From: Isoptericola halotolerans
GTDB lineage: Bacteria > Actinomycetota > Actinomycetes > Actinomycetales > Cellulomonadaceae
Direction: 5' to 3'
DNA length: 64,000 nucleotides
Assembly (NCBI RefSeq): GCF_003003075.1
Contig: NZ_PVTX01000002.1
Span: 1 to 64,000, forward strand
Shown in pieces: positions 1 through 64,000 of this stretch. Made by a program: the position numbers and the translations under genes. The notes under the pieces are model-generated. The model was not told the DNA's origin. It saw only the letters and a list, made by a program, of their open reading frames with translations, and did no database searches. Each line of letters begins with the position of its first letter. The first letter of the stretch is position 1.

Positions 1-114
1 TTACTCACCCGTTCGCCACTGATCCACCCAGCAAGCTGGGCTTCACCGTTCGACTTGCATGTGTTAAGCACGCCGCCAGCGTTCGTCCTGAGCCAGGATC
101 AAACTCTCCGTAAA
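1..114 (-). rRNA. rrs: 16S ribosomal RNA, 5' end (partial)
   Basis: Read on the minus strand, this begins with the universal 16S start GAGTTTGATCCTGGCTCAG (positions 106 down to about 88) and continues with the conserved ACGAACGCTGGCGGCGTGC block and the variable V1 stem. The gene runs off the left edge of the window, so only about the first 114 nt are present. The 5' end is placed by counting back eight bases from GAGTTTGATC, as in the E. coli gene; it may be off by a few bases. Confidence 0.97.
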
Positions 115-329
115 AGAGAGAAAACAACCAACGACCCCCGAAGAGAGCCACCAGTCGCCTATCGATACTGGCCAGACCAAACAGACTAGCTGTTCAATCC
201 AGTCCAAAGGAACCAAAAAGGTTCAAAATTTGGCATTGACTATCAAGCACACTGTTGAGTTCTCAAACAACCGACGCACACCATCCACGACCGGAACACC
301 GTCCCGACCCCGTCCGGGGCAACCCCTCT
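115..329 (-). other. 16S rRNA leader with boxA-like antitermination element
   Basis: This is the transcribed spacer between the rRNA promoter and mature 16S. On the minus strand it carries GTTGTTTGAGAACTCAACAG (271-252), the conserved actinobacterial leader motif thought to act as boxA for antitermination. The motif is itself a small dyad (TTGAG-AA-CTCAA). A short hairpin with arms GAACC and GGTTC lies near 208-224. The AT-rich stretch is typical of rRNA leaders and unlike the surrounding coding DNA. Confidence 0.75.
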
Positions 330-358
330 AACTTAGCAGTTCCGATATCCCCGTGCAA
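330..358 (-). promoter_or_regulatory. rRNA operon promoter
   Basis: On the minus strand TTGCAC (358-353) and TAAGTT (335-330) are separated by 17 nt, a standard sigma-70/SigA-type promoter, followed by the AT-rich rRNA leader. Position and spacing make it the best candidate for the promoter nearest the 16S gene. Further upstream promoters are common in rrn operons; a TGATAGAGT element near 410-420 could be a second -10, but no convincing -35 goes with it. Confidence 0.6.
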
Positions 359-656
359 ATCGCTCGAATCTCTGATTCGTGCTATTTCGGTGATTCCGAA
401 CCCGCCCCACTCTATCAGAGCGCGCATGACGTTCCGATCCAGAAGGATGTGGTTTTCAGCTCCGGCCCGGCCACCGGTACCCAGCCCGTGGGCTGTCTCC
501 TCAGTGTCCGTCGGCCCGTCGGGCTGACTCAGAGAACATTACAGACGTCTCCGCCCCGCCGTCAACGCGGCAGGACGTGGCGCGCGCCACTCCCCCGGGG
601 CCGGCCCTCGGGGGTAGGCGCAGGCGTGTCGTCGACGACCGTCCCGCGAGAGCGAG
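359..656. other. non-coding stretch upstream of the rRNA promoter
   Basis: No plausible protein gene is seen here: the reading frames are short or are continuations of shadows of putP. The half near the promoter is relatively AT-rich, as expected for the upstream region of an rrn promoter. A few short dyads such as AGCCCGTGGGCT (about 484-495) are present, but nothing else can be assigned. Confidence 0.5.
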
Positions 657-701
657 GACGGCCCTGCTCCGACCCCGCGTGGGGGCCGGAGCAGGGCCGT
701 C
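657..701 (-). terminator. GC-rich terminator hairpin after putP
   Basis: A perfect 15-bp stem (657-671 with 687-701, GACGGCCCTGCTCCG and its complement) encloses a loop that can pair further (ACCCC with GGGG). It starts 20 nt past the putP stop codon. There is no T-run, as is common for actinobacterial hairpin terminators. Confidence 0.75.
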
Positions 702-720
702 GACAGCAGCTGCGCCCCGG

Positions 721-2226
721 TCAGACCGTCGCGGGCGTGGCGGGGGCCGTAGCGAGTCGCCGGGCCTCGACGAACTCCTCCTCGACGTCCGCGCCGGGCC
801 GTGCGGTCAGCAGGCTCACCACGACGGCGGCCACCAGACCCACGACGAAGCCGGGGACGATCTCGTAGAGCGAGTCGGACAACGGGCTGCGGCCCCAGGC
901 GAAGGCGACCACCGCACCGCCGACCATCCCGGTGAGCGCACCCCACCGGGTCAGCCGGCGCCAGTACAGGCTGAGCAGGACGATCGGTCCGAACGCCGCG
1001 CCGAACCCTGCCCAGGCGAACCCGACCAGGTCGAGGATCGTCGTCGTGCGGTCCATCGCGATGAGACCGGCGACGATCGCCACCGTGAGCACGCCGGCAC
1101 GGCCGAGCATGACCTGCGCGCGTGCGGAGAGGTCGCGCCGCGTCGTCATCTTCACGAGGTCCTCGACCAGCGCGGAGGACGAGACGATCAGCTGCGAGGA
1201 GATCGTCGACATGATCGCTGCGAGCACCGCGGCGAGGACGAGTCCCGCGACGACCGGGTGGAACAGCGTCTGGGCCAGGAAGAGGAAGACCGTCTCCGGG
1301 TTCTCCAGCGCCAGCCCGTTGACGTTGACGTAGGCGACACCGATCAGGCCCGTCAGGACGGCGCCGATGCCGGTCAGGATCATCCACGAGATACCGATGC
1401 GACGCCCCACCGTGGCGTCGGCGGGCGAACGCATCGCCATGAACCGGACGATGATGTGCGGCTGCCCGAAGTACCCGAGACCCCAGGCGAGGGCCGAGAT
1501 GATCCCCGTGGCGGAGGCGCCGGCGACGAACGACAGGTGGTCGGCGGCAGCCGCCGTGTCCGCCGCGAGGATTCCCTCGCGCACGACGTCCCAGCCGCCC
1601 ATCTCGACGATCGCCACGATCGGCACGGCCACCAATGCCAGGAGCATGAGGAGCCCCTGGGCGACGTCGGTCCACGTCGCCCCCAGGAATCCCCCGAACA
1701 ACGTGTAGGCGAGCGTGACGCCACCGACCACGAGCAGGCCGGTCGTGTAGCTCATGTCGAACGAGCTCTCGAAGAACGTGCCGCCCGCGACCATGCCGGA
1801 CGAGACGTAGAAGGTGAAGAACACCAGCACGATCGCGCCGGCGGCGATGCGCAGCAGGCGGGAGGTGTCTCGGAGCCTGTTCTCGAAGAAGCTCGGGATC
1901 GTGATGGAGTTGTTCGAGACCTCCGTGTAGGCGCGCAGGCGTGGCGCCACGAACTTCCAGTTCAGCCAGGCACCGATCGTCAGGCCGATGGCGATCCACG
2001 CCTCGACGAGGCCGGAGAGATAGATGGCGCCGGGAAGCCCCATCAGCAGCCAGCCGGACATGTCCGACGCGCCGGCGCTCAGCGCCGCGACCCCTGGATG
2101 CAGCCGGCGGCCGCCCAGCATGTAGTCGTCGAGGTCGTTCGTCCTGCGGAACGCGGCATAGCCGATCCCCAGCATCAGAGCCAGGTAGGCCACGATGGCG
2201 ATCGTCGTCCAGGTCTGATCGCTCAT
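721..2226 (-). CDS. putP: sodium/proline symporter PutP
   Basis: Sodium:solute symporter family (SSF) protein of the cytoplasmic membrane that takes up proline with Na+. The 501-residue length, the N-terminal SDQTWTTIAIVAYLALMLGIG helix region, the DYMLGGR motif and the ASDMSGWLLMGLPG helix 2 (Na+ and proline binding in PutP) fit the PutP branch closely. About 13 membrane segments are visible. A GTG 12 nt further up (2238) is possible, but a GAGAGG sequence abuts it and better serves the ATG at 2226. The gene stands alone, with a strong hairpin behind it. Proline as substrate is inferred from family resemblance. Confidence 0.9.
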   Translation of the reverse strand: MSDQTWTTIAIVAYLALMLGIGYAAFRRTNDLDDYMLGGRRLHPGVAALSAGASDMSGWLLMGLPGAIYLSGLVEAWIAIGLTIGAWLNWKFVAPRLRAYTEVSNNSITIPSFFENRLRDTSRLLRIAAGAIVLVFFTFYVSSGMVAGGTFFESSFDMSYTTGLLVVGGVTLAYTLFGGFLGATWTDVAQGLLMLLALVAVPIVAIVEMGGWDVVREGILAADTAAAADHLSFVAGASATGIISALAWGLGYFGQPHIIVRFMAMRSPADATVGRRIGISWMILTGIGAVLTGLIGVAYVNVNGLALENPETVFLFLAQTLFHPVVAGLVLAAVLAAIMSTISSQLIVSSSALVEDLVKMTTRRDLSARAQVMLGRAGVLTVAIVAGLIAMDRTTTILDLVGFAWAGFGAAFGPIVLLSLYWRRLTRWGALTGMVGGAVVAFAWGRSPLSDSLYEIVPGFVVGLVAAVVVSLLTARPGADVEEEFVEARRLATAPATPATV

Positions 2227-2405
2227 GCGATCGTTCACCCTCTCGTACGTCGTGCAGCGTCTCGCACCCGGCGCTCCGTCGCGCCGCGCGCCCTCCGCCG
2301 CTCAGCCGCGGCGGGGTGGGGCCAGGTCAGTTCCGTCCGACGTCAGGATCGCTGCCGCCGACGTGCCTCGCTGCGGTACCGCCCCACAGGGCCCAGCAAT
2401 GAGAA

Positions 2406-2434
2406 ACGGCTCGACCCCTCGGGGATCGAGCCGT
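2406..2434 (-). terminator. terminator after tRNA-Arg
   Basis: A nine-base perfect stem (ACGGCTCGA at 2406-2414 with TCGAGCCGT at 2426-2434) encloses a loop that can pair further through CCCC and GGGG. On the minus strand it is followed by TTTCTC. It lies 10 nt past the tRNA 3' end. Confidence 0.75.
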
Positions 2435-2444
2435 CATCTCAGCG

Positions 2445-2517
2445 TGCGCCCGGAGGGATTCGAACCCCCAACCTTCTGATCCGTAGTCAGATGCTCTATC
2501 CGTTGAGCTACGGGCGC
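2445..2517 (-). tRNA. tRNA-Arg (anticodon ACG)
   Basis: The minus strand gives a 73-nt cloverleaf: acceptor GCGCCCG paired with CGGGCGC, D-arm with AGCTCAACGGATAGAGC, anticodon stem TCTGA/TCAGA around loop CTACGGA (anticodon ACG, read as ICG), and T-arm with GGTTCGAATCC. The 3' CCA is not encoded. It serves CGN arginine codons, abundant in this GC-rich genome. Confidence 0.97.
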
Positions 2518-2644
2518 AGATCATCCCGGCGCTCGCGCACCGGCCGACGAGAACATTACCGTGCCGACTGCCGATCCCCAAACCGGGAACCGCCATCGTG
2601 ACCGACGCCACCGTGGCCGTGCACAGATGTCCTCACCCACAGAA

Positions 2645-2674
2645 AAGACCCCGGGCGTTGAGCTCCGGAGTCTT
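2645..2674 (-). terminator. intrinsic terminator after tRNA-Ser(GCU)
   Basis: On the minus strand AAGACTCCGG pairs with CCGGGGTCTT (one G-U pair) over a 10-nt loop and is followed by TTTTCTG. It sits immediately downstream of the tRNA and is the most classical terminator in the window. Confidence 0.8.
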
Positions 2675-2679
2675 CCTGG

Positions 2680-2768
2680 CGGAGACGGGGGGATTTGAAC
2701 CCCCGAACGGGTTGCCCCGTTACCACCTTAGCAGGGTGGCGCACTAGACCAGACTATGCGACGTCTCC
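2680..2768 (-). tRNA. tRNA-Ser (anticodon GCU)
   Basis: An 89-nt class II tRNA on the minus strand: acceptor GGAGACG/CGTCTCC, anticodon loop CTGCTAA (anticodon GCU, for AGC/AGU codons), a long variable arm (AACGGGGCAACCCGTT region) and T-arm GGTTCAAATCC. The discriminator base is G and CCA is encoded directly after it (2679-2677). Confidence 0.97.
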
Positions 2769-2858
2769 TCGCAACAGGCAGGCCTCAGCCTCTGCTGCGG
2801 CGCCCAGACTACCGGTCGGAAGGCCCACGGAGCAAAAGCCAGGCCCCGGGACACGCCC

Positions 2859-2880
2859 GGGAGCCGACCGCACGGCTCCC
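2859..2880 (-). terminator. hairpin after tRNA-Ser(UGA)
   Basis: GGGAGCCG (2859-2866) and CGGCTCCC (2873-2880) form a perfect 8-bp stem with a 6-nt loop, 17 nt past the tRNA 3' end. There is no T-run. It is a probable terminator by position. Confidence 0.55.
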
Positions 2881-2897
2881 ACCAGCAAGGGCATCGG

Positions 2898-2985
2898 CGG
2901 AGGGCGGGGGATTCGAACCCCCGGTGCGGGGTTGCCGCACAACGGTTTTCAAGACCGTCACATTCGGCCGCTCTGTCAGCCCTCC
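2898..2985 (-). tRNA. tRNA-Ser (anticodon UGA)
   Basis: An 88-nt class II tRNA on the minus strand: acceptor GGAGGGC/GCCCTCC, anticodon loop CTTGAAA (anticodon UGA, for UCA/UCG codons), a long variable arm and T-arm GGTTCGAATCC. CCA is not encoded (CCG follows the discriminator). With the Ser-GCU and Arg-ACG genes it makes a loose tRNA group, each with its own hairpin. Confidence 0.97.
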
Positions 2986-3028
2986 CAGGCCCCGCAGTCT
3001 AGCGGGGCCACGACCCGTGACGGACGAC

Positions 3029-3062
3029 GGCCGGCCCGTGGGCCGACGCCCACCGACCGGCC
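3029..3062 (-). terminator. terminator after the conservon
   Basis: An interrupted hairpin: GGCCGG (3029-3034) pairs with CCGGCC (3057-3062), and inside it GTGGGC (3038-3043) pairs with GCCCAC (3048-3053) over a CGAC loop. It lies 18 nt past the cvnD stop and before the tRNA-Ser gene. Confidence 0.6.
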
Positions 3063-3080
3063 GCCCCCGGCACGCACCGG

Positions 3081-4070
3081 TCAGCTCGGGGCGCCGCCGG
3101 ACCTCAGCTGACGCATGGCGAGCTGGACGAGCGAGATCAGGGTCTGCTTCGTGGCTGCGCGGGAGCGAGCGTCCGTGTAGAGCATCGGCACGTGCGCCGG
3201 GATCTGCAGCGCCTCACGGACGTCCTCGAGCCGGTGCTTGGCCACACCGTCGAAGCAGTTGACGCCGACCACGAACGGGATGCCCCGCTGCTCGAAGTAG
3301 TCGATCGCCGGGAAGCACTGCTCGAGCCGGTCGGTGTCCACCAGGACGACGGCACCGATCGCACCGCGCACCAGGTCGTCCCACATGAACAGGAAGCGGT
3401 CCTGACCCGGCGTCCCGAACAGGTACAGCCAGAGGTTCCCGGGCAGCGACACCCGCCCGAAGTCCATGGCCACCGTCGTGGTCGTCTTGCGGTCCGTCAC
3501 CCCGCCCGCATCGTCGACGCCGACCGAGTGCTCCGTCATCGCAGCCTCGGTGTTGAGCGGCTCGACGTCCGAGATGGAGCCGATGAAGGTCGTCTTGCCC
3601 ACGGCGAAACCACCGGCGACGACGATCTTCGTGACGGTCGGCGCCGCACCGCCGGCGTCTCCGGACGGCTTGGCCCCCGCCGCGGGAGCCGTCTGCTGCG
3701 CCGACGACTGCTGCATCGACTGCTGCTGCGAGGGCTGTCCGGTCGGGGCAGCCTGCTGGCTGACCGTCCCCTGAGGGGCGGTGGCCACGGGCGACCCACC
3801 GTTCGCCTGCTGCTCGGGAGCCGACTGCGTGGGGGCCTGCGGGGCGTTCGACATCTGCTGCTTCTCCTGGGGTGCACCCGCCTCGGCGCGCGTCGATCCA
3901 CCGAGCACGCTCTGGCGCACCGGTGAGCTGGTCCGGGCGCCGCCGAAGGGTGACGGCGCGCCGGCGGTGGTCGCGTTCAGCCCGCCCGCCGGCGGCGAGA
4001 CCGGCGCCCACGTGGGCGCCAGACTGCCGGAGCCCCCGGGCGCCGCGCTGTCAGAGGGTGGAAATGCCAT
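3081..4070 (-). CDS. cvnD: conservon GTP-binding protein CvnD, with long N-terminal extension
   Basis: Ras-like/MglA-type small GTPase, the last member of the conservon. The P-loop GGFAVGKTT is near residue 155, with a DxxG-like LFGTPGQDR further on. Family members are usually about 190-200 residues; this one has about 140 extra N-terminal residues rich in Pro, Gln, Ala and Ser, with no fold signs. The ATG at 4070 (GGAG 10 nt upstream) overlaps the cvnC end and implies coupling. An internal ATG at 3854 has an even better AGGAG with 9-nt spacing and would give 257 residues, so both starts or two forms are possible. In Streptomyces such GTPases act with the CvnA-C membrane complex in developmental control. 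Confidence 0.85.
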   Translation of the reverse strand: MAFPPSDSAAPGGSGSLAPTWAPVSPPAGGLNATTAGAPSPFGGARTSSPVRQSVLGGSTRAEAGAPQEKQQMSNAPQAPTQSAPEQQANGGSPVATAPQGTVSQQAAPTGQPSQQQSMQQSSAQQTAPAAGAKPSGDAGGAAPTVTKIVVAGGFAVGKTTFIGSISDVEPLNTEAAMTEHSVGVDDAGGVTDRKTTTTVAMDFGRVSLPGNLWLYLFGTPGQDRFLFMWDDLVRGAIGAVVLVDTDRLEQCFPAIDYFEQRGIPFVVGVNCFDGVAKHRLEDVREALQIPAHVPMLYTDARSRAATKQTLISLVQLAMRQLRSGGAPS

Positions 4071-4467
4071 TGAGAACACTCTCCAAGACGCTCAGGGAAA
4101 GCCCCGAGTGGTTGCTGCCGTGGCCCGTGTGGACGTTCACCGGGGCCGAGGTGTGCACGGTGATGTGGCCCTCCTCCTGCATGTCCGCCACGAGGATGCG
4201 GACCACCCCCAGGGGGAGCTTCAGAAGGGCCGAGAGCTCGGCGATCGACACGTACGTGTGTGCCGCGTGCTGCAGGATCGCGCGCTTCTCAGGAGTGAGC
4301 CCGAAGCTGCTGACCGCCCCGGGCATGACCTCGACCAACGCCTCGAGCGGCAGGTCGGACAGGGAGGACCGGACGCGGCCACCCGTGACCGCGTAGGGAC
4401 GCACCGTGGAAGCCTCGTAGCCGTCTGCGGAGTGCGTACCCAGGGAACCGAACGGTGCGTGCGTCAT
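4051..4467 (-). CDS. cvnC: conservon DUF742 protein CvnC
   Basis: A 138-residue protein with the DUF742 signature: VRPYAVTGGRVR near residue 22, then a winged-helix-like stretch (LTPEKRAILQHA, SIAELSALLKLPLGVVRILVADM, EEGHITVH). It is the third conservon component, probably cytoplasmic and bound to the CvnA sensor. It starts 8 nt after cvnB ends and overlaps the start of cvnD, so the four genes read as one operon. No biochemical role is established from the sequence. Confidence 0.9.
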   Translation of the reverse strand: MTHAPFGSLGTHSADGYEASTVRPYAVTGGRVRSSLSDLPLEALVEVMPGAVSSFGLTPEKRAILQHAAHTYVSIAELSALLKLPLGVVRILVADMQEEGHITVHTSAPVNVHTGHGSNHSGLSLSVLESVLNGISTL

Positions 4468-4475
4468 CCTCTATC

Positions 4476-4925
4476 TCATCCAACCTGCGCTGAGCGCGTC
4501 GTGCCGTCGACGGGAAGGCTGCCCCGCATCTCGGAGATGAGCTGGGGCGTGAGGGTGGCCTCGGTACGGGACACCAGCAGCGCCATCTCGTAGCCGATGA
4601 GGCCGATGTCGCAGTTCGCCTCGGCCACGACGGCGAGGACCGAACCGTTCGAGACGTTCATCAGGAAGAGGTAGCCGTTGTCCATCTCGATGATGGCCTG
4701 GCGGACGTTGCCACCACTGAGCTGGCGCGAGGCGCCACGGGTCAGGCTCGACATCCCCGACACGATCGCGGCGAGCTGGTCGCCGCTGGTCCGGTCGAGG
4801 TGGTCCGACATCGCCATGAGCAGACCGTCCGCAGAGACCACCAGGGTGTGGCGGCTGCCCGGGACGGTCCGGACGAAGTTGTCGAGAAGCCACCCGAAAT
4901 TGGTCGCTTCAGTACTGAGGGTCAC
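4476..4925 (-). CDS. cvnB: conservon roadblock/LC7 protein CvnB
   Basis: A 149-residue roadblock/LC7-fold protein (core from about residue 10 to 125; motifs HTLVVSADGLLMAMS, LAAIVSGMSSLTRGAS, GYLFLMNVSNGSVLAVVA). In conservons and in Myxococcus MglB, roadblock proteins partner and regulate the small GTPase, so it likely acts on CvnD. The GTG start at 4925 has a strong GAGGAGGA ribosome site. It lies 101 nt after cvnA with no clear terminator between. Confidence 0.92.
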   Translation of the reverse strand: MTLSTEATNFGWLLDNFVRTVPGSRHTLVVSADGLLMAMSDHLDRTSGDQLAAIVSGMSSLTRGASRQLSGGNVRQAIIEMDNGYLFLMNVSNGSVLAVVAEANCDIGLIGYEMALLVSRTEATLTPQLISEMRGSLPVDGTTRSAQVG

Positions 4926-5026
4926 GCTTCCTCCTCGTCAGGTGCGCTGAGTGCGCAGGTCACCGCTGCTGCGGAGACGATCCAGGGACATCATTCACGG
5001 TCAGGGGGTCATCCGTCGAGGCCCCG

Positions 5027-8000
5027 TCACCCGGTTGCCTCGGAACGTCCACGGGCGGTCGCCGACTGGAAGGCCGACAGCCGCGCGCGCAGCTGCTCCG
5101 GATCACGTTCGATGCGGGCCGAGAACCGGTCCGCGGACGCGGGCTGCTCGGCGTTCCTGCTCCGGCGGGCCAGGCCGTTCGCGGCCACCGGTGCCACCGC
5201 GGTGGGTCGGTACGTCTGCTCCTCGTTGCTGGTCGTCACGTTCTCTTCCTGGAAGACGCCGCGCTGCATGAGCGTGGACATCTCCTCGTACAGGACGGCC
5301 GAGGCCATCCACTCGGAGCGTGCCTCGACGGTGTCGGGCACGTAGTGGGGATCGAGCGGGTCCGCCTTGGCGTCCCCGGTAGCACGCAGCGGGAGCACGG
5401 ACTCGCCGTAGGACCTGGCCACCGGCCGGCCCTCGTCCGCCGACGCCGCGAAGGCCGGTGCGGCGGGTTCCTCGGCCGGCGCCGGCTCGGCCGGGCGCGG
5501 CGTGGGGAGCGGGACGTCCTCGACGACCGGCGGCTGGTAGGCCACCGGCGCCGGTCGCTCCGGGGCGAACGGCTGCGGCTCCGCCGCGCGCGGCGCCTGC
5601 GGCCACCCGCTGTCGGGACGCGGCGCCTCCTGGACGGGCTGCAGCGCAGAGCGGTCGGGCGCGGAGCCCGCGGAGTCCGCGCTCACGGCGAGCGTCGGCG
5701 AGGTCAGGGGGTCGACGCCGCGCGCCGAGCCGACCGGCTCCGCCGGTGAACCGTTGGTGACCGAGTCGGCCGCCGCGGCCGCGGTCTCCGCCACGGCGGG
5801 CTTGCGACCGAAGAGCCCACGCTTCCGCGACCCCTGGGCCGGTGCCGCCTCGCCACGCCGGTTCGGCAGGTCGGACATCAGGTCCTCGAACGCCGGCAGG
5901 GAGATGAAACCGGAGTCCTCCGACTCCGCCGTCTCGTCCCGGCCACGCTCGGCAGCAACCGGCTCGCTCCGGGTCGGCTCGCTCTGGACGGGCGCGCTCG
6001 GGGCCGGTGCGGTCGCCGGAGCAGGGGCCGCCACGGACGGCGACCGGGCGGGCTCGGGTTCCTCGGCGACCGGGCTGAAGGCCACCGGCACGTCCGCCGG
6101 GTCGTCGGTCACGGCGTCGAGCTGGAGAGTGCCGTCACCGGCGCCCTCCTCGAGCCGCTCCATCGAGCGGAAGCTCGAGAAGAGTCCCGTGCGCTGCTCG
6201 GGCTCGATCGGCGCGGCCGGCGGCTCGTCCTGGGGCAGCAGCGGCATCGCTCCCGAGTGGGCGCTCGGCTCCTGCGCACCCTCGGAGGGACGCTGACGGC
6301 TCGGCAACGAGCTGCCCGACGTCGCCACCTCGCTCGGCGGCGACCACGAGGCGTCCTCGGTCTGCTCCGCGGCGGACTCGTCCATGTGCGGCGTGGCCAG
6401 GGGCGGCAGGACGATCGACTCGGTCGGCAGCCCCTCGTCACCCCGACGGCGACGCGGCATGCCGGTGGACGTGGTCCCGTCCGTGAGCGCGTCCAGGTCG
6501 ACCGGCTGAGCCGTCGGCGGCTCGGGCTGCGGCATCCCGAAGGACGACTGGACGGACTGCCGGTGGTCGACCGGCTGCGGCCGGGCGGCCGGCATCGGCA
6601 TCGCCGACGTCGGTCGGCGGTCGATCGTGCCCTCCTCGGCGTACCGGCTCTCCGGCGCCTGCGCGGCGACGGGCGCCGGGGCGGAGGGGCTCGAGGCCGT
6701 CCGGGGGTCGGCGGGCACGGTGGCCGGCACCGCGGTGGTCAGGCCGGTCTGAGCCGGTTCCTGACCGATCTGGGCCACCGCCTGCTGCGTGGTGGTCTCG
6801 AGCGGGTCCGTCGGCTGCGGCAGGGGTACCGCGTCGTCGGCGAGGAAGAGCTCCGACGGGAACGCGATCGTGACCGTGGTGCCCTTGCCGCCCTGGCCGG
6901 CGCTGAACTCGACCACGGCGCGCAGGCGGACGGCGAGCCGGCCGACGACGAAGAGGCCGAGGCGCTGGGCGCCCACCGCGTCGGAGGCGGTGGTCGAGGC
7001 GACCTTGTGGTTGGCTTCCGCGATCTCCTCGGCCGACATGCCCAGGCCGTGGTCGCGGACGGTCACGACGACACCCCGCTCGTCGCGGGCGGTGGACACC
7101 TCGACCGGCGTGTGCGGCTCGGAGAACATGGTGGCGTTCTCGAGCAGCTCGGCGATGAGGTGCGCCGCGTTGAGGGCGTTGTGACCGAGCATCTGCGGGT
7201 CGGTGTGCAGGCTGAGCCGCACCCGGTCGTAGAGCTCGATCTCGGACGACGCGGTCCGGATCACGTCGGAGACGGGCATCGGGTTGCGGACGCGACGGCC
7301 GGAGTCGATGCCGGCGAGGACCAGCAGCGACTCGGCGTTGCGGCGCATCCGGGTGGCGAGGTGGTCGAGCCGGAAGAGGTTCGACAGCGTGCTCGCGTCC
7401 TCCTCCGACCGCTCGAGCTCGTCGAGGAACGCGAGCTGGCGGTTGAGCAGCACCTGGTCGCGGCGCGCGACGTTGACGAACATCTCGGCGATCGAGCCAC
7501 GGAGCGCCGCCTGCTCCCGGGCGACCTCCATCGTGGTCTCGTTCACCTGGTTGAACGCGTGGGCCAGGCGGCCGATCTCGTCGTCGGACTCGACCGGGAT
7601 CTGCACCAGGTCGATGTCGGGCGACTGGCCCGGCACCGCCATCTGCTCGACCATCTGCGGCAGGCGCTCGCGGACGTCCGCCGTGGCGACGGTCAGGCGC
7701 CGCAGCGGCGAGACGATCCGGCGGGCGATGACCAGTGCGATGACGAGCGACAGCAGCACGATGCCGAACGTGGCGACCAGCGTACCGATCGCCTGGTTGC
7801 GGGCGGCGTCGGAGACGTCCTGCGCGTAGGTCACCGTCTCGGCGCGGACCTCGTCGCGCACCGGCTGCATCTGGTCGATCCAGGACTGCGAGAGCTCGGA
7901 CCAGGCCGCCGCGTCCCGCTGGTTGATCCGGGAGAAGTCGAGGAACTGCAGCTGGAAGCGCAGCGCGTCCAGCTCGTCGGAGTACGCCGGGAGCTGGATG

Positions 8001-8731
8001 CCGAGGCCCAGCCGGTCGACGCGGTCCTGCGCGGCGGCGCGCAGCTCGTCGGTGGTGTTCAGCGCGGTGACCATCTGGCTCATGAGGTCGCCGTTGGGCG
8101 TCTCGTTGGGGCCGGCCGCGGCGGCGCGTGCGGCCTCGGCGAGCCCGAGCGCCACGATCGGCCGCTCGTAGGTGTTCGCCAGCATCGCCTCGTCCATCGC
8201 GACGTAGGCGTTCAGGCGCTCGGCGAGGGCCGAGTCGGTCGAGGCGGCGGAGAGCGCCCGGGGGATGTTCAGCGCCCGCTCGATGAGCTCGCCGTACTGC
8301 GCGGTGGCGGAGGCGGGCGTGATCTGGCCGGCGATCACGTCGGTCTGCAGGTCGTCGACCGCGCGCCGGTCCTCCAGGGTCGCGTTGATGGCGTCGCGGA
8401 CGTTGGTGCTCAGGAGGTCGGTGTCGAGCGCCGCCAGCGCGTCGTTGCGCGCGTCGACCGCCTCGTCCGTCTGCTCCTGGGCCTCGACGAGACGGTCCAT
8501 CGCGCCCTCGACGTCGTTCAGCGCGGCCACGGACAGCGCACGCTCCGCGGCCATCGCGGTACCGGCGCGGTCCTGCAGCTCGAGGCTGTCCACCAGGCTC
8601 GACGTCTGGCTGGACTGGATCATGTCCTGCAGCGCGCCCCACGAGATGTACGTGGCGGCCAGAAGTAGGACGAAGATCGGCACGGCGAGTGTCGCAAGGA
8701 TCTTCCCGCGAACGCCCAACCTGCGGAGCAT
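5027..8731 (-). CDS. cvnA: conservon sensor kinase-like membrane protein CvnA
   Basis: A 1234-residue membrane protein. Residues about 10-32 form TM1; about 35-305 are extracytoplasmic and resemble the nitrate/nitrite-sensing-type domain; TM2 is near 310-335 (LVATFGIVLLSLVIALVIA); a HAMP-like segment follows. A histidine-kinase-type ATPase region spans about 490-640 with N-box ELLENATMF and G-box DHGLGMS. Residues about 650-1100 are a Pro/Ala/Glu-rich linker, and a short conserved tail closes the protein. No clear phosphoacceptor H-box is seen, as is typical for CvnA. It heads the cvnABCD operon; the P450 gene (cvnE) that follows some conservons is absent. Confidence 0.92.
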   Translation of the reverse strand: MLRRLGVRGKILATLAVPIFVLLLAATYISWGALQDMIQSSQTSSLVDSLELQDRAGTAMAAERALSVAALNDVEGAMDRLVEAQEQTDEAVDARNDALAALDTDLLSTNVRDAINATLEDRRAVDDLQTDVIAGQITPASATAQYGELIERALNIPRALSAASTDSALAERLNAYVAMDEAMLANTYERPIVALGLAEAARAAAAGPNETPNGDLMSQMVTALNTTDELRAAAQDRVDRLGLGIQLPAYSDELDALRFQLQFLDFSRINQRDAAAWSELSQSWIDQMQPVRDEVRAETVTYAQDVSDAARNQAIGTLVATFGIVLLSLVIALVIARRIVSPLRRLTVATADVRERLPQMVEQMAVPGQSPDIDLVQIPVESDDEIGRLAHAFNQVNETTMEVAREQAALRGSIAEMFVNVARRDQVLLNRQLAFLDELERSEEDASTLSNLFRLDHLATRMRRNAESLLVLAGIDSGRRVRNPMPVSDVIRTASSEIELYDRVRLSLHTDPQMLGHNALNAAHLIAELLENATMFSEPHTPVEVSTARDERGVVVTVRDHGLGMSAEEIAEANHKVASTTASDAVGAQRLGLFVVGRLAVRLRAVVEFSAGQGGKGTTVTIAFPSELFLADDAVPLPQPTDPLETTTQQAVAQIGQEPAQTGLTTAVPATVPADPRTASSPSAPAPVAAQAPESRYAEEGTIDRRPTSAMPMPAARPQPVDHRQSVQSSFGMPQPEPPTAQPVDLDALTDGTTSTGMPRRRRGDEGLPTESIVLPPLATPHMDESAAEQTEDASWSPPSEVATSGSSLPSRQRPSEGAQEPSAHSGAMPLLPQDEPPAAPIEPEQRTGLFSSFRSMERLEEGAGDGTLQLDAVTDDPADVPVAFSPVAEEPEPARSPSVAAPAPATAPAPSAPVQSEPTRSEPVAAERGRDETAESEDSGFISLPAFEDLMSDLPNRRGEAAPAQGSRKRGLFGRKPAVAETAAAAADSVTNGSPAEPVGSARGVDPLTSPTLAVSADSAGSAPDRSALQPVQEAPRPDSGWPQAPRAAEPQPFAPERPAPVAYQPPVVEDVPLPTPRPAEPAPAEEPAAPAFAASADEGRPVARSYGESVLPLRATGDAKADPLDPHYVPDTVEARSEWMASAVLYEEMSTLMQRGVFQEENVTTSNEEQTYRPTAVAPVAANGLARRSRNAEQPASADRFSARIERDPEQLRARLSAFQSATARGRSEATG

Positions 8732-8861
8732 GGGGACCTCTCTCCATCACTGATCGTTCGGAGCGTCGAGAGGCGTCCCGCCTTCGCTGTCTCCGGTGTT
8801 CATCGCACCTGAGGGGGCTCCTCTGGTCACTCGACGCCGCGCGCGAGTAGCCTCCCTGTGT

Positions 8862-9839
8862 GTGCGAGCCGTCACGATATCGGGCGAACGCCCCGCAGGG
8901 AAACTCACCACAACTGACGTCAACCTACCCGAACCGGACACCGGAGAGGTACTGATCGACGTCGCCTCGAGTGGCGTCAACCGCGCTGACCTGCTACAAC
9001 GCGCCGGACTCTACCCTCCGCCGCCCGGTGCTCCCGAGTGGCCGGGTCTCGAGATATCGGGTACGGTCCGCCGCCTCGGAGCGGGCGTGTCGTCCCGGCG
9101 TGTCGGTGACCAGGTGGTCGCGCTGCTGGCCGGGGGCGGTTACGCCGAGCAGGTCGTCGTGCCCGCGGGGCAGACGCTGCCGGTGCCCGACGGTGTCGAT
9201 CTCGTCGATGCCGCCGCCCTGCCCGAGGCCGTCTGCACCGCCTGGACCAACCTCGTGGACACGGGACGCCTGAGCCGGGGCGAGACGCTCCTGGTGCACG
9301 GCGGGTCCGGCGGCGTCGGCAGCGTCGCCGTCCAGATCGGCGCCGCCCTGGGCGCACGGGTCGTCGCCACCGCGGGCGGTCCCGAGCGGGCCGCCCGCTG
9401 CCGCGAGCTCGGCGCGAGCGTCGCCGTCGACCACCGGGCCCAGGACGTCGTGGCCGCGGTCCGGGAGGCCACGGACGGCCGGGGCGCCGACGTCGTGCTC
9501 GACGTGCTCGGGGGCGGGGCGCTGGGCGACAACGTGCGCCTGATGGCCACCGGCGGACGGCTCGTCGTCATCGGTCTCCAGCAGGGGCGCACGGGCGAGC
9601 TCGACCTCGCCCGCCTAATGGCGAAGCGCGCCACGGTGACCGGCACGACGCTGCGGTCGCGCAGCGTGCAGGAGAAGGCCGAGGTCGTCGCGGCCGTCGG
9701 GGAGCACGTGTGGCCGATGGTCGCCGACGACCGGGTACGGCCCGTGGTGCACGCCCGCCTGCCGCTCGACGAGGCCGACGCCGCGCACGCGCTGCTCGAC
9801 TCGGGTCAGGTCTTCGGCAAGGTGCTGCTAGTGCCCTGA
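8862..9839 (+). CDS. NAD(P)H quinone oxidoreductase (zinc-independent MDR family)
   Basis: A 325-residue medium-chain dehydrogenase/reductase of the quinone oxidoreductase/PIG3 type: an N-terminal GroES-like part (PEPDTGEVLIDVASSGVNRADLLQRAGLYPPPPG) and a Rossmann part with the nucleotide motif GGSGGVGSVAVQ near residue 147. Zinc ligands are lacking, as in QOR enzymes. The GTG at 8862 gives the canonical MRAVTISG start; upstream codons do not fit the family. No Shine-Dalgarno is seen, but TAGCCT lies 8 nt before the start, suggesting a leaderless mRNA. It is divergent from cvnA and convergent with the next gene. Confidence 0.88.
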   Translation: MRAVTISGERPAGKLTTTDVNLPEPDTGEVLIDVASSGVNRADLLQRAGLYPPPPGAPEWPGLEISGTVRRLGAGVSSRRVGDQVVALLAGGGYAEQVVVPAGQTLPVPDGVDLVDAAALPEAVCTAWTNLVDTGRLSRGETLLVHGGSGGVGSVAVQIGAALGARVVATAGGPERAARCRELGASVAVDHRAQDVVAAVREATDGRGADVVLDVLGGGALGDNVRLMATGGRLVVIGLQQGRTGELDLARLMAKRATVTGTTLRSRSVQEKAEVVAAVGEHVWPMVADDRVRPVVHARLPLDEADAAHALLDSGQVFGKVLLVP

Positions 9840-9843
9840 GGCG

Positions 9844-10749
9844 CTACTCGCGACCGACGGCCGTCATGACGATCGCGCCGGAGACGAGGACCAGCCCGGC
9901 GATCTCCGGCCACGAGGGGATCTGCTGCAGGACGACGGCACCGATCACGGTGGCCGTCGCCGGCAGCATCGCGAGCAGCACCGAGAAGGTCGCCGTGCCG
10001 ACGCGCCGCAGCACGACCTGGTCCAGCACGTACGGCACGACGGAGGAGCACAGGGCGACCACGAGCAGGAAGCCGAGCAGCGGGAGGTCGAGCACGACCG
10101 TCGGTACCGACGCGCCGAAGAACGGGGCGAAGACCAGCGCGCCGACGAGCATGCCCACCGCCAGGCCGTCGATCCCGGCCCCGCCCCCGGCGACGCGCTT
10201 GCCCAGGACGATGTAGCCGGCCCAGCACGCGGCGGCGGCGAGGACCGCCACGAGCCCGACGACGACGTCGGCCCGCGGCAGGTCGCCCTCCAACGTCACG
10301 CCGGCGAGCAGCACGACGCCGGCGGCGGCGACGACGATGGCCCCGCGCTCACGCCAGCCGCGCCCGGTGATCGCCGCGACCGCGACCGGCCCGGTGAACT
10401 CGATCGCGACGGCGACGCCGAGCGGCAGGTGGTCGATCCCGACGTAGAAGACGATGTTCATCGCCGCGAGGGCGGTACCGAAGAGCGCGGCCGCGACGAC
10501 GTCGTGCCGCGTCCACCGACGGCGCCAGGGACGTCGCCAGGCGAGCAGCACGACGGCGGCGAGGACGATGCGCCACCAGCTCACGGTGGGCGCGCCGAGG
10601 GTGTCGAAGAGCCCGACCGCGACGGCCGCCCCCAGGTACAGCGTCAGGCCCGAGACCACGAAGATCGCGGGAGCGGGCACCCGGTCCAGCGGCCCGCCGG
10701 CCACCGACGTCGGCGGGCCGGGCGGGACGGGAGAGGTGGCGTCGGGCAC
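9844..10749 (-). CDS. EamA-family exporter (RhtA-like)
   Basis: A 301-residue drug/metabolite transporter superfamily protein with ten predicted membrane helices in two EamA repeats (first from about residue 28, second from about 165). The PLGVAVAIEFTGPVAVA motif and overall pattern resemble RhtA, an exporter of threonine and homoserine; the substrate here is unknown. Its stop lies only 4 nt from that of the convergent oxidoreductase. The GTG start has TAGGCT 6 nt upstream and no ribosome site. Confidence 0.82.
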   Translation of the reverse strand: MPDATSPVPPGPPTSVAGGPLDRVPAPAIFVVSGLTLYLGAAVAVGLFDTLGAPTVSWWRIVLAAVVLLAWRRPWRRRWTRHDVVAAALFGTALAAMNIVFYVGIDHLPLGVAVAIEFTGPVAVAAITGRGWRERGAIVVAAAGVVLLAGVTLEGDLPRADVVVGLVAVLAAAACWAGYIVLGKRVAGGGAGIDGLAVGMLVGALVFAPFFGASVPTVVLDLPLLGFLLVVALCSSVVPYVLDQVVLRRVGTATFSVLLAMLPATATVIGAVVLQQIPSWPEIAGLVLVSGAIVMTAVGRE

Positions 10750-10915
10750 CTGGGGAGCCTACGCCGGGGCGGGGAGGCGCACCGCGCCTGCCGTCCACCG
10801 TCCGAGAGATGTGAAGGAATCGCGGCGATAACCTGGACGGGACGTGATCCGTGCCCTAGGTTCGCGTCCGGTCGCCACGCCCGTGACGACCGGACCACCG
10901 CACAGAGGGACATCC

Positions 10916-11335
10916 ATGAGCTTCGGCACCGCCGTCAAGACCGTCTTCAGCAAGTACGCCACCTTCTCCGGCCGCGCCCGCCGGTCCGAGTTCTGGTTCT
11001 GGGCCCTCTTCGTGTTCCTCGTCGGCGCCGTGCTGGCGATCTTCGTGAGCGCCACGAACGGCCTCACGATCGACGCCGAGACGATGACGCCGACCTTCGG
11101 CGCCACCTACTTCGTCGCCGCGCTGGTCCAGCTCGCGCTCGTCCTGCCGAACCTCGCGGTGACCGTGCGCCGCCTGCACGACACCGACCGCTCGGGCTTC
11201 TGGTGGTTCATCGGCCTCGTGCCGCTGGTCGGCCCGATCGTCCTGCTCGTGTTCGTGATCCTCGAGGGCACGCGCGGCCCGAACCGCTTCGGCCCGGACC
11301 CGAAGGCCGTCTCCGCGGCCCAGCCCACGGCCTGA
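10916..11335 (+). CDS. DUF805 membrane protein
   Basis: A 139-residue DUF805 protein. The family hallmark KYATFSGRARRSEFWFWALF is at residues about 12-32, followed by three or four membrane helices and the VRRLHDTDRSGFWWF motif near residue 85. The function of the family is not known. The ATG at 10916 is preceded by GAGGGA at a good distance. Confidence 0.9.
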   Translation: MSFGTAVKTVFSKYATFSGRARRSEFWFWALFVFLVGAVLAIFVSATNGLTIDAETMTPTFGATYFVAALVQLALVLPNLAVTVRRLHDTDRSGFWWFIGLVPLVGPIVLLVFVILEGTRGPNRFGPDPKAVSAAQPTA

Positions 11336-11402
11336 CGCCCCGGGTCACCTTGGCGTAGCCCAGGCCCCCTCAGACCCGCGAGCCGGTGAGCGCGAGGTAG
11401 GA

Positions 11403-11502
11403 GGTCCGGGCAGACCAGAGGCCCGCACGGTCGTCATCCCCGAAGTGGAGGGCGCGCAGCGCCCGTGAACGCGACCGTGCGGGCCTCGGGTCTGCCCGGA
11501 CC
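11403..11502. repeat. 31-bp near-perfect inverted repeat with nested hairpin
   Basis: Arms 11403-11433 and 11472-11502 are complementary over 31 bp with two adjacent differences. The 38-nt loop holds a second perfect hairpin (GGGCGC at 11450-11455, GCGCCC at 11459-11464). It fills the gap between the convergent DUF805 and aglG genes, so a bidirectional terminator is likely, though it is longer than needed for that. Confidence 0.8.
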
Positions 11503-11509
11503 GATTCCT

Positions 11510-12463
11510 CTACCCCTTCACGGCCCCCGCCAGCATCCCGCGCACGAAGTAGCGCTGCAGCAGCAGGAACACGACGAGCGGCACGACCATCGCGATGAAC
11601 GCGCCGGCCGTGAGGATGTGCCAGTCGCCACCGCGGGAGCCGGCCAGCTCGGCGACCGCCACCGTCAGCGGCCGGTACTCCGGTGCCGCGAACGTCAGGC
11701 CGACGAGCAGGTCGTTCCAGACCCACAGAAACTGGAAGATCCCGAACGCCGCGATCGCGGGGACCAGCAGCGGGAAGAGCACCCGGAAGAAGATCTTCAC
11801 GTGGCCCGCGCCGTCGACCCGGGCCGCCTCCACGAGGGACCGCGGGATGTCCTTCATGAAGTTGTGCAGCAGGAAGATCGCGAGCGGGAGCGCGAAGATC
11901 GAGTGGGAGAGCCACACCGTCCAGAACGAGCCCTGCATGCCCCACTGGTTGTAGTTGGTCAGCAGCGGCACGAGGGTGACCTGGATGGGCACGACCTGCA
12001 GGGCGAAGACGCCGACGAACAGCAGGTCGCGGCCCCGGAAGTCGATCCAGGCGAACCCGTAGGCCGCCAGGAGCGCCACCGTGATCGGGATGACCACCGC
12101 CGGGATCGTGATGACGAAGGTGTTGACGAACACCTCCGACAGGTTGCTGCCGTTGCCGTAGAGGGCCTGGTCGTAGTTGTCGAGCGTGAACTCGGCTTCT
12201 CCGGAGAAGATGCCCGGCAGGACGGTCCACCAACCGCTGGTGCGGATGTCGATCTCGGACCGGAAGGACGTCACGAGCAGCCCGACGGTGGGGATCGTCC
12301 AGAGCACCGCGAGGATCACCGCGGTCAGGGAGGCCCAGGGTGACGTGAGGCGCCCCTTGGTCGCGATCGCGCGCTTCTCGAGCCGGCTCAGCTTGCGCGG
12401 CTTGGTCGGCCCGGTGTCCTCGGTCTGGGGCACCGAGGTCGGGACGGCGGGAGTGGTGCTCAT
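11510..12463 (-). CDS. aglG: alpha-glucoside-type ABC transporter permease AglG
   Basis: A 317-residue carbohydrate ABC permease (CUT1, MalG-like) with six membrane helices. The EAA loop ARVDGAGHVKIFFRVLFPLL lies near residue 220, and the C-terminal QRYFVRGMLAGAVKG is typical of AglG/MalG. The N-terminus has a charged cytoplasmic stretch (PRKLSRLEKRA). The ATG overlaps the stop of aglF (ATGA) and has a strong GGAGGAG site. The alpha-glucoside substrate (trehalose, maltose or sucrose class) is inferred from similarity to rhizobial AglG. The ATPase is not in the operon, so a shared MsiK-type ATPase is likely. Confidence 0.82.
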   Translation of the reverse strand: MSTTPAVPTSVPQTEDTGPTKPRKLSRLEKRAIATKGRLTSPWASLTAVILAVLWTIPTVGLLVTSFRSEIDIRTSGWWTVLPGIFSGEAEFTLDNYDQALYGNGSNLSEVFVNTFVITIPAVVIPITVALLAAYGFAWIDFRGRDLLFVGVFALQVVPIQVTLVPLLTNYNQWGMQGSFWTVWLSHSIFALPLAIFLLHNFMKDIPRSLVEAARVDGAGHVKIFFRVLFPLLVPAIAAFGIFQFLWVWNDLLVGLTFAAPEYRPLTVAVAELAGSRGGDWHILTAGAFIAMVVPLVVFLLLQRYFVRGMLAGAVKG

Positions 12464-13461
12464 CGGATCTCCTCCGACCTGCGCATCTGGCGGACGTTGT
12501 ACGCGACGATCGGGATGACCAGGATGAACAGCACCACGGCCAGCGCAGAGGCCAGTCCCTGGTTGTTCTGCCGGAACGCCTGCGTGTAGAACTCGTTGGC
12601 GATGACCTGGGTGCCGAACTGCCCGCCGGTCATGGTCCGGACGATGTCGAAGGCCTTGAGCGTCGCCATGGCGATCGTGGTCAGCACCACCACCAGCGCC
12701 GGGCGGATGCTCGGCACGGTGATGTAGCGGAACATCCCCAGCCCGTGCAGCCCGTCCAGCCGCGCGGCCTCGACGATGTCGTCCGGGATGGCCTTGATGG
12801 CCGCCGCCAGCACCGTCATGGCGAAACCGGTCTGGATCCAGATCATCACGAGGATGAGGAACCCGGTGTTCCACGGCTCACCGATGAGGAACTGCTGCGG
12901 TGGCAGGCCGAGCCAGACGAGCACCTGGTTGAGGAGACCGATCTGCGCGACGCCCGGCTGGTCGGGTCGGAACTCGTAGACGAATCCCCAGATGATCGAG
13001 GCACCGACCATCGAGATCGCCATCGGGATGAAGATCAGCGTCTTGGCGACCTTCTCGAAGCGTGCCCGGTCCACCAGCACGGCGTAGATCAGTCCGATCA
13101 AGGTGCTCAGCAACGGCGCCAGGATGACCCACGCCGCCGTGACGACCAGCACCTTCTGGAACGTCCCGACCGTGAGCATCTGGACGTAGTTGTCCACACC
13201 CACGAACTCCGTGCTGGTGCGGTTGAAGACCGACTTCCAGAGCGTCTCCAGCCCGGGACGCAGCAGCCCGAACGCGATGAGCAGGAGCGCCGGCCCCACG
13301 AACCCGACGGCGACCACCCACGACGGGATGCGCCGCGGCCGGTCCACCAGGAACAGGATCAGGCTCATCACCCCCGCGAAGAGGAGGATCGCCACCGCCA
13401 TCACCGCGAACTTCTGCCCCGGGGTATCGGGTTCGAGCAAGAACTCCGTCAACCAGTCCAC
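12460..13461 (-). CDS. aglF: alpha-glucoside-type ABC transporter permease AglF
   Basis: A 333-residue CUT1 sugar permease of the MalF side, with eight probable membrane segments: two N-terminal (about 18-38, 48-68) and six in the core. The EAA loop reads ARLDGLHGLGMFRYITVPSI near residue 240. The pair with aglG and the order binding protein-F-G match the agl system. It follows the binding-protein gene across a strong hairpin, so it is probably expressed less than that gene. Confidence 0.82.
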   Translation of the reverse strand: MDWLTEFLLEPDTPGQKFAVMAVAILLFAGVMSLILFLVDRPRRIPSWVVAVGFVGPALLLIAFGLLRPGLETLWKSVFNRTSTEFVGVDNYVQMLTVGTFQKVLVVTAAWVILAPLLSTLIGLIYAVLVDRARFEKVAKTLIFIPMAISMVGASIIWGFVYEFRPDQPGVAQIGLLNQVLVWLGLPPQQFLIGEPWNTGFLILVMIWIQTGFAMTVLAAAIKAIPDDIVEAARLDGLHGLGMFRYITVPSIRPALVVVLTTIAMATLKAFDIVRTMTGGQFGTQVIANEFYTQAFRQNNQGLASALAVVLFILVIPIVAYNVRQMRRSEEIR

Positions 13462-13490
13462 GACTCACCTCCGCACAAGATAGGGCCGGC

Positions 13491-13527
13491 CCGGCCCGTC
13501 GGACGCGCGCGGCGTCCGACGGGCCGG
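13491..13527 (-). terminator. 16-bp perfect hairpin between aglE and aglF
   Basis: CCGGCCCGTCGGACGC (13491-13506) and its exact complement (13512-13527) flank a 5-nt loop, just past the aglE stop. Its position inside the operon fits a partial terminator or mRNA-stabilising stem that keeps binding-protein mRNA in excess over permease mRNA. Confidence 0.8.
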
Positions 13528-13537
13528 ACCGGGGGGA

Positions 13538-14932
13538 TCACATCGGCCAGCTGCTCTCGATCTGGTCGGTGACCTCCTGCGAGGAGGCACCGGTCAGCCA
13601 GTCGACGATGCCGTTCCAGAACGTCCCCGCCCCCACCTCACCGGGCATCAGGTCGGAGGCGTCGAACCGGAAGACCGTCTCCTCGTCCGCGACCAGCGCC
13701 GCGGCGTCCCGGTCGAACTCCGAGGCCAGGTTGTTGACGTCCAGGCCGTTGTTGGCGCTGAACCAGCCGCCCTCGGGCGTGGCGATGGCCTTCTGGTTGG
13801 CCCAGTCCGCGCTGGCGAGGTAGGTCTGGAACGCCTGGACCTCCGGGCGGTCGTCGAACGCCGCGACGAACTCCCCGCCGCCGAGCACCGGCTGCATGTC
13901 CGTCTGGTCGGTCGGCAGGTAGAACGCGTAGACGTCACCCTCCGAACCGACCTCGGTGCCCTCCGGCCACTGCGTGGCGTAGAAGCTGGCCATGCGGTAC
14001 ATCCAGCAGCTGCCGTCCAGCACGCCGACACCGGCCTGGTCCCAGGCCGTCGTGGCGATCGAGTCGACCCCGCCGAGACCCGCGTTGACGTACTCCGGGT
14101 TCTTGAGGATCTCCCCGGCCGTGTCGAACGCCTCGACGATCTGCGGGTCGTTGAACGGGATCTCGTGGGAGATCCACTGGTCGTACACCTCGGGGCCGGC
14201 CGTGCGGAGCACGACGTCCTCGATCCAGTCGGTGCCGGCCCAGCCGGTCGCGTCCCCGGACTCGACCCCGGCGCACCACGGCAGGACCTCCTGCTCCGAC
14301 GCGATGGTCTCGGTGAGCTCCATCAGCTCGGTCCAGGTCTCCGGGACCTCGTACCCGGCGTCGGCGAACATCGCCGGGTTGTACCAGACGAACGACTTGG
14401 CGTTCGCGCCGAGCGGGGCGGCGTAGAAGGTGCCGTCGACCGAGCCGTACTCCTTCCACTCCTCGCTGAAGAACTCGTCGACGTTGGCCACGGTGGCCTC
14501 CGGCGGCTCCACGATCGCGTCCGGGAAGTCGCTGACGATCGTGTTCAGCAGGCCGGGCTGCGGCAGGTACGCGATGTCCGGGGTGTTGCCCGCCTGGATC
14601 CGCACCAGGAGCTGCGCCTCGAACTCGCGCGACCCCTCGTAGTCGACCGTGACCCCGGTGCACTCCTCGAACGCGTCGTAGGAGTTCTCCTGCTGGGTCT
14701 GCTCGGGCTCGACGATCGAGGTGTAGACGCTCACCGACGTGCCCTCGAGGTCACCGAACTCGTCGTAGGCGGCGCAGTCGATGTCCTCCGCCGCCCCGGC
14801 GCCGCCCTCTTCCATGTCGTCACCGCCGCCGTCGTCCCCGTCCCCGCCGCAGGCCGCCAGGACGAGTGCGAGGCTCGCACCGGTCGCGACCGCCGCCAGC
14901 CGGCGACGTCGTGCCGTGGTCGTTCTGTTCAT
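13538..14932 (-). CDS. aglE: alpha-glucoside-type ABC substrate-binding lipoprotein AglE
   Basis: A 464-residue extracellular solute-binding protein. The signal peptide has an Arg-rich N-region (TTARRRRLAAVATG) and lipobox LVLAAC, so it is lipid-anchored at the cell surface. An acidic Gly/Asp linker follows. The mature part has the family-1 binding-protein pattern (EFEAQLLVRIQAGNTPDIAY; AGTFWNGIVDWLTG; C-terminal SSWPM) close to AglE. The ATG at 14932 has GGAGGG upstream; longer readings toward 15328 lack a signal-peptide start. The ligand is inferred, not shown. Confidence 0.82.
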   Translation of the reverse strand: MNRTTTARRRRLAAVATGASLALVLAACGGDGDDGGGDDMEEGGAGAAEDIDCAAYDEFGDLEGTSVSVYTSIVEPEQTQQENSYDAFEECTGVTVDYEGSREFEAQLLVRIQAGNTPDIAYLPQPGLLNTIVSDFPDAIVEPPEATVANVDEFFSEEWKEYGSVDGTFYAAPLGANAKSFVWYNPAMFADAGYEVPETWTELMELTETIASEQEVLPWCAGVESGDATGWAGTDWIEDVVLRTAGPEVYDQWISHEIPFNDPQIVEAFDTAGEILKNPEYVNAGLGGVDSIATTAWDQAGVGVLDGSCWMYRMASFYATQWPEGTEVGSEGDVYAFYLPTDQTDMQPVLGGGEFVAAFDDRPEVQAFQTYLASADWANQKAIATPEGGWFSANNGLDVNNLASEFDRDAAALVADEETVFRFDASDLMPGEVGAGTFWNGIVDWLTGASSQEVTDQIESSWPM

Positions 14933-15052
14933 GTCCAACCCTCCACTACGTCGTGTGGTCGTGCCGCCGGCAAGGTCCGCCGTCGGACTCTCCCTGGGCC
15001 GTTTTGTCCCGTCTTCGGCACTCACGACCCCTTTGTAAAGTTGACCGCAAGT

Positions 15053-15067
15053 TTGCAGGCCATGCAA
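15053..15067. promoter_or_regulatory. possible operator upstream of aglE
   Basis: TTGCAGGCCATGCAA is a perfect TTGCA-N5-TGCAA dyad, 121 nt upstream of the aglE start, in a patch of lower GC that also holds CTTTGTAAAG (15031-15040). LacI-family sugar regulators bind similar TGCAA-containing dyads. No regulator gene is nearby. Confidence 0.4.
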
Positions 15068-15182
15068 CCGAGAGAGCGCTGCCCGACGGTTACGATGCGG
15101 TGACGATCCGACCTCCCCGCCCGTCGTGACACCCTGGGCGTCGGATGTCACGAGCACGTCGGACCAGAGCGGAAGGACCACC

Positions 15183-15965
15183 ATGATCGAGCTGAGGACG
15201 CCGCGGGAGATCGAGGAGATGCGGCCAGCGGGCCGCTTCGTCGCGGAGACCCTGCAGGCGGTCCGCGAGGCGGCGAGGCCCGGCGTCAACCTGCTCGAGC
15301 TCGACGAGCTCGCGCACCGCCGCATCAAGGAGCGCGGCGCCGAGTCGTGCTACATCGACTACCACCCCTCCTTCGGCGCGAGCCCCTTCGGCAAGGTCAT
15401 CTGCACGTCCGTCAACGATGCCGTGCTCCATGGTCTCCCCCACGACTACGACCTGCGCGACGGGGACCTGCTGAGCATCGACTTCGCCGTCGCGGTGGAC
15501 GGGTGGGTCTCCGACTCCGCGCTGTCGTTCGTCGTCGGCGAGCCGACCTCGACCGAGCGCGCGGAGGCCGACGCCCGGCTGATCCGCACCACCGAGGTCG
15601 CGCTGGAGGCGGGCATCGCCGCCGCCCTGCCCGGGAAGAAGATCGGCGACATCTCCGCCGCGATCGCCGCCGTCGCCCGCGAGGCCGGCTACCGGATCAA
15701 CACCGACTTCGGCGGGCACGGCGTGGGCCGCACCATGCACGGCGACCCGCACGTGCCCAACGACGGCCGCGCCGGGCGCGGCTTCCCCCTGCGCCCCGGG
15801 CTCGTCATCGCCATCGAGCCCTGGTTCCTCGAGACCACGGACGAGATCTACACGGACGACGACGGCTGGACGCTGCGCTCGGTCGACGGCTCGCGCGGCG
15901 CCCACAGCGAGCACACCATCGCGATCACGCAGGACGGACCGGTCGTCCTCACCGCCCGCGACTGA
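15183..15965 (+). CDS. map: type I methionine aminopeptidase
   Basis: A 260-residue cytoplasmic enzyme that removes N-terminal methionine from nascent proteins. The five metal ligands are recognisable in order: DFAVAVDGWVSDSA (two Asp), GHGVGRTMH (His), IEPWF (Glu) and SEHTIAI (Glu). There is no N-terminal zinc-finger extension. The ATG at 15183 follows GGAAGGACCACC. Actinobacteria often carry two map genes; this one is away from the ribosomal-protein operon and may be the second copy. Confidence 0.93.
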   Translation: MIELRTPREIEEMRPAGRFVAETLQAVREAARPGVNLLELDELAHRRIKERGAESCYIDYHPSFGASPFGKVICTSVNDAVLHGLPHDYDLRDGDLLSIDFAVAVDGWVSDSALSFVVGEPTSTERAEADARLIRTTEVALEAGIAAALPGKKIGDISAAIAAVAREAGYRINTDFGGHGVGRTMHGDPHVPNDGRAGRGFPLRPGLVIAIEPWFLETTDEIYTDDDGWTLRSVDGSRGAHSEHTIAITQDGPVVLTARD

Positions 15966-15980
15966 GGGCGACGGCGGCGG

Positions 15981-16790
15981 CTACAGCAGCGACTTCAGCA
16001 GCTGGGCCGCGCCGTCCTCGTCGATCGACCCGGTCACCTCGTCGGCGGCCGCCCGCACCACGTCGTCCGCGTGCCCCATCGCGACACCTCGGGCGGCCCA
16101 CTCGAGCATCTCCACGTCGTTGCGCCCGTCGCCCATCGCGACCGTGCGGTGCGGCTGGACGTGCGTGCGCCGTCGGACCTGCTCGAGCGCGGTGGCCTTG
16201 GAGACCCCCAGGGGCGCCAGGTCCATCCAGGCGCTCCAGCCCACCGCGTAGGTGACGTCGTCGAGACCAAGATGCTCCACCAGCTCGTGGAACCGCTCGG
16301 ACGTGGACTCCGGGCTGCGCACGATGACGCGCGTGACCTCGCTGGACCAGAGGTCCTCGAGCGGCACGACGACGTGCACGCCCTCGAGCTCGCCCTCGGG
16401 GAAGCGCTCGGTCATCCGGAAGCCGACGCCGAGGTCCTCGACCGCGTAGCGGGCGTCCGGCAGCTCGTCCCGCAGCAGGCTGAGCGCCGGCTGCGGGTCG
16501 AACGTCACGACGTCCGTCTCGACCCAGCCCTCCGGCAGGGCCGGGTCGAGACGGACCGTCACCGCACCGTTGGAGCAGACCATCCAGCCGGTGTCGATGC
16601 CCAGGTGCTCCGCGACCGGAAGCATCGCGATGAGCGACCGCCCCGAGGCGAGCACCACCTCGTGGCCCGCCGCGCGCACCGCGCCCACGGCGTCGCGCAC
16701 CGCGGGCGTCATGTCGCCGTCGTAGGACAGCAGCGTGCCGTCGATGTCGAGCGCGACCAGCAGCCGGTCCGCGGCGGTACCACCGGTCAT
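15981..16790 (-). CDS. Cof-type HAD phosphatase
   Basis: A 269-residue haloacid dehalogenase-superfamily hydrolase of the Cof/IIB class. Motif I is LDIDGTLL (residues about 14-21), motif II LASGRS, and motif IV near the C-terminus MGDGRNDVEML. It probably dephosphorylates a sugar phosphate or similar small molecule; the substrate cannot be told. The ATG lies 2 nt after the serS stop, so it is co-transcribed with serS. Confidence 0.88.
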   Translation of the reverse strand: MTGGTAADRLLVALDIDGTLLSYDGDMTPAVRDAVGAVRAAGHEVVLASGRSLIAMLPVAEHLGIDTGWMVCSNGAVTVRLDPALPEGWVETDVVTFDPQPALSLLRDELPDARYAVEDLGVGFRMTERFPEGELEGVHVVVPLEDLWSSEVTRVIVRSPESTSERFHELVEHLGLDDVTYAVGWSAWMDLAPLGVSKATALEQVRRRTHVQPHRTVAMGDGRNDVEMLEWAARGVAMGHADDVVRAAADEVTGSIDEDGAAQLLKSLL

Positions 16791-16792
16791 CG

Positions 16793-18061
16793 TCAGCGCA
16801 CCGGCTCGAGGACCTCGAGGCCGCCCAGGTAGGGGCGCAGCCCCTCGGGGACGCGCACCGAGCCGTCGGGCTGCTGGTGGTTCTCCAGGATGGCCACGAT
16901 CCACCGCGTGGTGCCGAGCGTCCCGTTGAGCGTCGCGACCGTCCGGGTGCCGGCGTCGGTGCGCTCGCGCACGTTCATCCGGCGCGCCTGGAACGTGGTG
17001 CAGTTCGACGTGGAGGTGAGCTCGAGGTACCGCTCCTGGGACGGCAGCCACGCCTCGCAGTCGAACTTGCGCGCCGCGCTCGTGCCCAGGTCGCCCGCCG
17101 CGGTGTCGATGACGCGGTAGGGCAGCTCGACCTTGGCGAGCATGGCCTCCTCCCAGGCGAGCATGCGCTGGTGCTCGGCCGCGGCGTCGTCCACCGGGCA
17201 GTAGCTGAACATCTCCACCTTGTGGAACTGGTGGACGCGGATGATGCCGCGCACGTCCTTGCCGTGCGAGCCCGCCTCGCGCCGGTAGCAGGCGCTCCAG
17301 CCCGCGTACCGCCGCGGACCGTCCGACAGGTCGAGGATCTCGTCGCCGTGGTAGCCGGCGAGCGCCACCTCGCTGGTGCCCACGAGGTACAGGTCGTCAC
17401 GCTCCAGGCGGTAGATCTCGTCGGCGTGCTCGCCGAGGAACCCGGTGCCGCGCATCGTGTCGGGCGTGACGAGCGTCGGCGTGATCATCGGGGTGAAGCC
17501 CTCGGCCACGGCCTGGTCCATCGCCGCGTTGAGGATCGCCAGCTCGAGCCGCGCCCCCACGCCGGCGAGGAAGTAGAAGCGCGAGCCGGAGACCTTCGCG
17601 CCCCGCGCGGTGTCGATGGCGCCGAGGCCCTCGCCCAGGTCCAGGTGGTCGCGCGCGGTGAAGCCCTCGGCGGCGAAGTCGCGCGGTGTGCCGACGGTCT
17701 TGAGCGTGACGTAGTCCTCCTCGCCGCCCGCCGGGGCGCCGTCGACCACGTTGGGGATCCGGTACAGCAGCTCGTCCAGCTCGGCCTCGGCCGCGTGGGC
17801 CGCGGCCTGGTGCTCCTTGACCTGGCCGGCGAGCTCCTTGGTCCGGGCGAGCAGCGCCGCCTTGTCGTCACCCGTCGCCCGGGCGACCTGCTTGCCCAGC
17901 GCCTTCTGCTCCGCACGCAGCGACTCGAACTCCGCCAGGGAGGACCGTCGTCGCGACTCGGCGGCCAGGGCCTCGTCGACCAGGGAGAGGTCCGCGCCGC
18001 GGGCCTGCTGGCTCGCGCGGACGGCGTCGGGGTTGTCGCGCAGGAGTCGGATGTCGATCAC
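16793..18061 (-). CDS. serS: seryl-tRNA synthetase
   Basis: A 422-residue class II synthetase. The N-terminal coiled-coil arm (about residues 30-105) grips the long variable arm of tRNA-Ser. Catalytic motifs follow: motif 2 around [24 protein letters not shown] and motif 3 in the C-terminal [18 protein letters not shown]. Length is standard. The GTG start has no ribosome site, but TAGGCT lies 7 nt upstream on the minus strand, pointing to a leaderless mRNA. It is divergent from the lipid-kinase gene. Confidence 0.97.
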
Positions 18062-18134
18062 GCCCGTCAGCCTAACGGTCGGCCACGCGCCCTACCTCGC
18101 GCGCCGGGGCCCCGATTCGTCCTATGTTGCCCCC

Positions 18135-19286
18135 ATGCCTTGGGAACTCACCGTCGGGATCGTCGCCCTCGTCATCGGCGTCGCCGCGCTCGCGACGGCG
18201 GTGGTGGGGATGCGGCGCACCCGGCAGCGCGCCGCGTCCCGCCCGACGGCGGCACCCCGGTCCGGTCCGCCGCGGACCGGACCGCAGATCGCCGTCGTCG
18301 TCAACCCGTCGAAGGAGAACACCGACCGGATCGTGGACACGGCGCGGCGGGTCTGCGCGGAGGCGGCGCTGCCCGACCCGCTCTTCTACGACACGACGGT
18401 CGACGACCCGGGCACCGGGCAGGCGCGTGCCGCGCTGGCCGCGGGCGCGGACGTCGTGGTCGCCGCCGGCGGCGACGGCACGGTGCGGGCGGTCGCGGAG
18501 GGGCTCACCGGCACCGACACCCCCATGGGCATCGTCCCGGCCGGCACCGGCAACCTGCTGGCCCGCAACCTCGACATCCCGCTGGCCGACGTCGGCGAGG
18601 CGATGGCGGTCGTCATCGGCGGGCGGGACCGCCGGATCGACGTCGGACGCGCCCGCATCACGCCCGTGCCCGACGACGGCACGGCCCCGGGCGACGTCGC
18701 CCCGGAGGCCGTCACGTCGGAGGACGTGGCGCCCGAGGGTCCTGGCGACGAGCAGGACGCACACATCTTCCTCGTCATCGCGGGGCTGGGCTTCGACGCC
18801 GCGATGGTCGCGGACGCCGACGACCACCTCAAGGCGAAGATGGGCTGGGTCGCGTACTTCCTCGCCGGTGCGCGGCACCTGCACGGTCGCCGGATGAAGG
18901 CGCAGATCACCATCGACGACGAGACCCCGGTGGCTGCCCGGCTGCGCAGCATCCTGGTCGGCAACACCGGCCGGCTGCCCGGCGGCATCACGCTGCTGCC
19001 GGACGCCATCATCGACGACGGCATCCTCGACGTCGCCGCGATCGACACCCGCGGCGGTCTCGCCGGCTGGGCGCAGCTCTTCGGCGAGGTGGTCGCCCAG
19101 GGCATGGGCGTGCAGAACGAGGCGAAGCTCAGGATCGGTCGCATCGACCACGTGCGCGCCCGCCACATCCGCATCGACGTCGAGGGCGGGGAGCAGGCGC
19201 AGGTCGACGGCGACGTGCTCGGCCGGGCCAGCTGCATGGAGTCGTGGGTGGAGCCGGGAGCGCTGGTGGTGCGCGCGCCCGCATAG
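18135..19286 (+). CDS. diacylglycerol kinase-family lipid kinase
   Basis: A 383-residue protein with one N-terminal membrane helix (about 3-24) and a DAGK catalytic domain from about residue 50: VVVNPSKENTDR, the glycine-rich VVAAGGDGTVRAVAEGL near 113-129 and GTGNLLARNL. The family phosphorylates lipids such as diacylglycerol or acts in phospholipid or cell-wall lipid metabolism; the substrate is unknown. The ATG is preceded by TATGTT 6 nt upstream and no ribosome site. An acidic insertion (about 178-207) interrupts the domain and is probably a surface loop. Confidence 0.9.
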   Translation: MPWELTVGIVALVIGVAALATAVVGMRRTRQRAASRPTAAPRSGPPRTGPQIAVVVNPSKENTDRIVDTARRVCAEAALPDPLFYDTTVDDPGTGQARAALAAGADVVVAAGGDGTVRAVAEGLTGTDTPMGIVPAGTGNLLARNLDIPLADVGEAMAVVIGGRDRRIDVGRARITPVPDDGTAPGDVAPEAVTSEDVAPEGPGDEQDAHIFLVIAGLGFDAAMVADADDHLKAKMGWVAYFLAGARHLHGRRMKAQITIDDETPVAARLRSILVGNTGRLPGGITLLPDAIIDDGILDVAAIDTRGGLAGWAQLFGEVVAQGMGVQNEAKLRIGRIDHVRARHIRIDVEGGEQAQVDGDVLGRASCMESWVEPGALVVRAPA

Positions 19287-19295
19287 GCTGGCGTG

Positions 19296-22200
19296 GTGCC
19301 TTCCCTGGTCCGTCCCCTCACCGTCGTCGCCGCGCTGCTGACCGCCCTGTTCCTGGGCCTGGTGCCCACGGCGGCGCACGCCGACGACGTCGAGCGGCCG
19401 ACCCAGACGCCGCTGGTGATGGCGGGCGTGGCGGGCCTGCAGTGGTCGGACGTGGACGCCGCGCGCACGCCGAACCTGTGGCGGCTCGTGGGCGGCGGGT
19501 CGGTCGCGTCGGTGTCCGTGCGCACGCTGACGCCCACCTGTCCGCTCGACGCCTGGCTCTCGATGTCGGCGGGCAGCCGGGTCTCCGCGGCGGTCGACGA
19601 GGACGCCCTGCCGGCGCCGGGTCCCGACGAGGAGGACGAGGGCGGCGGGCTCGCGGCGCTCGGCGACCAGGCCGCCGCCGTCGGCTGCGCGGACATGCCG
19701 CTGCTGCCCGCGGCCGCCGAGCCCACCCCCGTCACGGTGCCCGGCTGGAACCGTCTGGTCGACCAGGACACCACGGGCCCGACGGCGGACCCGGGAGCCC
19801 TCGGCGACCTCGCCGCGGCGTCGGGCGTGTGCACGACGGCGGCGGGCCCGGGCGGGGCGGTGGCCCTCGCGGACGGCTCGGGGGACGTCACCCGGTACGT
19901 CACCGGTGCCGGGGACCTCACCGCGGACGACGTCGCCGCCTGCCCGGTCACCGTCGTCGACCTGGGCGAGCTGCCCGACGCCGCGACGGAACGCACCGAG
20001 GCCCTCACCGTCCTCGACGGCGCCATCGGCTCCCTGGGCGCGCTGCTGCCCGACGGCGGCCGGCTGGTCGTCGCGGGGATCTCCGACACCCCGAACGGCC
20101 CGGCCGACCTGCAGGTCGTGGCGGACTGGACCGCCCCCGGCGGGACCGCCACGTGGCTGAGCTCGACCTCGGCCCGGTGGCCGGGTGTGGTGGTGAGCGC
20201 CGACCTCTCGGCCACCCTCGCCGACGCGATCACCGCCAGCGCCACCACGCCGCCCGGCGAGCCCCACCCGGAGCAGGACGAGGACGACGCGTCCGCCGAC
20301 CAGGAGCCCTCCGCCTTCACCGGGTCGCCCTTGGAGCGCGGCGACGACCGGCGGCTGTCCGTGAGCCGGACGGTCGAGAACCGCCAGTACCTCGGCGTGC
20401 TCACCGAGGCGCTGCCACTCATGACGCCGGTGCTCGTCGGCATCCTGGCCCTCGCCGACGTCGTGGTCGTGGCGGGCCTGCTGGTCGCACGCCGCCGCGC
20501 CGCCGGGACGACGGCCCGGCAGGGCGTGCGGGGCACCCAGGGCGCCGTGTCGCGCCGCCTGGCGGTCGCGGTCCTCGCCGTCGCCGCCTCGCTGCCCGTG
20601 GCCGCGACCCTGGCCACCCTGACCCGCTGGTGGGTCGGCACCACCCCGGTGACGCTGCTCGCCGTGGCGCTCAGCGGGCTGGCGCTCGCCGCGGCGCTCG
20701 CGGCCTGGGCGCTGCGGCGCGTCGTCCCGCCCGGTCCCTGGCGCCTGCCGACGGCGCTCGCCGCGGTCACCTGGCTCGTGCTGACCGTGGACGGCCTGAC
20801 CGGCACCACGCTGCAGCAGGGCTCCCTGCTCGGCCCCGCGCCGTCCCTGGGCGCCCGGTTCTACGGCTTCTCCAACTCCGTGTTCGCGGTCTACTCGGTC
20901 GCCGGGCTGGTGCTCGCCGCCGGGCTGGCGGCGCTGCTGCGTGACGCCGGCGTGCGCCGCCGCACCCGCGTCCTGGTGGCGGCCGCCGTCGGGCTGGCGA
21001 CCACCGCCGTCGACGGCCTGCCCCCGTTCGGTGCCGACCTCGGCGGCATCCTCGCGCTCCTGCCGGCGTTCGCCGTGCTCGTCGCGGGCGTGGCCGGGTG
21101 GCGCCTGACCTGGCGGCGCGTCCTCGCGGTGGTGGGCGTCACGGTCGGCGCGGTCGCCCTCGTGTCCGTCGTGGACTGGGTGCTGCCCGGGCCCGGCACC
21201 CACCTCGGCGGGTTCGTCCAGTCCGTGCTCGACGGCGACGCGTTCGACGTGCTCGCCGGCAAGGCGGCCGGGGCGTGGGCCACGGTGGCGAACCCCGCCG
21301 GGGCGTTCGCCGTCGTCGTGTGCGCCGTCGTCGGCTGGGCGGTGCTCGACCCCGAGCGCGCGCGGCTGCGCGGCGTGACCGCCGCCTACCGGGCCGACCC
21401 GCTGCTGCGCCGCGCCGTCCTGGCGCTGGTGACCGTCGCTGTCGTCGGCACCGTGCTCAACGACTCCGGGATCGTCGTGGCGGTCTACGTGCTGCTCGTG
21501 GCCACGCCGCTGCTCGTCGTCGGACCGCTCGAGCACGCGGACGCGACCGCCGCGCCCCCCACCCGCACCGAGCCCACCGAGCCCGCGGACCCCGACGACG
21601 GCGCGGGCGCGCCGCGGTCGGGCCCGCTGCTGGCCCGCACCCCGGCGGTCGCCGTCGGCGTCGCCGCCGGCCTGCTCGTGGCGCTGCTGCTCGGCGCCGC
21701 GGCCGTGCCCGCCCGCGGCCTCGCGGGCGCCGGTGACGTCTCCGGTGCCGGGGTCGAGGTGCTCGACGCCGAGCCCGTCGTCATCATCGGCACCGAGGGG
21801 CTGAGCTGGGCCGACGTCGATCCCGCCGCGACGCCCACCCTGTGGGGGCTGCTGCGCGACGGCGCGAGCGCCACCGGGGTCACGGCCGCCGTCACGGGGG
21901 CCTCGGGAGACTGCCCCGCCGCGGGCTGGCTGGGCCTGAGCTCGGGCCGCAGCCCCGTCACCGGCGAGCCGGTCGACGGCACGTGGACGTGCACCCCGTG
22001 GGACGTGGAGCCCGGCTCCGACGGGACCGCGCAGGTCGACGGCTGGGACGACCTGGCCGCCCTGCAGTCCCGGTCCGAGTTCCGCCCGCAGCTGGGCGTG
22101 CTCGGCGAGTCCCTGGCCGACGGCGGGACGTGCGCGACCGCCGTCGAGCCCGGCGCCGCGCTCGCCCTCGCGGGCACCGACGGGACCGTCGAGCGCTACC

Positions 22201-23831
22201 GGACCCTCGAGGCGGCGCTCGCCGACCCCGACGACGCCTTCTCCTGCCCGGTGACGATGGTCGACGCGGGCGCCGCCCCCTACCACCCCACCGGCGAGAG
22301 CAGCACGTCCCGGCCGGTGCCGGACGACGCGACCGCCGGCGGCGAGGAGCGGGTCGCCGCGCTGCGAGCCGTCGACACCACCGTGCGCCGGGTCCTGGCC
22401 GGCGTGCCGGACGAGACCACCGTCATGGTGCTCGACGTCGGCAACCCGGCACCCGGCCGGCCGGCGCTGGGCGTCGGCGTCGTGCAGACCGACACCGACA
22501 CCGCGCCCGCCTACCTGACGACCTCCTCGACGCGGTGGCTCGGCGTCGTGCGGCTGCTCGACGTACCGGTCACGCTCGTCGACGCCTACGGGCTGCCCCG
22601 GCCCGCCGACTTCTCCGGCGCGCCGCTCACCCTCGCCGACGACCGCCCCAGCACCACCACGGCGACCGTCCGCGAGCTCGACTCCCTCACCGCGAGGGAC
22701 CACGAGCTGCGTACCACCACCGGCACGATCACCGGCATCCCGGCGATCGTCGCCCTCCTGGCCCTCGCCCTCGTGGCGCTCTGGCTGCCGCGCCTGCGCC
22801 GACGGGCGCCCCGGGCCGCCCGCGCCTGGTCGCGTGCGCTGGACGTCACCCTGCTCGTCGGCGCCTCGCTGCCCGCCGCGACGTTCCTCATGACCACCTG
22901 GGGCTGGTGGCGCGGGGAGAACATCACCCTGGCCCTCTGGCTGTCGCTGGGCGCGAGCACGGCGCTCGTGGCGCTCGTCGCCGCCCTGGCCCCCCGCTGG
23001 CCGGTGTGGACCGGCCCCACCGTCCTGGCCACGCTCACGTTCGCGGTGCTGACGCTGGACGCGCTGCTCGGCACGCCCCTGCACCGCGGCAGCCCGCTCG
23101 GTGCCGCACCGACCCTCGGCGGGCGGTTCTACGGGTTCGGGAACCCGACCTACTCCGTGTACGCGGTGGCGGCCGTCGTCTGCGCCGCCGGCCTGGGCAC
23201 CGTGCTCGCCCGCCGCCTCGGTCGCCTGGCGGGCGGCGTCGCCGCGTCCGTGGTCGGGCTCGTGGCGCTCGTCGTCAGCGTGCTGCCCTCGCTCGGTGCC
23301 GACGTCGGCGGCGGGCTCGTGCTGCTGCCCGTCATGGTCGTCGTCGTGCTCGCCGTCGTCGGCGCGCGGATCACGTGGCAGCGCCTGCTCGTCGCCGGTG
23401 GCGCCGGCGTGCTGCTCGTGGCCGCCATCGGGGTCCTCGACTGGCTGCGGCCGGCCACCGAGAGGTCGCACCTCGGGTCGTTCGTGCAGTCGACGATCGA
23501 CGGCACGGGGCTGGAGACGATCGGGCGCAAGGCCGGGTACGCCTACCGGTCGCTGTCCGGAGGGTTCGACGCCTGGCTGGCGCTCGCCGTCGTCGTGCTG
23601 CTCGTCCTCGCGCTGTGGGGCCCGCGGCGGTGGCGCCCCGACTGGCTCGCGCGGGCCGAGGCGGCGTGGCCGCTCCTGCGGCCCGTCCTCGTCGCCCTGC
23701 TCATCGCCGGCGTGGGCGGCGCGGTGGCCAACGACTACGGCATCCGCGTCGTGTCGCTCATGCTGTTCGCCGCTGTGCCGCTCGTCGCGCTCGTGGCCCT
23801 CCGCGCCGACGACGCCGACCCCGCCGGCTGA
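19296..23831 (+). CDS. giant membrane protein of two duplicated ectodomain-membrane modules
   Basis: 1511 residues. An N-terminal signal (cleavage near AHA-DD, residue 29) precedes ectodomain 1 (about 30-365), a multi-helix membrane block (about 370-745), a new anchor helix (about 780-810), ectodomain 2 (about 815-1140) and a second membrane block (about 1143-1500). The halves share GLxWxDVDxxxTPxLW at the ectodomain starts, then FYGFxN, GADxGG, HLGxFVQSxxDG and ND(S/Y)GI in the membrane blocks. The ectodomain start and the CPxxxWLxxSxG motif recall alkaline-phosphatase/sulfatase-fold proteins, but this is weak. GTG 19296 has TAGGCT 6 nt upstream, overlapping the previous stop; GTG 19293 is the alternative. 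Confidence 0.85.
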   Translation: MPSLVRPLTVVAALLTALFLGLVPTAAHADDVERPTQTPLVMAGVAGLQWSDVDAARTPNLWRLVGGGSVASVSVRTLTPTCPLDAWLSMSAGSRVSAAVDEDALPAPGPDEEDEGGGLAALGDQAAAVGCADMPLLPAAAEPTPVTVPGWNRLVDQDTTGPTADPGALGDLAAASGVCTTAAGPGGAVALADGSGDVTRYVTGAGDLTADDVAACPVTVVDLGELPDAATERTEALTVLDGAIGSLGALLPDGGRLVVAGISDTPNGPADLQVVADWTAPGGTATWLSSTSARWPGVVVSADLSATLADAITASATTPPGEPHPEQDEDDASADQEPSAFTGSPLERGDDRRLSVSRTVENRQYLGVLTEALPLMTPVLVGILALADVVVVAGLLVARRRAAGTTARQGVRGTQGAVSRRLAVAVLAVAASLPVAATLATLTRWWVGTTPVTLLAVALSGLALAAALAAWALRRVVPPGPWRLPTALAAVTWLVLTVDGLTGTTLQQGSLLGPAPSLGARFYGFSNSVFAVYSVAGLVLAAGLAALLRDAGVRRRTRVLVAAAVGLATTAVDGLPPFGADLGGILALLPAFAVLVAGVAGWRLTWRRVLAVVGVTVGAVALVSVVDWVLPGPGTHLGGFVQSVLDGDAFDVLAGKAAGAWATVANPAGAFAVVVCAVVGWAVLDPERARLRGVTAAYRADPLLRRAVLALVTVAVVGTVLNDSGIVVAVYVLLVATPLLVVGPLEHADATAAPPTRTEPTEPADPDDGAGAPRSGPLLARTPAVAVGVAAGLLVALLLGAAAVPARGLAGAGDVSGAGVEVLDAEPVVIIGTEGLSWADVDPAATPTLWGLLRDGASATGVTAAVTGASGDCPAAGWLGLSSGRSPVTGEPVDGTWTCTPWDVEPGSDGTAQVDGWDDLAALQSRSEFRPQLGVLGESLADGGTCATAVEPGAALALAGTDGTVERYRTLEAALADPDDAFSCPVTMVDAGAAPYHPTGESSTSRPVPDDATAGGEERVAALRAVDTTVRRVLAGVPDETTVMVLDVGNPAPGRPALGVGVVQTDTDTAPAYLTTSSTRWLGVVRLLDVPVTLVDAYGLPRPADFSGAPLTLADDRPSTTTATVRELDSLTARDHELRTTTGTITGIPAIVALLALALVALWLPRLRRRAPRAARAWSRALDVTLLVGASLPAATFLMTTWGWWRGENITLALWLSLGASTALVALVAALAPRWPVWTGPTVLATLTFAVLTLDALLGTPLHRGSPLGAAPTLGGRFYGFGNPTYSVYAVAAVVCAAGLGTVLARRLGRLAGGVAASVVGLVALVVSVLPSLGADVGGGLVLLPVMVVVVLAVVGARITWQRLLVAGGAGVLLVAAIGVLDWLRPATERSHLGSFVQSTIDGTGLETIGRKAGYAYRSLSGGFDAWLALAVVVLLVLALWGPRRWRPDWLARAEAAWPLLRPVLVALLIAGVGGAVANDYGIRVVSLMLFAAVPLVALVALRADDADPAG

Positions 23832-23847
23832 CGCCGGGGAGGGTCGG

Positions 23848-24729
23848 TCAGCCGCGCGGGGAGGGGCGGGTGCCCATCCGGCCGATCCGGTCGACGACCC
23901 GTCGCACCTGGCGCGCGCTGACCGCCGCCATGACGTCGCGGTACTGCCCGGCGCGGTGGAGCTGGCCGGCGAGGTCGTTCGACGACGGCCGGTGCCGCAG
24001 GTCGCAGGGCACCTCGACCGCGACGTAGCCGGCGCGCAGCAGGTCGATCGTCATCCCGGTCTCGACGCCCCAGCCGTGCGCCAGCGGGGTCGCGGACTCG
24101 AAGGCCTCGCGGGTCAGGCAGCGCATGCCCGACAGCGGCTGGGTGGGGCTCCAGCCGGTGAGCCGCTGGATCGCACGCCGTGCCGCACCGACGACGATGC
24201 CGCGGCCGCCGGCCCCCTGCTGCGTGGGCAGCAGCGCGATGGCCAGGTCGGCGACGCCCTCGCGCACCGGGCTGACGAGCGGGGCGGTGTTGACCGCCGT
24301 GTCGCCGAGGTCGCCGTCGATGAAGAGCAGCAGGCGCGGCGCCCGGCCGTCGGCGTCCCGCATGGCCACGACGGCGGCACCGGTCTCCATCGCGGCGGCC
24401 TTGCCCCGGTTGTGGGAGTGCCGCACCACCACGGCACCCGCGTCCCGGGCGACGTGCTGGGTCTCGTCCTCGGAGCCGTCGTCCACCACGAGCACGAGGT
24501 CGACGTGCGGGATGGCGCGGGCCGACCGGACGGTCGCCGCGATCCGCTCGGCCTCGTCCTTCGCCGGGACGATGACCGCCACGCGCTGGACGCTCCGACC
24601 ACCCCGGGCGGTGGGTGGGCGGGGCGTCTTGGCCACGGGCATGCTCGGCCGGCGTGCCCCCGGGTTGACCGCCGTCTCGCCGGGCACCGGCTCACGGCTC
24701 GTCCGTGTTCCCCCTTGGTCCGCGTTCAC
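23848..24729 (-). CDS. family 2 glycosyltransferase
   Basis: A 293-residue GT-A fold glycosyltransferase resembling DPM1/glucosyl-3-phosphoglycerate synthase-like enzymes. Motifs: VAVIVPAKDEAERIAATV (nucleotide-sugar site), VVDDGSEDET, and the DxD region FIDGDLGDT near residue 150; no membrane helices. It may use UDP- or GDP-sugars to build a lipid or soluble glycoside. It is convergent with the giant membrane protein gene (16-nt gap). The GTG start at 24729 is not certain; ATG 24642 is an alternative that drops a 29-residue, low-complexity N-terminus. Confidence 0.83.
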   Translation of the reverse strand: MNADQGGTRTSREPVPGETAVNPGARRPSMPVAKTPRPPTARGGRSVQRVAVIVPAKDEAERIAATVRSARAIPHVDLVLVVDDGSEDETQHVARDAGAVVVRHSHNRGKAAAMETGAAVVAMRDADGRAPRLLLFIDGDLGDTAVNTAPLVSPVREGVADLAIALLPTQQGAGGRGIVVGAARRAIQRLTGWSPTQPLSGMRCLTREAFESATPLAHGWGVETGMTIDLLRAGYVAVEVPCDLRHRPSSNDLAGQLHRAGQYRDVMAAVSARQVRRVVDRIGRMGTRPSPRG

Positions 24730-24902
24730 AGCTCCCTGCCTGTGCGGCCGTCACAGCCACGATCGTCGGTGTGATCCTCGGCGCGACCCGCCGGGATCGG
24801 AAGTGCAAAGAACTTCCCTCAGAATCCTACTCCCAGGGTAGGGCGGGATCCTGCACGCCTCGGGGCGCGGTCGGGGGCGACCGGGTGAAGTTTCTGTGCG
24901 GG

Positions 24903-25727
24903 TCAGCGCAGGGTCACCTGGCGGGAGATGATGCCCGCCCGCGCGCGGCGCTCGTTCGCGTCCAGCGGTGCGTCCACGGCCAGCGCCGCCTCGAACCGGG
25001 TCGACAGGTCCTGGACCGGCTCGGCCAGCTCGTCCGCCTCCGTGCCGCGCGGCAGCTCCCACACCGGCACCACGAGTCCGCAGGCGCGGAACATGCCGAG
25101 GAACTTGCCGCCGGCCAGACCCGAGTCCCGCTTCGCGTGCAGGCGGGCGATCGCGTCGACCACGCGGTCCTCGTCCTCGGTGCGGGCCCACCGCACGAAC
25201 TCGCGGCTCATCCGGCACCAGTAGGCGGCGTCGACACCCTCGAGCTTGACCGTGGGGACGGTCTGCTCGGCGGCCTCCTCGAGGCCTTCCTTGATCTCGG
25301 CGGTCATCTCGGCCGAGGAGTCGATCCAGTAGTCGTAGCCCTCGTGGACCGTGACCTCGAACGGCACGGAGGCGTCCAGCACGTCCTGCAGGCGCGGGGT
25401 CTCCGCGGTGACCTCGAGCTGCTCCGGCAGGACGCCCGTGCCCGGCTCGGCGTCGATCGCCGCGAGCAGCGCGGCCGCCAGCGACCGGCTGATGTCGTCG
25501 GAGCTGAGCACGCCCTGCACCGCGAGCAGGACGGTGCCGTCCTCGCGGTGGAGCGCGGCCCAGCCGCCCGGCAGCACGGTGGCGACGACGACGTCGCGGC
25601 CGCCGTGGGCCTCGACGGTGCGGGCCGGCGCGGTCGCCGAGGGCACGATCTCCCGCATCGAGACCCAGTCGGCCTCCCCCGGGAGACCCTCGAACGGACG
25701 CAGCACGAACTCAGCAGTCTTGGCCAT
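24903..25727 (-). CDS. DUF5926-like actinobacterial protein of unknown function
   Basis: A 274-residue soluble protein starting MAKTAEFVLRPFEGLPGE; it matches what I recall of the actinobacterial DUF5926 family, whose role is unknown. It has no signal peptide or membrane helix. A central GYDYWID motif and a Trp/Arg-rich part (AAYWCRMSREFVRWARTEDED) are the most distinctive features. The ATG has TAGGAT 7 nt upstream and no ribosome site. About 170 nt between it and the glycosyltransferase gene show nothing clear. Confidence 0.75.
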   Translation of the reverse strand: MAKTAEFVLRPFEGLPGEADWVSMREIVPSATAPARTVEAHGGRDVVVATVLPGGWAALHREDGTVLLAVQGVLSSDDISRSLAAALLAAIDAEPGTGVLPEQLEVTAETPRLQDVLDASVPFEVTVHEGYDYWIDSSAEMTAEIKEGLEEAAEQTVPTVKLEGVDAAYWCRMSREFVRWARTEDEDRVVDAIARLHAKRDSGLAGGKFLGMFRACGLVVPVWELPRGTEADELAEPVQDLSTRFEAALAVDAPLDANERRARAGIISRQVTLR

Positions 25728-25753
25728 GCGCCCGATCCTATCGGCCGCCGCGG

Positions 25754-26161
25754 TCAGGAGGTCATCGCGCCGAAGAGCTCCGCCCCCGGACCGTCCATGA
25801 GACCAATCACGTTGCCGGCCGGGTCGGTGAACCAGGCGCCGTCGCCACCCTCCATGAAGCCGCGGACGATCCCTCGCTCGTCGTGGTCGAAGGACTCGTA
25901 CCGGAGCATCTCCACCCCCTGCCGACCCAGCTCGTCCACCACCTCGTCGACGTCGTCGACCGCGAGGTGCAGCACCGTGAAGCTCGCAGGGACGTGGTCC
26001 TCCTTCGGGTACACCATGAACGTGGTCCCGCTGTCGAGGTGCAGGGCGAGGAACCCGCGGTCGCCCGTGACCCGCATCCCGAGGACGTCCTCGTAGAACC
26101 GCCGTGCGGCGTCCACGTCGTCGACCGAGAAGCTGCCGAAACCTCGCTGCGTGCTGACCAT
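25754..26161 (-). CDS. VOC-family (glyoxalase-fold) protein
   Basis: A 135-residue protein with two beta-alpha-beta-beta-beta repeats: the first around SFSVDDVDAARRFYEDVLGMRV, the second around LHLAVDDVDEVVDELGRQGVEM ending DPAGNVIGLMDGP. Such proteins include glyoxalases, dioxygenases and resistance proteins; ligand and reaction cannot be told. The ATG has AAGGAG 7 nt upstream. It is divergent from the CoA-transferase gene. Confidence 0.88.
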   Translation of the reverse strand: MVSTQRGFGSFSVDDVDAARRFYEDVLGMRVTGDRGFLALHLDSGTTFMVYPKEDHVPASFTVLHLAVDDVDEVVDELGRQGVEMLRYESFDHDERGIVRGFMEGGDGAWFTDPAGNVIGLMDGPGAELFGAMTS

Positions 26162-26288
26162 GAGGCACTCCTTCGCGCCACGGCGGTCCCGGGGGCCGAG
26201 GGCCCGTGGCATGAGGGCGCCGCCTCTCCCAGGATCCACCCGGCTCGCCCACCGGGACGGGTGAAATCCCGTGGCATACGGTCGGGGC

Positions 26289-27515
26289 ATGCCGTGGCTC
26301 GCCGCGACGCTGCCCGTCGCCGACCTCGCCCGCACCGCGCTCGAGGCGCTGCGCTCCGCCGCGCGCCGCGCCGGGGTGCGCGGGCCGCTGGTGGACGCCC
26401 CGCTCGACCCGGCGCGCGTGGCGGCGTCCTTCGCCTCCGACCGCCTGCTGCGCCTCGACGGCGAACCCTGGGCCGGGTTCGCCCGCCACTCCGGGTTCTT
26501 CGCGACGGCCGACGGCTGGGTCCGCACCCACGCCAACTACCCGCACCACCGCGCCCGGCTGCTGCGGATCCTCGACCTGCCCGACGACGCCTCGCGCGAC
26601 GACCTCGCCGACCACCTCGCGCAGGCCTCCGCCCAGGACGTCGAGGACGCGGCGGCCGACGCCGGGGCGGTCGCGGTCCGGGTGCGGAGCGAGAGCGGGT
26701 GGCGGGCGAGCGCACCCGGCCGGGCCGCCGCCGTCGGCCCCCTCGTCGCGACGACGGCGCGCGCCGACGGACGACCGGCCCGGCGGGCGGCTGCTCCCCT
26801 GGCGGGTGCGCGGGTGCTGGACCTCACCCGGGTCATCGCGGGACCCGTCGCGACCCGGACGCTCGCGTTGCTCGGCGCGGACGTGCTGCGCGTCGACCCG
26901 CCCGAGCCGGCCGAGATCGCCGCCCAGCACCTCGACACCGGGCAGGGCAAGCGGTCGACGCTCCTCGACCTGCGCCGCCACGACGACCACGCCCGCGCCC
27001 AGGAGCTCCTCGACGCCGCGGACGTGCTGGTGACCGGCTACCGTCCCGGTGCGATCGAGGCCCACGGGCTGCGGCTGCCGCCCGGTGCGGTGCACGCCCG
27101 CGTCTCGGCCTGGGGGTCGGCCGGCCCGTGGGCGGGCCGCCGCGGGTTCGACTCGATCGTGCAGGCCGCGAGCGGCATCGCGCTGCTCGAGTCCACCGAC
27201 GGCGTCACCCCGGGCGCGCTGCCCGCACAGGCCCTCGACCACGCCACCGGCTACCTGCTCGTCGCGGGGGTGCTCGACGCCCTCGTCGAGCGCGCCCGGG
27301 ACGGCGCCGGCCGGGACGTGGCGACCTCCCTGGCCCGCACGGCCGCCTGGCTCCTCGACGCGCCCGGCCGGGAGCCGGACCACCCGCCGGCCGCGCTGCC
27401 GCCGTCGGGCACCACCGTCACCCACGGCCGCGTGCGGTCCGCGCGCCCGGCGCTGCCGGTCGACGACTACGCCGCACCGGCGCGGCCCTGGGGCGGCGAC
27501 CCGCCCCGCTGGTGA
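26289..27515 (+). CDS. CaiB/BaiF-type CoA-transferase
   Basis: A 408-residue class III CoA-transferase family member. Its second half has the strongest signature: LDLTRVIAGPVATRTLALLGADVLRVDPP, then KRSTLLDLR, ADVLVTGYRPGAIEAHGL and the final domain up to DDYAAPARPWGG. The N-terminal about 170 residues are more divergent, so it may be an atypical or degenerate two-domain member. The ATG at 26289 is preceded by TACGGT at 6 nt and no ribosome site. Its stop nearly touches that of the convergent ppx gene. Confidence 0.85.
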   Translation: MPWLAATLPVADLARTALEALRSAARRAGVRGPLVDAPLDPARVAASFASDRLLRLDGEPWAGFARHSGFFATADGWVRTHANYPHHRARLLRILDLPDDASRDDLADHLAQASAQDVEDAAADAGAVAVRVRSESGWRASAPGRAAAVGPLVATTARADGRPARRAAAPLAGARVLDLTRVIAGPVATRTLALLGADVLRVDPPEPAEIAAQHLDTGQGKRSTLLDLRRHDDHARAQELLDAADVLVTGYRPGAIEAHGLRLPPGAVHARVSAWGSAGPWAGRRGFDSIVQAASGIALLESTDGVTPGALPAQALDHATGYLLVAGVLDALVERARDGAGRDVATSLARTAAWLLDAPGREPDHPPAALPPSGTTVTHGRVRSARPALPVDDYAAPARPWGGDPPRW

Positions 27516-27516
27516 G

Positions 27517-28443
27517 TCAGAGGTGGTCGAGCCGCTGCAGGATCGCGCCCTCGCGCAGGGCCCACGGGCAGATCTCCACCTCGTCGACGCCGAGGGCGGC
27601 CATCGCCTCCTGCGCGACGACGGCGCCCGCCACGATCTGCAGCGCCCGGCCCGGACCGATGCCCGGCAGCACGGTGCGGTCCGCCGAGGACAGCTTCGCC
27701 AGGCGCGGCTCCCAGTCGGCCAGGTGGTCGTGGCGCATCCGCCAGCGCTCGCCGGTTCCCATGACCTGGCGGGGCATCCCCGCCAGCCGGGCCAGGGAGC
27801 GGAAGGTCTTGGAGGTGGCCACCGCGTGGTCGGGCGCCGGCGCCTTCGCCACGGGTCCGACGGCGTCGCGCAGCACCGACCGCGCGTGCTCGCGCAGCTT
27901 CTCCACGTCGTCGGGCTTCGGCGGGTCGGCGTCGAGGAGGAAGCGCCGGGTCATGCGGCCGGCACCGAGCGGCACGGACAGGGCGACGTCCGGGGCCTCG
28001 TCCACGCCGGTGGCGATCTCGAGGGAGCCGCCGCCGATGTCGAGCAGCAGGAGCCGGCCGGCGCCCCAGCCGTACCAGCGGCGCGCCGCCAGGAAGGTCA
28101 GCCGCGCCTCCTCGTCGCCGGCGAGCACCTCGATGGGCACGCCCGCGCGCTTCTCCAGGTCGGCCAGCACCTCGGCGCCGTTGGTCGCCTCGCGCAGCGC
28201 GGAGGTCGCCAGCGCCATCGTCTGCTCGATGCCGTGCTCGGCGCCCTCGGCCGCCGCCGCCTCGACGGCCTTGCGCAGCTCCTTGACGCCCGCCTTGGAG
28301 ATCGAGCCGTCGGGCTCGACGTACCGCATCAGGCGCACGGTGGTCTTGTGGCTGGCCTGCGGCACCGGCCGTGCACCTGCTCGCGCGTCCATGACGAGCA
28401 GGTGCACGGTGTTGGAGCCGATGTCGATCACGCCGAGTCGCAT
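27517..28443 (-). CDS. ppx: Ppx/GppA-type exopolyphosphatase
   Basis: A 308-residue protein of the ASKHA Ppx/GppA family that hydrolyses polyphosphate or pppGpp. The N-terminal phosphate motif IDIGSNTVHLLV, the catalytic-Glu region SALREATNG and the second phosphate loop LLLLDIGGGSLEI are present. It lacks the C-terminal HD-like domain, as usual for short actinobacterial Ppx proteins. The ATG at 28443 gives the canonical MRLGVIDIGSN start, with TAGTTT 7 nt upstream. Confidence 0.9.
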   Translation of the reverse strand: MRLGVIDIGSNTVHLLVMDARAGARPVPQASHKTTVRLMRYVEPDGSISKAGVKELRKAVEAAAAEGAEHGIEQTMALATSALREATNGAEVLADLEKRAGVPIEVLAGDEEARLTFLAARRWYGWGAGRLLLLDIGGGSLEIATGVDEAPDVALSVPLGAGRMTRRFLLDADPPKPDDVEKLREHARSVLRDAVGPVAKAPAPDHAVATSKTFRSLARLAGMPRQVMGTGERWRMRHDHLADWEPRLAKLSSADRTVLPGIGPGRALQIVAGAVVAQEAMAALGVDEVEICPWALREGAILQRLDHL

Positions 28444-28486
28444 GGCGCTCAAACTACCGGTCGACGGCACCGCACGGACCGTCGGT

Positions 28487-28861
28487 TCAGGCCAGCGCCT
28501 TGGCCTTGAGCGCCTCGAACTCCTGCGGGGTGATCGTGCCGTCGTCGAGCAGCTTCTTCGCCGACGCGATGTGGTCAGCGGGCGAGCCGGCGACCGTCTT
28601 GATGTAGTCGTCGGTGGCCGCCTTGGCGTCCTTCGCGGCCGCCATGTTGCGCTCGGCCATGCCGCGCCCGCGCGCGATGAGGTACACCAGCGCCGTGATC
28701 ATGGGGACGAAGATCAGCAGGACGACCCAGAGCGCCTTCCACCAGCCGTTCAGCTGATGGTCCCGGAACAGGTCCGTGAGGATCTGGAACAGGACGATGA
28801 GGTACGCCATGAAGAGGAAGATCCAGAGGAGGAACCAGACATAGCTCCAAAAGTCATCCAT
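28487..28861 (-). CDS. PLDc_N/SHOCT-domain membrane protein
   Basis: A 124-residue protein with two membrane helices (about 5-28 and 40-64; pattern WFLLWIFLFMAYLIVLFQIL and WWKALWVVLLIFVPMITALVYLI), typical of the phospholipase-D N-terminal-like family, and a C-terminal SHOCT motif (AKKLLDDGTITPQEFEALKAKAL). SHOCT domains are thought to mediate oligomerisation. The function is unknown. A GGAAGGA sequence precedes the ATG. Confidence 0.87.
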   Translation of the reverse strand: MDDFWSYVWFLLWIFLFMAYLIVLFQILTDLFRDHQLNGWWKALWVVLLIFVPMITALVYLIARGRGMAERNMAAAKDAKAATDDYIKTVAGSPADHIASAKKLLDDGTITPQEFEALKAKALA

Positions 28862-28975
28862 CGTGAATGTCCTTCCGCGTCCGAGGTGAGATCCCGCGGG
28901 GACCGCAGCCGCGACCCCTCGGCGATCACGCTACCCACGAACGCGGAGAACGGCCCGATATAACCCGACAAAGGT

Positions 28976-30355
28976 TCAATCGGTCGCCGGAACGGCGCGA
29001 AGCGTCCGCTCGGCCGCCGCGACGACGGCGGCCTCCGCCGCCCGTGCCTCGGCGAGGGCCGTCGCGCGGGCCGCGACGATGCGGCCGTGCAGGGCGGCGT
29101 GCGCGCGGCGGCGCACCGCCCGGGCGATCTCGTCCCGGTCCGACTCGGTGGGCTCCTGCCCGTGCGGCGCGAGCTCGCCGGCCAGCCGTTCCACGGCGGC
29201 CGCCACCTCGACGGCGACCTGGCGCTCCGCCTCGTCGAGCAGCCCGACGACGGCGGCGTCCGCGGCGCGACCCAGCCGGGTCTCCTCGAACCGTGCGGCG
29301 GCCTGGGCCACCAGCCGGCCGGCCTGGTCGACGACGGCGCGCTCGGTGGCCGGGGCGTGCGCCGTCAGCGAGGCCAGGTCGTACAGCAGCACACCCTCGA
29401 CGTCCGCCACCGACGGCTCCACGTCACGGTGCAGCGCCAGGTCCAGGATCACCAGGGCGTCCGGCTCCGGCTCGTCGCCCGCCCGTGCGGCGGCGCGCTC
29501 CCGGGCACGGGCCACGGAGGCCGCGTCGAGGACGTAGGCCAGCGAGGCCTCCGCGTCCGCCGCCGGACCGGGGCGGCCGCCCCGCGCCCCCGAGCAGGAC
29601 ACCACGACGTCCGCGTCGCCCAGCGCCTCCACCAGCGACTCGGTGTCGACGCCGACGGCGCCCGTGCCGTGCGACGCCGCGAACGCCTGCGCCCGCCCGG
29701 ACCGCGAGTACACCCGGATGTCCTCGCACCCCCGGGCGCGCAAGGCCGCGACGGTGGCGCCCGCGTAGGCACCGGTGCCGATGATGACGGCGCGGGCCAC
29801 GGGGTACGGGCGCATCGACCGGCCGGCCAGGTCCAGCCCGACCGCCACCAGGGAGCGCCCGGCGCCGCCCAGCGCCGTCGACCGCCCGATCTGCTTGGAG
29901 GTGCGCGACGCCGTCTGGAACAGCAGCTCCAGCGTCTTGGAGGTGGTCCCGTCGGCCCGGGACTCCGCGAGCGCCCGCTTCACCTGCCCGGCGATCTCCC
30001 GCTCGCCCACCACCATCGAGTCCAGGCCGGCGGCCACCGCGAAGAGGTGCTCGGTGACCTCGGAGCCGGTGCGCACCGTGAACGAGCTCGCGGCGACGTC
30101 GGTGGACACCCCCGAGGACTCGGCGACGAGCTCGGCGACGTGGCGCGTGGCGTGGCGGACCGTGTCCCCGTCGAGGGGGGCGTCGACGTCCAGGTAGAGC
30201 TCGAACCGGTTGCAGGTCGAGATGACCACGGTGCCCTGCACGGGGCGGCACGTGCCCACGACGGTACGGCCCACGGACATCGAGCCGGTGGACAGACGCT
30301 CGAGGGCGTCGAGGTCCAGCTCGTGGTGGGACGCGGTGAGGGAGAGGAGAACCAC
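28976..30355 (-). CDS. hemA: glutamyl-tRNA reductase
   Basis: A 459-residue enzyme of the C5 pathway that reduces glutamyl-tRNA-Glu to glutamate-1-semialdehyde with NADPH. The catalytic Cys lies in VISTCNRFELYLDV (about residue 50), followed by SMVVGEREIAGQVKRA and the NADPH-binding VIIGTGAYAGATVAAL (glycine 2 replaced relative to GxGxxG), and a C-terminal dimerisation helix region. The GTG start is preceded by TAAAGT 9 nt upstream. It is divergent from hemE over a 49-nt region that carries a direct repeat. Confidence 0.95.
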   Translation of the reverse strand: MVLLSLTASHHELDLDALERLSTGSMSVGRTVVGTCRPVQGTVVISTCNRFELYLDVDAPLDGDTVRHATRHVAELVAESSGVSTDVAASSFTVRTGSEVTEHLFAVAAGLDSMVVGEREIAGQVKRALAESRADGTTSKTLELLFQTASRTSKQIGRSTALGGAGRSLVAVGLDLAGRSMRPYPVARAVIIGTGAYAGATVAALRARGCEDIRVYSRSGRAQAFAASHGTGAVGVDTESLVEALGDADVVVSCSGARGGRPGPAADAEASLAYVLDAASVARARERAAARAGDEPEPDALVILDLALHRDVEPSVADVEGVLLYDLASLTAHAPATERAVVDQAGRLVAQAAARFEETRLGRAADAAVVGLLDEAERQVAVEVAAAVERLAGELAPHGQEPTESDRDEIARAVRRRAHAALHGRIVAARATALAEARAAEAAVVAAAERTLRAVPATD

Positions 30356-30356
30356 A

Positions 30357-30386
30357 GTGCCCCCACTTTATGATCTGTGCCCCCAC
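30357..30386. promoter_or_regulatory. direct repeat in the hemA-hemE promoter region
   Basis: GTGCCCCCAC occurs twice, at 30357-30366 and 30377-30386, exactly 20 nt apart (about two helical turns). The copies overlap the likely hemA -10 (TAAAGT, minus strand, 30370-30365) and lie just before the likely hemE -10 (CAGAAT, 30391-30396). This fits a shared regulator site; the regulator is unknown. Confidence 0.5.
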
Positions 30387-30404
30387 GGGGCAGAATCGTT
30401 GACC

Positions 30405-31520
30405 GTGACATCCCCCACGGTGAACGTCAGCAACCTGCCCGCCTCTCACCCCCTCGCCGACGGGCGCACGACCACGTCCCCGCTGGTCAGCGCGCTGCGA
30501 GGTGATCGCCCGGCACGGACGCCCGTGTGGTTCATGCGGCAGGCGGGCCGGTCCCTGCCCGAGTACCGCGAGGTGCGACAGGGTGTCGGGATGCTGGAGT
30601 CCTGCCTGCGGCCGGACCTCGCCGCCGAGATCACGCTGCAGCCCGTCCGCCGCCACGGCGTCGACGCGGCGATCTTCTTCAGCGACATCGTGGTGCCGCT
30701 CAAGCTCGCCGGCGTCGACGTCGAGATCGTCTCCGGCGTCGGGCCGGTCATGGACCGCCCCTACCGGACGGCCGCCGACATCGACGAGCTCGTCGCGCGC
30801 GACCTCGACGACGAGACGCTCGCGCCGATCGCCCAGGCCGTGGAGCGCACCGTCGCCGGGCTGTCCGACGGCTCCGCCTCGACGCCCCTCATCGGGTTCG
30901 GCGGCGCGCCGTTCACGCTCGCCGCCTACCTCGTCGAGGGCCGGCCCTCGCGGGACCACCTGGCCGCGCGCACGCTCATGCACGCCGACCCGGAGACCTG
31001 GCGCCGGCTGACCACGTGGACCGCCGACCTCACCGGGCGGTTCCTGCGCACCCAGGTCCTGGCCGGCGCCAGCGCCGTGCAGCTCTTCGACTCGTGGGCG
31101 GGTTCGCTGTCCCTCGCCGACTACACGGCGCACGTGGCGCCGTCGTCCACCCGTGCCCTGCGGCATGTGGCGGAGCTGGGGGTTCCCGGCATCCACTTCG
31201 GCACCGCCACGGGGCACCTGCTCCCGGCGATGCGCGACGTGCTGCGCGACGCGGGGATCAGCCACCCGACGGTGGGGGTCGACTACCGCACCCCGCTGGA
31301 CGAGGCCACGGAGCTCCTCGGCGGCGACGTCCCGGTGCAGGGCAACATCGACCCGGCGCTCCTCGCCGCCCCGTGGGAGGCGCTGGAGGCGCACGTCCGC
31401 GACGTCGTCGCCCGCGGTGCCGGTGCTCCGGGCCACGTGGTGAACCTGGGCCACGGCGTGCCCCCGACCACCGACCCGACCGTGCTCACGCGCGTGGTCG
31501 AGCTCGTCCACTCGCTGTGA
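30405..31520 (+). CDS. hemE: uroporphyrinogen decarboxylase
   Basis: A 371-residue cytoplasmic enzyme that decarboxylates uroporphyrinogen III to coproporphyrinogen III. The family marker VWFMRQAGRSLPEYRE is near residue 42, with IGFGGAPFTLAAYLVEG in the middle and VQGNIDPALLAAPWE near the end. GTG 30405 has no ribosome site but CAGAAT 8 nt upstream. It overlaps hemY by four bases (GTGA), giving a coupled pair. Confidence 0.96.
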   Translation: MTSPTVNVSNLPASHPLADGRTTTSPLVSALRGDRPARTPVWFMRQAGRSLPEYREVRQGVGMLESCLRPDLAAEITLQPVRRHGVDAAIFFSDIVVPLKLAGVDVEIVSGVGPVMDRPYRTAADIDELVARDLDDETLAPIAQAVERTVAGLSDGSASTPLIGFGGAPFTLAAYLVEGRPSRDHLAARTLMHADPETWRRLTTWTADLTGRFLRTQVLAGASAVQLFDSWAGSLSLADYTAHVAPSSTRALRHVAELGVPGIHFGTATGHLLPAMRDVLRDAGISHPTVGVDYRTPLDEATELLGGDVPVQGNIDPALLAAPWEALEAHVRDVVARGAGAPGHVVNLGHGVPPTTDPTVLTRVVELVHSL

Positions 31521-32965
31521 GCCAGCAGGTCGACGCCGTCGTCGTCGGCGGCGGGATCGGCGGGCTGGTCGCGGCGCGCACGCTCATCGAGCGCGGGCTG
31601 CGCACGGTGGTGCTCGAGTCGTCGACCCGGCTGGGCGGCCCGGTGCGCGGCGGCGCGTTCGAGTCGCTGCCACGCGTCCCCGTCGACCTCGGTGCCGAGT
31701 CCTTCGCCGCCCGGGGCACCGCCGTCACCGAGCTCGCGGAGGAGCTCGGGCTCGACGTCGTCGAGCCCGCACCCCTGTCCGCCTGGGGGTACGCCGCCGG
31801 GAACGCGTTCCCGCTGCCCCGGGCCGGCGTGCTCGGCATCCCGGCCGTGCCGTGGGCCCCCGACGTCCGCCGCGCCATCGGCTGGCCCGGCGTGCTGCGC
31901 GCCTCCCTCGACCGCGTGCTGCCCCGGTTCGTGGGCGCCGACGCCGACGACCTCGGCACGCTGGTGCGCGCCCGGCTCGGCGCGCGGGCCACCGACCGGC
32001 TCGTCGCCCCGGTCGCCACCGGTGTGCACTCGGCACCGCTCGACCGGCTCGCCGTGGCGTCCGTCGCCCCCGGCCTCCAGGACCGGTTCGCCGTCGAGGG
32101 GTCCCTCACCCGGGCCGTCGCGGCGCTGCGTGCCGCCGCCCCGGCCGGCTCGGCCGTACGCGGCATCGACGGCGGGATGCACGCGGTCGTCGAGGCGCTC
32201 GCCGGGCAGATCGCCGCGAGCGCCGAGATCTGGACCGACACCCCGATCACGGACGCGACCGGACCCATCCACACCGCGCTCCGGCTCGGCCAGGAGGTCG
32301 TGGGCATCGAGCGGGCCGACGACGGCGGCTGGGTCGTGCGCTCGCGCGCCACCGCCGCGGGGGTCGCCGGGGGCCGCGGGTCGCTGCACACCGTCACGGC
32401 GCCGCGCCTCGTGGTGACCACACCCGCCGTCGGGCCGCTGCTGTCGCCGTGGACCGACGTCGTCCCCACGCCGGAGGTCGGGGCGGACGTGCGGCTCGCG
32501 ACGCTGCTCGTGGACGCCCCGGAGCTGGACGCCGCGCCGCGCGGGTCCGGGATGCTGGTGGCTCCCGGTGCCGCGGACGTGCGCGCGAAGGCGCTGACGC
32601 ACTCGACCGCCAAGTGGCCGTGGCTCGCCGCCCGGGTGCGGAGCGCGGCCGGTGCGGGGATGCACGTGGTGCGGCTGTCGTACGGGCGTCTCGGCGAGGA
32701 GACCGTCCCCCCGACCGCGGACGAGGCCGCACGGGACGCCTCGGTGCTCCTGGGCGTGCCGCTGGCGGACCGGGTGCAGGACCACCTGCTGCAGCGCTGG
32801 GACGGCGCCCTGCCGCCGCCGACCCCCGCCTACCGGGCCGACGTCACGGCGCTGAGCGCCGCCGTCGGGCAGGTCCCCGGGCTCGCCGTGACGGGCGGCT
32901 GGGTGGCCGGCACGGGGCTGGCCGCGATCGTGGCGCACGCCCAGGCGGCGGTCAACGGGCTGTGA
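31517..32965 (+). CDS. hemY: HemY-type FAD oxidase (coproporphyrinogen/protoporphyrinogen oxidase)
   Basis: A 482-residue FAD enzyme. The dinucleotide motif VVVGGGIGGLVAARTLIERG is at the N-terminus, followed by the family box LGAESFA and a C-terminal GLAVTGGWVAGTGLAAIVAHAQ. In Actinobacteria HemY oxidises coproporphyrinogen III to coproporphyrin III, which ferrochelatase and HemQ then turn into heme; neither of those genes is here. The GTG overlaps the hemE stop. Its 3' end overlaps the convergent methyltransferase-like gene by 14 bp. Confidence 0.93.
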   Translation: MSQQVDAVVVGGGIGGLVAARTLIERGLRTVVLESSTRLGGPVRGGAFESLPRVPVDLGAESFAARGTAVTELAEELGLDVVEPAPLSAWGYAAGNAFPLPRAGVLGIPAVPWAPDVRRAIGWPGVLRASLDRVLPRFVGADADDLGTLVRARLGARATDRLVAPVATGVHSAPLDRLAVASVAPGLQDRFAVEGSLTRAVAALRAAAPAGSAVRGIDGGMHAVVEALAGQIAASAEIWTDTPITDATGPIHTALRLGQEVVGIERADDGGWVVRSRATAAGVAGGRGSLHTVTAPRLVVTTPAVGPLLSPWTDVVPTPEVGADVRLATLLVDAPELDAAPRGSGMLVAPGAADVRAKALTHSTAKWPWLAARVRSAAGAGMHVVRLSYGRLGEETVPPTADEAARDASVLLGVPLADRVQDHLLQRWDGALPPPTPAYRADVTALSAAVGQVPGLAVTGGWVAGTGLAAIVAHAQAAVNGL

Positions 32966-33683
32966 CGCCGCGGGCCAGGTAGACCGTGTTGCTGGAGCGA
33001 CCACCGGTGATCGGGTTCGGGAAGTCGACGGGGTGCGCCGAGCGCTCGGCGAACACCTGGCCGAGCACGGCCTCGAACGGGGCGTCGGGAGGGTCGTCCG
33101 ACCAGAGGGCGAAGAGGCCCCCGTCCGCCAGGTGCCGGGACATCGCCCGCAGCCCGTCCGCGGCGTAGAACGCCGCGTGGCTCGGGTGGAGCACGTGCCG
33201 CGGGCTGTGGTCGATGTCCAGCAGGATCGCGTCGTACCGGACCTCGGGCTCGGCACGGGCGCGGCGGAAGAAGTCGTCCTGGACGAGCCGGCAGCGCGGG
33301 TCGGTGGCGAGCCCCGCGGCCTCCGGCAGCAGCTCGCGCCGGTGCCAGTCCAGGACCGGCCCCGAGTACTCGACGACGGTCACGTCCCCGACGCGCGGGT
33401 CGGCCAGCGCTGCGAGCGCCGTGTAGCCGAGCCCGAGGCCGCCGACGAGGACGCGCAGGCCGCCGGCGGGTGCGTCGAGCCGGGCGAGGGGTGAGTCGAG
33501 CCGGGCGAGGGCGAGGGTGGCGAGCTCGCGCTCCGCCACCGTGAACAGGCTGGACATGAGGTACTCGTCACCGAGCCGGACCTCGTACACGTCCTGCTGC
33601 GCGGCCGGGTCGTACCGGCGGCGCAGGCTGATCTCCCCCATCGGCGTGGTCTGGAAGTCGAGCTCTTCGAAGCGCAGCGGCAT
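32952..33683 (-). CDS. spermidine synthase-like methyltransferase-fold protein
   Basis: A 243-residue protein with the spermidine-synthase/Rossmann core: LRVLVGGLGLGYTALAAL (nucleotide loop, near residue 80), VTVVEYSGPVLDWHRRELL, and YDAILLDIDHSPRHVLHPSHAAFY. The N-terminal part (TPMGEISLRRR) matches polyamine-synthase-like proteins, but the usual aminopropyl-donor residues are not clear, so catalysis of spermidine formation is doubtful. An 18-bp tandem duplication (near 33465-33505) encodes the RLDSPLARLDAP repeat. Confidence 0.8.
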   Translation of the reverse strand: MPLRFEELDFQTTPMGEISLRRRYDPAAQQDVYEVRLGDEYLMSSLFTVAERELATLALARLDSPLARLDAPAGGLRVLVGGLGLGYTALAALADPRVGDVTVVEYSGPVLDWHRRELLPEAAGLATDPRCRLVQDDFFRRARAEPEVRYDAILLDIDHSPRHVLHPSHAAFYAADGLRAMSRHLADGGLFALWSDDPPDAPFEAVLGQVFAERSAHPVDFPNPITGGRSSNTVYLARGVTAR

Positions 33684-33762
33684 GGCTCAGCGTCTCACGC
33701 GGCGTCGCCCCGCCCCCGGCGTGCCACGAGGGCGGCCGGGAGCGAGGCGTACGGGCCGGCCG

Positions 33763-34455
33763 TCAGTCGTCGAGGTCGACGGTGCGCGAGATCCGCTCGC
33801 CGGTGGAGGACCTCACCACGACCTTGACCCGGTCGTCGTCCGCGCCGAACGTCCGGCCGAGGGTGACGTTGCCGTACGAGTTCGCCCGTGAGGTGGTCGA
33901 GGCGACCCTGCTGCCGTCCCGGTAGAACGTGGCGGTCCACCGGGCGCCCTTCGTCGGGCCGTTGACACGAACCTGCGCCGTCACGCGGTCGTCGCCCGAC
34001 TCCTGGACCGAGTAGCCGTACCTGCTGCCCTTCGAGCCCTCGCCGCTGCGGCACTCGAGATCGTCGTCGAGCTCGACCGTGCGCGCGGCCCGCTGGCCGC
34101 TGCTCGAGACGGCGACGAACCGGAACCGGTCGTCGTCGTCCCCGCGCACGGTCCTGGCGACGCTGATGTTCCCGTGACGGTTCGCCCGCTCGGTGATCCG
34201 GTAGGCCTTGCTGCCGTTGCGGTAGACCGTGACGGTCCACCGCTGGCCGGACTTCGCGGCGTCGACCCGCATGGCCGCCCGCATCCGGTCGTCGTCGCGC
34301 TCCGCGAGCGTCACCCGGTACTGCGCGTTCTTCGAGGCGTACCCCGTGCAGCTGACCCGGCCGTCGTCGTCGGCGTGCGCCGCGCCCGCTCCCATGCCGA
34401 CGCTCGCCAGTGCCAGGCACAGCGCGGCGAACGTCCCTAAGATCCTGTTCTTCAT
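33763..34455 (-). CDS. secreted protein with two tandem domains, function unknown
   Basis: A 230-residue protein with a signal peptide (NRILGTFAALCLALASVGMG; cleavage near AHA-DDD, residue 27). The mature part is two repeats of about 95 residues. Each starts with a Cys and a Gly/Ser/Lys stretch and shares GxRWTxTxYRxGS, the ANxxGNxxxxRT motif and the ending GxRxxRTVxLDD. One Cys per repeat could form a disulfide. The repeated beta-strand pattern suggests Ig-like or beta-sandwich domains. ATG 34455 has GGGAG 8 nt upstream. I do not recognise the family. Confidence 0.75.
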   Translation of the reverse strand: MKNRILGTFAALCLALASVGMGAGAAHADDDGRVSCTGYASKNAQYRVTLAERDDDRMRAAMRVDAAKSGQRWTVTVYRNGSKAYRITERANRHGNISVARTVRGDDDDRFRFVAVSSSGQRAARTVELDDDLECRSGEGSKGSRYGYSVQESGDDRVTAQVRVNGPTKGARWTATFYRDGSRVASTTSRANSYGNVTLGRTFGADDDRVKVVVRSSTGERISRTVDLDD

Positions 34456-34591
34456 CACAGGTGCTCCCCGGTGAGAGTGCCGCGGGGCGCGGGATGCGCT
34501 GTGCGGCTCGTGCCTCGCACGCTAGGGACGGTCCATGAGGCCACCGTGGCAGCACCGTGAGAGAGGTCTCATGAAGCCTGGTGGCCGCACG

Positions 34592-35038
34592 TCACGGGAC
34601 GGCGCCGCCCTCCCAGGGCCGCGCGCCGATCACGGGCCGGCTCGCCGCGTAGTCCTCGCGCATCATCGGCGAGGAGATCATCATGTCCGCCGTCGCGACG
34701 TTGCACGCCATGGGCACGTTCCAGACCGCCGCGAGCCGGAGCAGCGCCTTGACGTCCGGGTCGTGGGGCTGCGCCTCGAGCGGGTCCCAGAAGAAGATCA
34801 GCATGTCGATGAAGCCCTCGGCGATCTTCGCGCCGATCTGCTGGTCACCGCCCACCGGTCCGGACAGGAGCCGGTGGACCGGCAGGCCCAGCTCGAACTC
34901 CAGCATCGTCCCGGTGGTCCCCGTGGCCCAGAGCGAGTGCCCGGAGAGCGTCCCCCGGTTGAACTCTGCCCAGCGCAGGAGCTCGACCTTCTTGTTGTCG
35001 TGGGCCACCAGGGCGATGCTGTGCTGAACCGCGTCCAT
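34592..35038 (-). CDS. mgsA: methylglyoxal synthase
   Basis: A 148-residue enzyme that converts dihydroxyacetone phosphate to methylglyoxal and phosphate, a bypass of lower glycolysis. It aligns over its whole length with E. coli Mgs[11 protein letters not shown] (His13), [19 protein letters not shown] (catalytic Asp65), [20 protein letters not shown] (His92, Asp95) and [15 protein letters not shown] 35038 has GAGGAG 7 nt upstream. It sits alone inside the hem region, divergent from the HNH gene. Confidence 0.95.
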
Positions 35039-35138
35039 GGGAGCGCTCCTCACCCGGGCGCGCGCTGCACCCGTCTGCCTCATGCTTCCACGCGCGGGGC
35101 GGACCGGCAGCGAGTGCGCGATCAGCCCTCGCGGGCAC

Positions 35139-35154
35139 TCGAACGGGTGTTCGA
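35139..35154. promoter_or_regulatory. LexA-type SOS box before the HNH nuclease gene
   Basis: TCGAACGGGTGTTCGA matches the actinobacterial SOS box TCGAAC-N4-GTTCGA at every defined position. It lies 7 nt upstream of the TAGTCT -10 box (35162-35167), so bound LexA would cover the -35 region and block transcription of the downstream gene. Confidence 0.85.
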
Positions 35155-35173
35155 TCTCTGGTAGTCTCGGTGC

Positions 35174-36682
35174 ATGACAACGAGGTCCGCCGACACCCGC
35201 ACCAGGGCGGATTCCGGTGCCCGACGGCGCGACGCCGGCCGGGACGTGACGCTCGCACGCCTGGACGAGCTGTTGGCGGACCTGAGCGCGGCCCAGGCCG
35301 AGATCAACGCCCTGGAGGGCCGGCGGGCCGCGCTGCTGGCCGACATCGCCGACCTGGCCGAGGACGCCGAGTCGGCGGTGCTCGACACCGACGACCCGTC
35401 CCGGCGGCGGACCTCCTCGTCCCGCCGGCGGGAGCTGGTGCGGCGGGCGGTCGTCGCCGAGGTCGGGACCACGCTGCGCCTGGGCGAGCACGCCGCCGGA
35501 AGCCTCTGCGAGCAGGCGCAGACCCTGCGGCGCAAGGCACCCCGGTCGTTCGCGGCGCTGGCCGCCGGCCGGTGCTCCTGGGCCCACGCGGCGCGCCTGG
35601 CCCGGCACCTCGCCGATCTCGACCCGGCGGACGCCCGGCGCGTCGAGTCCTCCGTCGCCCCTGCGCTGGCCACCAGCACCCCGGCCCAGGTGGACGCCCG
35701 CACGCGGCGCGCACGCGACAGCGTCCACCCCGAACCGGTCGAGGTCCGGTCCGCGAAGGCGTCGGAGCACCGGGCGGTCTACCTCGACGACGCCCGCGAC
35801 GGGATGGCCTGGCTCACGGCGCGCCTGCCCGTGACCCTCGCCCATGCGGCGTACGACCGGCTGACCCGCACCGCGACGGCGCTCCACACGGAGACCGACA
35901 GCCTCATCGTCTCCCAGGGCCGCGCGGACGTCCTGGCCGCGCTGCTGCTCGACGACGGCACCCTGGACCGCGACGCGGTACCCGCGTCGGCACCTGGTAG
36001 AGACTCCGGTAGAGACCCCGGTAGAGACCCCGGGACAGCCCCCGACACAGCCCCCGGTACGGCCCGCACGCGCCCCGTGCCGGGCATCGCGACGATCGCG
36101 CGGAGCATCCGCCCGCAGGTCACGGTGACCGTGCCGGTCCTGACCCTGCTCGGCGTCGCCGACATCCCCGCGGACCTGGACGGCCACGTACCGGTCGCAC
36201 CGGACACGGCCCGCGAGCTCGCCGCCCTCGCGCCGTCGCTCTGGCGCGTGCTGACCCACCCCGAGTCGGGCGTCCCGCTGTCGGTGGGACGGGAGAGCTA
36301 CACGGCCCCGTCGGCGCTCAAGGCCACGCTCAGGCACCGCGACGCCACCTGCCGGTTCCCGGGGTGCACGGTGCCGGCGGTCCGCGCCGACCTCGACCAC
36401 ACGACGGCGTGGGCCGACGGCGGCACCACCGGGGCGGACAACCTGGCCCACCTGTGCCGGCACCACCACGTGCTCAAGCACCAGACCGGCTGGACGGCAC
36501 GGCAGGGTCCGGCATCCGGCGGCAACCTCGAGTGGACCTCACCCACCGGTCGACGCCACACCACCCGCCCGGACGGCGGCGTCGTCGCCAGTCGGCACGG
36601 CTCAGCGCCACGCGACTCGGCGCCACGCGACTCGGCGCCACGCGACCTCTCGTCCGTGGGCTCCGGCGACCCTCCGTTCTGA
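35174..36682 (+). CDS. DUF222/HNH endonuclease-domain protein (13E12-like)
   Basis: A 502-residue protein with an N-terminal DUF222 region (coiled-coil-rich, about 20-260), a repeat-containing linker ([13 protein letters not shown], about 275-297) and a C-terminal HNH nuclease domain: [24 protein letters not shown] and [14 protein letters not shown] carry the Cys, His and Asn expected for zinc and catalysis. It is related to mycobacterial 13E12-repeat proteins, some of which are LexA-regulated. TAGTCT 6 nt before the ATG and no ribosome site suggest a leaderless mRNA under the SOS box. The exact biological role is unknown. Confidence 0.9.
35996..36031 (+). repeat. 12-bp tandem repeat, three copies
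   Basis: GGTAGAGACTCC followed by two copies of GGTAGAGACCCC, in frame within the HNH gene, encoding Gly-Arg-Asp-Ser/Pro units. The unit is a multiple of three, so copy-number change would keep the frame. Confidence 0.85.
36601..36645 (+). repeat. 15-bp tandem repeat, three copies
   Basis: CTCAGCGCCACGCGA followed by two copies of CTCGGCGCCACGCGA near the 3' end of the HNH gene, encoding Ser-Ala-Pro-Arg-Asp units. Also in frame. Confidence 0.85.
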
Positions 36683-36777
36683 ACCGCCGCTGGCTTGCAC
36701 CTCTGCCCCGTCAACCTCGGTCCCACGTCACTCCGTGCCCTCGACGCCGCACCGCGCCCATGCGTGACAATGGACGG

Positions 36778-37842
36778 GTGACAACCCCCGCACCCGCCCC
36801 TCTGCGTCTCGGCACCCGCGGCAGCGCACTGGCGACCACCCAGTCCGGGCTCGTCGCGCGTCGGCTGGAGGTGCTCCTGGACCGCCCGGTCGAGCTCGTC
36901 CGCATCAAGACCGAGGGCGACGTCAAGACCGGCTCCCTCGCCTCCCTCGGCGGCACCGGCGTGTTCGTCACCGCGCTGCGCGACGCGCTCGCCGGGGACC
37001 GCTGCGACGTCGCCGTGCACTCCCTCAAGGACCTGCCGACCACCCCCGCGCCCGGCCTGACCTACGTCACGCCCGAGCGCGAGGACCCGCGGGACGCGCT
37101 CTGCGCCCGCGACGGACGCACGCTCGACACGCTGCCGCGCAACGGTCGCGTCGGGACCGGTTCGCCGCGCCGTGCCGCACAGCTCCAGGCCGCACGTCCC
37201 GACCTCGAGATCGTCGACATCCGGGGCAACGTCGAGACCCGCCTGGCGCGGGCCCTCGGACCCGACCCGGACCTCGACGCCGTGGTGCTCGCCCTCGCCG
37301 GTCTTGCGCGCCTGCACCGCACCGAGGTGGTCAGCGAGGTCCTCGACCCGCTCGTCGTCGCCCCCGCACCCGGCCAGGGTGCGCTCGCCGTGGAGGCGCG
37401 CAGCACCGACCTGGTGCCGGACGGCGGCACGACGGGCGGCCCCGGCCTCGGCGCCGTGCTCGCCGAGGCGTTCGCCGAGCTCGACCACCGGCCCACCCGG
37501 CTCGCCGTCACCGCCGAGCGCGCCGTCCTGGCGCGGCTCGAGGCAGGCTGCGCCGCACCGATCGGTGCCTACGCCCGGCTGGAGGACGGAGTGCTGGTGC
37601 TGTCCGCCGTCGTCGCCTCCCTGGACGGCACCGAGCAGCTCAAGCACACCGCCCGCGTCGAGATCGCCCCGACGGCGACGCTCACCGCAGCCGACGGGGC
37701 CGCCTACGCCCTGGGCGTCCGCGTCGCCGAGCGGCTGCTGGCCGACGGCGCCGCCCGCCTCGCACCCCTCTCCCCGGCCGAGCCCGCTCCGCCGGAGCCG
37801 ACCCTGGCCACCACCGGGACGGACGACCCGGAGGGGGCGTGA
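36778..37842 (+). CDS. hemC: hydroxymethylbilane synthase (porphobilinogen deaminase)
   Basis: A 354-residue enzyme joining four porphobilinogens into hydroxymethylbilane. It starts RLGTRGSALATTQS and has VHSLKDLPT, VGTGSPRRAAQL and the cofactor-binding Cys in LEAGCAAPIGAYA near residue 257. A Pro/Thr-rich tail of about 25 residues extends past the usual end. GTG 36778 is preceded by GACAAT at 6 nt and no ribosome site. Its last four bases overlap hemD (GTGA), so C-D-B are translationally coupled. Confidence 0.96.
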   Translation: MTTPAPAPLRLGTRGSALATTQSGLVARRLEVLLDRPVELVRIKTEGDVKTGSLASLGGTGVFVTALRDALAGDRCDVAVHSLKDLPTTPAPGLTYVTPEREDPRDALCARDGRTLDTLPRNGRVGTGSPRRAAQLQAARPDLEIVDIRGNVETRLARALGPDPDLDAVVLALAGLARLHRTEVVSEVLDPLVVAPAPGQGALAVEARSTDLVPDGGTTGGPGLGAVLAEAFAELDHRPTRLAVTAERAVLARLEAGCAAPIGAYARLEDGVLVLSAVVASLDGTEQLKHTARVEIAPTATLTAADGAAYALGVRVAERLLADGAARLAPLSPAEPAPPEPTLATTGTDDPEGA

Positions 37843-38624
37843 CCGACCTGACCGGGCGCACCGTCCTGCTGCCCCGCTCCCCCGCGCGCGCCGCCGGGCT
37901 CGCCGGCCTCCTGCGCCGCGCCGGGGCCGAGGTGACCGTCGCTCCCGTCATCGAGCGGGCTCCCGCCGACGACGGCGACGCGCTCGCGGCAGCAGTCTCC
38001 GACGTGCTGGCCGGCCGTTACGCCTGGGTCGTGATCACCAGCGTCAACGCGGTCGAGGCGCTCACCGCCGCACAGCACCACCCGACCGGCGCGACCAGCG
38101 CGACGCTGGCCGCCGCACCCGTCCGGTGGGCCGCCGTCGGCCCCGCGACCGTGCGCGCCCTGGCCGACGCCGGGATCGCGGCCGACCTGGTGCCCGACGG
38201 CGAGGCGTCCGCGGACGGCCTCGTCGCCACCTTCCCTGCCCCGTCGTCCGCGGATCCGGCATCCACGGGTCCGGTCGGCACCCGGGTCCTGCTGCCGCTC
38301 GGGGACCGGGCGCGCCCCACGCTGCGCGAAGCGCTCCGGGCCCTCGGGTGGGCGCCGGACGTCGTCACCGCCTACCGCACCGTGCGCAGCGACCTGCCGG
38401 CGGACGTGGTGGGCGCACGCTATGACATCGTGGTGGTGACCTCCGGCTCCGTGGCCCGCGAGATCGCCACGCAGTACGGCACGCACGCGCCCGTCGTCGC
38501 GATCGGCCGACCCAGCGCCGAGGCGGCGCGCGAGGCCGGGCTGACCGTGGCCGCCGTCGCCGACCGTCCCACCGACGCGGCGCTCGCCGCCGCCGTCACC
38601 ACCGCCTGCGAAGGAGAACCATGA
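37839..38624 (+). CDS. hemD: uroporphyrinogen-III synthase
   Basis: A 261-residue two-lobed enzyme that closes hydroxymethylbilane with inversion of ring D. As usual for HemD, sequence conservation is low; the pattern [25 protein letters not shown], the [13 protein letters not shown] stretch and the [16 protein letters not shown] stretch are the recognisable parts. Identity is secured by its position, overlapping hemC and hemB by four bases at each end. Confidence 0.93.
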
Positions 38625-39637
38625 GCACCTCGGGGATCGTCCACCGGCCGCGGCGGCTGCGCGCCACGCCCCGCATGCGCCGCCTCGTGGCGGAGCACCG
38701 GCTGCACGCGGCGGACCTCGTGCTGCCGTTGTTCGTCAAGGAGGGCATCGCCGCGCCCGTCCCGATCAGCTCCATGCCCGGCCAGGTGCAGCACAGCGAG
38801 GACACCCTGCACGACGCCGTCACCGCGGCCGCGCGGGCCGGGCTCGGCGGCGTGATGCTCTTCGGCATCCCGGCGGTGCGTGACGCCCGCGGCACCCAGG
38901 CCGAGGCGCCCGACGGGATCCTGCAGCGCGGCATCCGCATCGCGCGCGAGGCCGTCGCCGCGGTCGAGTCGGAGACCGGAAGGCCGGGGCCCGTCGTCAT
39001 GGCGGACACCTGCCTGGACGAGTTCACCGACCACGGGCACTGCGGCGTCCTCACGGACGGCCCCGACGGCACGGCCGTCGTCGACAACGACGCCACGCTC
39101 GAGCGGTACGCGACGATGGCCGTCGCCCAGGCGCGGGCCGGCGCCGACGTCGTCTCGCCGTCGGGCATGATGGACGGCCAGGTCGCCGCGATCCGCGACG
39201 CGCTCGACGACGCCGGGTTCGAGCACGTGTCGATCCTCGCCTACAGCGCCAAGTACGCCAGCCCCTTCTACGGTCCGTTCCGCGAGGCCGTCGACTCGGC
39301 GCTGCAGGGCGACCGGCGGACCTACCAGATGGACGCCGCCAACGCCCGCGAGGGACTGCGCGAGGCCGACCTGGACCTGGCCGAGGGCGCGGACATGGTG
39401 ATGGTCAAGCCGGCCGGCTCCTACCTGGACGTGCTGCGCGGTGTCGCCGACCGCTCCGACGTCCCCGTGGCCGCGTACCAGGTGTCCGGCGAGTACGCCA
39501 TGATCGAGGCAGCCGCCGCGAACGGCTGGATCGACCGGCGCGCCTCGGTGCTCGAGTCGGTCCTCGGCATCCGGCGTGCCGGGGCCGACGTGATCCTCAC
39601 CTACTGGGCGCTCGAGATCGCCTCGTGGCTCGAGTGA
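38621..39637 (+). CDS. hemB: delta-aminolevulinic acid dehydratase
   Basis: A 338-residue porphobilinogen synthase that condenses two 5-aminolevulinates. Schiff-base lysines are in [14 protein letters not shown] (near 210) and [12 protein letters not shown] (near 265). The metal-site segment reads [15 protein letters not shown]: two of the three zinc-type cysteines are present and the middle one is Asp, an intermediate form seen in actinobacteria. The ATG overlaps the hemD stop and GAAGGAGA lies upstream. Confidence 0.96.
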
Positions 39638-39683
39638 CCCCGGCCCACGACGCACGCCGCAGCAACCCCACGGAGGAACGACG

Positions 39684-41066
39684 ATGACGGACACCGCAGG
39701 CTTCGGGCACATCGAGGCGGCACTGGTGAGCAGCACGCCCCCGGTCGACAACCACGAGGCCTTCCTGCGCGCCCAGCGCGCGATCCCCGGCGGTGTCAAC
39801 TCGCCGGTCCGCGCCTACGGCTCGGTCGGCGGCGACCCTCGGTTCCTGGCGAGCGCGCGCGGCGCGTACGTCACCGACGTCGCCGGGCGCGAGTACGTCG
39901 ACCTCGTCGGGTCGTGGGGTCCGGCGCTGCTGGGACACGCGCACCCCGAGGTCGTCGCCGCCGTGCAGGACGCCGCCGCCCGCGGGCTGTCGTTCGGGGC
40001 GCCCACGGTGGGCGAGATCGAGCTCGCCGAGGAGATCCGGCGTCGCGTCCCCGCCGCCGAGCGGGTCCGCCTCGTCTCCACCGGCACCGAGGCGACGATG
40101 ACGGCGGTCCGCCTCGCCCGCGGCGTCACCGGACGCCCGCTGGTCATCAAGTTCGCCGGCTGCTACCACGGGCACGTCGACGCGCTGCTCGCCGAGGCGG
40201 GCTCCGGCGTCGCGACGCTGGCGATGCCGGGCACCGCGGGCGTCACCGAGGCCTCCGCCGCCGAGACGCTCGTGCTGCCCTACAACGACCTGCCCGCGGT
40301 CGAGGCGGCCTTCGCCGAGCACGGGGAGCGCATCGCCGCGGTCATCACCGAGGCCGCGCCCGCCAACATGGGCGTGGTGCCGCCGTCGGACGGGTTCAAC
40401 GCCGGGCTGCGGCGGATCACCGCCGCGCACGGGGCGCTGCTGATCCTGGACGAGGTGCTCACCGGGTTCCGCGTCTCCGAGGCCGGGTACTGGGGCTTCG
40501 AGAACGCCGGCCAGGCGGCCGAGGACGTCTGGACCCCCGACCTGTTCACCTTCGGCAAGGTGGTGGGCGGCGGGATGCCCGTGGCCGCGCTCGGCGGGCC
40601 GGCCGCGATCATGGACCAGCTCGCACCGACCGGGCCGGTGTACCAGGCGGGCACCCTCTCCGGGAACCCCGTCGCCGTGGCCGCCGGCCTGACGACGCTG
40701 CGCCTGGCGGACGACGGCGTGTACGCGCGCGTCGCCGAGGCGGCCGACGCCGTGTCCCACGGGCTGGGCGAGGCGCTCGACGCCGAGGGCGTGCCGCACC
40801 GCATCCAGCGGGCCGGGTCGCTGTTCTCGGTGTTCTTCGGCGAGGCCGCGGCCCACGACGGCGTCGCCTCCTACGCCGACGCCCAGGCGCAGGACGTGTT
40901 CCGGCACGGACCGTTCTTCCACGCGATGCTCGACGCAGGGGTCAACCTGCCGCCGTCGGTGTTCGAGGCGTGGTTCTGCTCGGCGGCCCACGACGACGAC
41001 GCGGTGCACCGCATCCTCGAGGCGCTCCCCGCCGGGGCACGGGCGGCGGCCGCGGCGAGCGCCTGA
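39684..41066 (+). CDS. hemL: glutamate-1-semialdehyde 2,1-aminomutase
   Basis: A 460-residue PLP enzyme (class III aminotransferase fold) that makes 5-aminolevulinate, the step after Hem[17 protein letters not shown] marks the N-terminus; the PLP Lys is in [19 protein letters not shown] near residue 290; [15 protein letters not shown] precedes it. The N-terminus has about 20 extra residues before the family start. GGAGG lies before ATG 39684. It is last in the hemCDBL operon. Confidence 0.96.
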
Positions 41067-41172
41067 CCAGCCGACTCAGCAGGTGAGACGGGTCGTCCAG
41101 CCCATCGGCAGCACGGCGCCGGTCTGGCATGCTGTCCCCCGGCGACGTGGGGATCGGCGAGGGAGACGACGG

Positions 41173-41382
41173 ATGGGTGAACGGCTGCAGCTCGACCTGG
41201 AAGCGGTGCGGGACACGTCCGCGCGGCTGCGGAGCATCGGGCGATCGCTCGCGGACGCGGAGTCCGCCGCCGACGACCTCGCCGCGATGATCCCGCACCG
41301 CGGGCTGGCTGGCGCGGTCGCGACGTTCGCTACCACCACGATCTCGCGCAACTCATCGGAAGCCGCCTTGACAACGAGATGA
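41173..41382 (+). pseudogene. WXG/LXG-like N-terminal fragment, probably truncated
   Basis: A 69-residue ORF with a GGGAG site before ATG 41173. Residues 1-51 (ERLQLDLEAVRDTSARLR, then SLADAESAADDLAAMIPHRGLAGAVATF) look like the helical N-terminus of a type VII-secreted or WXG100-like protein. After residue 51 the sequence changes character (TTISRNSSEAALTTR) and stops early. A different frame over 41310-41459 reads as sensible protein, so this is probably the N-terminus of an effector joined out of frame to a foreign C-terminus. It ends in an ATGA overlap with the next small ORF. It could instead be a real short protein. Confidence 0.5.
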
Positions 41383-41459
41383 ATCCCGCCGTCCGGTATG
41401 CGGCGTGGTGGCGTGAGGTCGATGCGTCGACGATCGCACCGTTGGAGTTCCAAGAATGA
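41379..41459 (+). CDS. 26-residue ORF with WWxEVD motif (toxin C-terminal remnant or microprotein)
   Basis: It opens with an ATG overlapping the preceding stop (ATGA) and ends overlapping the next start (ATGA). Its sequence contains RYAAWWREVDASTIAPLEF. The same frame is open upstream to about 41304 and reads RDVRYHHDLAQLIGSRLDNE, protein-like, so this is probably the C-terminal tail of an effector domain whose N-terminal part is lost. It may also be translated alone by coupling. The WWxE(V/I)D motif recurs in the small ORF at 42010. Confidence 0.45.
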   Translation: MNPAVRYAAWWREVDASTIAPLEFQE

Positions 41460-42013
41460 CGATCACTCAGCGTGAGGACTGGATCACCAGGCTCGGCACG
41501 ATCCTCGCATTCATATTTGTTGGGCAGACTCTCTTCTTCGTGTTGCCGCTGATGGTGACCGACGGCAATCTCGTGACGGAGCAGGTACCGGGATCGTTTG
41601 TTATTCGCTGGCTTGCTTTCGTGCCAGCAATGATGTACCTCGCACTCGTCGTGCTGTCGATCCCCCAGCCCCGGATGAGAGCGCGTCCCAGCAGACGAGG
41701 ACGATCCATACAGATCCCTCAGTTCGGCCGATTTCCCGTCTTCGTCCTCGGCTTTGTTCTCATCACCAGCACCGGCGCGCAGTCAGTCTTCCTTATTCCT
41801 CAAGGTTCCGGCGCCGCATACCTTCTGTACCCGAGCTACATCATCATCGGCGCCTGGCTCTTGCACATACTTCGCATGATCCTCGGCCTTTTCCGGCTCG
41901 TGCCGCGTTCATGGCGGATCGCGCCCGATCCTGCGCCCACCGAGACGCCGATCGGCATCCCCGATCAACGATTCGCGCCGAGCCGTTCCTCTGGTAGGAA
42001 CCGCACACCATGA
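41456..42013 (+). CDS. four-helix membrane protein, paralogue A (candidate immunity protein)
   Basis: A 185-residue protein with four membrane helices (about 12-34, 47-68, 91-111, 122-145) and a Pro-rich cytoplasmic-type tail. It shares with the 42117 gene the motifs RWLxxVPAxxY, STGA, LGxFRLxPRSWRxAP and PxQRxAP, so the two are paralogues. GC content is visibly lower than in neighbouring genes, with TTT/ATT codons, which suggests recent transfer. It overlaps the small ORFs on both sides by four bases. Its place after a toxin-like tail suggests an immunity role; this is inference. Confidence 0.7.
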   Translation: MTITQREDWITRLGTILAFIFVGQTLFFVLPLMVTDGNLVTEQVPGSFVIRWLAFVPAMMYLALVVLSIPQPRMRARPSRRGRSIQIPQFGRFPVFVLGFVLITSTGAQSVFLIPQGSGAAYLLYPSYIIIGAWLLHILRMILGLFRLVPRSWRIAPDPAPTETPIGIPDQRFAPSRSSGRNRTP

Positions 42014-42120
42014 GCGTCCGCGATGCCTGCTGCGAGCAGGACAGCGACTGGTGGTCCGAGATCGATGGTGCGACGTTCGATGTCGTCGGTGCATGGGACC
42101 CAGCAGGGAGATCCAAGTGA
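42010..42120 (+). CDS. 36-residue ORF with WWxEID motif, second copy
   Basis: It starts with an ATG overlapping the stop of the first membrane gene (ATGA) and ends overlapping the second membrane gene (GTGA). The sequence contains CCEQDSDWWSEIDGATFDV, matching the WWREVDAST motif of the first small ORF. It is too short for a folded toxin; it is either a remnant of a toxin C-terminus kept with its immunity gene or a genuine microprotein made by translational coupling. Confidence 0.45.
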   Translation: MSVRDACCEQDSDWWSEIDGATFDVVGAWDPAGRSK

Positions 42121-42695
42121 CGCTCGAGAAGATGCTCGATCGCTGGGACGTGGTCGGCAGACTCACGTTTGTCATGGCGATGTGCTTCTGTGCCGAGATG
42201 TTCTGGGTGGTGGTGCAGATGTTCGTCGCACTAGCGATGGGCGACAACTTTGGATCGCTGGGTCTCCTCGCTACAGCGTTCCGTTGGCTCTCTTGGGTCC
42301 CGGCATCCATCTATGCTGCGGCAATATTCCTCAGCATCCGGCTTCCACGCGTCCGTCGAGACACGAGTTGGTCCGCTGACGGGCACCTGCGGATTCCACC
42401 GATCGGTCGCGGGATGCTCCTCTTCTTCGGAGTCCTGCTCTTCTTCAGCACAGGTGCGCACGCCGGGTCGCTCTTGCCCGAGGATTCTCCTCCCCCCACC
42501 GCCGGGTATGTCGTCACCGTGATGTTGTGCTTGAACGGCATCCTCCTGACGCGCATTGTCCTGGGCACCTTCCGACTGCTCCCGCGCTCCTGGCGCGTCG
42601 CCCCGGCGTCAGCACCTGCGCCCGGCGACGGCATCGAGGTCCCCGAGCAGCGACTCGCACCCCCACGCACTACCCGAGAGCCACCTGCTCCGTGA
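42117..42695 (+). CDS. four-helix membrane protein, paralogue B (candidate immunity protein)
   Basis: A 192-residue paralogue of the 41456 gene product with four membrane helices (about 14-40, 52-73, 98-115, 130-152) and a Pro/Ala-rich tail. The best-conserved stretch is LGTFRLLPRSWRVAP near residue 155. GTG 42117 overlaps the preceding small ORF's stop and its own stop overlaps the next GTG. GC is again lower than in the flanks. Duplication of a (small ORF + membrane gene) unit is the simplest explanation for the pair. Confidence 0.7.
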   Translation: MTLEKMLDRWDVVGRLTFVMAMCFCAEMFWVVVQMFVALAMGDNFGSLGLLATAFRWLSWVPASIYAAAIFLSIRLPRVRRDTSWSADGHLRIPPIGRGMLLFFGVLLFFSTGAHAGSLLPEDSPPPTAGYVVTVMLCLNGILLTRIVLGTFRLLPRSWRVAPASAPAPGDGIEVPEQRLAPPRTTREPPAP

Positions 42696-43342
42696 CCGAG
42701 ACCGTGGCCCCCACACACCCCAGACCACCGGCATACGCCCTCATCCTGCCGCCGGGCTTCGTCCTGATCCCGGCGCAGGGCGACGTCGAGGCCGACGTCC
42801 GCGCCGTCGTCCGGCGTCACTACGGCACCCGGCTCGACGACCGGACGCGGGGGCGTATCCGCCGGCTGGAGCGGTCGCTGGTCGCGACGGTGAGGTCGGC
42901 ACGCGAGCGCGGCGTCGTCGACGTCGTCCTCCCGCTCGGCGTCCCGTGGCGGGCACCGGTGTCCCTGGCCCTGGCGTTCGCCCCGGCCGGGCCGGGTGGC
43001 GCACCCGACGCGGACGCGACGACGGTCGTGACCCGGGCGGGTGAGGCCCGCCGTCAGGTGGTGGAGCATCACGACGCGCCCGCCCCGGACGTCGACCTTC
43101 CCGGGGAGTCGCCGGGCGGCGCGGTGCGCACCGTGCACCACGTCTGGACGCCGCCGGTCCCCGGTGCGGCGGTGCTGGTCGGGACGTTCACGATCTCGGG
43201 CGCTTCGGACCCGGAGCTGACGCCGCTGGTCGACGAGCTCACGGAGCTGGGCGACACGATGATGGCCTCGCTGCGCTGGCGGGACGTTCCCGCCGGCCGG
43301 TCGACGGCCGACGACACCACCCCCGAGAGGCAGCCCGCATGA
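42692..43342 (+). CDS. uncharacterised 216-residue protein of the coupled cluster
   Basis: No signal peptide or membrane helix. It starts with a Pro-rich segment (HPRPPAYALILPPGFVLIPAQ), then a helical Arg-rich part (about 33-72) and a beta-rich C-terminal half ending ELGDTMMASLRWRD. The last part faintly recalls Mog1/PsbP-like folds found in some secretion-associated proteins; this is a guess. GC is back to the genome norm. GTGA overlap upstream and ATGA overlap downstream tie it to its neighbours. Possibly a chaperone or secretion partner of the lost effector. Confidence 0.6.
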   Translation: MTETVAPTHPRPPAYALILPPGFVLIPAQGDVEADVRAVVRRHYGTRLDDRTRGRIRRLERSLVATVRSARERGVVDVVLPLGVPWRAPVSLALAFAPAGPGGAPDADATTVVTRAGEARRQVVEHHDAPAPDVDLPGESPGGAVRTVHHVWTPPVPGAAVLVGTFTISGASDPELTPLVDELTELGDTMMASLRWRDVPAGRSTADDTTPERQPA

Positions 43343-43899
43343 CGCTCCGCGTCGACTTCGACACCGACCGATGGGTCTACGTCCCGGAGGCGTTCCCGTG
43401 GAACGGCTACCCGGACGAGGACGAGTGGGCCGGGACCGTCGCGCACCTCGCCGCCGAGGCTTTCGAGTACACCGCCGACGAGCAGACAGCCCTCCGTCGC
43501 ATGCTCGACGCCCTGCTGGCCTATCCGCGCATGCTCGAGGGGATGCACCGGTTCGCCCTGCTCGGCACGCCCGACAAGGGGCTGGAGATGGTGCAGGTCG
43601 TCGACGCCCCCACCTCGCCCGAGACCACCGAGGAGAGGATGCTCGGCCTGCCCGACCCGGACGCCACCCGCGAGCCTCAGGTGACCGACGTCGTCGGCGG
43701 GCTGGGCAGCGGTCGCCGTGCGGTCCGGTACACGCGCGCCGACGCGCTCGAGGGCGAGATCGTCGTCTCCGTGAACTGGGCGTGGCGTGCCGGCGGGCGC
43801 GACGTCGTGGTGATGTACGGCACCTCGAACCTCGTGCAGCTCGATGCCCTGCTGCCCGTCCTCGACGAGTTCGCGGCGTCGATCCGGCTCGCCGACTGA
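43339..43899 (+). CDS. uncharacterised 186-residue protein, last of the coupled cluster
   Basis: A soluble, acidic protein with no signal peptide. It opens with RWVYVPEAFPWNGYPDEDEW, has a helical part (AHLAAEAFEYTADEQTALRR) and a beta-rich C-terminal half ending LLPVLDEFAASIRLAD, similar in pattern to the end of the preceding protein. It overlaps that gene by four bases. I do not recognise the family. The position at the end of a WXG-like cluster suggests a role with the effector or immunity proteins. Confidence 0.6.
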   Translation: MTLRVDFDTDRWVYVPEAFPWNGYPDEDEWAGTVAHLAAEAFEYTADEQTALRRMLDALLAYPRMLEGMHRFALLGTPDKGLEMVQVVDAPTSPETTEERMLGLPDPDATREPQVTDVVGGLGSGRRAVRYTRADALEGEIVVSVNWAWRAGGRDVVVMYGTSNLVQLDALLPVLDEFAASIRLAD

Positions 43900-44037
43900 G
43901 CACACGGTCAGGACGGCGCGCCCGCGCGGTCGGTGACCTGCTGCGGGCTTCACGCTTCAATGGGGCATGGACTGGCACCGGTCGACACCCCGCTCGATGG
44001 ACGCCGCCGCGTGCCGACGACGACACCGGAGGTACGC

Positions 44038-44526
44038 ATGAACAAGGCCGAGCTCGTCCACGCCGTCGCCGAGCGCGCGGGCAGCAGCCCCGCCGAGGCC
44101 AGGCGGCACGTCGACGCCGTCCTGGCGTCCATCGTCGACGGCGTCTCCGCCGGGGAGCGGGTGTCCCTGGTGGGGTTCGGCACGTTCGACAGCACGTCGC
44201 GCCCCGCCCGGACCGCCCGCAACCCCCGCACGGGCGCCACCGTCGACGTGCCGGCCGCCGTCGTGCCCCGGTTCAGGATCGGGGCGGGCTTCAAGGCCAA
44301 GGTCGCCGACGCCGAGGGTCCGACGGCGGCACGCGCCACCGCCACGGCGCGCAAGCCGGTCCCGGCGGCCGGGACCGCGGCGTCGGCCGGTGGGTCGAAG
44401 GGCTCGACCTCGGACGCGAAGAAGAAGGCGAAGAAGGACGCGGCGAAGGGTTCGACGGCGAGCTCGAAGAAGGACGCCAAGGGCAAGAAGAAGTCGAAGA
44501 AGGGCAAGAAGTCCAAGAAGAAGTGA
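44038..44526 (+). CDS. HU-type DNA-binding protein with lysine-rich tail
   Basis: A 162-residue protein. Residues 1-90 are a standard HU fold (MNKAELVHAVAERAG; FGTFDSTSRPARTARNPRTGATVDVPA). The remaining about 70 residues are Ala/Ser/Lys-rich and end in runs of lysine, like the histone H1-like tail of actinobacterial HupB/Hlp or HupS. It binds and compacts DNA; the tail probably modulates binding. CGGAGG precedes ATG 44038. A second, tail-less HU gene lies at 61804. Confidence 0.92.
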   Translation: MNKAELVHAVAERAGSSPAEARRHVDAVLASIVDGVSAGERVSLVGFGTFDSTSRPARTARNPRTGATVDVPAAVVPRFRIGAGFKAKVADAEGPTAARATATARKPVPAAGTAASAGGSKGSTSDAKKKAKKDAAKGSTASSKKDAKGKKKSKKGKKSKKK

Positions 44527-44536
44527 CGCGCGCGCG

Positions 44537-44728
44537 TCAGCGGTCCGCGCGGGCCTCGTTCAGCAGCCGGACGGCCCTCGGTCCGACGCCGTGCAGGGCC
44601 AGCAGCTCGTCGAGCGGCTCGGGCAGCTCGGCGAGGGTGGTGTAGCCCGCGCGCGACAGCGCCCTGGTGGCGGGGCGCCCGATCCGCACGCCGTCGAACT
44701 CGGGGCCGGCGTCCGCGTCGTCGTCCAT
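44537..44728 (-). CDS. small helix-hairpin-helix protein
   Basis: A 63-residue protein with the HhH-like pattern IGRPATRALSRAGYTTLAEL and LLALHGVGPRAVRLLNEA, as in the C-terminal domains of RNA polymerase alpha and Holliday-junction proteins. It probably binds DNA or a protein non-specifically. The ATG at 44728 has a GGAGG placed too close, with AGGA at better distance. It is convergent with the HU gene (10-nt gap) and divergent from csoR. Confidence 0.7.
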   Translation of the reverse strand: MDDDADAGPEFDGVRIGRPATRALSRAGYTTLAELPEPLDELLALHGVGPRAVRLLNEARADR

Positions 44729-44790
44729 GCCTCCATCCTCGCGGCGAGCGCCCGGGCTGTCGAGACGTCCCGCGAATTCGGTGACGCCCC

Positions 44791-44818
44791 TTGACTTTAT
44801 ACCCCATGGGGGTATGTT
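44791..44818 (+). promoter_or_regulatory. csoR promoter with CsoR operator in the spacer
   Basis: The -35 TTGACT (44791-44796) and -10 TATGTT (44813-44818) are 16 nt apart. The dyad ATACCCCATGGGGGTAT (44799-44815) fills the spacer and matches the G-tract type of CsoR/RcnR operators. Repressor binding would block RNA polymerase. The csoR ATG follows the -10 by 6 nt. Confidence 0.8.
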
Positions 44819-44824
44819 GGAAGC

Positions 44825-45157
44825 ATGACCGAGGCCATCACGCACCCCGACGCCACCATCGGCGAGCACGACGGACCCCACGGGTACGCGTCCGACAAGG
44901 CGGCGTACCTCAAGCGCATGCGTCGCATCGAGGGACAGGTGCGGGGCATCGCGCGGATGATCGACGAGGACGTCTACTGCATCGACATCCTCACGCAGGT
45001 GTCCGCTGTGACGAAGGCCCTGCAGTCCGTCAGCCTCGCCCTCGTCGAGGACCACCTCGGGCACTGCGTCGTCGACGCGGCCCGCGAGTCCGACGAGGCC
45101 GGGGCCGCCAAGGTCAAGGAGGCGTCCGCCGCGATCGGGCGCCTCGTCCGCAGCTGA
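44825..45157 (+). CDS. csoR: copper-sensing repressor CsoR
   Basis: A 110-residue all-helical CsoR/RcnR-family repressor. The Cu(I) ligands Cys52, His77 and Cys81 have exactly the CsoR spacing (25 and 4), in EDVYC and [23 protein letters not shown] is the signature helix. When copper binds, the protein leaves its operator and the copper genes are expressed. It heads csoR-copZ-copA and its own promoter carries the operator, so it is autoregulated. The mRNA appears leaderless. Confidence 0.94.
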
Positions 45158-45186
45158 TCCACCCACCACCGACCGAGGGAGCACCC

Positions 45187-45507
45187 ATGAGCACCGTCAC
45201 CACGCTGGGCGTCACCGGCATGACCTGCGCCAACTGCGTCGCCCACGTGACCAGCGAGCTCGAGAACGTCCAGGGCGTCGAGCACGTCAGCATCGTCCTC
45301 GAGAACGGTGGCGAGTCCGAGGCCACCGTCTTCTCCGACGAGCCGCTCGACGAGCAGGCGCTGCGCGACGCCGTGGACGAGGCCGGCTACGCCGTCGCCT
45401 CGCTGACCGTGCAGCCGAACGCCCTGCGGGAGCAGCACGCCGAGCAGGCCCCGGCGCGCCAGCACGCCCACGACGCCGCCGCCCGTTCGTTCGGGCCGGG
45501 CGAGTAG
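45187..45507 (+). CDS. copZ: copper chaperone CopZ (HMA domain) with His-rich tail
   Basis: A 106-residue protein: an HMA domain (residues 1-68) with the metal-binding GMTCANC near residues 10-16, then a tail with several His residues ([17 protein letters not shown]). It should carry Cu(I) in the cytoplasm to CopA. GAGGGAG lies before ATG 45187, 30 nt after csoR. The tail is not standard for CopZ and may bind extra copper. Confidence 0.92.
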
Positions 45508-45539
45508 CCCGGCCCTCCCTCGCGGACAGCCTGCCGAAC

Positions 45540-45569
45540 CACGGTCCGACGCCACGCCGTCGGACCGTG
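45540..45569 (+). terminator. hairpin between copZ and copA
   Basis: CACGGTCCGACG (45540-45551) pairs perfectly with CGTCGGACCGTG (45558-45569) over a 6-nt loop. It is a terminator or attenuator that would reduce readthrough from csoR-copZ into copA. Confidence 0.65.
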
Positions 45570-45680
45570 CAGGCACTCCGCGCCGCGCCGGGCGGCATCC
45601 GCCCCGCGCCCCGACCCCGACGGCCGCCACCCCGGTCCGTCGCCGGTGACCTCCGCACCAGCTCTCCTCAGGAGTCACCC

Positions 45681-48185
45681 ATGAGTACCCCGCACAACAC
45701 CCACACCGCCCCGGCCGCACCGCAGGCCGAGGTCGACCTCGCCATCCAGGGCATGACGTGCGCCTCGTGCGTCGCCCGGGTCGAGAAGAAGCTCACGCGG
45801 CTGCCCGGCGTCGAAGCCACCGTGAACCTGCCGTTGGAGAGCGCGCACGTGCGCCGCCCCGACGGCGTCACCGACGCCGACCTCGTGCAGGCCGTCGCGT
45901 CCGCCGGCTACACCGCGACCGTCACCCGTTCGCGGTCCACGGCGCCCGCTCCCGACGGCGTGGCACACCCCGACGAGCACGACGCACACGGCGCGCACCC
46001 TGAGCACGACACGCACCCTGAGCAGGCAGAGCACGGCGAGCACTCCGGCGGCCACGTGCACACCGAGTACCGCGGCGACGACCTGCGGCGGCGCCTGCGC
46101 GTCGCCGCCGTCCTCACCGTGCCGGTCGTGCTGCTCTCCATGGTCCCCGCGCTGCAGTTCGCCGGCTGGCAGTGGGTCGTCGCGGCCCTGGCCCTGCCCG
46201 TGGTGACCTGGGGCGCCTGGCCGTTCCACGCCGCGGCGGCCCGTGCGGCCCGGCACGGTGCCTCGACCATGGACACCCTCGTCTCGATCGGCGTGGTCGC
46301 GGCGACCCTGTGGTCGCTGTGGGCGCTGCTGCTCGGCGGGGCCGGCGAGATCGGCATGACCATGCAGGTCTCCCTGCTGCCGTCGCGGGAGCACGGCGCC
46401 ACGCCGGAGCTCTACCTCGAGGTGGCCGCCGTCGTCACGACGTTCCTGCTGGCCGGCCGCTACGCCGAGCACCGGTCCAAGCGCCGCGCCGGCGACGCGC
46501 TGCGCTCGCTCCTGGAGCTCGGCGCCAAGGAGGCCGAGCGGGTCGTCACCGGCCCCGACGGGCGTCCCGTGAGCTCCGACGGCGGCACCCTGGTCACCGA
46601 GCGCGTCGCCGTCGGGGCGCTGCGCACGGGCGACCTGTTCACCGTCCGCCCGGGCGAGAAGGTCGCCACCGACGGCGAGGTCGTCGAGGGGACCTCCGCG
46701 GTCGACACCTCGCTGCTGACGGGCGAGCCGGTGCCCGTGGACGTCGCCCCCGGCGACGCCGTCACCGGGGCCACCGTGAACACCTCCGGTCACCTGCTGG
46801 TCCGCGCCACGCGGGTCGGCGAGGAGACCACGCTGGCCCAGATCGGGCGGCTGGTCTCGCAGGCGCAGACGGGCAAGGCGCCGGTGCAGCGGCTCGCGGA
46901 CCGCATCTCGGCGGTGTTCGTGCCGATCGTGCTGGCCCTGGCCGTCCTCACCCTGGGCGGCTGGCTGCTGGCCGGTGCCGGGGCGCAGTTCGCCTTCACC
47001 GCCGCCGTGGCCGTGCTGATCATCGCCTGCCCCTGCGCCCTGGGTCTCGCGACCCCGACGGCGCTGCTGGTCGGCACCGGGCGCGGCGCCCAGCTCGGCG
47101 TGCTCATCAAGGGCCCGGAGATCCTGGAGTCCACCCGCCGGGTCGGCACCGTGGTGCTCGACAAGACCGGCACCGTCACGGCCGGCGCGATGGCGCTGGA
47201 GCGCGTGGTGCCCGCCGAGGGCGTGGACGCCGACGAGGCCCTGCGCTGGGCCGCCGCGGTGGAGGACCGCAGCGAGCACCCGATCGCCCAGGCGATCGCC
47301 TCCTCCGAGCTGTCAGAACCTCGCGGCGGGGTACCGCGCGCTGGTGCTGACAGCTCCGCGGGAACCGGGGCCGACGGCGTCACGATCGGCGCGCTGCAGG
47401 TCTTCGACTTCCGCTCCACGGCGGGCGGCGGTGTCGAGGCCGTGGTCCGGACGGCGCACGCGGGCCTGGGCAGCGAGGGATCGGGTGGGCTCGGCGCGCG
47501 CCGGGTCGCGGTCGGCCGCCTGACCTGGCTCGACGAGACGGGCGTGCGCGTCCCGGACGAGGTGCGCGACGCCGTCGGGCACGCCGAGCGGGACGGGGCG
47601 ACCGCCGTCGTCGTCGCGTGGGACGGCACCGCCCGGGCCGCGCTCGTGCTGCGCGACCCGGTCAAGCCGACCTCCGCCGAGGCCGTGGCCGAGCTGAAGG
47701 CGCTCGGCCTGCACCCCGTGCTGCTCACCGGCGACTCCGAGGGCGCGGCGCGCGCCGCGGCCGCCGAGGTCGGCATCGACGAGGTGATCGCCCGCGTGCT
47801 GCCGGCGGACAAGGCGGCGACGATCTCCCGGCTGCAGGCCGAGGGACGGACGGTGGCGATGGTGGGCGACGGCGTGAACGACGCCGCGGCGCTGGCGACC
47901 GCCGATCTCGGGCTCGCGATGGGCACGGGCACCGACGTGGCCATCGAGGCGAGCGACATCACGCTGGTGCGCGGGGACCTGCGGGCGGCCGCCACCGCCG
48001 TGCGGCTCTCGCGGCGCACGTTGCGCGTGATCAAGCAGAACCTGTTCTGGGCGTTCGCGTACAACGTGGCGGCGATCCCGCTCGCCGCGGCCGGGCTGCT
48101 CAACCCGATGATCGCGGGCGCGGCGATGGCGGCGTCGTCGGTCATCGTGGTGACGAACTCGCTGCGCCTGCGCCGCGCCGGCTGA
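45681..48185 (+). CDS. copA: copper-exporting P1B-type ATPase
   Basis: An 834-residue Cu(I) exporter of the cytoplasmic membrane. It has an N-terminal HMA domain with GMTCASC (about 24-30), a His-rich linker (about 93-130, with more than ten His), then eight membrane helices, the CPC metal site in [17 protein letters not shown] (about 450), phosphorylation motif DKTGTVTAG (about 493), SEHPIAQAI (about 533) and [11 protein letters not shown] (about 730). AGGAG precedes ATG 45681. The His-rich linker could buffer metal or sense Cu, as in some CtpV-like proteins. Confidence 0.95.
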
Positions 48186-48218
48186 CCCCACCCGGATCGC
48201 ACCGCCCCTACCCTGCGC

Positions 48219-48287
48219 TGTGGGCGCGAATTCTGGCCCGTTTCATCCCCTTTGCGGGGATACTGCGGCACAGAATTCGCGCCCACA
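48219..48287. repeat. 17-bp perfect inverted repeat with nested hairpin
   Basis: TGTGGGCGCGAATTCTG (48219-48235) and its exact complement (48271-48287) flank 35 nt that contain ATCCCC-TTTGC-GGGGAT (48245-48261). It fills the gap between the convergent copA and ABC permease genes, so it can terminate both. Its GAATTC core and T-rich inner part differ from the surrounding DNA; a small mobile palindromic element is possible. Confidence 0.8.
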
Positions 48288-48300
48288 ACGCTCGACGGGC

Positions 48301-49092
48301 TCAGCGGAAGCGGCGTCCCTCGTCGCGGCGGTAGGCCCAGGCCGCCAGCGCGGCGAAGACCGCCGTCCAGCCGACGAGCACCGGCCAGGCCCACGGGTTG
48401 GCCGGTGCGCCGGTGAGCGCCTGGACCAGCAGGTCCCGGGCGGCCCGCGTGGGCGTGAGCTGGGAGAGGGTGTCCAGCCACGCCGGGAACATCATCGGCG
48501 GCAGGAACAGCCCGCCGGCGAACGCCAGCGGGAACAGGACGACCTGCACCACCGGCAGCGCCGCCTTGGCGGTCAGCGAGTAGCCCACCGCCATGCCCAG
48601 GAGCACGAACGGCACCGACGCCAGCAGGATCATCCCGACCCCCGCCGCGAGCTGCGTCGCCGTCACGGCCGCCGACGTGAAGAGCCACGCCACCGCGATG
48701 AGCGGGAGCAGCCCGACGAGCGTGAAGATCGCCCCGTTGCCCACGCGGGCGACCATCCGCGGCCCGGGACCCGCCGGCAGCGAGCGCACGAACGGGTCGA
48801 AGGGCAGCGCCCGGTCCTCGGCCACGCCGAGGCCGTAGGTGAACAGGCTCGCCGAGCACACCGCGAACATCGCCAGTCCCGCGACCGCCATCGTCGCGAA
48901 CTGCGGGTTGCCGGCGACGGAGTCCTGCGGCACGACGAAGAACACCATCGCCAGCGCCGGGAACACCGCGTTGCCGATCACGGCCATCGGGATGCGGACG
49001 GTCTCGAGGAACTGGAACTTCAGGTGCAGCCAGGCGAGCCGGAGGGGGCTGACGACCCTCGGGGTAGCCGATGCAGGGTTCGCGGTGGTCAT
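48301..49092 (-). CDS. ABC-2 type exporter permease
   Basis: A 263-residue membrane protein with six helices of the ABC-2 type (pattern FPALAMVFFVVPQDSVAGN, then the conserved PFVLLGMAVGYSL, PLAFAGGLFLPPMMFPAWL), as in DrrB or other drug/lipid exporters. It works with the ATPase encoded just upstream, whose stop overlaps this ATG (ATGA). The exported substrate is unknown. Confidence 0.88.
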   Translation of the reverse strand: MTTANPASATPRVVSPLRLAWLHLKFQFLETVRIPMAVIGNAVFPALAMVFFVVPQDSVAGNPQFATMAVAGLAMFAVCSASLFTYGLGVAEDRALPFDPFVRSLPAGPGPRMVARVGNGAIFTLVGLLPLIAVAWLFTSAAVTATQLAAGVGMILLASVPFVLLGMAVGYSLTAKAALPVVQVVLFPLAFAGGLFLPPMMFPAWLDTLSQLTPTRAARDLLVQALTGAPANPWAWPVLVGWTAVFAALAAWAYRRDEGRRFR

Positions 49093-50012
49093 CGGGTCGC
49101 TCCTTCCAGACGGGCCGGCACGTCGGCGTCCACCATCTCGGCGAACGCCTCCTCCAGGCTGGCGCCCCGGATCTCGAGGTCGCGGAAGTCGACGTCGGCA
49201 CGCACCAGGTCGCGGACCAGGGCGTCGGCGTCGGGGGTGAACAGCGACTGCCGCGTGCCGCCGTCGGCCCCGGCCGTCGGCGCGACGGCCTCGGCGCGCG
49301 CGACGCCCGGCCACGCCGAGAGGTCGTCGGCGCAGGTCAGGACGACGCGCCGCAGCGCGACCCGGCGCAGGATCGCGCCGAGGGAGTCGTCGGCGCGGAC
49401 GACGCCGTGGTCGATGACGACGACGCGCTCGGCCAGCGCCTGCACCTCCTCCAGGTAGTGGCTGGTCAGCAGCACCGTGCCGCCGTCCGCGTGGTAGGCG
49501 CGGATCGCGTCCCACAGCGCCTGGCGGGCCCCGACGTCGAGCCCGGTCGTGGGCTCGTCGAGCAGGATGACGCGCGGGTTGCCGACCAGCGACAGGGCCA
49601 CGGCCAGCCGCCGCTTCTGCCCGCCGGACAGCGCGCCGGTCTGCTTGCGGGCCATCTCGGTGAGGCCGAACCGGTCGAGCAGCTCGCCGGTGGGCACGGG
49701 GGCCGGGAAGTGGCCGCCGACGAAGTCGACGACCTCCCCCACCCGGAGCGTCGGGGGCAGGCCGGTCTCCTGCGGGGTGACGCCGAGGCCGATCCGGCTG
49801 GCCGCGTCGCGGGGGTCGCCGCCCAGGAGGCGGACCGTCCCCCGGTCGGGTCGGCGCTGCCCGCTGACGAGGGACAGCAGGGTGGACTTGCCGGCGCCGT
49901 TGGGGCCGAGCAGCCCCACGAGCTCGCCGGGTCCGACGTCGAGGGAGACGTCGTCGAGCGCGACCACGTCCCCGAACCTGCGGGTGACGCCGTCGACGGT
50001 GATGACGGTCAT
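49089..50012 (-). CDS. ABC exporter ATP-binding protein (DrrA-like)
   Basis: A 307-residue ATPase: Walker A GLLGPNGAGKSTLL near residue 36, signature LSGGQKRRLAVAL near 135, Walker B VILLDEPTTGLD near 155, and a C-terminal DrrA-type domain (about 215-307). It drives export through the ABC-2 permease. The gene lies between the permease and the HTH regulator, overlapping each by four bases. Confidence 0.92.
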   Translation of the reverse strand: MTVITVDGVTRRFGDVVALDDVSLDVGPGELVGLLGPNGAGKSTLLSLVSGQRRPDRGTVRLLGGDPRDAASRIGLGVTPQETGLPPTLRVGEVVDFVGGHFPAPVPTGELLDRFGLTEMARKQTGALSGGQKRRLAVALSLVGNPRVILLDEPTTGLDVGARQALWDAIRAYHADGGTVLLTSHYLEEVQALAERVVVIDHGVVRADDSLGAILRRVALRRVVLTCADDLSAWPGVARAEAVAPTAGADGGTRQSLFTPDADALVRDLVRADVDFRDLEIRGASLEEAFAEMVDADVPARLEGATR

Positions 50013-50308
50013 GCTCCTGTTCCCTTCAGCAGTGCGGTGAGGGTGGCGGTGTAGTCCTCGAAGGCGCGGCGACCCTCGGTGGTCAGCGCGAGGTAGGTGA
50101 CGGGCTTGCGCCCGGCGTGCGCCTTGGCGACCCGGACGTAGCCGGCGTCCTCCAGCTTGCGCACGTGGGTCGAGAGGTTGCCCGCGGTCATGTCGAGCAG
50201 CTTCTGCAGCTTCGGGAAGACGATCTCGTCCCCGGGCGGCAGCGCCGCCAGCGTCGAGACCACCCGCAGCCGGGCGGGGGCGTGGATGACGGTGTCGAGC
50301 TCAGTCAT
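50009..50308 (-). CDS. winged-helix transcriptional regulator
   Basis: A 99-residue MarR/ArsR-like winged helix: ARLRVVSTLAALPPGDEIVFPKLQKLLDMTAGNLSTHVRKLEDAGYVRVAKAHAG is the HTH and wing. No metal-binding Cys pair. ATG 50308 overlaps the end of the membrane protein gene; a GTG three bases earlier is also possible. It probably controls its own operon through the GTTTG/CAAAC repeats at 51061-51082. Confidence 0.88.
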   Translation of the reverse strand: MTELDTVIHAPARLRVVSTLAALPPGDEIVFPKLQKLLDMTAGNLSTHVRKLEDAGYVRVAKAHAGRKPVTYLALTTEGRRAFEDYTATLTALLKGTGA

Positions 50309-51032
50309 CACCCACCCCCGGTCCGACGCCGGTGGTCGCGCCGGACGCGCGGCCGCGGTGGCGTCGTCGGGCGACGAGCACGGACTCGACGCCGCACATG
50401 ACGAGGAACCCGCCGCCGCCGGCCAGCGCCATGACGAGGTACGTGGCGGGCATGCCGGCGATCGTGGCGACGCCCCCGGTGAGCAGGATCCACAGGCCGA
50501 GGACGTAGAGCCGGTTGTCGCAGAAGAACGTGCCGCCGGCGAGGTACAGCAGGCCGACGACGGCGCAGGCGAGGGCGTTGGCCACCAGGCCGATCACCTC
50601 GTCGGACGCCCCGGCGCGGGCGATGCCGCTGATGACGAACGGGTACGCGACGAACCCGAGCGCCCAGGACCAGCCGTACATCATGCCGACGCGGGCGCTG
50701 GGGCCGCGCGTCCCGGCGCTGCGGACGCCGCTGTGCACGACCGTGATGGTGATCGCGGCGGCGAGCAGGGCGAAGAAGACGGCGAAGGCGACGCCGCCGG
50801 GTGCGCCGTCGGCCGAGCGGGCGCTCATCCACAGCACCAGGTAGCCGGCGAGCCACGCGACGCCCCAGACGAGGTAGAGCAGGCGCCCGTCGGGCTCCGT
50901 CGCGGCACGGGCGCGCTGCTGGGACTCCTCGATGAGCCGCAGGGACTCGGCGGGGTCGAACGCCGAGCGCCCGTGGCCCCGGTGCTCGGCCGGCCCGCGA
51001 CCGGCCGCGTCGTCGTGCTCGGGTGTCGTCAT
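50301..51032 (-). CDS. multi-helix membrane protein, first gene of the exporter operon
   Basis: A 243-residue protein with a cytoplasmic N-terminal stretch (about 1-50; HGRSAFDPAESLRLIEESQQ) and six predicted helices (about 51-70, 80-100, 118-138, 146-168, 172-192, 196-218). It has no recognised domain. Proteins of this kind often sit beside wHTH-ABC operons and may sense or assist export. The ATG at 51032 has AAAGGCAGAGAG upstream. Confidence 0.8.
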   Translation of the reverse strand: MTTPEHDDAAGRGPAEHRGHGRSAFDPAESLRLIEESQQRARAATEPDGRLLYLVWGVAWLAGYLVLWMSARSADGAPGGVAFAVFFALLAAAITITVVHSGVRSAGTRGPSARVGMMYGWSWALGFVAYPFVISGIARAGASDEVIGLVANALACAVVGLLYLAGGTFFCDNRLYVLGLWILLTGGVATIAGMPATYLVMALAGGGGFLVMCGVESVLVARRRHRGRASGATTGVGPGVGDD

Positions 51033-51060
51033 CTCTCTGCCTTTCGGGACCTGCGAAGTA

Positions 51061-51082
51061 GTTTGTGCTGCAAACCTGTTTG
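51061..51082. promoter_or_regulatory. candidate operator of the exporter operon
   Basis: GTTTG (51061-51065), CAAAC (51071-51075) and GTTTG (51078-51082) form two overlapping dyads (GTTTG-N5-CAAAC and CAAAC-N2-GTTTG), 29-50 nt upstream of the membrane-protein ATG. The winged-helix protein of the same operon is the natural candidate to bind it. Confidence 0.5.
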
Positions 51083-51181
51083 TAGAGTCTCACGCCGATC
51101 GTGGCGGCACAAGACCTGCGACCCGACGGGGTCGCGTCTACCGTGCGAGGACACCGCCGCACGACCCGGGAGGTGACCTGG

Positions 51182-52411
51182 TTGGAGCTGCCGCTGCTGT
51201 ACGCGACGGTCGGCGTCGCGAGCGTCGTCCTGGCCCTGCTGAGCAGACGGCTGCGCTCGCTGCCCGTCACCGAGCCCCTGGTGGGCCTGCTGCTCGGCGT
51301 CGTGCTCGGCCAGGGCGGCGTCCTGGGCGGGTCCGGCGCCCTCGGCTGGGACGAGACCCAGCGCGACACCCTCCTGCTCGAGTCGTCCCGCCTGCTGCTC
51401 GCGGCCTCCGTCATGGCCGCCGCGCTGCGCTTCCCGACCCGCCGGCTGCGGGCGCTGGTGCGCCCGGTCGCCTGGATGCTGCTCGTCGTCATGCCCGCCG
51501 CGGCCGTGATCTCGGGCGGCCTCGCCCTCACCCTCGGGCTGCCGCTGGCGCTCGCCGCCGTCGTCGGGGCCTGCCTGAGTCCCACCGACCCGGTGCTCGC
51601 GGCCTCCGTGGTCACCGGCGACGTCGCCGAGAGGTCCCTGCCGAGCCGCCTGCGCGCGCTGCTCACCGCGGAGAGCGGCGCCAACGACGGCCTCGCCCTG
51701 CCCCTGGTCGCCATCGCCGTCTCCCTCGCGCTCACCGCGCGCGACACGGGCCACGAGCTGCTGATCCTCACCTGGGAGGTGCTGGGTGCCGTCGTGATCG
51801 GCGTCGTCGCCGGACTCGTCACCGCCGCGGGACGCCGGCTCGCGACGCGCGAGCACGACCTGGCCGGCGGGCCGTCGCTCGTGCTGACGCTCCTGCTCGC
51901 CCTCGCCGCCCTCGGCGTCGCCCGGCTCGCGGGGACCGACGGCGTGCTCGCCGTCTTCGTGGCCGGCATCGCCTACGGGGCGCGCACCGACGAGTCGACG
52001 CGCGAGCACCAGGACATGATCGACGAGGCCGTGAACCGCTACGCCGTCGTCCCGTTCTTCCTGCTCGTCGGGGCCGCCCTGCCGTGGGCGGACTGGGCCG
52101 CGCTGGGACCCGTCGTCGTGCTCGTCACCGTCGGGGTGCTCGTCGTGCGCCGGCTGCCGACGGTGCTGCTGATGGCGCCCGTGCTCGGCCTGACCCGCCG
52201 CGACGCCGCGTTCGCCGGGTGGTTCGGCCCGATGGGTGTCTCCGCCGTGTTCTACCTCGCCCACGCGCGGGACCAGGGTGTGACCGACCCGCGGGTCTTC
52301 GCGCTCGGGATGCTCGTCGTCGCGGCCAGCACCGTGGTGCACGGCACGACGGCGGCCCCGCTCGTCCGGCTCTACGCCCGCAGCGACGCCGATCGCCCGG
52401 CCCGTTCCTGA
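51182..52411 (+). CDS. CPA-type Na+/H+ antiporter
   Basis: About 409 residues (longer if translated from GTG 51101 or 51173) with 12-13 membrane helices. LSPTDPVLAASV and ESGANDGLALPLV carry the Asp/Asn-Asp residues of the monovalent cation/proton antiporter (NhaP/CPA1) family. It exports Na+ or K+ in exchange for protons. The TTG at 51182 is chosen because GGGAGG lies 8 nt upstream; the GTG alternatives have no ribosome site. It is divergent from the exporter operon. Confidence 0.82.
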   Translation: MELPLLYATVGVASVVLALLSRRLRSLPVTEPLVGLLLGVVLGQGGVLGGSGALGWDETQRDTLLLESSRLLLAASVMAAALRFPTRRLRALVRPVAWMLLVVMPAAAVISGGLALTLGLPLALAAVVGACLSPTDPVLAASVVTGDVAERSLPSRLRALLTAESGANDGLALPLVAIAVSLALTARDTGHELLILTWEVLGAVVIGVVAGLVTAAGRRLATREHDLAGGPSLVLTLLLALAALGVARLAGTDGVLAVFVAGIAYGARTDESTREHQDMIDEAVNRYAVVPFFLLVGAALPWADWAALGPVVVLVTVGVLVVRRLPTVLLMAPVLGLTRRDAAFAGWFGPMGVSAVFYLAHARDQGVTDPRVFALGMLVVAASTVVHGTTAAPLVRLYARSDADRPARS

Positions 52412-52461
52412 GCCCACGCCGCGCCCCGCGGCGGCGTGGCGGTGGGCCTACGCTGGACGCC

Positions 52462-53304
52462 GTGCCCGACTCAGCCCCCGCCCCGGCCGCCACCGACCGA
52501 TGGGTTCCGCCCGCCCCGGCCGCTCCGGTGCGCACGCCTCGCGACCGCCGTCGGACCGGTGCCGAGATCTGGATCGTGCTCGGCCTGAGCCTGGGGCAGA
52601 GCGGCGTCTACGCACTGGTGAACATCGTCGCGCGGCTCACCGCCGAGACGTCGCTGGCCGAGCAGTCCGCCACGCTCAACGCGTCCCGCTCGCCCCGGCC
52701 GTGGCTCGACCTGACGTACCAGCTCCTCGGCATCGCGTTCGCGCTCGTCCCCGTGGCCCTGGCGCTCTACCTGCTCAGCGCCCGGGGTCCCGGCACCCTG
52801 CGCCGCATCGGGCTCGACGCCGCACGGCCCGGACACGACACCGCCTGGGGGTTCGCGCTGGCGGCCGCCATCGGGCTGCCGGGGCTCGCCTTCTACGCCC
52901 TGGGACGGCTCCTCGGGATCACCGTCAGCGTGCAGGCCAGCGCCCTGGACGAGCACTGGTGGACGGTGCCCGTGCTGATCCTGGCGGCCCTGCAGAACGG
53001 GCTGCTCGAGGAGGTCGTCGCGGTGGCCTACCTCGCCGAGCGCACCGCCGACCTGGGCTGGACGCGCCTCAAGATCGTCGCCGCCAGTGCGCTGCTGCGC
53101 GGGTCCTACCACCTGTACCAGGGCATCGGGCCGTTCGTCGGCAACGTCGTCATGGGCGTCGTGTTCGCCTGGTTCTACACCTCCCGGTGGGGCCGGCACC
53201 GCGTGCTGCCGCTCGTCGTCGCGCACACCGTGCTCGACGTCGTCGCGTTCGTCGGCTACGCGCTGGTGCCGGCCGCCTGGCGCGAGGCGCTGGGCATCAC
53301 CTGA
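52462..53304 (+). CDS. CPBP intramembrane metalloprotease
   Basis: A 280-residue membrane protein with about eight helices and the CPBP/Abi motifs: EEVVAVAYL with two glutamates (near 188), SYHLYQGIGPF (His motif) and NVVMGVVFAWFY, HTVLDV near the C-terminus. Family members cleave membrane peptides or confer bacteriocin self-immunity; the target is unknown. The GTG has TACGCT 7 nt upstream and no ribosome site. Its 3' end overlaps the convergent ATPase gene by 8 bp. Confidence 0.87.
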   Translation: MPDSAPAPAATDRWVPPAPAAPVRTPRDRRRTGAEIWIVLGLSLGQSGVYALVNIVARLTAETSLAEQSATLNASRSPRPWLDLTYQLLGIAFALVPVALALYLLSARGPGTLRRIGLDAARPGHDTAWGFALAAAIGLPGLAFYALGRLLGITVSVQASALDEHWWTVPVLILAALQNGLLEEVVAVAYLAERTADLGWTRLKIVAASALLRGSYHLYQGIGPFVGNVVMGVVFAWFYTSRWGRHRVLPLVVAHTVLDVVAFVGYALVPAAWREALGIT

Positions 53305-54988
53305 CGGACGGCTCGGCGAGCGTCTCCCACGTCTGCCGCCGCTCCGCCTGGGCCACCGGGTCCGGCACGGGCAGGGAGGCGAGCAGGCGGCGCGTGTAGT
53401 CCTCCCGCGGTGACCCGAGCACCTCGGCACCTGTGCCCTCCTCGACGAGCCGGCCGCGGTACAGCACCGCGATCCGGTCCGCGAGGAGGTCGACCACCGC
53501 GAGGTCGTGCGAGACGAACAGGCACGCGAAGCCGAGCTCGGCCTGCAGCTCGGTGAACAGCTCCAGCACCTTGGCCTGGACGGAGACGTCGAGGGCCGAC
53601 GTCGGCTCGTCCGCCACCAGCAGCTCCGGGTCGAGCGCCAGCCCCCGGGCCAGCGAGGCGCGCTGGCGCTGCCCGCCGGACAGCTCGTGCGGGAACCGGT
53701 CACCGTACGAGCGGGGCAGCTGCACCGCCTCCAGCAGCTCGTCGACCCGCCGGCGCGCCGCCTCCGGCGTCCGGGCCCGCCCGTGCACCACCAGCGGCTC
53801 GGCCACGCACTCGGCGATGGTCAGCAGCGGGTTGAACGAGGTGGCCGGGTCCTGGAACACGAACCCCAGCCGGGGGCGCATCGTGCGCAGCCGGCGCCCG
53901 CGGGCGCCGTTCATCTGCGCGCCGAGCACCTCGAGCGAGCCGCCGCTCACCGGGGTCAGACCGGCGATCGCGCGGGCGATCGTCGTCTTGCCCGAGCCGG
54001 ACTCCCCCACCAGGCCCAGCACCTCGCCCGGCCGGATGGTGAACGAGACGTCGTCCACCGCGGTGAACGACGGCTGCCGGAACCGGCCCGGATAGGTGAT
54101 CGTCAGGCCCTCGGCCCGGACGACCGGCTCGGCGTCGTGCCAGCCCTCCGGGCGTGCCTCGAGCCGCGCCGCCGCGCGGGCCACGCCCTCGCCGATCCGC
54201 GGGACCGCACCGAGCAGCGCCCGGGTGTACTCGGCCTGCGGGTCGCTGAAGAGGTCCTTGACCGGAGCGCTCTCCACCACCTCGCCCTGGTACATCACCG
54301 CGACCCGGTCCGCGAGGTCCGCGACCACGCCCATGTTGTGGGTGATGAGCACGATCGCCGTGCCCGTGTCGTCCCGCAGCCGCCGCAGCAGCTCCAGGAT
54401 CTCCGCCTGCACGGTCACGTCGAGGGCGGTGGTGGGCTCGTCCGCCACGATGAGGCCGGGGTTCAGCACGAGCGCCATCGCGATGACGATGCGCTGCTTC
54501 TGCCCGCCCGAGAACTGGTGCGGGTAGTGGTCCACCCGCTCCTCGGGGTCGGGGATGCCCACCGTGCCGAGCACCTCGATCGCGCGCCGGCGCGCCTCCT
54601 TCTTCGACACCTTGCCGTGGGCGCGCAGGCCCTCGGCGATCTGCCGCCCCACCGTGTACACGGGGTTGAGGACGCTCGACGGCTCCTGGAAGACCATGGC
54701 GACGTCCCGGCCGCGCACCTCGCGCAGCCTCGCCCCCGACACCGAGACGACGTCGGTGGTGGTGCCGTCCCGCGCCGTGAGCACCACGGCGCCACGGGTC
54801 GTCGCCGTGGCGGGCAGCAGCCCCAGGATCGCCTTCGCCGTGACGGTCTTGCCCGAGCCGGACTCGCCCACGACGGCGAGGACCTCGCCGGGCCGGACCT
54901 CGAGGCTCACGCCGTCGACGGCGCGCACCGGGCCGGCGTCGGTGGCGAACGAGACCGCCAGGTCGTTGATCGATGCGACGGCGCTCAC
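53297..54988 (-). CDS. fused dipeptide/oligopeptide ABC transporter ATPase (DppD-DppF type)
   Basis: A 563-residue protein with two complete ABC domains: domain 1 (about 5-265) with Walker A GESGSGKT, signature FSGGQKQRI and Walker B LIVADEPTTALDV; domain 2 (about 285-545) with GESGSGKTT, LSGGQRQRAS and LLVADEPTSALDV. It replaces the separate DppD and DppF, as in several actinobacterial peptide importers. GTG 54988 overlaps the stop of the permease gene and has GGGAGA upstream. Confidence 0.93.
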   Translation of the reverse strand: MSAVASINDLAVSFATDAGPVRAVDGVSLEVRPGEVLAVVGESGSGKTVTAKAILGLLPATATTRGAVVLTARDGTTTDVVSVSGARLREVRGRDVAMVFQEPSSVLNPVYTVGRQIAEGLRAHGKVSKKEARRRAIEVLGTVGIPDPEERVDHYPHQFSGGQKQRIVIAMALVLNPGLIVADEPTTALDVTVQAEILELLRRLRDDTGTAIVLITHNMGVVADLADRVAVMYQGEVVESAPVKDLFSDPQAEYTRALLGAVPRIGEGVARAAARLEARPEGWHDAEPVVRAEGLTITYPGRFRQPSFTAVDDVSFTIRPGEVLGLVGESGSGKTTIARAIAGLTPVSGGSLEVLGAQMNGARGRRLRTMRPRLGFVFQDPATSFNPLLTIAECVAEPLVVHGRARTPEAARRRVDELLEAVQLPRSYGDRFPHELSGGQRQRASLARGLALDPELLVADEPTSALDVSVQAKVLELFTELQAELGFACLFVSHDLAVVDLLADRIAVLYRGRLVEEGTGAEVLGSPREDYTRRLLASLPVPDPVAQAERRQTWETLAEPSVR

Positions 54989-56031
54989 GCGACGTCTCCC
55001 TTCTGCTGGTCGTCCGCGACGACGGACGTGGCCGCGACCTTCCCGGAGACCTGCTTCGAGCGCGACCGCGAGCGCAGCCGCGGGTCCGCGAGGTCGTTGA
55101 GCGACTCGCCCACCAGCGTCATGCCCATCGCGGCGACGACGATCGCCAGGCCCGGGAACAGCGCGGTCCACCAGATGCCCGAGGTCACGTCGGCGACGGC
55201 CCGCTGCAGGTCGTAGCCCCACTCGGCGGCCGCCGTCGGCTCGATCCCGAACCCGAGGAACCCGAGCCCGGCCAGCGTGAGGATCGCCTCGGAGGCGTTG
55301 AGGGTCACGATCAGGGGCAGCGTGCGGATCGAGTTGCGCAGCACGTGACGGGTCATGATCCGCCAGTGCCCGGTGCCGAGCACGCGCGCCGAGTCGACGA
55401 ACGCCTCGCCCTTGACCCGGACCACCTCCGCCCGCACCACCCGGAAGTACTGCGGCACGAACACCACGGTGATGGACAGCGCCGCCGCGAAGATGCCGCC
55501 CCACATGCTCGACTGACCGCCGGAGATGACGATCGCGAGCAGGATGGCGAGCAGCAGGGAGGGGAACGCGTAGACGGCGTCGGCCACCAGCACCAGCAGC
55601 CGGTCGACCCAGCCGCCGAAGTACCCGGACAGCAGCCCGAGGACCACCCCGACCACGATCGAGGACAGCACCGCGACGACGACGACGAACAGTGCCGTCT
55701 GCGCGCCCCACACGACGCGCGACAGCACGTCGTAGCCGCCCACGGTGGTGCCGAACCAGTGGTCGGCGCTGGGCGGCTGCTGCGCCCCGAACATGCCGTC
55801 GGGGCCGCGCAGCTGTGCCCAGCCGTACGGGGCGATCCACCGGGCACCGGCCGCGAGCACGACGAAGGCCACCGTGAGGACCAGGCCCGCCACCAGCATG
55901 CCGCGCTGCAGCCCGACGCTCTGGCGCAGCTGGTGCACCACGGGCAGCCGCTTGAACCACGCACCGCGACCGCGCAGGTGCTCCGGCGCGGCGCCGGCGG
56001 TGCCGGCGCCCGTGATCTCCGGCGCAGTCAT
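54985..56031 (-). CDS. dipeptide-type ABC permease, DppC-like
   Basis: A 348-residue permease: an N-terminal cytoplasmic tail (about 1-45), the first helix (GMLVAGLVLTVAFVVLAAGA), then the core with HWFGTTVGGYDVLSRVVWGAQTAL and the EAA motif FVDSARVLGTGHWRIMTRHVL near 215. The C-terminus has a basic tail. Its start overlaps dppB by one base, so the two are coupled. Confidence 0.92.
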   Translation of the reverse strand: MTAPEITGAGTAGAAPEHLRGRGAWFKRLPVVHQLRQSVGLQRGMLVAGLVLTVAFVVLAAGARWIAPYGWAQLRGPDGMFGAQQPPSADHWFGTTVGGYDVLSRVVWGAQTALFVVVVAVLSSIVVGVVLGLLSGYFGGWVDRLLVLVADAVYAFPSLLLAILLAIVISGGQSSMWGGIFAAALSITVVFVPQYFRVVRAEVVRVKGEAFVDSARVLGTGHWRIMTRHVLRNSIRTLPLIVTLNASEAILTLAGLGFLGFGIEPTAAAEWGYDLQRAVADVTSGIWWTALFPGLAIVVAAMGMTLVGESLNDLADPRLRSRSRSKQVSGKVAATSVVADDQQKGDVA

Positions 56032-57074
56032 CAGTACCTCACCCTCGGGTCCACGAGGACCGCGATCATGTCGACCAGGAAGTTCGTCACGGCCACCACG
56101 ACCGCCATCACCACGACGATCCCCTGCACCGCGACGAAGTCGCGCGCCTGCAGGTACTGGGCGAGCTGGAAGCCCAGCCCGCGCCACTCGAACGTGGTCT
56201 CGGTGAGCACCGCGCCGACCAGCAGCATGGCGATCTGCATGCCCGCCACCGTGATGACGGGGATGAGAGCCGGGCGCCAGGCGTGGCCCGTGACGAGACG
56301 GCGCTCGCGGACGCCCCGCGACCGGGCCGCCGTCACGTAGTCGGTGCCGAGGGTGCCGATCATGTTGGTCCGGACCAGCCGGAGGAAGATCCCGGCGGTC
56401 AGCAGCCCGAGCGCCATGGCCGGCAGGACGGCGTGGGACAGCACGTCCAGGAGGACGGCGGGGTCCCCGGTCTGCAGGGCGTCGATCACCATGAAGCCGG
56501 AGTCGGCCCCGGCCTTGCGCATCTCGATCTCGCCGGCGGTCGACACGCGGCCGGCCACGGGGAACCACCCGAGCCAGACGGAGAAGACCAGCTTGAGCAG
56601 CAGGCCCGCGAAGAACACCGGGGTGGCGTACGCGAGGATCGCGAGCACGCGCAGGACGGCGTCCGGGACACGGTCGCGGAAGTACCCGCTGAGCATCCCG
56701 AACGGGACGCCCAGCACCGTCGCGACCAGCACGGCGTAGAGGCTCAGCTCCAGCGTCGCCGCGCCGTAGGTGGTGAGCACCTCGGTCACGGGCCGGCTGT
56801 CGCTGAGGGTGGTGCCGAGGTCGCCGGTGAAGACGCCGGACAGGTAGTCCCAGTACTGCACGAGGATCGGCCGGTCGTACCCGGCGGCATGGATGCGCTC
56901 GGCGAGCTGGTCCGGGGTGAGACGACCGCCGAGGGCGGCCGTGATCGGGTCACCCGTGGCGCGCATGAGCACGAACACGGTGGTGACCAGGATGAAGACG
57001 GTGGGGATGATCAGCAGGAAGCGCACCAGGACGTACCGTCCCAGTGCGCCTCCTGCTGCAGGTGCTGCAGCCAC
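56031..57074 (-). CDS. dipeptide-type ABC permease, DppB-like
   Basis: A 347-residue permease: first helix YVLVRFLLIIPTVFILVTTVFVLM, the conserved YDRPILVQYWDYL block, GDLGTTLSDSRPV, and the EAA motif YVTAARSRGVRERRLVTGHA near 250, then GAVLTETTFEWRGLGFQLAQ. It pairs with the DppC-like protein for peptide uptake. The GTG start lies 18 nt after the binding-protein stop. Confidence 0.92.
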   Translation of the reverse strand: MAAAPAAGGALGRYVLVRFLLIIPTVFILVTTVFVLMRATGDPITAALGGRLTPDQLAERIHAAGYDRPILVQYWDYLSGVFTGDLGTTLSDSRPVTEVLTTYGAATLELSLYAVLVATVLGVPFGMLSGYFRDRVPDAVLRVLAILAYATPVFFAGLLLKLVFSVWLGWFPVAGRVSTAGEIEMRKAGADSGFMVIDALQTGDPAVLLDVLSHAVLPAMALGLLTAGIFLRLVRTNMIGTLGTDYVTAARSRGVRERRLVTGHAWRPALIPVITVAGMQIAMLLVGAVLTETTFEWRGLGFQLAQYLQARDFVAVQGIVVVMAVVVAVTNFLVDMIAVLVDPRVRY

Positions 57075-57092
57075 GAGCGACGTACCGGCCCG

Positions 57093-58739
57093 TCAGCCCT
57101 TGGCCAGCGCCGCGTAGCGGAACTTGAACGACGCGTCGAGCGTGTCCTCGGCACCCGTCACGTCGGCCCCGACGACGGCGACCTGAGCACCCTGCAGGTA
57201 CGGGACCGTGGACAGGTCCTGCGCCACGGTGTCCTGGATCTCCTCGATGACGGCGGTGCGCTCGTCCGGGTCCGCGGTGACGCTCTGCTCGAGGATGAGC
57301 TCGTCGACGGCCGGGTTCGAGTAGTGGTTGGCCAGGAAGTTCTCCGTGAGGAAGAACGGCGTGAGGTAGTTGTCGGCGTCCGAGTAGTCCGGGAACCAGC
57401 CGAGCTGGTAGGCCGGGTAGACGTCGGCCGTGCGGTCCTCGCTGTACTGGACCCACTCGGTGGTCTGCAGGTCGACCGTGAACAGGCCGGACGCCTCGAG
57501 CTGGTCCTTGATCAGCGCGTACTCGTCGCCGGAGGACGGGCCGTAGTGGTCGTTCGAGTACTGCAGGCTCAGGGCGACCGGGGTCTCGACGCCCGCGTCG
57601 TTCAGCGCCTGCTCGGCAGCGGCCGCGTCGGGGCCGCCCTGGCCGTCGCCGTAGAGCTCCTTGAGCGACTCGGTGGCACCGGTCAGGCCCGCCGGGACGT
57701 AGGAGTACAGCGGCGTGTAGGTGCCCTTGTAGACCTGCTCCGAGATCGCCTCGCGGTCGATCAGGTGCGCGACGGCCTGGCGCACGGCGAGGGCCTTGTC
57801 CTCGTCGGCCTCCGGCTGCGCGGCGCCGTACGGCTGGGTGTCGAAGTTGAAGACGACGTAGCGGATCTCGCCGCCCGGCCCCTCGACGACCTTGACGTTG
57901 TCGTCGCCCTGGAGGTCCTCGACGTCCGTCGAGGACAGCGAGCGGAACGCCACGTCGACGGAGCCCTGCTGCACCTCGAGCTTGAGGTTCGAGGAGTCGG
58001 CGAAGTACGACACGTTGATCTCGGGCGTCTCGGCCGGGCCGAGCAGACCCTGGTAGCCCTCGTAGGCCTCGTACGTGATGAGCTCGTTGAAGTTGTAGCT
58101 CGTGATCGTGTACTGGCCGGCGAACGCGTTGCCGTCGACGATCTCCTGGTCGGACGTCAGCTCGTCGGCGGAGAAGACGTCCTCGTCCACGATCGGGCCG
58201 GCCGGGGACGACAGGATCTGCGGGAACACCTGGTCGTTCTCGCTCTTGAGGTGGAAGACCACGGTGGTGTCGTCCACGACCTCGGTGCTGTCGAGGTTGT
58301 ACAGCAGCGAGGAAGGACCGTTCTCGGCGGCGATGCCCACCATGCGGTCGAAGCTGAACTTCACGTCCGAGGCGGTCAGGTCGTTGCCGTTGGCCCACTT
58401 CAGGCCGGGCTTGAGCGTCACCGTGTACTCGGTGGGCGCCGTGAACTCGGCCGACTCGGCGATGTCGGGCTCGACGTCGGGGCTCCCGTACGGGGTGTTC
58501 ATCAGGAACGGGTAGACCTGGTTCATGACGGCGAACGAGCCGTTGTCGTACGAACCGGCGGGGTCGATCGTCGTGACCTTGTCGGTGGTGCCGATGGTCA
58601 GCGCGCCACCGGCCTCGCCGCCGCCCTCGTCGGTGCTCTCCCCGTCGCCGCCGCCGCTGCACGCCGCGAGCAGGACCGCGATGCCTGCTGCACCGGCGAC
58701 GGCGGGCACGCCCCGTCGGTTGCCTCGAATGAACCTCAT
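57093..58739 (-). CDS. dipeptide-type ABC substrate-binding lipoprotein
   Basis: A 548-residue family 5 extracellular binding protein. The signal peptide has lipobox VLLAAC (Cys about residue 27) and a Gly/Ser/Glu linker. The mature part has ALTIGTTDKVTTIDPAGSYD, YTVTLKPGLKWANGNDLTASDVKFSFDR (the family signature) and a C-terminal FKFRYAALAKG. It binds peptides or other small ligands outside the cell. GAGGAG precedes the ATG. It heads the operon binding protein-permease-permease-ATPase. Confidence 0.93.
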   Translation of the reverse strand: MRFIRGNRRGVPAVAGAAGIAVLLAACSGGGDGESTDEGGGEAGGALTIGTTDKVTTIDPAGSYDNGSFAVMNQVYPFLMNTPYGSPDVEPDIAESAEFTAPTEYTVTLKPGLKWANGNDLTASDVKFSFDRMVGIAAENGPSSLLYNLDSTEVVDDTTVVFHLKSENDQVFPQILSSPAGPIVDEDVFSADELTSDQEIVDGNAFAGQYTITSYNFNELITYEAYEGYQGLLGPAETPEINVSYFADSSNLKLEVQQGSVDVAFRSLSSTDVEDLQGDDNVKVVEGPGGEIRYVVFNFDTQPYGAAQPEADEDKALAVRQAVAHLIDREAISEQVYKGTYTPLYSYVPAGLTGATESLKELYGDGQGGPDAAAAEQALNDAGVETPVALSLQYSNDHYGPSSGDEYALIKDQLEASGLFTVDLQTTEWVQYSEDRTADVYPAYQLGWFPDYSDADNYLTPFFLTENFLANHYSNPAVDELILEQSVTADPDERTAVIEEIQDTVAQDLSTVPYLQGAQVAVVGADVTGAEDTLDASFKFRYAALAKG

Positions 58740-58938
58740 GGTTGATCTCCTCTGGATGCGTCCGCGGGTCGTCGCGGGCACGGAGTTGTCTAGCAGCCGC
58801 CTGTGTCGGGCAGATCACGTCGGTGTGACGCCATCAGACCTGCTCCGCGACGGTGCGGTAGTTGTGCGGGCACACTACCCCCCGGACACGGCACATTTCG
58901 ACCAGCCCTCCGCGCCGCGCCCACCTAGACTCGCGAGC

Positions 58939-61719
58939 ATGTCCCGCGCGCGTGAGGAGGCCCCCACGGGCCCCGCTGCACCGCGCTCCGTGGTGCACGA
59001 GGTCGGTTCCCTCGCGCCCGGGGACGTCGCGAAGCCGCCGACGGGCGCGCTGCGCGCGCTGTTCGCCCCGGAGGGTCCGTCCGACCGCGACGCCGGCCTC
59101 GTGCGCGTCGTCGACAACCCCGAGCAGCGCGTCCGCAAGCCGTCCGACCTGCTCGGGCTGGTCCTCAGCGCGCTGGGCGTCGCCCTGGTGCTGGTGCTGT
59201 CCGTGGTCGCGCACGGCACCACCGAGGGCGTCACCCAGGACGTGCGTGCGTTCAACACGCTCCTCGGCGAGCTGCTCTTCGTCCCCGTCGCCCTGCTCGA
59301 AGGGCTCGTCACGCTCATCGTGCCGGTCGCGGTGCTGCTCGAGCTCGGCATGCGCCGGCTGGGACGGCAGGTCGTCGAGTCGATCGTCGCCGCGGCGCTC
59401 GGCCTGGTCCTCGGCGTGCTCGCCGTGCTGGCGATCGACTGGCTCGGCAGCGACGAGCTCGTCCGGACGCTCTCCGTGCTCCGGGACGGCTCGTGGAGGA
59501 TCACCATCCCCGGGTACGTCGCGGCCATCGCCGGGCTGCTGACGACCGCCGGGCCGCGCACCCGCCGGCGGACGGTGCGCTGGTCGTGGAACGTGCTCTA
59601 CCTGGCGCTCGTCATCGCGCTCATCACCGGGCAGGCGGCCCTGCCGGGCGTGCTCGTGGCCCTGCTGCTGGGCCGCATCGCGGGGCAGGCGGTCCAGTAC
59701 GCCTCGGGGGTGCGCTCGGAGCGGGCCTACGGCGGCGACCTCGTCACCGCCGTGCGGCACGCAGGATTCCGGCCCACCGCCCTGGTCCGCGTCCGGGGCG
59801 TGTCCGCCCAGGTCGAGGACACCGACACCGACGGACCCGACCACGGCTCGGGCGGCGGGCTCCCCGACGACACGGTCACCCACGTCGACGCCGCCGGGGA
59901 GGTCACGGGACGCACCACCCTGCGCGCCATGCTCCGCCACCGCGGCCGGGTCGGCGCACGCGGGAGCCGCGGCGAGCCGCTGGACCAGCCCGACCTCCCG
60001 TCGTCGGGCACCCTCGCCGACCCCGCCACGATGGCGCTCACCCGGGCGGGCGACACCCGGGTGTACGCGATGTTCACCCCCGACGGCGACCGCCGCGACG
60101 TCGTCGTCCTCGACGGCGACCGGCACGTGGTGGGGATGCTGACGCGGGCGTGGCGGGCGCTGCGGCTGCGCGGCCTCGAGGGCCGCGCCCAGGTGTCGCT
60201 CAAGGCGGTGGCCGAGCGCACCGCGCTGCTCACCTACGCCGCGACCGCCGCCGGCGTCCGCACGCCGCACCTGCTCGGCGTCGGCGAGGCCGCCGACTCC
60301 ATCGTGCTGGTCACCGAGCACGCCGAGGGCGCCGTCTCGTGGCGGGACCTGCCGGACGACGCGCTCGACGGCCCCGCGGGGGACGCGGTCCTCGCGGCCG
60401 CCTGGGAACAGCTCCGGCGCGCCCACGCGGCCGGCCTGACGCACCACGCGCTCACGCAGGACGTCCTCCTGGTGGGACGCGACGACGACGGCGGCCCCCG
60501 GGTCTGGCTCACCGGCTGGGAGCAGGGCGAGATCGCCTCCACCACGCTCGGCCGCCGCCTGGACCTCACGCAGATGCTCGCGCTGCTCGCGCTCAAGGTC
60601 GGTCCCGACCGTGCCGTCGCCTCCGCCGTCCGGGCGCTGCCCGACGCGGACGTGACCGCCGTCGGCCCGCTGCTGCAGTCCGTCGCGCTGCCGGCCCCCA
60701 CCCGGGTCGCCGTGCGCCACCGCAAGGGCCTGCTGGACGCGCTGCGCGACGCGCTGGTCGCACGGCTCCCGCAGGTGGACGTCCAGCCGCAGAACATCAC
60801 CCGGTTCGGTGCGCGCACCGTCATCATGCTGACCCTGTTCATCGTGGTGATCACCGCGCTGGTCACCACGATGAACCTCGACGAGATCACCGCCGCGGTG
60901 AGCCAGGCCAACCCGTGGTGGATCGTCGTCGCGTTCCTGCTGGGCGCGGTCACCTGGTTCGGGGCGGCGCTGACGTTCGTGGCGTTCTCGCCGAAGCGGC
61001 TGCCGGTGTGGCGCGCCACCCTGACCCAGATGGCCGGCTCGTTCGTGTCGCTCGCCGCGCCGGCCGGGATCGGGCCCGCGGCGCTGAACCTGCGCATGCT
61101 GACCCGCCGCGGCGTCGCGGTGCCCATGGCCGTCGCGACCGTGGCCCTGGTGCAGGCGTCCCAGTTCGTGGTGACGGTCGTGCTGCTCGTGGTGCTCTCG
61201 ATCTTCACCGGCTCCGGCGGTCTCATCGAGCTGCCGTCCATCACCGTGCTGCTGGCGATCGCGGGCGTCGCCGCCGCCGTCATCGCCACCCTGCTGGTCC
61301 CCGCCGTCCGCCGCTGGGTCTGGGAGAAGACGCGCCCCACCCTCGAGCAGGTGTGGCCCCGCCTGTCGCAGATGCTCGGGCGGCCGGACCGGCTCGCCCT
61401 GGGGATCGGCGGCAACGTCATCATGTCGCTGGGCTACGTGCTGGCCTTCGACGCGTCGCTGGCGGCGTTCGGGCAGTCCCTCCGGCTCATCGACGTCGCC
61501 GTCATCTACCTGGTCGGCAACGCCCTCGGGGCGCTCGTCCCCACCCCGGGCGGCCTGGGCGGCGTCGAGGCCGCGCTGACCGCCGGGCTCACCGCCGCGG
61601 GCATCCCGGCGTCGATCGCGCTGTCCACGACGATCCTGTTCCGGCTGGTGACCTACTGGGGCCGGGTGCCGTTCGGCTGGGTGGCCATGCGCTACCTGGA
61701 GCGCAAGGGCGACCTCTGA
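58939..61719 (+). CDS. flippase-like membrane protein with kinase-like domain (LPG synthase TM family)
   Basis: 926 residues. About 70-260 hold six helices. A soluble part follows (about 270-620) whose second half resembles a protein/RIO-type kinase fold (VLVTEHAEGAVSWRDLPDD; LRRAHAAGLTHHALTQDVLL; VWLTGWEQGEIA), but the catalytic HxD and DFG are not intact, so it is probably a pseudokinase. The end (about 628-926) is the UPF0104/LPG-synthase transmembrane domain with GNALGALVPTPGGLGGVEAALTAGL. It lacks the GNAT-like domain of MprF. TAGACT lies 7 nt before the ATG. Confidence 0.85.
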   Translation: MSRAREEAPTGPAAPRSVVHEVGSLAPGDVAKPPTGALRALFAPEGPSDRDAGLVRVVDNPEQRVRKPSDLLGLVLSALGVALVLVLSVVAHGTTEGVTQDVRAFNTLLGELLFVPVALLEGLVTLIVPVAVLLELGMRRLGRQVVESIVAAALGLVLGVLAVLAIDWLGSDELVRTLSVLRDGSWRITIPGYVAAIAGLLTTAGPRTRRRTVRWSWNVLYLALVIALITGQAALPGVLVALLLGRIAGQAVQYASGVRSERAYGGDLVTAVRHAGFRPTALVRVRGVSAQVEDTDTDGPDHGSGGGLPDDTVTHVDAAGEVTGRTTLRAMLRHRGRVGARGSRGEPLDQPDLPSSGTLADPATMALTRAGDTRVYAMFTPDGDRRDVVVLDGDRHVVGMLTRAWRALRLRGLEGRAQVSLKAVAERTALLTYAATAAGVRTPHLLGVGEAADSIVLVTEHAEGAVSWRDLPDDALDGPAGDAVLAAAWEQLRRAHAAGLTHHALTQDVLLVGRDDDGGPRVWLTGWEQGEIASTTLGRRLDLTQMLALLALKVGPDRAVASAVRALPDADVTAVGPLLQSVALPAPTRVAVRHRKGLLDALRDALVARLPQVDVQPQNITRFGARTVIMLTLFIVVITALVTTMNLDEITAAVSQANPWWIVVAFLLGAVTWFGAALTFVAFSPKRLPVWRATLTQMAGSFVSLAAPAGIGPAALNLRMLTRRGVAVPMAVATVALVQASQFVVTVVLLVVLSIFTGSGGLIELPSITVLLAIAGVAAAVIATLLVPAVRRWVWEKTRPTLEQVWPRLSQMLGRPDRLALGIGGNVIMSLGYVLAFDASLAAFGQSLRLIDVAVIYLVGNALGALVPTPGGLGGVEAALTAGLTAAGIPASIALSTTILFRLVTYWGRVPFGWVAMRYLERKGDL

Positions 61720-61740
61720 GCGTCCCCCGGCACGACGCGC

Positions 61741-61776
61741 GAGAGCCCGCCGTCCGGCATCGGACGACGGGCTCTC
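61741..61776. terminator. bidirectional terminator between flippase-like gene and HU
   Basis: A 16-bp stem (61741-61756 with 61761-61776) with a GCAT loop and one mismatch that becomes a G-U pair when read on the minus strand. It serves the convergent HU gene and the flippase-like gene. Confidence 0.8.
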
Positions 61777-61803
61777 GAGATGCTGACCGGGGTCAGCGGG
61801 ACG

Positions 61804-62085
61804 TCACTTGGCGACGGCCTTCTTCAGCAGCGAACCGGCGCTGATCTTGACTCCGTAGCCCGCGGGGATCTGGATCTCCTCGCCGGTGCGGGGGTTGCGG
61901 CCGGTACGGGCGGCACGCTCGACGCGCTCCACCGACAGCAGACCGGTGACCTTGACGGCCTCGCCCTTGCCGAGGGACTCGATGAGCACCTCCTGCAGGG
62001 CGTTGAGCGCAGCCTCGGCGTCCGACTTGGTCAGGTCGGCCTTGGCGGCGATGGCCGAGGCGAGCTCGGACTTGTTCAGCGACAT
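61804..62085 (-). CDS. hup: HU family DNA-binding protein (short form)
   Basis: A 93-residue standard HU: LNKSELASAIAAKADLTKSDAEAAL at the N-terminus, then AVKVTGLLSVERVERAARTGRNPRTGEEIQIPAGYGVKISAG for the DNA-gripping arms. No tail. It binds and bends DNA as a dimer. A GAAGGGA sequence precedes the ATG. The promoter region contains a dyad next to the -10. This is the second HU gene in the window, the other having a Lys-rich tail. Confidence 0.96.
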   Translation of the reverse strand: MSLNKSELASAIAAKADLTKSDAEAALNALQEVLIESLGKGEAVKVTGLLSVERVERAARTGRNPRTGEEIQIPAGYGVKISAGSLLKKAVAK

Positions 62086-62172
62086 GTGAATCCCTTCTCC
62101 GGATCACGACGTACGAGACCCGCACGTCGTCACGTTCTCGGTCGGTCCGGCGCGAACCGGTGGACCGGGAAC

Positions 62173-62198
62173 ACACTAAGGAACATCCGCACGTTCCT
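62173..62198 (-). promoter_or_regulatory. HU promoter region with AGGAAC-N8-GTTCCT dyad
   Basis: The minus strand has TAGTGT (62178-62173) as a likely -10. Directly upstream of it AGGAAC (62179-62184) and GTTCCT (62193-62198) form a perfect 6-bp dyad with 8-nt spacing, so a bound protein would overlap the -35/-10 spacer. The 5' leader to the ATG is about 80 nt. Confidence 0.45.
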
Positions 62199-62248
62199 GC
62201 GACTTTTGCGCCCTTCGGCGTGGCTCGCAGTCCCCGCGGACGGTTGGT

Positions 62249-63013
62249 TCAGCCCTGCGGTCCGTCCTGCCGGCCGGGCTCGACGGACTGGTGCAGGCGG
62301 CGGCGCGACCGGGCGACGAGCACGCCCGCCGTCCCGACCAGGGCCACCAGGACAGCACCGTAGACCAGCGGCATCGCGCCGCCGGCCTCGGGTTCGGTGC
62401 CCGCACCGCCGCCGGCGGGCGAGGAGGACGGCTCCGGTGCCGCGGCACCGAGGCCCTCCAGCTCGCCCGACTCCTCCAGCTCCGCCTCCGCCGCACCGGC
62501 GTCCGCCGGCTCCGACGCCTCCGGGCTCGGCTCGGCGGGCGCGGCGACGTCGTAGGCGAGCTCGCCCTCGATCGGGTGCCCGTCCGCGGAGACCGCACGC
62601 CACTGCACCCGGTGCTCGCCGCCCTCCGCGGGCGGGTCGAACGTCGCGGTGACGGTCTCGCCGTCGACGGCGACGTCGGCGTCGACCTCGGCGGCCGGCG
62701 TGCTGACCCGCACCTGGGTGCCGTCCGGGATGATCGCCGCGCTGAAGGTCAGCGTGAGCGTGTCGACCGGCGCGTCGAGCTCGGCGCCGTCGGCGGGGTC
62801 CGAGGAGACCAGCCGGTCGTGGGCGCTCGCCGACGAGGCCCCCAGGATGCTCACGGCCGTCCCCCCGATCGCCGTCAGCAGCATCGCCAGGGCCACGATC
62901 GCCGCGACGACGCGGCCGCGGTTCTTGCGCACGGGCGTCCAGTCCGGTCCGGAGCCCCCCGAGCGGGGGGAAGGTCGGGGAGCAGGCTCGGAGCCCGCGG
63001 GTTTCTGCGCCAC
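62249..63013 (-). CDS. membrane-anchored CopC-domain copper protein
   Basis: A 254-residue protein. A 33-residue Pro/Arg-rich cytoplasmic N-terminus precedes a signal helix (about 34-57). Cleavage after SASA would leave His65 as the N-terminal residue (HDRLVSSDPADGAEL), as in CopC, where His1 with Asp and His (here VSADGHPIEGELAYDV) binds Cu(II). An acidic Pro/Glu linker and a C-terminal helix (about 217-236) anchor it outside the membrane. GTG 63013 has TATGGT 6 nt upstream. It lies far from csoR-copA and has no CopD partner beside it. Confidence 0.88.
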   Translation of the reverse strand: MAQKPAGSEPAPRPSPRSGGSGPDWTPVRKNRGRVVAAIVALAMLLTAIGGTAVSILGASSASAHDRLVSSDPADGAELDAPVDTLTLTFSAAIIPDGTQVRVSTPAAEVDADVAVDGETVTATFDPPAEGGEHRVQWRAVSADGHPIEGELAYDVAAPAEPSPEASEPADAGAAEAELEESGELEGLGAAAPEPSSSPAGGGAGTEPEAGGAMPLVYGAVLVALVGTAGVLVARSRRRLHQSVEPGRQDGPQG

Positions 63014-63083
63014 GGTGCGACCATATCCGGGCCGCGCCGCCCGCGGCGAACACGGAGGGCAGGACGTCGGGCACACTCGGAGG

Positions 63084-64000
63084 GTGGACTTCCGCAACGC
63101 CTACGCCCACGGCTTCGCCCGTGTGGCCGCCTGCACCGTGCCCGTGACGGTCGCCGACCCCGCCGCCAACGCGGCCGCCATCCTCGCCGAGGCACGCGCC
63201 TGCCACGACGACGGCGTCGCCGTGGCGGTCTTCCCCGAGCTGTCCGTGTCGGGCTACGCGCTGGACGACCTCCACCTGGCCGACACCCTCCTGGAGGCTG
63301 TCGCCGACGCCCTCGCCGAGATCGTCGCCGCGAGCGTCGACCTGCGCCCGCTGCTGGTGGTGGGCGCACCGCTCGAGGTCGGCGGACGCGTGCTGAACTG
63401 CGCCGTCGTCGTCCAGGGCGGCCGGGTGCTCGGCGTCGCCCCGAAGTCCTACCTGCCGACCTACCGCGAGTTCTACGAGTCGCGGTGGTTCGCCGCCGGC
63501 GCGGACCGCCGGGGCGGCAGCGTCCGGCTGCCGTTCGCCGACGACGACGTCCCGTTCGGCCCGGACCTGCTGTTCCGCGCCGCGGACGTCGCCGGCCTCA
63601 CGGTGCACGTCGAGGTGTGCGAGGACATGTGGGTCCCGGTCCCGCCGTCCGCCGAGGCCGCCCTGGCCGGCGCCACCGTGCTGCTCAACCTGTCCGCGAG
63701 CCCCATCACGATCGCGCGCGCCGAGGACCGGCGCCTCATGGTGCGCTCGGCGTCGTCCCGCTGCCTGGCCGCGTACGTGTACGCCGCCGCGGCGCAGGGC
63801 GAGTCGACCACCGACCTGTCCTGGGACGGCCAGACGATGGTCTACGAGGCCGGCGACCTCCTGGCCGAGACCGAGCGCTTCCCGGACGGGCCCCGCCGCG
63901 CCGTCGCGGACGTCGACCTCGACCGGCTGCGCCAGGACCGCCTGCGGCAGGGCACCTTCGACGACAACCGGCGCGGGCTCGGCGAGCGGGTCGCGGGCTT
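63084..64000 (+). CDS. nadE: glutamine-dependent NAD+ synthetase, N-terminal part
   Basis: The reading frame is open from GTG 63084 to the right edge (305 codons), so the gene is truncated by the window. The visible part is the nitrilase-type glutaminase domain: Glu in VFPELSVSGY (near 46), Lys in APKSYLPTYREFYESRWF (near 120) and Cys in VEVCEDMWVP (near 175), the catalytic triad. The long actinobacterial NadE is about 680 residues, with the ATP-dependent synthetase domain beyond the edge. CACACT 6 nt before the start suggests a leaderless mRNA; it is divergent from the CopC gene. Confidence 0.94.
   Translation, partial: MDFRNAYAHGFARVAACTVPVTVADPAANAAAILAEARACHDDGVAVAVFPELSVSGYALDDLHLADTLLEAVADALAEIVAASVDLRPLLVVGAPLEVGGRVLNCAVVVQGGRVLGVAPKSYLPTYREFYESRWFAAGADRRGGSVRLPFADDDVPFGPDLLFRAADVAGLTVHVEVCEDMWVPVPPSAEAALAGATVLLNLSASPITIARAEDRRLMVRSASSRCLAAYVYAAAAQGESTTDLSWDGQTMVYEAGDLLAETERFPDGPRRAVADVDLDRLRQDRLRQGTFDDNRRGLGERVAG

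Follow-up and report, generated by a model that had tools for sequence, protein, structure and literature searches.

The DUF222-HNH gene and its promoter

The window, meaning the whole stretch of 64,000 nucleotides analysed here (positions 1 to 64,000 of contig NZ_PVTX01000002.1 of Isoptericola halotolerans), carries a gene for a predicted nuclease in the gap upstream of hemC, preceded by a LexA-type operator. The features of the locus are:

35139..35154, no strand (palindromic): LexA operator (SOS box) TCGAACGGGTGTTCGA, 12/12 against the consensus TCGAAC-N4-GTTCGA
35162..35167, + strand: -10 hexamer TAGTCT, 7 nt beyond the box, with the ATG 6 nt further on
35174..36682, + strand: open reading frame of the DUF222-HNH gene, 502 amino acids, Pfam DUF222 + HNH
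35300..35734, + strand: helical part of DUF222, residues 43-187, a ParB/Noc/KorB-like helix-turn-helix DNA-binding domain predicted with AlphaFold
36338..36481, + strand: HNH nuclease motif, residues 389-436, with zinc ligands C393, C398, C428 and H431 and catalytic residues H409, N423 and H432
36778..37842, + strand: the neighbouring gene hemC; the DUF222 gene is inserted in the gap on its upstream side

The first-pass annotation had described a perfect LexA box lying over the -35 region of a promoter whose TAGTCT hexamer is 6 nt from the ATG, and each part of that description holds. All 12 defined positions of the box are matched at 35139-35154; an assumed spacer of 17 nt places the -35 hexamer, as read from the sequence, at 35139-35144 within the box; and exactly 6 nt separate position 35167 from the ATG at 35174, which is 19 nt from the box. 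Because the -10 ends so close to the ATG, a leaderless mRNA is predicted, with transcription probably starting at about the ATG itself. The perfect sequence TCGAACN4GTTCGA occurs once in the window. Sites with up to two mismatches number five where 2.4 are expected, so the perfect box alone stands out. The published PafBC promoter motif, TGTC(GG/AG/AC)-N10-TANNNT, is absent upstream, and the gene is therefore classed as SOS-only. A sigma-70 consensus scan, which is uninformative at high G+C, found neither promoter nor terminator.

The product was likewise correctly recognised as a DUF222-HNH nuclease-like protein. The DUF222 family (PF02720) matches at E 2.6e-12 (47.1 bits, cut-off 24.4); the Pfam HNH match (E 4e-4, 20.8 bits) falls slightly below its cut-off of 21.4, and the HNH motif is intact in its catalytic and zinc residues. 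Across 79 aligned family members the zinc ligands are conserved in 79 (C393), 79 (C398), 78 (C428) and 64 (H431) sequences, and the catalytic residues in 79 (H409), 66 (N423) and 76 (H432). Profile comparison with the PDB matched McrA (5e-5) and IscB (2e-4). AlphaFold gave a pLDDT of 82 in the first model and 93 for the N-terminal part alone. When the helical domain was isolated, its 13 highest structural matches were all ParB, Noc or KorB proteins (Z 9.1 to 5.5, the next, unrelated match scoring 5.1). Foldseek returned no significant fold match for the DUF222 domain (E about 1), and ParB support at the sequence level is weak (E 0.13-0.3). On the modelled fold, DUF222 is likely a ParB-like DNA reader, and the protein as a whole is a predicted DNA endonuclease, which would use a ParB/Noc-like helix-turn-helix to find DNA and the HNH domain to cut it. 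The open reading frame also contains two in-frame micro-tandem repeats: at 35996-36059, in the disordered linker that joins the helical domain to the HNH domain, a 12-bp unit is repeated 5.3 times, and at 36601-36646, in the C-terminal tail, a 15-bp unit 3.1 times.

LexA sites in the genome

The genome (G000, 3.85 Mb) encodes one LexA, together with PafC, according to family searches. The lexA gene (G000:C7:89055, E 3.9e-29) carries its own box at C7:88878. Four perfect LexA-type sites and 28 with at most one mismatch were counted, against 8 for a reversed control pattern. All four DUF222 genes detected by Pfam have an operator with at most one mismatch directly upstream. For a single gene, such a site would turn up by chance within 620 bp with a probability of 0.0045, and for four of four the figure is ~4e-10, which is nominal since the genes are related. 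A fifth DUF222-like gene, at C1:198353, came to light via its box. Other boxes at the ordinary promoter position include those of lexA, identified by family search, and of an ImuA-like and a RecA-like gene, both named from their sequence. A further perfect box at G000:C7:78408 (L009) lies between divergent genes, one of which resembles a spermidine-synthase-like methyltransferase, and may mark an additional SOS target.

A paralogue (L002) and an orthologue (L041), the latter located in the same hem cluster as the window gene, repeat its architecture of box, 7 nt, TAGNNT, 6 nt and ATG. The orthologue's box differs in the N4 and in a single outer position of its left arm, while the half-site cores, the spacing and the -10 are kept, which is the pattern expected of a functional operator. 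Operator, promoter geometry, paralogues, orthologue and the presence of LexA together strongly support LexA control of the window gene, as read from sequence.

The box could instead be a chance palindrome, or bind LexA without regulation. Streptomyces LexA binds at many places (PMC9380542) and the window has more sites with up to two mismatches than expected, but the box is perfect, correctly positioned at a promoter, kept in the orthologue and all Pfam-detected paralogues, and part of a family-wide enrichment, so this explanation is extremely improbable.

DUF222 promoters across the actinobacteria

The first-pass annotation had suggested that SOS control of this nuclease-like family might be a wider rule, and proposed a survey of SOS boxes before DUF222-HNH genes. 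We assembled 205 DUF222 genes, one per locus, from 78 actinomycete genomes and 30 families. Within the order and the class, the genes with the best DUF222 profile scores were taken; a single gene, L007, was picked up by its own box. The 600 bp before the start of the Pfam match were scanned, as windows based on the reading frame miss boxes when the frame is open far upstream (e.g. L047). The SOS core GAAC-N4-GTTC was found before 77 of the 205 genes, where the remaining sequence of these loci predicts 3.0, and controls with the wrong spacing (GAACN3, N5 and N6) gave 0, 1 and 2. The published PafBC promoter was found before 78 of the 205 against 0.27 expected, and its wrong-spacing controls (N7, N8, N9, N11, N12 and N13) gave 0, 0, 1, 0, 0 and 1. 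As these controls were drawn from the same upstream sequences, base composition does not explain the enrichment. P values from gene counts are nominal, the genes being related.

At least one of the two motifs precedes 145 genes (71%). When SOS is taken to include full boxes with at most one mismatch, the 205 divide into 67 with SOS only, 51 with PafBC only, 27 with both and 60 with neither. The suggestion of a wider rule thus stands in its general form; its restriction to SOS does not, since PafBC sites are about as common and some genes have both. A further 17 genes, drawn from the other actinobacterial classes, were scored with the motifs unchanged, and 13 had at least one (5 SOS, 3 PafBC, 5 both, 4 neither).

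Families f9, f6, f19 and f39 have neither motif in the final count. Some members of f9 and f6 carry a PafBC-like variant, TGTC(A/G)(G/C)ACCC, whose distance to the -10 is the usual one; it emerged later, from a dyad search in motif-less genes, and does not enter the totals. It occurs in L055, L062, L078, L084, L099, L101, L108, L130, L156, L162, L166, L207 and L214, most of which lack the other motifs, and could represent a lineage-specific version of the PafBC promoter.

Of the 78 PafBC-type genes, 55 have a gap of 6 or 7 nt between the -10 and an ATG or GTG, so leaderless initiation looks typical of the DUF222 family. Where a promoter has both motifs, the SOS core and the PafBC -10 frequently overlap (e.g. 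TTGTCGGTGGGTCGAACTAGTGTTCGA), or the core begins within a few bases of the hexamer. Composite promoters with an SOS-like box across the PafBC -10 were seen in L181, L182, L143, L183 and L185 (G108) and in L047 and L036 (G012), for example TTGTCGGTGTTCGAATGTATGTTCGA. Such composite promoters could possibly act as an AND-gate of both damage regulons.

Viewed from the sites, 21 of 68 perfect SOS boxes (10 genomes) and 32 of 132 perfect PafBC cores (the 9 genomes having any) lie before DUF222 genes, and in one genome (G027) all five perfect SOS boxes do.

Switching between regulons

A tree built from 196 proteins requires at least 16 exchanges between SOS-only and PafBC-only control, compared with 38 for shuffled labels, and presence changes at least 31 times for SOS and at least 35 times for PafBC. 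Regulator type is partly inherited and often exchanged. Since relatedness makes the gene-count P values nominal, the number of switches is the safer evidence. The idea that one regulon is used because the other's regulator is missing was rejected: LexA and PafC are both present in 40 of the 40 genomes tested, and the choice of regulon is therefore not forced. That genes have moved repeatedly between a regulon run by a repressor and one run by an activator argues strongly, on comparative grounds, that selection acts on damage-inducibility itself.

The enrichment might also reflect common ancestry only, a single ancestral regulated gene having been copied many times along with its promoter. The clustering of regulator type on the tree (16 switches against 38 shuffled) fits this, as do near-identical copies that bring their promoters along. 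However, it leaves unaccounted for at least 16 switches between unrelated regulons and the 31 SOS and 35 PafBC changes. The survey also spans 30 families with proteins often near 20% identical, and exact operators are not kept for so long if unconstrained. Common ancestry as the sole explanation is partly refuted and, in our view, very unlikely.

The hemC locus and possible gene mobility

In two genomes (G000 and G011) the gap between hemC and its upstream gene is occupied by a DUF222 gene; in three others (G008, G002 and G036) it is empty. The hemC promoter (window positions 36740-36778; L289-L291) differs between loci with and without the DUF222 neighbour, GTGACAATGGACGGGTG against GAGACACTGGGACGGTG, as if replaced by the insertion. 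Some near-identical paralogues (L025/L037 and L038/L048) are similar over a stretch that begins near the regulatory element and ends at the stop codon or slightly beyond, and in G079 several dispersed copies begin to share sequence at most about 95 bp above the box. That genome (L195-L200; see also L149) has at least 12 dispersed DUF222 matches, with several copies 77-93% identical. On the left the G079 copies share a border, CGTCAGAAA...TAGTGAC, that precedes the box by some tens of bp; on the right their border is close to the stop codon. Searches of phage and plasmid collections gave partial HNH matches alone, and no sign that known phages or plasmids carry this type of gene.

The gain and loss of relatives as single genes suggests a damage-triggered, possibly homing-like nuclease. 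Spread of DUF222-HNH genes by a homing-like or conversion-driven route would fit the loci. The case for homing is built on which genomes have the gene and where the repeats end, a picture that lateral transfer or simple gene conversion could also produce.

Proposed mechanism and function

In the scheme we propose, LexA dimers on 35139-35154 would mask the -35 of the predicted leaderless promoter, keeping the DUF222-HNH gene silent. After DNA damage, RecA-ssDNA would trigger LexA cleavage and the nuclease gene would be turned on. In the PafBC-type relatives, the activator PafBC would work on TGTCRG-N10-TANNNT after damage. At dual promoters, a LexA operator overlapping or abutting the PafBC -10 would block the PafBC-activated promoter, so that full output would need both signals. 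What the sequences themselves show is the operator with its promoter geometry, the enrichment of both motifs across the family, the switching of regulators, an intact active site and the presence or absence of single genes; binding by LexA and PafBC, induction, DNA cutting and homing are what we infer from them.

We consider it very probable that a phylum-wide rule applies, by which DUF222-HNH (13E12) genes would be kept off and released by damage via LexA, PafBC or both; this confidence concerns the regulatory rule and does not extend to homing. As to function, we tentatively prefer a damage-triggered nuclease encoded by a compact promoter-plus-ORF unit, which might spread in a homing-like manner and cut and recombine while repair enzymes are available. 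The fullest form of this reading is more doubtful: a phylum-wide damage-triggered family of ParB-reader/HNH-cutter proteins, made up of minimal promoter-plus-ORF units, spreading in a homing-like way and repeatedly tied to one or both damage regulons, composite promoters included.

A host repair nuclease is the first alternative to be weighed. DUF222-HNH proteins would then incise damaged or mismatched DNA and for that reason belong to damage regulons. Control by both regulons, with repeated switching, is as this would predict; the regulons are common to imuA, recA and lexA, a mismatch-repair-like role has been proposed for mycobacterial members (PMC4181829), and each of three genomes of only 1.3-1.4 Mb keeps a copy. 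Set against these points, sampled genomes have from none to 18 matches, some genomes lack any while belonging to a genus that has them, and the gene is present or absent as a single gene. A core repair enzyme seldom varies in its copies from lineage to lineage like this, and mycobacterial mismatch repair is already done by NucS (PMC8151990). A repair function is accordingly judged unlikely.

A role in defence or cell suicide, in which damage such as that from phage or plasmid attack would release a nuclease against foreign DNA or the cell itself, appears rather improbable. It would suit the multicopy and variable nature of the family, and an HNH domain nearest to the McrA/TagI/ScoMcrA restriction enzymes and IscB. 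MSMEG_1275, considered here simply as an HNH nuclease, is lethal on overexpression in M. smegmatis (PMC9416677). Yet the loci examined in the window's genus have no constant partner gene, and four of five induced HNH proteins were non-toxic when overexpressed (PMC9416677).

Relation to known systems

The first-pass annotation had noted that some mycobacterial 13E12 proteins are LexA-regulated, in agreement with published work: several 13E12-type HNH genes of M. tuberculosis are LexA/RecA-dependent (PMC4181829, PMC8151990). The REP13E12 genes share with the window gene the combination of DUF222 and HNH, the box TCGAACN4GTTCGA and multiple copies, and RecA-dependent induction has been reported for five putative HNH endonucleases. 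Unlike them, the window gene belongs to a Micrococcales genome, where it is one of five copies, is inserted in a hem cluster and has a predicted leaderless promoter. The REP13E12 rule was known for one genus and for LexA, whereas here it is phylum-wide and takes in a second regulon, PafBC.

The RecA-NDp/PafBC promoter has been defined as tTGTCRgtg-8nt-TannnT (PMC5656591), and that of M. tuberculosis as TGTC(GG/AG/AC)-N10-TANNNT (PMC8151990). Genes with both SOS and RecA-NDp elements are known, for example recA (PMC8223512). The DUF222 relatives have promoters of this regulon with exact spacing, and dual PafBC/SOS promoters as at recA, but the published lists of PafBC targets consulted here consist of repair genes, and the window gene itself has no PafBC site.

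At the protein level, the predicted fold of residues 43-187 is like that of the ParB/Noc/KorB DNA-binding domain (Z up to 9.1 over about 100 residues), but identity is about 15% and DUF222 is fused to HNH. McrA, TagI, ScoMcrA and IscB have the HNH fold and zinc site in common with DUF222-HNH proteins, McrA and IscB being the two matched by profile, but have another recognition domain, and no restriction or RNA-guided partner was seen here. Free-standing HNH homing endonucleases are alike in their HNH class, gain and loss as single genes and dispersal as a unit. The DUF222-HNH genes differ from them in having a damage-controlled promoter, and the likeness is known here from gene distribution.

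A literature search, mostly without subscription papers, found nothing linking DUF222/13E12 to PafBC or describing a phylum-wide two-regulon rule. LexA control of some mycobacterial 13E12 genes was already known; what appears new, within the literature searched, is the phylum-wide rule by which LexA and PafBC would both serve DUF222-HNH genes.

Significance

In the genomes scanned, 24-31% of the strictest SOS and PafBC sites belong to DUF222-HNH genes. An uncharacterised nuclease family thus appears as a major output of the actinobacterial damage response, mycobacteria included. In M. tuberculosis the REP13E12 loci, which lack a defined function, rank with the strongest hotspots of gene conversion (PMC13061034). 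If the fullest form of our reading is true, DUF222-HNH genes would be self-spreading genes coupled to damage, which could account for the REP13E12 loci being such hotspots. The function of 13E12 proteins becomes a testable question, that of cutting and recombination after damage.
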